From a virus: DNA of 23,446 nucleotides. The notes under the pieces are model-generated. The model worked only from the letters and a program-made list of their open reading frames with translations, was not told where the DNA came from and ran no database searches. Numbering within the stretch: the stretch's first letter is position 1; each line of letters starts with the position of its first letter. Location of the stretch: positions 1 through 23,446 of the IMG/VR virus record IMGVR_UViG_3300033146_000883. The stretch is one strand, 5' to 3'. The position numbers and the translations under genes are program-made. This document shows, piece after piece, positions 1-23,446 of this stretch.

Positions 1-1059
1 GAGTGGTGGGCACGTGCAGTATCTGTGAGTGCTAAGTCCTCTAAAGATGAACAAGCAGAGACATTGGCGGGTTTTCACGGAGACCATATGTTGATTGTCT
101 GCGATGAAGCCAGTGGTATTCCTGACCCAGTGTATATTCCTCTTGAGGGTGCTATGACTCAGGAGGATAACAAATGCCTGATGATTGGGAATATGACTAA
201 GACCAGTGGGTACTTCTATGATACTCATTTTCACAGTGAATTAAAGAAGAACTGGTTTAGATTGCACTGGGACTCTAGGGAGTCTGAGAATGTAACCAAG
301 GATATGATTGAGTATTTTGCCAGTAAGTACGGCGAAGATTCAAGTATCTTTGCTGTTCGAGTAGCGGGTAATCCTCCCCACGGGGACAGTGATAAGCTTA
401 TTCCACTGGACTGGGCGATGCAGTGTGTTGACAATGAAGTCAGTGTTGATGCTGATGACCCATTGTACTTGGGCGTTGACGTAGCTCGGTACGGTAGTGA
501 TGACAGCGTTATTTTACCAAGGAAAGGTTTTAAGATTTACCCCTGGTATACTTACCACCACTTGAACACTATAGCTCTTGGCGGCGAGATACAGATGAAA
601 GGGGTGGAGCTTGGCGCCGTCGGAGTGGCTATTGATGAGATTGGAGTAGGTGCCGGAGTAACTGATTGGTTGATGAAGCACAATAGCTTTAGCACTTTTG
701 GGATAAACGTAGCTAATAGTTCCAGTGATATTAAAAAGTATAATAGACTTCGGGATGAGCTCTGGGGCCGAGTTAAGGATAATTGCATGAAAGGTAGGTA
801 TTCTTTTCCAGGTGGGGCCCTTGGAGATGAATTGTGCAATGAGCTTGCTAGCGTCGGTTATGACTTCAATGCCCACGGCGGTATAGTGGTAGATAGCAAG
901 AAGTTCCTTAAGTCTAAAGGGATTGAGTCGCCTAACATAGCTGATGCCCTGTGCCTCACGGAGTACTTTAGTAACATAGCTACTCTAGTATTTAGAGATA
1001 AGAAAAAGAAAAGAAAGTTTGGGAACCCTAACGCCACTAGAAATTGGATGGTAGCTTAA
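1..1059 (+). CDS. terL: Terminase large subunit, C-terminal part (5' end outside window)
   Basis: This is the packaging motor that pumps DNA into the prohead and cuts it. The frame is open from base 1, so the true start lies upstream; the GTG at 25 is internal. Counting from base 1, a Walker B-like stretch (LIVCDEAS, about residues 31-38) ends the ATPase part, and the Walker A motif must be outside the window. An RNase H-like nuclease follows, with likely metal-binding aspartates at about 160 (LGVDVARYG), 212 (AIDEIG) and 315 (ADALCL). The tail is lysine-rich. The portal gene starts one base after the stop, which is the usual terminase-portal order. Seen: the motifs and the order. Inferred: the nuclease residues, from family knowledge. 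Confidence 0.93.
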   Translation, partial: EWWARAVSVSAKSSKDEQAETLAGFHGDHMLIVCDEASGIPDPVYIPLEGAMTQEDNKCLMIGNMTKTSGYFYDTHFHSELKKNWFRLHWDSRESENVTKDMIEYFASKYGEDSSIFAVRVAGNPPHGDSDKLIPLDWAMQCVDNEVSVDADDPLYLGVDVARYGSDDSVILPRKGFKIYPWYTYHHLNTIALGGEIQMKGVELGAVGVAIDEIGVGAGVTDWLMKHNSFSTFGINVANSSSDIKKYNRLRDELWGRVKDNCMKGRYSFPGGALGDELCNELASVGYDFNAHGGIVVDSKKFLKSKGIESPNIADALCLTEYFSNIATLVFRDKKKKRKFGNPNATRNWMVA

Positions 1060-1060
1060 T

Positions 1061-2863
1061 ATGGAATTGACCTTAGAACAGATTATAGAACGAATTAATG
1101 ACTGTGAGAATAGTTTACCCGAAACTGAATGGCGTAAGACAGCTAGGGAAGATTACCAGTTCTATGCCGGCGACCAGGATACTGAGGAAGTTAAGGCTAT
1201 CTTACGGGAGCAAATGCGGCCTGATACAGTGTTTAATGAGATTAAGCCGAAGATAGATATGCTGGTAGGGATTGCCGCCCAGTCCAGGACTGATGGTCAA
1301 ATACTTCCCGTAGGAGCTGAAGATGAACCTATTGCAGAGTTAATGAATGGGGTATTTAAGCATTACCGTAAAGAACTTAAATTGAAAAATAAAGAGCAAG
1401 ATTGTTTTGGTCATACTGTTAAATCGGGCCGGTCTCTTTTATACTTCTGGATAGATAAAAATAATCCCTTTAAGCCTACGCCGAAAGCCAAGCGTATTCC
1501 AGGATGGCAGTTTGGTATTGACCCAGATTGTATTGAAAATGACTTATCTGACGCAAGGTATATTTACATTGACAAGTGGATAAATGAAGAGGAGTACAGG
1601 GACACAGTAGAGATTGAAGGGCCGATTGACCAGTATCCTGAAAACATAGCTGGGCAACCGGAGTTTTTTAATCAAGCTAACAAGAAGTTTAGACTTGTCG
1701 AGTTTTGGTATAAGAGTAAAGAAAAGGTAATCTGGTTTATTAGTCCTATGAGTGGGAAGCCTGACTGGTTATTCCCTGATAAATTTAAGTTGTTTGTGGA
1801 GCAGTTGCTGGAGGGTATTCAACTTGGAGACGGAAGTAAGTTACAGATTAAATCAGTAGATGAAATACAGCCTGTCCCTAGTAAAATAGATGTAATGCGC
1901 TATGCTATACTTGACGGGGTTAGAATACTTGCTGGAGGTATAACGCCATATCTTCAGCACGGGATTGATAAAGTTGGATTTCCTTGCGTGCTGTACACCG
2001 GGTATAGAGATGATGATACTAATGCGCTGTTTGGGGCCGTTAAAATGGCTAAAGACCCACAGCGCGCATTGAATACTATCAGGAGGCAATTAGTTCATTT
2101 ACTCCAGACGTTGCCCAAAGGTATACTGGTACACGAAGCGGGAACTATTCTTAATATTGAAGAGTATGAGCAAAGAGGGAGTGAACCTAATTTCCACCTG
2201 GAGTTAACCCAAGGTGGTATGGGCCGGTATAACTTTGAAACACAACCTGGGATTTCGCCGTTATATGGGCAGTTAGATATGACGTTTGCTCAAAGTATTA
2301 AAGATGTTAGTGGGATTCAAGATGACTTAATGGGAAAACAGCAGTCATCTAGGGAAGCCGGGGTTAGCGTTCAGTTACGGCAACAGTCAGGTCTTGTTGT
2401 TATATATGTACTGTTTGACAATTACCAGAATGCTAGGATTGAAGGGAATAAGAAATTACTGGCGATGATTCAGCAGTATGTTACTTATGAGACAGCGGTA
2501 AGGATTGAAGGAGAAAAAGGAGTATATCTCACAAAAGTTAATTCTGAAACAAATCCGCAAAACCAGGGATTTAATGATATTACTTCTAGTGAGTTTGATT
2601 TTGTTATTGATGAAGTAGATGAAAGTCCTACAATCAGGATGCAGATTGCACAAGTACTTACAGATTTGAATCACAATAATCCTGGAATGATACCGCCAGA
2701 TATTATTCTTGAGTACACTAGTGCGCCTTTCTCAGTGAAACAAAGGGTCAGGGAAGCGTATCAAGCTATGATGGAAGCCGAGGAAGCTCGGAAAGATGCA
2801 GAGGTAGAAGCGAAGCTTCAAGCTGCAAAAAATAAAAACTCTAATAGTGAGGGGAATAAGTAA
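1061..2863 (+). CDS. Portal protein, P22-like
   Basis: The 600-residue product fits the portal that forms the dodecameric ring at the capsid vertex and through which DNA enters and leaves. Its length and position, directly after the terminase and before scaffold and capsid genes, match podoviral portals of the P22 type. The middle (around LFGAVKMAKDPQRALN) and the helical segment after SGIQDDLMGKQQSSREAG resemble the conserved wing and stem region of these portals. The last 40 residues are Ala/Glu/Lys-rich and probably form a helix or barrel. The start lies one base after the terminase stop, with only a weak ribosome binding site, so translation may be coupled. The stop overlaps the next ATG by one base (TAATG). 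Confidence 0.88.
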   Translation: MELTLEQIIERINDCENSLPETEWRKTAREDYQFYAGDQDTEEVKAILREQMRPDTVFNEIKPKIDMLVGIAAQSRTDGQILPVGAEDEPIAELMNGVFKHYRKELKLKNKEQDCFGHTVKSGRSLLYFWIDKNNPFKPTPKAKRIPGWQFGIDPDCIENDLSDARYIYIDKWINEEEYRDTVEIEGPIDQYPENIAGQPEFFNQANKKFRLVEFWYKSKEKVIWFISPMSGKPDWLFPDKFKLFVEQLLEGIQLGDGSKLQIKSVDEIQPVPSKIDVMRYAILDGVRILAGGITPYLQHGIDKVGFPCVLYTGYRDDDTNALFGAVKMAKDPQRALNTIRRQLVHLLQTLPKGILVHEAGTILNIEEYEQRGSEPNFHLELTQGGMGRYNFETQPGISPLYGQLDMTFAQSIKDVSGIQDDLMGKQQSSREAGVSVQLRQQSGLVVIYVLFDNYQNARIEGNKKLLAMIQQYVTYETAVRIEGEKGVYLTKVNSETNPQNQGFNDITSSEFDFVIDEVDESPTIRMQIAQVLTDLNHNNPGMIPPDIILEYTSAPFSVKQRVREAYQAMMEAEEARKDAEVEAKLQAAKNKNSNSEGNK

Positions 2864-3756
2864 TGGGAACTTTAGCAGACACAATGGAAGAGATTGAAGG
2901 TGAAGGAAATACAGAAGAAAATCAAGATACTGGAACAGAAGGAGCTAGCACTGGGACAGAGGGAGATGCCTCTGACGAAAGTGGAGATACTGATACTGAA
3001 TCTACTGATGCAAATAGCGGAGCCGGTACTGGTGAAGTTGGTAGTACTGAGGGCGAAAGTGGTGAAGTTAGTAACCCAGAGATATCTGAATTAGATAAGC
3101 TGAAAGAAGACCAAGAAGAATTGCGGCAAATGCTCAGGGCTACTCGCCGAGAGAATGCAACTCTCCGAGCTAAAGTAGGTCGAGTAGTTAATGATGCTGA
3201 TTTGGATGCTGACCTTGACGAAGGGGAGGGAGGAGAAGGAGTTAAACTGAGTCGTGTTGAGCAACTTCAAAATACACTTGGCGCCATTGGAGAGCAGCGT
3301 GGAGCGCAATTGGAGTTGTTGGTAGACCAGATGTCTGAGATGAATAAATACAGTGACATAGCTGAAGTATGCAGTAAAGCTAATGTGGACACAGTAATTG
3401 AAACAGCGGCAAATACTATCGTCGAAGCACAAGGTGGCGATATAGATGAAGTGATGTTAGAGTTAGAAGTCGATGTTTGGAGTAGAGCTAATCCGTACAA
3501 ATACTTGTACGGTATCATCAAAGCTCACCATCCCAAGTATGCTACCGCACCTACTAAGGGGAAAGAAGATAGCAAAGCCCAATTGGATAAAACCCTTGGG
3601 AATTCAGCCGCTTCGAGTATCCAAGATATGGGAGGCAGCGGTGGAGGTAAAGGTGGTGGTTGGACTGCAGATAGGATAGACAGACTTCCGGAAAGCGAAC
3701 TTAATAAAGTGCCAGGGGATATTTATGAAAAGTATCTTCAAGGTATCTTAAAGTAA
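2863..3756 (+). CDS. Probable capsid scaffolding protein
   Basis: This 297-residue protein is strongly acidic. The first 70 residues are almost only Glu, Asp, Gly, Thr and Ser and should be disordered. Residues about 73-112 are charged and leucine-spaced, predicted to form a coiled coil. A helical middle follows, then a Gly-rich linker (about 255-268) and a short C-terminal tail containing a basic/acidic helix. An acidic disordered N-terminus, a coiled coil and a position between portal and capsid are typical of internal scaffold proteins, which are removed when DNA enters. The start overlaps the portal stop and is preceded by GAGGGG, so the two are translationally coupled. I see no protease active site. 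The assignment rests on context and composition, not on a recognised domain. Confidence 0.7.
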   Translation: MGTLADTMEEIEGEGNTEENQDTGTEGASTGTEGDASDESGDTDTESTDANSGAGTGEVGSTEGESGEVSNPEISELDKLKEDQEELRQMLRATRRENATLRAKVGRVVNDADLDADLDEGEGGEGVKLSRVEQLQNTLGAIGEQRGAQLELLVDQMSEMNKYSDIAEVCSKANVDTVIETAANTIVEAQGGDIDEVMLELEVDVWSRANPYKYLYGIIKAHHPKYATAPTKGKEDSKAQLDKTLGNSAASSIQDMGGSGGGKGGGWTADRIDRLPESELNKVPGDIYEKYLQGILK

Positions 3757-3768
3757 AGGAGATTTACA

Positions 3769-4818
3769 ATGGCTGAGACTAGATTTTTAACAGACAATCC
3801 TTTAACCAGGAAACGTTGGGCAAGAGATTTATACAAATACATACTGCCCAATATGGAGTTCAATGAACTTATTGGAACTGGCAGTGATTCCATAGTGGAA
3901 TTAAAGAATGACCTGGGTAAGGGCGAGGGCGACCAGATTACTTTCGGCATCCGGCTCCCGTTGAATGGCGCTGGTATTGTTGGCGATAAGACAGTTGAAG
4001 GGAACGAAGAGGCTTTGCGTTTCCGCAACTTCAAAATGACCATCGAAGAGCTGAACCACGCAGTGGATACTGGTGGTAAAATGGATGAACAGCGTATCCC
4101 TTACGACCTTATGAAAGAAGGTAAGGAAGGGCTTCAGGAGTGGTGGATTACAAAACTTTCTGATTTTGTGATGAATAACTTGGCTGGGAATAGTTCTTAC
4201 CGTATTGCCGGCGAAGTGTTTGGGAATGAAATCAGAGAACCTGACGCTGACCATTTTGTTACAGTTAACGATAAGACTGAAACTGCAATGACCAGTGCAG
4301 ATGTCATTGACCTTAGTTACCTTGACCGGCTTAAGCAGCGGGCTGAGTTACCTACGAATGGCGCATTTAAAGTGCGACCTTTGACTAAAGGTGGTAAGAA
4401 CTACTACCGAGTTTACCTACATAATTACGCCTTTGACAATCTTCGTGAGAATACCAATGTTGGGCAGTGGGGTGATATGCTGCGGTCGGCGAATAAGCTG
4501 CAAATGCCGAATGTGGAGATTGAGTATAATGGTATGCTGATTACCAAGAGTGAACGGTTGCCTATGGTTCAGGATAATGTCTACCGTTGTGTGTTGCTTG
4601 GCAAGCAGGCTGGTGTGTTTGGTTGGGGCGGAGCTGGTGAGTCTAAATCCAGTACGATGTCATTTGTGCCTTACCATAAAGATGCCTTGCGTTTTGTTAT
4701 GGTTAGAGGTGGTGGTATCTTTGGTATGACTAAGCCGGGATTTGTAACTCCTGGTTCTTCGGCAGTACGGGATTACGGGCTGATTACTGGTTCTTGTTTT
4801 GCCACTCCGTTATCTTAA
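3769..4818 (+). CDS. Major capsid protein, N4 gp56/DUF4043 type
   Basis: The 349-residue product matches my recollection of the N4 gp56 (DUF4043) family of HK97-fold major capsid proteins, which build the icosahedral shell. Supporting stretches are the N-terminal LTRKRWARDLYKYI, the GEGDQITFGIRLPLNGAGI segment, the EELNHAVDTGGKMDEQR region and the C-terminal ALRFVMVRGGGIFGMTK part. The length is normal for the family. A strong ribosome site (AAGGAG, 7 bases before ATG) fits high expression. It lies 12 bases after the scaffold gene. No delta-domain or cleavage site is obvious. Confidence 0.87.
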   Translation: MAETRFLTDNPLTRKRWARDLYKYILPNMEFNELIGTGSDSIVELKNDLGKGEGDQITFGIRLPLNGAGIVGDKTVEGNEEALRFRNFKMTIEELNHAVDTGGKMDEQRIPYDLMKEGKEGLQEWWITKLSDFVMNNLAGNSSYRIAGEVFGNEIREPDADHFVTVNDKTETAMTSADVIDLSYLDRLKQRAELPTNGAFKVRPLTKGGKNYYRVYLHNYAFDNLRENTNVGQWGDMLRSANKLQMPNVEIEYNGMLITKSERLPMVQDNVYRCVLLGKQAGVFGWGGAGESKSSTMSFVPYHKDALRFVMVRGGGIFGMTKPGFVTPGSSAVRDYGLITGSCFATPLS

Positions 4819-4832
4819 GGTAGGGGGTAATT

Positions 4833-5231
4833 ATGGACTATTATGCTAATGCGTCAGCGGATAATATCCGGTTGGCTCGAAGTAAAGTTATTATGGCTCC
4901 TGCAGATGGGACTCATAATGTTATCAGATTGCCGAACAAGGCTTTCTTAATTGATGCGTTTATCTCAGTAATTACCCCGTATTCGTCAGGGTCGACTGGT
5001 ACGCTTACAGTCGGTATTGATGGGCCTGTGACTGATACAGATGGGTTGCTTACCAGTGCATACATCGCCCCTGATACCGCTGGGATTTCCCGAGCGTCTG
5101 GTGGGTCAGCGGAATTTTCCGAGGGGTACTGGTTTGACAAAACTGGGGCAGTTACCATTACGTCAGCTATTGGTGATTCATCAGCTGAGATTACTTGTGA
5201 AGTATTTGCTTTTTACAGTGTATTACATTAA
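4833..5231 (+). CDS. Small virion protein, possible capsid decoration protein
   Basis: I do not recognise a named domain in this 132-residue protein. It is rich in Gly, Ser, Thr and Ala, has no membrane segment and contains alternating hydrophobic strands (LIDAFISVI, TGTLTVGIDG, AVTITSAIG, ITCEVFAFYSV), so a beta-sandwich is likely. It begins 14 bases after the capsid gene with a GGGGG ribosome site. In many phages the gene right after the capsid encodes a head decoration or head fibre protein, and that is the inference here. The TAA stop shares its last base with the first 33-bp dyad element (5231-5263). Confidence 0.6.
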   Translation: MDYYANASADNIRLARSKVIMAPADGTHNVIRLPNKAFLIDAFISVITPYSSGSTGTLTVGIDGPVTDTDGLLTSAYIAPDTAGISRASGGSAEFSEGYWFDKTGAVTITSAIGDSSAEITCEVFAFYSVLH

Positions 5232-5263
5232 GAGTGCGCGTTCAATAATTGGACGCACACTCT
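5231..5263 (+). repeat. 33-bp dyad element, copy 1
   Basis: This is a 33-bp near-perfect inverted repeat with outer arms AGAGT/ACTCT and centre CAATAATTG. Of 16 opposed positions, 14 are Watson-Crick pairs, one is a G-T pair and one (positions 7/27) is a mismatch. It begins on the last base of the preceding stop codon. Copies of exactly the same length occur at 13712-13744 and 20772-20804. It could be an operator, a phage promoter or an RNA hairpin that stops or processes transcripts. Confidence 0.8.
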
Positions 5264-5281
5264 AAATAAGGAGATTAAGTT

Positions 5282-5791
5282 ATGGGTATGTTAGACTTAC
5301 GTAGGCAAGACCTTCGTACAAACACTTTAAGCAATCCGTTTTGGATGACTTCTGGCATCATTGATTCAGCTGCCGCTGGGGCAGAGGCTGTGTTATTTTC
5401 ATTTCCTGAGAATGCCCGCTACCAGATATTCGTTCCTCAGTCTGTTTGCGTGGAAACTATTGAAGGCTTTACTGGAGGTACTATTACTTTCAAGTTGGGT
5501 AGTGGAACTATTGCTACAAATGATGCCACTGACGGGGATACTGTTACAGCTAGTGATGATGATTTATACGTTACCTCGGCTACATCAGCCGGTATTGCAT
5601 CTATTGGAGTAAGTTTCCCGGGGACTGGCGCATTCGTTACTGCAAAGGCGGCTGGTAAAGATGGTGATATTGCCATTGCCTGTGCTAATGCTGATGTGCC
5701 AGTTGTTTATGCGTCTCTTGCAAGTAGCGGGACAATCACAGCTGGGCAGGCGCGAGTGCACATTCTTGGTAGTTACGTGCCGGTACAGTAA
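5282..5791 (+). CDS. Virion protein of unknown function, beta-rich
   Basis: This 169-residue protein has no domain I can name. After a polar start (MGMLDLRRQDLRTNTLSNPF) it is rich in Ala, Gly, Thr, Ser and Asp with alternating strands. Its composition resembles that of the 132-residue protein two genes after the capsid, and the two could be distant relatives, but I cannot align them convincingly by eye. The GGAG ribosome site sits 7 bases before ATG and 15 bases after the first dyad element, which may control it. A head decoration, fibre or vertex protein is the likeliest class given its place between capsid and adaptor genes. Confidence 0.55.
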   Translation: MGMLDLRRQDLRTNTLSNPFWMTSGIIDSAAAGAEAVLFSFPENARYQIFVPQSVCVETIEGFTGGTITFKLGSGTIATNDATDGDTVTASDDDLYVTSATSAGIASIGVSFPGTGAFVTAKAAGKDGDIAIACANADVPVVYASLASSGTITAGQARVHILGSYVPVQ

Positions 5792-5845
5792 ATCCTAAAG
5801 GTTGCCTATCTAATCGGTAGTTAATCTTGAGCAGTAGGAGTAGTT

Positions 5846-6499
5846 ATGTTAGTAAGTGAAATAATAACGAGTTGTGAAGAGATAGTCCAAGATGGCGCGT
5901 ATACAGCTGTTGAGTTACCTGCTATTTTAGACCAGATTGTTTTTAGTATTGGTAGTCTAGTTCGCATACCGAGCGCCAAAAAAGTTGGGACTGTTACAAT
6001 AAATGCAACTGATACTAGCACTAATATTAAAGATAGCCTCTCTGATTTTGCTCCGTTATACTGCAGTAAAGTGTGGAATTCTACTACAAGTAAGTTTGTA
6101 AAAGTGTACGATAATCTTGAGTTGCTCTTCGCAGATTACCCCAGTTTCGATGAGGTCGGTGATATTGAAGCAGTGGCTTTTGAGGATTATATGCTTTGGA
6201 CGCAGAAAGTATGTGATGATGCCCAGGCTTTAAGTATCATTTATTACACTACTCCTCCTGTTCCGTCAGTTACTAATGATATCAGTTGGTGCCCAGCAGG
6301 TCTCCATTACAATCTATTAGTTTGTGGTGTTGTTGCTCAATGCTTCGGTGAACTTGAAGATGGGCTTGAAATGGCAGATGGTGAGGGCAAACCTAATACT
6401 GGGTTTTTTGCCGCCAGATTTTTCAAAGGTCTTAAAGATTACAGAAATTACACTGCCAGGCATTCAGTTCATAGGCTTAGCGGTTTTTGGAGTGTATGA
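5846..6499 (+). CDS. Putative head-tail adaptor protein
   Basis: This 217-residue protein begins with a helical segment (LVSEIITSCEEIVQD) and carries the pattern seen in podoviral adaptor proteins that dock below the portal: a helical N-terminus, an extended strand region about WNSTTSKFVKVYD, then helices about YNLLVCGVVAQCFGELEDGLEMADGEG. Position between the capsid and nozzle genes agrees. ATG follows GGAG at a 5-base distance. The stop at 6497 is TGA and overlaps the ATG codons of the next gene. A second TGA and then AAG AAG TAA follow in frame, so reading TGA as sense would add only four residues. The adaptor assignment rests on order and general pattern. Confidence 0.55.
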   Translation: MLVSEIITSCEEIVQDGAYTAVELPAILDQIVFSIGSLVRIPSAKKVGTVTINATDTSTNIKDSLSDFAPLYCSKVWNSTTSKFVKVYDNLELLFADYPSFDEVGDIEAVAFEDYMLWTQKVCDDAQALSIIYYTTPPVPSVTNDISWCPAGLHYNLLVCGVVAQCFGELEDGLEMADGEGKPNTGFFAARFFKGLKDYRNYTARHSVHRLSGFWSV

Positions 6500-7398
6500 T
6501 GAAAGAAGTAATTGTATTCAAAAAAAGCTTAGGCCTCCATAGCACAGTAGACTCTGCTACGCTTCCGTATTCTCAAGAAGATGGATGCAGTTATCTTAAG
6601 TCAGCTATCAATGTCGATATCACAGACTCAGAAAGAATAAGCAGAAGGACTGGGTGTAGTCTTGTAGCTCCGGGAATTACTACGGCAGAATATCAGTGGG
6701 GCAATAAGTTACTTGCTGTTGTTAACGGTAATTTAGTTTGCTATGTGAATGGTTTACTTACTTGTACGATTAGAGATGCTGTAGGTATCAGACCTATGTG
6801 GTTTTTGGAAGTAGGTGATAAGCTATTTTATAACAATGGAATAGTTAACGGATTTATAGTTGGTGAACAAAGTTATATCTGGGCACCTAAACCTCAGACT
6901 GGTCCAACTACAGTCACCGAATTAGCTCCGGTATACCCGTGTTCTTGTATGACTTACTATAAGGGTCGGATATTTTACGGAGTAGAGGATGCTATTTGGT
7001 TTACTGAAGCAGGTAATTACTTAGGTACTAATTTAGCAACTAACTTCATTATGTGCGAAGGTGAAGTTATTATGTTACTAGGACTTGAGGATAAACTGTA
7101 TTATGGCACTACAACTGGGGTGTATTCTGTCACTGGGGATATTATGGGAGAATGTAAGCACACTGAAGTATTAGCGTCTTCTCCTATCCACGGCACTGGT
7201 TTAGTGGCAGAAAGCCCAATAATTTTAGGGAATACTTACCCAGGCAAAGTTGGAGTATATACTGCTCGAGATGGTATATACTTATGCACTGAGGAAGGTG
7301 TTACAGATATTGTAAAAGGTAGGTTAGTATTGCCATATGGTACTTCAGGTAGTGCTAGTATGGTAAATAATGTTTATACTGTTGTAATCAATAATTAG
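6499..7398 (+). CDS. Putative tail nozzle/hub protein with beta-propeller-like repeats
   Basis: This 299-residue protein starts with MKEVIVFKKS and soon carries INVDITDSERISRRTG. That pattern is common at the start of phage nozzle or hub proteins with propeller folds (P22 gp10 or T7 gp12 class). Blade-like strand repeats follow: KLLAVVNGNLVCYVNG, DKLFYNNGIVNGF, KGRIFYGVEDAIWFTE, DKLYYGTTTGVYSVTG. I chose ATG 6499 because GGAG at 6489-6492 lies 6 bases away; ATG 6496 is also in frame and gives an ATGA overlap. It is short for this class (often 450 residues or more), so it may be a reduced form. It would close the tail channel below the adaptor. Confidence 0.5.
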   Translation: MKEVIVFKKSLGLHSTVDSATLPYSQEDGCSYLKSAINVDITDSERISRRTGCSLVAPGITTAEYQWGNKLLAVVNGNLVCYVNGLLTCTIRDAVGIRPMWFLEVGDKLFYNNGIVNGFIVGEQSYIWAPKPQTGPTTVTELAPVYPCSCMTYYKGRIFYGVEDAIWFTEAGNYLGTNLATNFIMCEGEVIMLLGLEDKLYYGTTTGVYSVTGDIMGECKHTEVLASSPIHGTGLVAESPIILGNTYPGKVGVYTARDGIYLCTEEGVTDIVKGRLVLPYGTSGSASMVNNVYTVVINN

Positions 7399-7409
7399 GA
7401 GGTTGCATA

Positions 7410-7847
7410 ATGGCTTATCGGTTTAGCACTGGTTTACGAAATGCTATGATGGATAGCACAGGATTTAAAGGAGCTATGACGTTAGGGTTCCTTAAGATAT
7501 TCTCAGGTACTATTCCAACTGACGCTGACCAGGACGAAGGAGCAGGGACTTTACTGTTAACTATTTCAGTTGATAGTGGAGCTACTGGATTAAGTTTTGG
7601 CGCAGTGGCTAACGGGACAGTTGTAAAGGCGAATGAAGTTTGGTCAGGTGTTGGGGCGGCTACTGGAGTAGCGTCGTGGTTTAGGTTCTACGATAGTAAT
7701 GAAACTACTGGCGCAAGTACTACTGCTATCCGGTTTGACGGTACTGTAGGCACAAGTAATGCTGATATGCTTGTAGTTAGTACGTCTATTACTAGTGGAG
7801 CAACAACTACTGTAGATTCAGCAGAGTTTATTCTTCCGGTTAACTAA
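7410..7847 (+). CDS. Small tail-associated protein of unknown function
   Basis: This 145-residue protein begins with FSTGLRNAMMDSTGFKGAMTLGFLKIFSGTIPTDAD. Proteins with this start (short helix, then 'h-x-h-F-S-G-x-x-P-x-x-A-D') are widespread in phage tail modules, but I know of no proven function. The rest is Gly, Thr, Ala and Ser-rich with strands, as expected for a beta-sandwich in a tail or fibre joint. AGGAGG lies 7 bases before ATG, one of the best ribosome sites in the window, so high expression is likely. It sits between nozzle and SPRY-protein genes. Confidence 0.6.
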   Translation: MAYRFSTGLRNAMMDSTGFKGAMTLGFLKIFSGTIPTDADQDEGAGTLLLTISVDSGATGLSFGAVANGTVVKANEVWSGVGAATGVASWFRFYDSNETTGASTTAIRFDGTVGTSNADMLVVSTSITSGATTTVDSAEFILPVN

Positions 7848-7864
7848 GTTAATTTAATGCAAAT

Positions 7865-7884
7865 GCCCCTAGGAGACTAGGGGC
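7865..7884 (+). promoter_or_regulatory. Perfect 8-bp hairpin with GAGA loop before the SPRY gene
   Basis: GCCCCTAG and CTAGGGGC pair perfectly around a GAGA loop, which is of the stable GNRA class. No run of T follows, so it is not a standard terminator. The ribosome site GAGG (7886-7889) of the next gene starts two bases after the stem. The hairpin could therefore set translation, protect a 5' end after RNA cleavage, or partly stop transcription. Confidence 0.6.
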
Positions 7885-7895
7885 TGAGGTTTAGT

Positions 7896-10184
7896 ATGTC
7901 CGTAACCTGGAATCCATCAGACAAAGCAGCTGACCTTACTCTTAGTAATGGAGATTTAACAGCTAGTAATACGACGGAAAATACTGCGTCAGTCAGAGCT
8001 GTTGGGTACGCTAAAGCGAGTAAATGGTATTGCGAAATAACTATCGACTCAATAGTTACACCTGATTTGATTACAATAGGAGTTGCTACGTCGGATTTTG
8101 TATTAACTTCTTTACTAGGTGATTCCACAGATGACCATTCTCTTGATGGAGATGGGTATACCTATTATAATGGGAATGGTTCTCACTATGCCACGCTAGA
8201 GTACACTGCTGGAGATATTGTAAGTATAGCAGTAGACACAGTTAATGAAAAACTATGGTATGCTGTTAATGGCGTTTGGGAAGGAGACCCCGTTGCTGGG
8301 ACAGGTGCAGTTCATTCACCATATAATGGTGCGTTCTGGTACCCTGCTGTATCACTAGAAAATGGAAGTGAACTTACCGCCAACTTTGGAGCAACCGCAT
8401 TCAGTTACACTATACCTAACGGGTTTAGTTCATTTACTGATGTTCTTTCCGAGATAGCTGTATTACCAGCTACTTGGAACGAAAATACTGCATATGCAGC
8501 AACATTTGAGGATGCTGGACTTACTATGAAGTCTGGTAATTCAATAAGTGCTTGCGTAGCTGACATAACAACAGGAGGGAGTAAATACTACTGGGAATAC
8601 TCAGCTTACATTCCGGATGACAGTGGTATTAAGCATAGATTCGGTATAGCACCTGAAACATACACTCCTGCAGAGGAAGAAATAGGAGAGACAGCAAATA
8701 CATACGCTTTAGGTAGCGACGGGGATAAGTATAATAACGACGTTGGAACAGCTTTATGTACTATACCTAGTGATGCTGATTGTGTAATTGGTGTAGCTTA
8801 CGACGCAGGAGCTGGTAAGCTTTACTACTCGGTAAATGGTACGTGGGTTGGTAACGCTGACCCAGTAGCAGGAACGAACCCAGCATTTACGTCAATTCCA
8901 AGTGGGTATATCCCAGCTTTTTCTGGCACACAATATAGTACATTCGGATTAGATAGGTGTACTTTAGTAACATTACCTGAAGATTTAACGTATTCATCTC
9001 CTACTGGGTATGCCCCGATTACTGGCAGTAATGATAACTCAGGTACAATGGCAGGAAATATTCCTACTGTCGGAGGTAACATTTGCGAGGAAGGAATATC
9101 TACCGCTACTATCAGCTATGAAATTCCTTTACCGACTGGGGAAATTCATGGAGCAAGTAAGTTATGCGGAGAACAAATTTCAGTTGAGGGAGAAATAGTT
9201 CAATACAGTATAGGAACAATAACTGGAGAGATTTTACCGGTTACTGGATTCTGCACAGCATCTCCTGCTTCTACTATGCAGGTAAAAATCCCTTCTGTCG
9301 TAGGTAATGCAATAACAGGTAGCTCACTATTTACTGAGGCGTTACCTTGCTTAGGTGGTATGTCTGCATCCATTGGAGATTTAGCTTCAGTTAAGATTGA
9401 AATTCCAATTTGTTCTGGGGATTTATCAGTAGGTGCTGGCATTAGTCTAGAATGCTTGCCAGCTATTGGCGCTATGGCGGGTACTCCAGGGTCACTTGCT
9501 TCTCTGGTAGGAGAGTTTATTCCTGTAATAGGTACTTCAGTAACTGGCGCAATAACTGCTGGGAAAGTACCACGAGTGCAAGGTAACTGCACTGCTATTA
9601 TTCCTGAAGTATCTTCAGTGCAAGTAAGTATTTCTCCTTCTTACGGAGCTATGCAAGCTGGCTCTGCGATTTACTTAGAAACTGCCCTTATGTCAGGAAT
9701 AATGGAGGCAAGTGTAGGTAACCTCGCGAGTATGGCAGGAAAATTTACTGCTGTAAAAGGAAATAGTTATTGTGGGAGTACATTAAATGGGGGTGCACCT
9801 GAATTAGAGATTAACTGGGCAATATCCGTAGGTCAAGTTGGTAAGTTATTAGGGCGTACTCCTAGGATTAAAGGAAGTATGTCAGCTGATATACCTAAAG
9901 TATTAACAATAAGTAGTACTTCCCCTTTAGTAAATGGAAATATACTCACTGTCCAAGGAACAGTTATTACTTTATCCCAAAGTATTAAAAAGCCTAAAGG
10001 GAAAATAACTGCAATTTCTGGAGAGGTTTGGGATTTAGAGTATACTTTACCTTTTGTAACTGGGAACATAGTATCAAAACAAGAAAATATTGCAACACTT
10101 TTAGGTGAGTGTAGGATACTTGGCCAGATAATTTGTGAGTCTAGTGATTATGATGGTTGGGTTATTAAGTATAGGAGACCATAG
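7896..10184 (+). CDS. Tandem SPRY-domain tail protein with long beta repeats
   Basis: This 762-residue product opens with two SPRY/B30.2-like domains, about residues 1-182 and 190-365. Both show the W-Y-x-E-I or Y-W-E-Y strand, a G-V/I-A turn, the Y-Y-N/K-Y-N-N turn, the D-x-x-x-x-K-L-W/Y-Y-x-V-N-G-x-W strand and a final aromatic strand. From about residue 370 to 740 comes a long run of diverged units of roughly 20-27 residues, each centred on a P-x-h-x-G turn (IPSVVG, LPCLGG, FIPVIG, VPRVQG, TPRIKG, LPFVTG). SPRY domains bind protein or glycan partners, so this is a candidate receptor-binding or fibre protein. The ribosome site lies just after a hairpin. The TAG stop overlaps the next gene's GTG by one base. 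Confidence 0.72.
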   Translation: MSVTWNPSDKAADLTLSNGDLTASNTTENTASVRAVGYAKASKWYCEITIDSIVTPDLITIGVATSDFVLTSLLGDSTDDHSLDGDGYTYYNGNGSHYATLEYTAGDIVSIAVDTVNEKLWYAVNGVWEGDPVAGTGAVHSPYNGAFWYPAVSLENGSELTANFGATAFSYTIPNGFSSFTDVLSEIAVLPATWNENTAYAATFEDAGLTMKSGNSISACVADITTGGSKYYWEYSAYIPDDSGIKHRFGIAPETYTPAEEEIGETANTYALGSDGDKYNNDVGTALCTIPSDADCVIGVAYDAGAGKLYYSVNGTWVGNADPVAGTNPAFTSIPSGYIPAFSGTQYSTFGLDRCTLVTLPEDLTYSSPTGYAPITGSNDNSGTMAGNIPTVGGNICEEGISTATISYEIPLPTGEIHGASKLCGEQISVEGEIVQYSIGTITGEILPVTGFCTASPASTMQVKIPSVVGNAITGSSLFTEALPCLGGMSASIGDLASVKIEIPICSGDLSVGAGISLECLPAIGAMAGTPGSLASLVGEFIPVIGTSVTGAITAGKVPRVQGNCTAIIPEVSSVQVSISPSYGAMQAGSAIYLETALMSGIMEASVGNLASMAGKFTAVKGNSYCGSTLNGGAPELEINWAISVGQVGKLLGRTPRIKGSMSADIPKVLTISSTSPLVNGNILTVQGTVITLSQSIKKPKGKITAISGEVWDLEYTLPFVTGNIVSKQENIATLLGECRILGQIICESSDYDGWVIKYRRP

Positions 10185-10648
10185 TGGGAAATATTATCTT
10201 AAAATTAAACTGCAAGAATGGCGGGCTTACTCAAGTTATGGGGTGGGATATTACTTCGTTAGCTCCAAATGCTAAGTATTTTGGAGGTGCTAGTGGTCTG
10301 TACAAAATCGATAATTCAGATACAGATAATGGAACTCCAATCACAGCGACCGTAGTAACGCCTGTTATGGATTACGGAGTTAAAAATAGTAAACGGATTA
10401 GAAGAGGATATTTACGTCTAGAAGCTGACGGAGATTTAACAATAACTTGCATAGCAGGGGAAGATAGAAGTTTTACAGGTACTGTGCATAGTACAATGCA
10501 AAAAGAAAAAGGAAAATCATTTCCAGGTAACCGTAGGTATTCAGGTACTGATTGGCATTTTGTTATTGAAAATATTCTTGGAGCTGATTTTAGTATTGAT
10601 TATCTTGGAATTTTATTTGTACCTCTTACTAGGCATAGGAGTTTATAA
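10184..10648 (+). CDS. Small beta-rich tail protein (GTG start)
   Basis: This 154-residue protein starts at GTG, supported by AGGAG six bases upstream inside the end of the SPRY gene. Its G overlaps that gene's TAG stop, so translation is probably coupled. The part KRIRRGYLRLEADGDLTITC, followed by a block of Arg and Lys with NRRYSGTDWHFVIENI and ADFSIDYLGILFVP, resembles a strand pattern I have seen in phage tail hub and fibre-attachment proteins, where it forms a compact beta-sandwich. No named domain is certain. The stop overlaps the next ATG by one base (TAATG). Confidence 0.55.
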   Translation: MGNIILKLNCKNGGLTQVMGWDITSLAPNAKYFGGASGLYKIDNSDTDNGTPITATVVTPVMDYGVKNSKRIRRGYLRLEADGDLTITCIAGEDRSFTGTVHSTMQKEKGKSFPGNRRYSGTDWHFVIENILGADFSIDYLGILFVPLTRHRSL

Positions 10649-13600
10649 TGTCAGATGCTTCCCCTACTGAATTAAATAGCACACTAGTTAGTACGAAATT
10701 CACTAGTACACTACAGTCTGTAGCAACTATGCAGCGATCTTTAACTAGATTAGTCAACCAGTTATCTGGCTATGGAGCACGAGTTCAGCCTTTACAGCCT
10801 GTTCAGTACCCTCACGTTTCTCCTTTAAGTAATAACATATCTAGTGGATTTTCTCTTCCAGGAACGGTAACTCCAGCTAATGTAACATTGCCTAATATTC
10901 CTCAATTAGCAACTGTTCCCGCAGTTAAAGGGACAATATCCCCTTTTGATATAGGAACTTCAGGGTATTCAGCTCCTACGTCTCCTGTGATTACAATGCC
11001 ATCTGTGCCTGGTAGCCCTATACTTAATACCCCTACATCGCCATCTCGCCCTAATCTACCAGCTAGTAGTGGTAAGCCAACTCGTCCTAATTTTTTGCCT
11101 ATTCCTGGAGTGTCAGCACCTGTTATTCAGTTACCCCGTGCACCAGTTGCAGATGCAATGAGGACAGTTACTCCACCCACAGCTCCAGAATTAGCAACAC
11201 CAGCTGCGCCAAGCGGAAGGCCTACTGCAGGTACTGTAACGATACCTACAGCTCCTGATATTGAAGTTAATTCTTCTTTACCAAGTAGTCCAACATTAAA
11301 CAGTATTACAGTTCCAACTGCACCTAATATTAGTGTAGATGAATTTACTGAAGCAGCTCCTGTATTAAATGATATAACATTACCTACAGCTCCTTCAATA
11401 GAATTACCTGCTAAACTTGGTGCACGACCAGCTACACCAGAAATATCTTTACCCAATGCTCCGGTACTTACTGACCCTGTTAAACCTAGTGGGTTAAATG
11501 TGATTATCCCAGATGCTCCTGAATTAGATTACTTAACATTTAATGAAGTATTGCCGGAAACAGATATTACGCCACCTACCACTGAATTTTTGTACAATGA
11601 AGAAGTGTATTCATCTTTGCTAGGTGATGAATTAACAGCTAAGATATTAGACAGTATTGTAAATGGAGGAACTGGACTTGCTCCTGAAGTAGAGGATGCT
11701 ATATGGGCTCGTTCGCGGGGTAGACTTGACGAAGAGCGAGGCATCCAGTATGCTCAAGTAATGGATACTTTTGCTAGCCGAGGATTTAAGTTACCTACTG
11801 GTGCAGTACAAGCTAGATTAAGTGAACTTGATAGAAAATTTACAAATTCACTTAATGATTTAAACAGAGATATTGTAGTAAAACAAGCTGAATTAACTTA
11901 CCAGAATCTTAAAGATACTATAACCGCAGGGTTAGAGCGGGAAAATGAAGTTCTTCAGTACACTAATTCCGTAAGACAAAGGGCATTCGAGTCAGCTAAA
12001 TATGCGGTCGAGGCTAGTATCCACTTGTACAATGCTTTTGTAACTGAATACAATATGAAGCTAGATGCATATAAAACACAAGCTACTGTTTTTGATACTA
12101 GGATTAAAGCACAGTTAACCCAGTCTCAGATATATGCTGCCCAAATGGAGGCAGTTAAAACACAAGCTAACTTAAAAGAATTGGAAATTAACTTATACAT
12201 TGCAGAACTTAATGGGAACAAAACAAAAGCTGACATATATAATTCTCAGATGCAAGGAGCTTCTGTTCAGGCTAGTATAAATAACTCAATTATTGCGGGA
12301 TTCCAAGCAGAAGTACAAGCATACGTAGCTGAAGTAAATGCCGCTAACTCTGAGATTCAAGTATACTTAGGACAAATGCAAGGAGCTAGTATAGCTGAAG
12401 AAATCAATAAGTCGAAAGTCAATACATACTTAGCAAAAATACAAGCTTACTCAACTAAGTTACAGGGGTTAGAAACTACCGCTAAAATATATAATTCTCA
12501 GATACAAGGTACATTAGCAGAAACACAAATCAATAAACAGTTGATGGACCAATTTTTAGCAGAAGTTCAAGGATATATTGCTACCTTAGAGAGCAGTAAA
12601 ATCAAAGCTGATATATTTACTCAACAAATGAATGCAGCTAAGATTGAGGGAGATATTAAAAAACTCGATATCGATGCGTACATAGCTGAAATACAAGCTT
12701 ACACAGCTGAACTAGAGGGCAATAAAAGTAAAGCCTCGCTGTATGCAACTGAAATGCAAGGAGCTATAGCTGCTCAATCATTTGAAAAAGCTAAAATAGA
12801 TAAGTACATTGGAGAAATACAAGCGTATTCAGCACAAGCTGGGGCGGAAAAAATTAAGGCTGATATATTTGAAAGTCAGGTGCAAAATGCAGTTGCTATG
12901 ACAGCTGTTAATAAAGATATGGCGACAATGTATACAGCTGATATCCAAGCGTACTTAGCTGACGCAAAGGCTAAAGAACTAGAGGTTAGCTTATTTAATG
13001 CTGAAATGCAAGGAGCTCTTGGTCAAATGCAGCTGGAAAAAGCAAGAGCTGATATATATAAAGGAGATGTAGAAGTTACTGCAACTTTAGGAAAACTCGA
13101 AGCACTTAAAGTAGATGCGTATAAAGCAGCTGTTGACGCAGAAGCAGCTAAAGTAGCTGGGTATACTGCTCAAGTTAAGGGCTATGAAGCTTTAGTTAAT
13201 GGGGAAGCAGCTGCTATCCAAGGCGAAGTTGCTGTTGCAAATGCAATAGTAGGAGAAAACAAAGCAGTATTAGCTGAATTTACTAAATCACTAGAAGGGT
13301 ATAAAGCTGCTGTAGAAGAAAGTATCACTAGAGCTAAACTCCAAATGACAGCTAATTCAGGAGAACTAGACGTTCAACTAGCTCAGGGCAAAATAGCATT
13401 AGTAGAAGAGCAAACTAATGTAGAAAATTTTAAAGGTCGTTTATTAGAAGCTGAATCAAAAACTAAAATACAATTAGAACAAGCTAGTGAAGCCTTCCAA
13501 GCTAGCCTTAAGCAAGCTGAATTGGCGCAAGACGGGGCTAAACTTGGTGCATCTGTTTTGGCTCAAGTTATATCTAGTGCGTTAACGTCTACAAATGTTT

Positions 13601-13713
13601 CAGCAAGCCTTGGTTATTCTGGAGGTTATTCTGCTAATTACAGCTATGATAGGACTAAAGGAAATACCTCAGGAACAACTACTAATAATCAACATATCTG
13701 GTACGAAGGTTAG
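10648..13713 (+). CDS. Long tail-fibre-like protein: proline-rich repeats plus 42-residue coiled-coil repeats
   Basis: This 1021-residue protein has three parts. Residues about 50-310 are proline-rich with repeated P-T-A-P or P-N/D-A-P turns. Residues about 330-490 are a mixed helical part with many charged residues. From 495 to about 823 it is built from helical repeats: one 35-residue unit (495-529), then seven units of exactly 42 residues (from 530, 572, 614, 656, 698, 740 and 782). Each repeat has an aromatic start, a Q-M-Q-G-A-like motif and an I-Q-A-Y-like motif. The end is Ser, Tyr, Gly and Thr-rich. Six heptads per unit suggest a long trimeric or rod-like shaft. GGAG lies six bases before ATG. 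A structural tail fibre or whisker is likely; an internal ejection protein is the alternative. Confidence 0.6.
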   Translation: MSDASPTELNSTLVSTKFTSTLQSVATMQRSLTRLVNQLSGYGARVQPLQPVQYPHVSPLSNNISSGFSLPGTVTPANVTLPNIPQLATVPAVKGTISPFDIGTSGYSAPTSPVITMPSVPGSPILNTPTSPSRPNLPASSGKPTRPNFLPIPGVSAPVIQLPRAPVADAMRTVTPPTAPELATPAAPSGRPTAGTVTIPTAPDIEVNSSLPSSPTLNSITVPTAPNISVDEFTEAAPVLNDITLPTAPSIELPAKLGARPATPEISLPNAPVLTDPVKPSGLNVIIPDAPELDYLTFNEVLPETDITPPTTEFLYNEEVYSSLLGDELTAKILDSIVNGGTGLAPEVEDAIWARSRGRLDEERGIQYAQVMDTFASRGFKLPTGAVQARLSELDRKFTNSLNDLNRDIVVKQAELTYQNLKDTITAGLERENEVLQYTNSVRQRAFESAKYAVEASIHLYNAFVTEYNMKLDAYKTQATVFDTRIKAQLTQSQIYAAQMEAVKTQANLKELEINLYIAELNGNKTKADIYNSQMQGASVQASINNSIIAGFQAEVQAYVAEVNAANSEIQVYLGQMQGASIAEEINKSKVNTYLAKIQAYSTKLQGLETTAKIYNSQIQGTLAETQINKQLMDQFLAEVQGYIATLESSKIKADIFTQQMNAAKIEGDIKKLDIDAYIAEIQAYTAELEGNKSKASLYATEMQGAIAAQSFEKAKIDKYIGEIQAYSAQAGAEKIKADIFESQVQNAVAMTAVNKDMATMYTADIQAYLADAKAKELEVSLFNAEMQGALGQMQLEKARADIYKGDVEVTATLGKLEALKVDAYKAAVDAEAAKVAGYTAQVKGYEALVNGEAAAIQGEVAVANAIVGENKAVLAEFTKSLEGYKAAVEESITRAKLQMTANSGELDVQLAQGKIALVEEQTNVENFKGRLLEAESKTKIQLEQASEAFQASLKQAELAQDGAKLGASVLAQVISSALTSTNVSASLGYSGGYSANYSYDRTKGNTSGTTTNNQHIWYEG

Positions 13714-13744
13714 AGTGATTGTCTAATAATTGAACGGGGACTCT
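13712..13744 (+). repeat. 33-bp dyad element, copy 2
   Basis: It begins on the second base of the TAG stop of the long coiled-coil gene and ends two bases before the next ATG (13747). The outer arms AGAGT/ACTCT and centre TAATAATTG are kept, while the inner arms are less paired. Read on the minus strand, its first 20 bases match copy 3 exactly (AGAGTCCCCGTTCAATTATT). The GGGGA inside the element is the only candidate ribosome site for the next gene, so a folded element would hide it. Confidence 0.75.
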
Positions 13745-13746
13745 AA

Positions 13747-15270
13747 ATGGTTAATACAACTAATGTTGTTATTAGAGGGAATAGATTTATTGCTCAAAGA
13801 TATATCGGGCACGCTCACAGATTTGCCGCACTTTTACGAGCTGACGCTAAATTAAATAACTTAAAAGTTATGTCAAGAGCTCAGGATTTCGGCGACTGTT
13901 ATTTATACGCGTACTTAAACCACGGCGAATGTATGGTAATTTTAACAACTGAGTATGGGGAGAAAAAGAGTAAAAAGAAAGTAGAAAAACAGGTAAGTAA
14001 AGCAGGCATCTTTCTAATTAAAAGTTTCTTAACTGAAGGTAAAGGCACTGAGCTTACTTGGGTATTAGTCGGCAAAGAAAAACAAGAATCTAAAATAGCA
14101 GAACTTATGCAGCAAGAAAGACGTTTTGCTGTATCAGCTGATTTACTTATTTGGGAGTACGATAAAACTAAAGACTACACCCCTTACTTGAATAGCCTTC
14201 TTACTAACTCTTGGAATAGATTACCAGTATATAAATATTTTGTTTGCAGTGAAACTACACCAATTCCGTATGTTAAGGAAGATGAAGATGAGTTGTCCTC
14301 ATACACACCTTTAGAAGAAGAAATATCTACGCCAATTCGCTATGTACGAGGAGATGATATTTTTTACTGCGATTCTAAATTAGCTAGTGGAACTCACATT
14401 TGCTTAGACAAACAAGCATTACCTAGTGAAAATGGGGTATTCCAGTATGCTTACGGTGAGCAAAAAAATCAAACTCCGACTATCTATACCTGTGGAGTTA
14501 AGGAAACTAAACTATTTTTAACGACTGAAGGGTTAACTGCTGTAGTAAAAGAAGCGACAAAAAGTATTTCTTACTCTACTGTAGTGGGTAAATTAGAAAA
14601 TGTGCCACCATTACCGGAGCAAGTAGATGCAATAACAGCAAATACTAATTGTATAATAAGTGCATCTCCTAGGAAAGTTAAAGTTCAAACTTGGGAGTCA
14701 GGTAGTACGCTGCCTGACCAACGAAAAAAGTATGCGTTATCATTCAACATTCGAATAAGTAAACGTATTGGGGAATATAAGTACATATCTAAAATCATTC
14801 CTGATATATCTAACGGTAATACAAGTAATGCTAAATACTGTTACCCTAGTTCTACTGGTGTATTCTTTGTTGCTGATAATATACTACCTGACATTAGCCT
14901 AGCTACTATTGATGAAAATTGGGCTACCCCAAATGAAGGTGGGTATTGGTCAGTAACTCCGAGGGGAAATGCTACTACTAGATTAGTGCATAATACTTGG
15001 GTTTACGTTGATTACCCTTTTAAGCAGGGAGCATATTCGAGTAATGCAAAAATCACAGTAAATCATCCTGTTAACTGTGGTGATTTTGAGATAGGATACC
15101 TTAACCAGCACTATATTAGTACTAGTCAAAATTTTGGGTTTATTTTACCTTACTGCACTACCTGGACACAACAAACTACTGGATACTGCTCTGCTTTAAG
15201 TGGTTATCTGGTAAAAACAAGTAAAAATGAATCGACAGATGTAGGTAACTACCATTGGACAGATTGGTGA
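13747..15270 (+). CDS. Tail protein, ended by an in-frame TGA (507 residues)
   Basis: I do not recognise this family. The first 130 residues are mixed alpha/beta and basic (EKKSKKKVEKQ). The rest is beta-rich with many Tyr, Trp, Asn, Thr and Cys, as in surface-exposed tail proteins. The gene lies among fibre and ejection genes, so a tail tip or host-contact role is plausible. The stop TGA at 15268 follows TGG (D-W-stop-G-E-G). The same frame stays open to 15972 with the same composition, so the natural product may be 741 residues. Codons here use TGG for all Trp. The start at 13747 lies directly after the dyad element with a weak GGGGA ribosome site. Confidence 0.65.
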   Translation: MVNTTNVVIRGNRFIAQRYIGHAHRFAALLRADAKLNNLKVMSRAQDFGDCYLYAYLNHGECMVILTTEYGEKKSKKKVEKQVSKAGIFLIKSFLTEGKGTELTWVLVGKEKQESKIAELMQQERRFAVSADLLIWEYDKTKDYTPYLNSLLTNSWNRLPVYKYFVCSETTPIPYVKEDEDELSSYTPLEEEISTPIRYVRGDDIFYCDSKLASGTHICLDKQALPSENGVFQYAYGEQKNQTPTIYTCGVKETKLFLTTEGLTAVVKEATKSISYSTVVGKLENVPPLPEQVDAITANTNCIISASPRKVKVQTWESGSTLPDQRKKYALSFNIRISKRIGEYKYISKIIPDISNGNTSNAKYCYPSSTGVFFVADNILPDISLATIDENWATPNEGGYWSVTPRGNATTRLVHNTWVYVDYPFKQGAYSSNAKITVNHPVNCGDFEIGYLNQHYISTSQNFGFILPYCTTWTQQTTGYCSALSGYLVKTSKNESTDVGNYHWTDW

Positions 15271-15301
15271 GGAGAAGGTTCTTTATCTGGGAGTATCCCA
15301 G
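15268..15301 (+). promoter_or_regulatory. Candidate recoding site: TGA followed by a stem-loop
   Basis: TGA (15268-15270) is followed directly by GGAGAAGG, a Shine-Dalgarno-like run. Sixteen bases after the TGA comes a perfect 6-bp stem, CTGGGA (15287-15292) with TCCCAG (15296-15301), closed by a GTA loop. The AGGT at 15276-15279 could also pair with ACCT at 15306-15309. A downstream stem at such a distance is a known stimulator of readthrough or of selenocysteine insertion. Which of these applies, if either, cannot be told from the sequence. Confidence 0.4.
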
Positions 15302-15972
15302 GCATACCTACTTTTACACCTAAAATACCCGATAGATGCATTGCTCCAGCTGTATGGCACCACACAGAAACGCATAATGATTCTCCTTTTTACGTTATCC
15401 CAGGGATAGCTGGGTATGGGTATACTAATATTAGTGGGCGAAGTACTGACACAGAAAAAGGTAGTACATTTTGTTGCAAACTAGCTTTACCTCCTGAAGC
15501 AAGTAGTCAACACGACCAAGGTTACCCTATTTTTTTACCTAGACCAAATGGTCAATCAACTGCATTTGATTACTCACTTGGTATCAGAGTTAATGCTCCT
15601 AATGAATGTAATAATTTAGTATTTAATATAAACTATAAAGGGGATACTAGTGCCAACTACCAGACTGCATTAGGATGGTTGCGTAATAATTTTATTATGC
15701 AGCAAATAGATGACATAGCGCTTAATGACTTTCACGTTTTGTTTTTTACTTCAGGTATTAGTAAAACTAATAGTTACATAAATTGGGAAAGAATGTCATT
15801 AGGTGATGTTGAAACAAACCAGCAATTTTTGTACATTAACGGGAAAGAAAGATATACTGACGTATATAATATTATGTGTAAATTTTATAAGCAAAAAATA
15901 CTAGAGTATACACAAGCTGGGCACACACTTGATAAATTTAATGTTATATCTTATGTTTTTTGTGCTAATTAA
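15271..15972 (+). CDS. In-frame extension of the tail protein after TGA, no start codon of its own
   Basis: These 233 sense codons continue the frame of the 13747 gene and end at TAA. No ATG, GTG or TTG occurs in frame until TTG 15679, and that has no good ribosome site. The composition (Tyr, Asn, Thr, Cys, paired W-H-H and F-C-C) matches the part before the TGA. The segment reads as a coding domain, not as random sequence, since a 700-base open frame would not be expected by chance in AT-rich DNA. It is thus either made by TGA readthrough as a C-terminal extension or is the remnant tail of a gene broken by one base change. A shorter product from 15679 (97 residues) is possible but less likely. 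Confidence 0.6.
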   Translation, partial: GEGSLSGSIPGIPTFTPKIPDRCIAPAVWHHTETHNDSPFYVIPGIAGYGYTNISGRSTDTEKGSTFCCKLALPPEASSQHDQGYPIFLPRPNGQSTAFDYSLGIRVNAPNECNNLVFNINYKGDTSANYQTALGWLRNNFIMQQIDDIALNDFHVLFFTSGISKTNSYINWERMSLGDVETNQQFLYINGKERYTDVYNIMCKFYKQKILEYTQAGHTLDKFNVISYVFCAN

Positions 15973-15984
15973 ATAGGAGGTAGT

Positions 15985-16596
15985 ATGTTCAAACACGGAA
16001 TGACTGATAAGCAATGGTATAATAGTGCAGAACGTTCAAGTGCACTTAGGAGCCTTCGCCAGAATTATGAAAAAGAAATGAAAGGAACTTATAAGCAGAA
16101 AGAAAAAAACAAAAGAACTGATATGCAGTTAGAATCAACTCTTAGAAAAAAGAATGAGCTGTCTTGGATAAATGCCAAAGGTAGAGCATCTATGCTAGAA
16201 AGAGCTCTTATGAATAAAGGGGAACTGGAACGCCAAGCACTAGCTAATAAACCTAAGATGGCGCAAGTAGATTCAAGAAAGGAATACTATCGGGGGATAG
16301 GTAGGGCAGCTAATTTAGATGCTGATTCAAAAAAGATATCATTACAGTATGCTGATAGGAGAGCAAGAAGAGGAGTTAATTTACCACCTAGAAAATCAAG
16401 TAAAAAAAGCAAACCAGCAAGAGGTTTAACTAAAGAAGAATATAATTCAATTGTTGGGCTAGAAGCAAATGAAACAAGTGCGTTTGACATCACTGAACTA
16501 TTAGAGGCTAACAAAGAAAATGATAAAAGGTTACAACAACTAGGCTTAGAGCAAGAACGGCAAAGAGAACTTGACATAGCAGATATTAACTTTTAG
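15985..16596 (+). CDS. Small basic virion protein, likely internal/ejection component
   Basis: This 203-residue protein is hydrophilic, rich in Lys, Arg, Glu and Gln, and probably mostly helical. It has a strongly basic stretch (about residues 132-148: PPRKSSKKSKPARG) and lacks membrane segments or cysteines. AGGAGG lies 6 bases before ATG, so expression should be high. It sits directly before the giant ejection-type gene; in podoviruses small internal virion proteins are encoded at this place and leave the capsid with the DNA. No sequence family is recognised, so this role is inferred from context and composition. Confidence 0.55.
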   Translation: MFKHGMTDKQWYNSAERSSALRSLRQNYEKEMKGTYKQKEKNKRTDMQLESTLRKKNELSWINAKGRASMLERALMNKGELERQALANKPKMAQVDSRKEYYRGIGRAANLDADSKKISLQYADRRARRGVNLPPRKSSKKSKPARGLTKEEYNSIVGLEANETSAFDITELLEANKENDKRLQQLGLEQERQRELDIADINF

Positions 16597-16610
16597 TAAA
16601 GGGAATTATT

Positions 16611-19600
16611 ATGAATTTGCTCGATAGCATACAAGCTGACGGAATTGCCGCATTTAAGGCCGACCGTATAGCAGCAGTAAAAGCGCAAGCTGCTAGATAT
16701 AAATTACTAGCAAAGCCTGAAGACATCGACAAAATAGCAGCTAGCTATACTCAAACACTTAGCCCAAGTAATAGACTCCCTAGGTATAATAAGTATGCTA
16801 GGAAATCTGCAGCTGTGGACGCTAATATTCCTGACAATCACCCAATGAAAGGATTTGCCCAAAACCTTTCAACAGCTTTACGGACTGCATTGCAGTCCCC
16901 GGAAACTGTCAATATGTCCCCTTACGAAGTGGTAAACCAGCTAGGGAGTACTATGTATGCTGGTATCAAGGATAAAAAAGGGAATACAATAGCAACTAGC
17001 TCTAACAAGTATTACCGAGAAAGTAATACTTGGGGGATGTCTACACTTAAAAAACCCTTTGGCTACGACAAATGGCACGAAGAAGCAGTGCGCCGAGAAG
17101 ACGCTGAGAATGATAAAGAATCTTGGATAGCTTCTCCAGGAAAGATACTTGCCTTTGGAGCTATTGGGGCAACAGTAGCTGCTAGCATAGCGGCCCTCCC
17201 TTTTACCGGCGGCGGTTCAGTTATGCTAACATTACCTGCATTGGCTGAAGTGTTCGGCGCTTCTGCACTGGCAACAATCCCAGGGCATATGGTAGAGAAA
17301 GCAATTCATAAGACTGAAGGGTATAGAGCTAATGCGGCGTCTGACAGCTGGGTAGATAATCTTCAAGCCGGGGCAGTTGCTACTGTCGGATACGGAGCAT
17401 TTGATGCTGCAGGAATGTCCCTTTCAAAGAAGTTTGTCAGACCGGCAGTTAAATCTTGGAAAATTGCCAGGGATTTAGGTAAAGTAGATATTGCTAAAAT
17501 ACTACAAGGAATAGAAATCAGTAAAGGTAACACCCAAACAGTATTAAGTATTACTAAAGATGCCATTGATAAAGTACACCCTGAAGATATAGCAGGACTT
17601 GGCACCAGCACACGCAAAGCATTAAGCAGTGCTGATAAATACTTTGGGAATATAATTAATCGTAAAAGAGAATTAGCTAATGTATTCTTAGAGGATATGG
17701 AAGGTGGAGTTGTTGGGGAATTTGACGCAATAGCACAAGCCGCTAAGCTTACAACAGGAGCTGAAGTAGATAAGCAAGCTGCTATGGCAAGCCAAAAAGC
17801 TTTGGCGAAGAGAGTAGAGTCTGGGGAATTTGCTGCTATAGGTAATTCATCTGCTGCTCAAGCTGCATACTCAGCGATAGGGGAAGCAGCTGGGGGAGAA
17901 GTTACTGAGGCTACATTAAGGAAAGCTGCGTATAAAGGAGCTACGGCATTTCTAGACTTAGAAAGTGACCTACTGCAAAGTCGCGCCCTTCTTGACCCAC
18001 AAGGCCCAGTCGTTGGGTCGCTTAATGCACTCCGTGACCAGAAAGTGTCAAAGGCATTTTATAAACCTAAGAAGTTATCTACCATTTTAGACCTCCCCGG
18101 CAAAGCTACTAGGGCATTAAAGAGTGTGGACGTAGGTAAGCTTAATGAGATAGCCCACACTGCTGGGAGTGATTTACGTTTCCAGGATATGGCGGCAGAT
18201 ACAGCACTGGACTTAGAAAATAAAGTAGCTAAGTATATCCAGCGTAAGGGTATAGTATCCCCTGAGAAAAGTAAAACACTTAAACCAGCCCTTAAAGCTA
18301 TTAGGAAATGGGGAGTACCTGCAAGTGCTGTACTTTTATTTATGGGGGATACTGACGACGCTGATGCCAGTATCTGGGGGAATGTTGGAGAACTGGCTGT
18401 TAATTCAATCACTAAGCATTTAGCAGAAACTGGTGTAATCCCTCAAGCTATTAAAGAAGGTGAAGTTGTATTTGCTGAAAAGTATGTTCAAAAAGCTGTA
18501 TCAACAGTGGGTAAAGTAGCTAAGGATGGAACGCCTAAGCTATCGGCAGCTCAAGAGTTTTCTTCTCTCTTCAGGGAAATGGTTACAGGGTCAAAGGGTA
18601 AAATTAGGGAAGCTTTATTTAAGGGAATGTCACCGCACCAACTTACTGAATTAACAGTAGGTAATAAAGCAGGTAAAATGATAAGCCCTGCGGTGCAAAA
18701 ATTAAGTTACTATATGGCGGAGTTAAATAATATTACAGCAGGAAGGCAAATATTCAAAAATATTACAGATAGAGTAGGGCATACATCTGAATACACTATG
18801 CTCTCTAAAGAGTTTGGGGTACTGAATGAAGCCGCAGCTGTTGAAATGAAACATAACTTTCACCGAGCAGAGATATTCAAGATAGAAAAAGAGCTTGCTA
18901 AGATAACAGAACGTGCTGGTAAAATGAAAGGCGGAGCAGATGATGCAATGCTTTTGGACATTAAAAACTGGAAAAGTCAGCTAAAAGAAGCGGTAGCTAA
19001 TAAGGACGCTACAGAGGCTGGGGCTAAGGAATATATAAAATCTTGGGACATACTAGCACAAAACAAAGCTCAAACAAGCCAGTCAGTTAGAGTATCCCTT
19101 GCACTTGATTCCATCGACAGTCAAGGTAATTACGGGAAATACCCCTGGCTTGAGGGAATGCTTACTGAGGATGATAAAATACTCACAGGATTAACCAGGA
19201 ATTTTCTAGACAGTTATAAAACAAGAATGGAGAAGTTAGGATTGCCTGTGATTAAAGAAGCGTATTTTCCTCACAGACCTAATAAGTTAATCTCTGAAAT
19301 GTTGCAAGACCTAGACCCAGGCAGGTACGATGCACAGGCCTTCAATAGGTTTTATAGTAGAACATCGCCAAACAGTAGGCCAGCTGTCCCAGACCTTGTT
19401 GACACAATGAACTGGTACATAGCAGATACCGAAAAGCGTCTGGCAAATCACCAGTTTTGGAATGTTGAAGGGTGGAAAGATGTTATGCACAGTAAAATGG
19501 TGCAAGCTCACCCAGGTGTTGCTGATGCTTTCGATGACTTGTATATGGGGAGTAACCCGATTGAATGGACTGCACTTAATAAGACTGCGGCAATTTACTC

Positions 19601-20771
19601 TAACTGTGAAGTGTACAAGCGGCTCTTCCTTAGTACTGGTGCAGGGCTTAAGCACTTAACAAAAGCCGTAGGTACTATAGCTCAGATGCCTTATGAGCAT
19701 ATAATTCCAACAGTAGTTGGAGCTGGTAGGATAACTTATCATAATGTAGCTGACCAAGTTCACTTGACAGACAAGTTAATTAAGATGGGCTTTATGAAAA
19801 AAGAAGCTCACGAGACTATCACTAAAATGTCTAAAGCCTTAATGGGGACAAATGTCAGTAGGCAAATGGTAGTTGACTCCACTATGGAAATACCTCACGC
19901 GACTTTCCAGAAGTTTCAAAAAGTAGCTAACAAAGTGCAAGATGTTGGGTCATTCTTCTTAAACACAGCAGAGATATTTGACAGAGCAATGTCTATTGAA
20001 GCAGCTTCAAGGATGCGAGCTAAAAGAGGAATGACTGCTGCTCAAGCACTCTACGGTATTCACCACCAGATTCTTACCAACAATTTTATATCAAGGGAGT
20101 TTAATGTGCCATTCCTTAAGCACCCAATGGCTAGAGCACTGGCGATGTTCCAAGCTACCCCTTACAAGATAGCTGAAAGGAGAGCAGTAGCAGCTGTTAG
20201 GTCTAAGCGTACAATAGTAGAGATAGCCAAAGGAGTTAAGATAAGTATTAAAGAAGATGGTGGAAAGCAATTACTGAAAGACTTAAGAGCAGTCGGAAAA
20301 TATATTAAGACAGCTGAAAAGCAGTACCAAGCTAATATGTTTGTTGATGCACTTAGTAATGAAACTGATTTCTTTGGAACACCAGTGCTATACAACAGTA
20401 TGAAAGAAATGACTGTAGCTGCTGCGGCAACTTACGGAGCTGCGGTAGGAGTAAACAGTGCCCTTGAACACCACTTCTTTCACCTGCCATTCCTTGACCA
20501 ACGGGATTACAGATTAACCCTTGGAATTAACCCTATAGTTCAAGCAGCTATGACAACGTGGCACTACAGAAGGGATAATGATGATAGCTTCTTAATAACA
20601 GATATGTACCAGAATTGGTTAGGGACAGGTGGAGCACTTATTCCTATGTCAGTAGTGAGAGGTATGAACATAATGGAAGGGCATAGCCCAGACATCTATG
20701 GCGATGATGAATTAAGATTGCTGCGCTACTTCCTCAGTGTTCCGGCATACGATACTTACCACGGAAAATAA
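16611..20771 (+). CDS. Large internal virion/DNA ejection-type protein
   Basis: This 1386-residue protein is the largest and last of the late genes. It begins with Ala/Lys-rich helices. A hydrophobic stretch at about 181-221 (from ILAFGAIGATVAASIAALPF onwards) could form one or two membrane helices, and short hydrophobic parts recur near 575-585 and 1265-1290. Most of the rest is predicted helical with many charged residues. I see no lysozyme or polymerase motif, so it is not an N4-type virion RNA polymerase. A very long, partly membrane-active protein after a small basic gene at the end of the module fits ejection proteins such as T7 gp16-class components, which build a channel across the cell envelope. 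AAGGG lies 8 bases before ATG. Confidence 0.6.
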   Translation: MNLLDSIQADGIAAFKADRIAAVKAQAARYKLLAKPEDIDKIAASYTQTLSPSNRLPRYNKYARKSAAVDANIPDNHPMKGFAQNLSTALRTALQSPETVNMSPYEVVNQLGSTMYAGIKDKKGNTIATSSNKYYRESNTWGMSTLKKPFGYDKWHEEAVRREDAENDKESWIASPGKILAFGAIGATVAASIAALPFTGGGSVMLTLPALAEVFGASALATIPGHMVEKAIHKTEGYRANAASDSWVDNLQAGAVATVGYGAFDAAGMSLSKKFVRPAVKSWKIARDLGKVDIAKILQGIEISKGNTQTVLSITKDAIDKVHPEDIAGLGTSTRKALSSADKYFGNIINRKRELANVFLEDMEGGVVGEFDAIAQAAKLTTGAEVDKQAAMASQKALAKRVESGEFAAIGNSSAAQAAYSAIGEAAGGEVTEATLRKAAYKGATAFLDLESDLLQSRALLDPQGPVVGSLNALRDQKVSKAFYKPKKLSTILDLPGKATRALKSVDVGKLNEIAHTAGSDLRFQDMAADTALDLENKVAKYIQRKGIVSPEKSKTLKPALKAIRKWGVPASAVLLFMGDTDDADASIWGNVGELAVNSITKHLAETGVIPQAIKEGEVVFAEKYVQKAVSTVGKVAKDGTPKLSAAQEFSSLFREMVTGSKGKIREALFKGMSPHQLTELTVGNKAGKMISPAVQKLSYYMAELNNITAGRQIFKNITDRVGHTSEYTMLSKEFGVLNEAAAVEMKHNFHRAEIFKIEKELAKITERAGKMKGGADDAMLLDIKNWKSQLKEAVANKDATEAGAKEYIKSWDILAQNKAQTSQSVRVSLALDSIDSQGNYGKYPWLEGMLTEDDKILTGLTRNFLDSYKTRMEKLGLPVIKEAYFPHRPNKLISEMLQDLDPGRYDAQAFNRFYSRTSPNSRPAVPDLVDTMNWYIADTEKRLANHQFWNVEGWKDVMHSKMVQAHPGVADAFDDLYMGSNPIEWTALNKTAAIYSNCEVYKRLFLSTGAGLKHLTKAVGTIAQMPYEHIIPTVVGAGRITYHNVADQVHLTDKLIKMGFMKKEAHETITKMSKALMGTNVSRQMVVDSTMEIPHATFQKFQKVANKVQDVGSFFLNTAEIFDRAMSIEAASRMRAKRGMTAAQALYGIHHQILTNNFISREFNVPFLKHPMARALAMFQATPYKIAERRAVAAVRSKRTIVEIAKGVKISIKEDGGKQLLKDLRAVGKYIKTAEKQYQANMFVDALSNETDFFGTPVLYNSMKEMTVAAAATYGAAVGVNSALEHHFFHLPFLDQRDYRLTLGINPIVQAAMTTWHYRRDNDDSFLITDMYQNWLGTGGALIPMSVVRGMNIMEGHSPDIYGDDELRLLRYFLSVPAYDTYHGK

Positions 20772-20804
20772 AGAGTCCCCGTTCAATTATTGTACGAGCA
20801 CTCC
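20772..20804 (+). repeat. 33-bp dyad element, copy 3
   Basis: It follows the TAA of the last late gene without a gap. It shares AGAGTCCCCGTTCAATTATT with the minus strand of copy 2 and keeps the inverted GT..CAAT/ATTG..AC core. Since no rightward gene follows, a promoter role for rightward genes is unlikely at this copy. Confidence 0.75.
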
Positions 20805-20812
20805 AAAGAAAA

Positions 20813-20833
20813 GGGGCCCAGATTATGGGCCCC
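20813..20833. terminator. Bidirectional intrinsic terminator between convergent modules
   Basis: GGGGCCCA and TGGGCCCC form a perfect 8-bp GC-rich stem around a GATTA loop. On the minus strand the stem is followed by TTTTCTTT, a good T-tract for ending the leftward genes. On the plus strand TATTTACTTT follows, a weaker tract for the late genes. Its place between the two converging gene sets supports use in both directions. Confidence 0.85.
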
Positions 20834-20860
20834 TATTTACTTTAACAAATCATTAAATAG

Positions 20861-21085
20861 TTAGCAATTCATATCATCGTATCCTTCAAAGTAATTCAAT
20901 GGAAGCCAACCTTTAATTTCACTTGTTGAGACTTCAAACCTATCATCACAACAAACCCATACATTATTCCCTATAGGGCCATAACAAAACCACCCATCAC
21001 ACACTGACCCGTCTTCTAGGAAGAGCAAGATTATAGAATTGTCAAGTGGAGCATCTTTAATTGGATTTAATTTTATTTGCTGCAT
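20861..21085 (-). CDS. Small accessory protein, DUF551-like
   Basis: This 74-residue protein runs from MQQIKLNPIKDAPLDNS to YDDMNC. The pattern 'I-x-D-A-P-x-D', then strands with an acidic turn, then G-W-x-P-L near the end resembles DUF551 proteins, small and common in phages and of unknown function. A longer frame begins at 21154, but AAGGAG lies 9 bases before this internal ATG and the longer start would cross the att-like half site, so I prefer 21085. The stop TAA lies in GTTAGC, similar to the way neighbouring genes end in their att-like boxes. It is the last leftward gene before the terminator. Confidence 0.6.
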   Translation of the reverse strand: MQQIKLNPIKDAPLDNSIILLFLEDGSVCDGWFCYGPIGNNVWVCCDDRFEVSTSEIKGWLPLNYFEGYDDMNC

Positions 21086-21098
21086 TTCATTCTTCTCC

Positions 21099-21131
21099 TT
21101 AAGTTGGGTGCCAGTTATTGTAGGCGTTATG
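21099..21131 (+). other. attC-like half site A (right half only)
   Basis: An L'-like box GTGCCAGTT (21108-21116) and an R'-like box GTTATG (21126-21131, inside GGCGTTATGCC) lie at the same spacing as in site C. Bases 21099-21118 are identical to 22087-22106 over 20 bases. No convincing left half lies to the left, where the DUF551-like gene is found. The stop codon of the next gene on the right sits inside GTTATG. Confidence 0.6.
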
Positions 21132-21423
21132 CCTCTTCTGGGTTCAGTGCCCAATTATAGTTAAAGTCGCTCACATCTTCGAGGTAGTCATTAATACTCT
21201 CAAAACGAATCATCCTATGCAATACATCACAGTTCTTGTACTCAACGTATTTATTCGCAGAATTCAAAAGAACGTCACTAAATGCTTTGGTAGTATAATC
21301 CCAAGATGGGTTGCTATGAACAACCCAGCGATTAGCATCACTATTTTTCAATAGCCATACCCTGAAATACGGCATAACAAATCGCTCAACTGGACGGCTT
21401 ATGCCGCCTGGCTTTTGCCACAT
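21127..21423 (-). CDS. Accessory protein of unknown function (cassette gene)
   Basis: This 98-residue protein is not recognised. It is rich in Asn, Asp, Tyr and Trp, with a basic N-terminus (MWQKPGGISRPVERF) and an acidic C-terminus (NPEEA). GGAG lies 5 bases before ATG 21423, which decides this start over the in-frame ATG at 21453. The first 15 codons lie within the left half of att-like site B, and another in-frame ATG (21375) lies in its CATAAC box. If that later ATG is used, the protein would be 82 residues and the gene would start exactly at the box. Its TAA stop is inside the GTTATG of half site A. Confidence 0.55.
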   Translation of the reverse strand: MWQKPGGISRPVERFVMPYFRVWLLKNSDANRWVVHSNPSWDYTTKAFSDVLLNSANKYVEYKNCDVLHRMIRFESINDYLEDVSDFNYNWALNPEEA

Positions 21424-21470
21424 TGTAACTCCTTTCTGCGGCATAAGCCGCAAGTTAGCTTTGTCGTTAT
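21373..21470 (+). other. attC-like recombination site B
   Basis: R'' CATAAC (21373-21378) pairs with R' GTTAT (21466-21470). L'' AACTGGACGGC (21388-21398) pairs with L' GCCGCAAGTT (21447-21456), with one extra base in the left arm. The left end (GGCATAACAAATCGCTCAAC) resembles the left end of many integron attC sites. The loop between the L boxes holds two further short hairpins (CGGC-TTAT-GCCG and TGCGGC-ATAA-GCCGCA) and the ribosome site of the 21127-21423 gene. Confidence 0.7.
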
Positions 21471-21628
21471 TTTCTATTTCTCCTACGAGACTTTTGCACT
21501 AACTTTCGTAATCTCTTTTTTCTACAATCGGCTTTCTTGAAACAGTAGTTAAAAGTTTCTTTGCCCCTTGCTCGCACTATATCGTTTATATCGTGAAATG
21601 CTGAAAAATATAGGCTTAAATTATCCAA
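21467..21628 (-). CDS. Small basic protein, 53 residues, TTG start
   Basis: The frame starts at TTG with GGAGG five bases upstream and ends at TAA inside the R' box of site B. The product begins DNLSLYFSAFHDINDIVRAR and ends in a very basic tail (KKADCRKKRLRKLVQKSRRR). It has two cysteines and might bind nucleic acid, but no family is recognised. The strong ribosome site, the basic tail, and its fit between two att-like sites all argue for a real gene. The lack of ATG explains why it could be missed. Confidence 0.6.
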   Translation of the reverse strand: MDNLSLYFSAFHDINDIVRARGKETFNYCFKKADCRKKRLRKLVQKSRRRNRK

Positions 21629-21642
21629 AACAACCTCCGTAA

Positions 21643-21727
21643 AATAATAATCTCATACAGCCCGACCAGAATAAGCGGCAAAAATCACAGTGAACTTCGA
21701 CGCTGGCGGCTGATGATAGGCGTTATG
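21643..21727 (+). other. attC-like recombination site B'
   Basis: L'' CAGCCCGACCAG (21658-21669) pairs with L' CTGGCGGCTG (21703-21712) through CAGCC/GGCTG and CCAG/CTGG, with two extra bases on the left arm. R' GTTATG (21722-21727) is inside GGCGTTATGCC, the same box as in half site A. The R'' side reads AATAAT followed by AATC, so one C of the usual TAAC core is changed to T. Its left arm would then be mutated. Confidence 0.6.
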
Positions 21728-21733
21728 CCTCTA

Positions 21734-21973
21734 CTAACTCGTAAGTTTTTCAAAAATATCTGGTTTATAAGGAGGGTCAGAACGTTTTTCAAAAATATCT
21801 GGTTTATAAGGAGGGTCAGAACAAGAACATCTAGTTGTTCTTAATGTTTTCTCCTTTTCCCAGATATACCTAGTCTGTGCGTTGCAGATAGCTCCACATT
21901 TACACTCCCAGTCGCTATGCCCTTCCATTACATAACTTCCACAAAAAAAACACTCTAATACTTGATGTCCCAT
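21734..21973 (-). CDS. Small zinc-ribbon protein with duplicated C-terminus (cassette gene)
   Basis: This 79-residue protein begins MGHQVLECFFCGSYVMEGH, followed by WECKCGAIC. The four to five cysteines (C-x-x-C and C-x-C-x-x-x-C) fit a zinc ribbon, so it may bind nucleic acid or protein. AAGGAG lies 6 bases before ATG 21973; ATGs further upstream lack such a site. The C-terminus carries the 13-residue unit SDPPYKPDIFEK(R/L) twice, from a 39-bp perfect tandem repeat at 21745-21822. The TAG stop follows R' of site B' by six bases. It lies between sites B' and C. Confidence 0.65.
   Translation of the reverse strand: MGHQVLECFFCGSYVMEGHSDWECKCGAICNAQTRYIWEKEKTLRTTRCSCSDPPYKPDIFEKRSDPPYKPDIFEKLTS
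21745..21822. repeat. Perfect 39-bp tandem duplication within the zinc-ribbon gene
   Basis: Bases 21745-21783 and 21784-21822 are identical. Thirty-nine bases equal 13 codons, so the frame is kept and a peptide unit is doubled. Perfect identity suggests a recent duplication, probably by slippage. Confidence 0.95.
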
Positions 21974-22073
21974 AATATTCTCCTTGATAGCACATAACAA
22001 TCAAATAAACTGGACACTTGGACACTTTACCGCCGCCAGCTTCTTTAGTTTCAACTTCTTCATTTGCTTTCAT
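21915..22073 (-). CDS. Possible 52-residue protein inside att-like site C
   Basis: An ATG with GAGG eight bases upstream opens a 52-codon frame in the loop of site C. It starts MKANEEVETKEAGGGKVSKC and ends about 60 bases inside the zinc-ribbon gene in another frame. The first part is acidic and polar, the second hydrophobic (PVYLIVMCYQG), and the last 19 residues overlap the next gene. No family is recognised. The ribosome site supports translation, perhaps as a leader that couples expression of the zinc-ribbon gene, but a chance frame cannot be ruled out. Confidence 0.3.
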   Translation of the reverse strand: MKANEEVETKEAGGGKVSKCPVYLIVMCYQGEYYGTSSIRVFFLWKLCNGRA

Positions 22074-22118
22074 TTATATTTCCTCTTTAAGTTGGGTGCC
22101 AGTTATCAAGGCGTTATG
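21993..22118 (+). other. attC-like recombination site C
   Basis: R'' CATAAC (21993-21998) pairs perfectly with R' GTTATG (22113-22118). L'' AACTGGACAC (22008-22017) pairs with L' GTGCCAGTT (22096-22104) with one extra A in the left arm, as in integron attC sites. The 126-bp length is inside the known attC range. The loop between the L boxes holds the start of a short leftward frame. Confidence 0.75.
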
Positions 22119-22153
22119 GTGTCAGAACGTGGCGAGTCCTGACACCAAAGTAA

Positions 22154-22414
22154 TTAAATTGCAGTATAGCCTGACTCAAAAGCTGGTGCTGGTGAATACG
22201 AGGTGTACCCATCTTCATACACAACGTAATAACCCCCTACTTCCGGCGCAAAACGATCTTTCCATTCGTCGGTTAGAAATTGGCTACCTCCAATTTCTCC
22301 AAAAACCATCGTGTGGGAACCAGTCCCGTCACTTTCGTGGCTCTTGATTTCAGTAATTTTAGCGGCCCTTACTTTTTTGTGACATTGGTACTGTGGTAAC
22401 TGCATATGTTCCAT
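22154..22414 (-). CDS. Conserved small phage protein of unknown function (cassette gene)
   Basis: This 86-residue protein (MEHMQLPQYQCHKKVRAAKI...) has a typical two-part pattern: Y-Q-C-H-K-x-V-R-A-A-K-I near the start and V-G-G-Y-Y-V-V-Y-E-D-G-Y-T-S-Y-S-P-A near the end. I know this pattern from many phage and prophage proteins without a known role. AAGGAG lies seven bases before ATG 22414, so I reject the longer start at 22435, which would begin in the box of site D. It lies between sites C and D as a single cassette. The stop TAA is not in an att box, unlike some neighbours. Confidence 0.65.
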   Translation of the reverse strand: MEHMQLPQYQCHKKVRAAKITEIKSHESDGTGSHTMVFGEIGGSQFLTDEWKDRFAPEVGGYYVVYEDGYTSYSPAPAFESGYTAI

Positions 22415-22440
22415 AATCTTTCTCCTTCGGTGCAATGCAC

Positions 22441-22521
22441 CATAACAATCAGGTAGAGCCGACGCGAAACTACCGGTTTAATTTGAGCCCTGCGGTCGCG
22501 TGGCTCACCGTTGGCGCTATG
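22441..22521 (+). other. attC-like recombination site D
   Basis: R'' CATAAC (22441-22446) lies opposite R' GCTATG (22516-22521), with pairing extended outwards by GCAC/GTGC and one mismatch at T-to-C in the R' core. L'' GAGCCGACGCG (22456-22466) pairs with L' CGCGTGGCTC (22497-22506) with one extra G on the left arm. The start TAACAATCAGGTAGAGCCGAC is close to what I recall of aadA-type attC sites (TAACAATTCGTTCAAGCCGA). The TAG stop of the gene to the right falls inside GCTATG. Confidence 0.75.
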
Positions 22522-22765
22522 GTGCAATACTGGCATTTGGGACATTATGGGTAAACTCTTCGTAGCTAGAGCACCCCGCAAACTTCTCTTTGGTACAGGC
22601 TTCGGGGCTATTCCTCCTACCTCTTAACTTGCAGAATTGAACCATTGCAGGTTCATTAAAGGAAACATCTCTTAACCAAAATACTTTACCGCTACCCAGT
22701 ACTTGCTTCTTTGCTGCTGGGTATTTATCGTCAAAATCTAAATATTTACACGCTGTAAATTCCAT
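22517..22765 (-). CDS. Small cysteine-containing protein, putative metal binding
   Basis: This 82-residue protein (MEFTACKYLDFDDKYPAAKK...) has cysteines at about 6, 45, 57 and 65, in the pattern C-K-Y-L ... F-C-K-L-R-G-R-R-N-S-P-E-A-C ... G-C-S-S-Y-E-E. Four spaced cysteines suggest a metal site, but no named family is recognised. AGGGAG lies seven bases before ATG. The gene is between the DUF3987-like gene, 39 bases upstream, and site D, where its TAG stop lies in the mutated R' box. The region between it and the upstream gene holds no att-like site, so it may belong to the phage backbone and not to the cassette set. Confidence 0.6.
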   Translation of the reverse strand: MEFTACKYLDFDDKYPAAKKQVLGSGKVFWLRDVSFNEPAMVQFCKLRGRRNSPEACTKEKFAGCSSYEEFTHNVPNASIAP

Positions 22766-22804
22766 AAGCTATCTCCCTACGTAACTGCACTGTAGCAATT
22801 CACC

Positions 22805-23446
22805 TCATATTTCTGCTCCATCTATCCAGTAATACCACACTCCCCGCTGACCATCCGGACCTTGGAACTCCCTCTTCACTTTACCTGTCCTAATCGCTGT
22901 CTCTATGACGTTGTCAAACTTCTTAGCATCAACATCCCTCCACATTATCTGCAGTAGTGCCGCTTCGCTAATCATCTTCCTGGTTTTAATCTCCACTAAC
23001 ACTGTGTTAACATCTGGGGATAACTCACTCCGCCCGACGGCATTAAAGGTATTCCCCATATTCCGCTCCACTTCCTCTACATCTTCAATCGCTTGAGCAA
23101 ATGAAGCCCATTCAATAACTCTACAATCACCCCGCATAGCTGCATTTATCACAGCCAGTTTCTGAATGTACAAGGGCTTTCTGGAGTACCACCCCCTAAA
23201 CGCTTTATCCTGTGCCAGCCTACCTGCGTTCTCTTCATCGTACCCCTGGTACCAATTATCCCAGGCTGTATAACACTCAGCACTTAAAGTATACGGCCCA
23301 GTAATCCTAGATATAGCAATCAAATCCTGCAATACAGCTTGCTCTAATTCCTTAGGTGGCTTCTTCGGAGCTGTTACTTTCTTCTGCCTCCCACTAGCCC
23401 AGACAAACATTATCCGAGATGTTAGGCCGCCTCCGATAGCTTGGAC
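22805..23446 (-). CDS. C-terminal part of a DUF3987-type phage primase/helicase-like protein (5' end outside window)
   Basis: The frame is open from the right edge of the window: 12 in-frame codons (VQAIGGGLTSRI) precede the ATG at 23410, so the true start lies outside. The segment GGGLTSRIMFVW, then an acidic helical part with A-W-D-N-W-Y, then F-R-G-W-Y-S-R-K-P-L-Y-I-Q-K-L-A-V-I-N-A, and later E-D-V-E-E-V-E-R-N-M and G-R-S-E-L resemble what I recall of the C-terminal half of DUF3987-family proteins linked to phage DNA replication. The last 70 residues look like a winged helix. The stop is TGA. It marks the replication or early module, upstream of the accessory genes. Confidence 0.5.
   Translation of the reverse strand, partial: VQAIGGGLTSRIMFVWASGRQKKVTAPKKPPKELEQAVLQDLIAISRITGPYTLSAECYTAWDNWYQGYDEENAGRLAQDKAFRGWYSRKPLYIQKLAVINAAMRGDCRVIEWASFAQAIEDVEEVERNMGNTFNAVGRSELSPDVNTVLVEIKTRKMISEAALLQIMWRDVDAKKFDNVIETAIRTGKVKREFQGPDGQRGVWYYWIDGAEI

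Follow-up and report, generated by a model that had tools for sequence, protein, structure and literature searches.

Phage genes divided by stop codons

Two kinds of described phage systems come closest to the locus analyzed here. In phage Q-beta the readthrough protein A1 is made at a frequency of about 1 in 15 (PMC8067240). UGA is the leakiest of the stop codons (PMC5289835; PMC9481147), and it is read through at 12% in E. coli and at 0.04–0.08% in two Pseudomonas species (PMC9481147). The second kind is represented by mutants of phage 812, in which the tail fibre gene orf119 was split after a deletion and the RNase H gene was split by an in-frame nonsense mutation (PMC6445280).

The locus described here has a long in-frame coding extension past a single UGA, as Q-beta A1 does, and this extension would likewise give a minor, longer virion protein; however, A1 is experimentally known and belongs to the coat gene of an RNA phage (PMC8067240), whereas ours is a tail-type gene of a dsDNA phage, its longer product is predicted, and its stop is not known to be conserved. 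The locus resembles the phage 812 mutants in that a stop splits a gene into two open reading frames (the second of which is in frame in the RNase H case) and in that tail genes are affected, but there the parent and the mutant were both sequenced, while the present allele is known from one record. We conclude that the TGA is probably a recent, ordinary nonsense mutation, or else a consensus error of the metagenome assembly, in one tail-type gene of about 741 codons. The likelihoods that we attach to this and to the other readings below are judgements and not computed probabilities.

The interrupted gene and its neighbourhood

The sequence analyzed, here called the window, is the whole 23,446-base stretch of virus record IMGVR_UViG_3300033146_000883, which is probably a fragment of a genome. 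It encodes a P22-type portal, a terminase, a major head protein and connector-type genes. A portal-based scan for relatives found 24, of which the closest is IMGVR_UViG_3300013103_000061 (the "sister phage"); its terminase, portal and major head protein are 87%, 78% and 90% identical to those of the window, respectively.

The first part of the interrupted gene (13747–15267, + strand) has 507 codons beginning with the ATG at 13747, and is followed by the in-frame TGA (15268–15270, + strand; the next base is G) and by a further 233 codons in the same frame (the extension, 15271–15972, + strand) which end with the TAA at 15970–15972, so that the whole would have 507 + 1 + 233 = 741 codons. Reading of the frame bears out the preliminary description in these positions and numbers, and equally in its statement that no in-frame ATG, GTG or TTG is present for 408 bases past the TGA; the first such codon is the TTG at 15679, which could start 97 codons. 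The extension takes up the space as far as the next gene, which encodes a 203 amino acid protein (15985–16596, + strand); the AGGAGG ribosome-binding site of that gene (15975–15980, + strand) lies 2 bases past the TAA of the extension, and its ATG lies 12 bases past it. Beyond is a large gene encoding 1386 amino acids (16611–20771, + strand), whose sister homologue is 61% identical and which serves as an anchor of synteny. On the other side, the upstream gene (10648–13713, + strand; PHROG 10969, unknown function) is also syntenic in the sister phage.

Several other features of this region may be recorded. The 1021 amino acid protein of the upstream gene is about 180 residues longer than its 842 amino acid sister homologue, and two overlapping alignments between them suggest internal repeats. 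At the N-terminus of a 762 amino acid protein of the structural region (7896–10184) there is a SPRY domain (Pfam PF00622, E 3e-16); the sister-phage match of this protein is to the C-terminal part and not to the SPRY part. Past the structural genes, from 20772 to 23446, the + strand has only open reading frames of 109 (TTG start) and 63 amino acids, and short minus-strand reading frames come after these, the last of which is partial (22805–23446) and matches a DNA primase (PHROG 14296, E 3.8e-8); because of this partial primase match, the replication genes probably run in the opposite direction.

Coding character of the extension

Given the dinucleotide composition of the extension itself, stops are expected at 7.5% per codon, and the probability that 233 codons would be open is about 1.4e-8 (about 2.6e-5 by the same model for the 136 codons ahead of TTG 15679); the two other + strand frames of the extension contain 10 and 40 stops. 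A codon log-odds score trained on the window's other genes gives 0.360 ± 0.046 in frame for the whole extension, 0.414 ± 0.063 for its start-less part and 0.318 ± 0.032 ahead of the TGA, and negative values for the out-of-frame readings. The extension is thus coding, with the codon usage of the window's genes even ahead of the first possible start. No other window gene has a long extension without a start codon close to where it begins; the 353-codon run past gene 2863 is the head-protein gene, whose own ATG is the fifth codon of the run.

These values bear on the possibility that the functional protein is the 507-residue form, with the extension either left over from a longer ancestor or separately started from a rare codon or from TTG 15679. 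A Shine-Dalgarno-like stretch, GAGGAGAAGG, overlaps the TGA and could be taken to serve such a start, and the TTG at 15679 offers one. But no ATG, GTG or TTG lies within 50 bases past that stretch in any frame, so that no usual in-frame start stands at a working distance from it, and the nearest in-frame near-cognate codon is the ATC at 15295. Moreover, the part ahead of TTG 15679 looks no less coding-like than the remainder, so that initiation at this TTG does not account for the extension, and the length of the sister gene (691 codons, below) is matched by the full length and not by the 507 codons. We therefore consider a relic or a separate start to be very unlikely. The preliminary description took the extension to be part of the same gene, lacking a usual start codon for itself, and the analysis supports this.

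Relatives of the interrupted gene

In the sister phage, one uninterrupted 691-codon open reading frame without an internal stop (L027:6557–8632, minus strand) lies at the same place, between homologues of both flanking genes, which is the arrangement expected in a relative if the TGA marks a nonsense allele; the homologue of gene 15985 starts 10 bases past it. The first 84 residues of the window and sister proteins are 37% identical (E 5e-12). Since the sister phage has one uninterrupted gene in this place with a shared N-terminus, the two pieces in the window are best regarded as one tail-type gene of about 741 codons. The two genes are thus alike in place, in neighbours, in their first 84 residues and approximately in total length (691 and 741), and unlike in that the sister gene has no stop inside and that the remaining protein is too diverged, or has been replaced, to align; past residue 84 there is no significant similarity between the two. 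Fast divergence past the N-terminus is common in adsorption proteins. As the C-terminal parts are not alignable, what the sister gene shows is an uninterrupted frame and not a particular codon at the position of the TGA.

Searches of viral contigs, phage records and genome contigs with the first part, the extension and the sister gene, as proteins and with a degenerate DNA pattern over YHWTDW, found relatives only in the sister phage and none for the extension, and they turned up no near strain (records very near the window may be absent from these collections). The search for homologues suggested in the preliminary description thus gave an uninterrupted sister gene, but no relative that aligns across the TGA site and none that conserves the TGA; for this reason programmed readthrough is without comparative support. 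Two apparent likenesses between the window and sister proteins were discarded. One, spotted by eye, is that of window DVGNYHWTDW to sister ESGNYFWWYDF, and it was not significant in shuffles. The other is that of the last 50 residues of the extension to the last 50 of the sister protein (shuffle p about 0.007); a control, the end of the 507-residue part, gave 0.0025 in one of two alignment modes.

The tail-type genes of more distant relatives are single open reading frames of 550, 608 and 332 amino acids. The 550 amino acid protein has an N-terminal domain in common with the other two (E 5e-13 and 1e-5), and this domain could not be linked significantly with the window gene (hhalign E 0.03, probability 1.7%). 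The 332 amino acid gene, in relative G004 (reverse complement of L031, 1903–3800), has a threonine-rich linker and a TGA end, and it overlaps an open reading frame in another frame that extends to 3800. It was tried as a second case of readthrough and rejected; its frame closes four codons past the TGA, and this is an ordinary gene end.

Neither the family libraries (Pfam, PHROG) nor the PDB sequences gave anything significant for the protein of the interrupted gene, and AlphaFold without an alignment gave unusable models (mean pLDDT 31 for both proteins). The gene sits among structural genes, and its start is conserved while the rest changes fast; from this we infer that its product is a tail or adsorption protein, of which residues 1–84 would be the N-terminal attachment part. 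The term "tail protein" in the preliminary description therefore stands as one drawn from context, but no family library or PDB match lies behind it.

Use of TGA in the window and related loci

One in-frame TGA followed by an open frame could in principle mean that TGA is read as an amino acid throughout, as in a code-4 type phage or by a suppressor tRNA. The conserved genes argue otherwise: in 25 related loci, none of 133 gene copies (not all of them independent, some loci overlapping or sharing a contig) has an internal stop, and the copies end in TGA (8), TAG (37) or TAA (88). Window gene 5846 ends in TGA at the same place as its sister homologue ends. Sense TGA in several genes, which would mark a recoded genome, was not found, and a search of the window and of 14 related loci, all of which are fragments, gave no tRNA gene. 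Because TGA ends 8 of the 133 copies and is never internal, it acts as a genuine, though seldom used, terminator, and these phages do not follow a TGA-sense code; we give general reassignment almost no credence.

The sequence around the TGA

A stem-loop with a putative role (15270–15315, + strand) begins at the TGA and lies directly 3' of it; its upper stem pairs 15286–15292 with 15296–15302, and its loop is GUA. The 51-base piece at the TGA has a folding energy of -15.3 kcal/mol (z -2.1), and z is also -2.1 for a 101-base piece centred on it, but -0.7 and 0.0 in two other pieces. Equal stability is found in 2.2% of all 51-base pieces of the window and at 10 of its 423 TGA positions, and only one local hairpin between 13747 and 16600 is stronger than the stem-loop. 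As evidence for readthrough it is mild and was noticed after the fact.

Programmed readthrough with a function, in which the UGA would be read at a few percent, probably by tRNA-Trp and perhaps with help from the hairpin, would give virions in which most tail proteins have 507 residues and a few have 741, in the manner in which Q-beta makes A1. The leakiness of UGA, the hairpin that begins at it and an extension that is both intact and coding are all consistent with this. The sister gene without a stop and the modest hairpin, however, argue against it, as does the great difference in UGA readthrough between E. coli and the two Pseudomonas species (above), since even the background level would depend on the host. 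We think programmed readthrough unlikely. Its fuller form, in which hairpin-aided readthrough of the UGA would let a dsDNA phage regulate how long its adsorption protein is, each virion carrying mainly short tail proteins and fewer long ones in a ratio set by host misreading, appears to us more doubtful.

The hairpin might also direct selenocysteine to the UGA. There is a GU in its apical loop, at roughly the same distance from the UGA as in the E. coli fdhF element. On the other hand, the hairpin region has no Rfam match at E ≤ 10 and no recognised SECIS element, 3.8% of all TGA triplets score equally by a loose stem criterion, there is no redox motif around the site, and we know of no phage tail selenoprotein. 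We regard selenocysteine as extremely improbable.

Origin and consequences of the TGA

A nonsense change or record error is better supported than readthrough, which the preliminary description had set beside it; the uninterrupted sister gene and the use of TGA as a plain terminator favour the former, and the latter is weak and without conservation. Such a change would be an easy one, as TGA is one transition away from two common codon kinds, and of the 59 single transitions that would create a stop in this gene, 18 yield TGA. We infer that a nonsense change, rather than a regulated stop, is present here. Several observations count against this reading: the C-terminal parts of the window and sister proteins do not align, the extension is undecayed, the TGA allele was abundant enough for assembly, and the hairpin past the TGA exceeds 98% of the window in stability. 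The undecayed extension means that the change is recent or that the extension is still in use.

Under the nonsense or record-error reading, 13747–15972 would be one adsorption gene whose N-terminal attachment part is conserved and whose C-terminal part evolves fast, and the single in-frame TGA that cuts it in this record would be either recent or a consensus error. Most ribosomes would release the 507-residue protein without the C-terminal third, and ordinary misreading of UGA might yield traces of the full-length protein. The TGA allele could then be defective or a variant in host range, or it could represent a minority genome that was retained in the consensus.

If the TGA is a nonsense allele, the locus adds to the cases in which a phage adsorption gene has been lost or switched, and it also carries a caution for gene calling, in which a 233-codon extension of this kind would be missed or called as a 97 amino acid fragment. 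If readthrough should prove to be true, the gene would be a DNA-phage counterpart of Q-beta A1, in which translation errors of the host set the composition of the virion.
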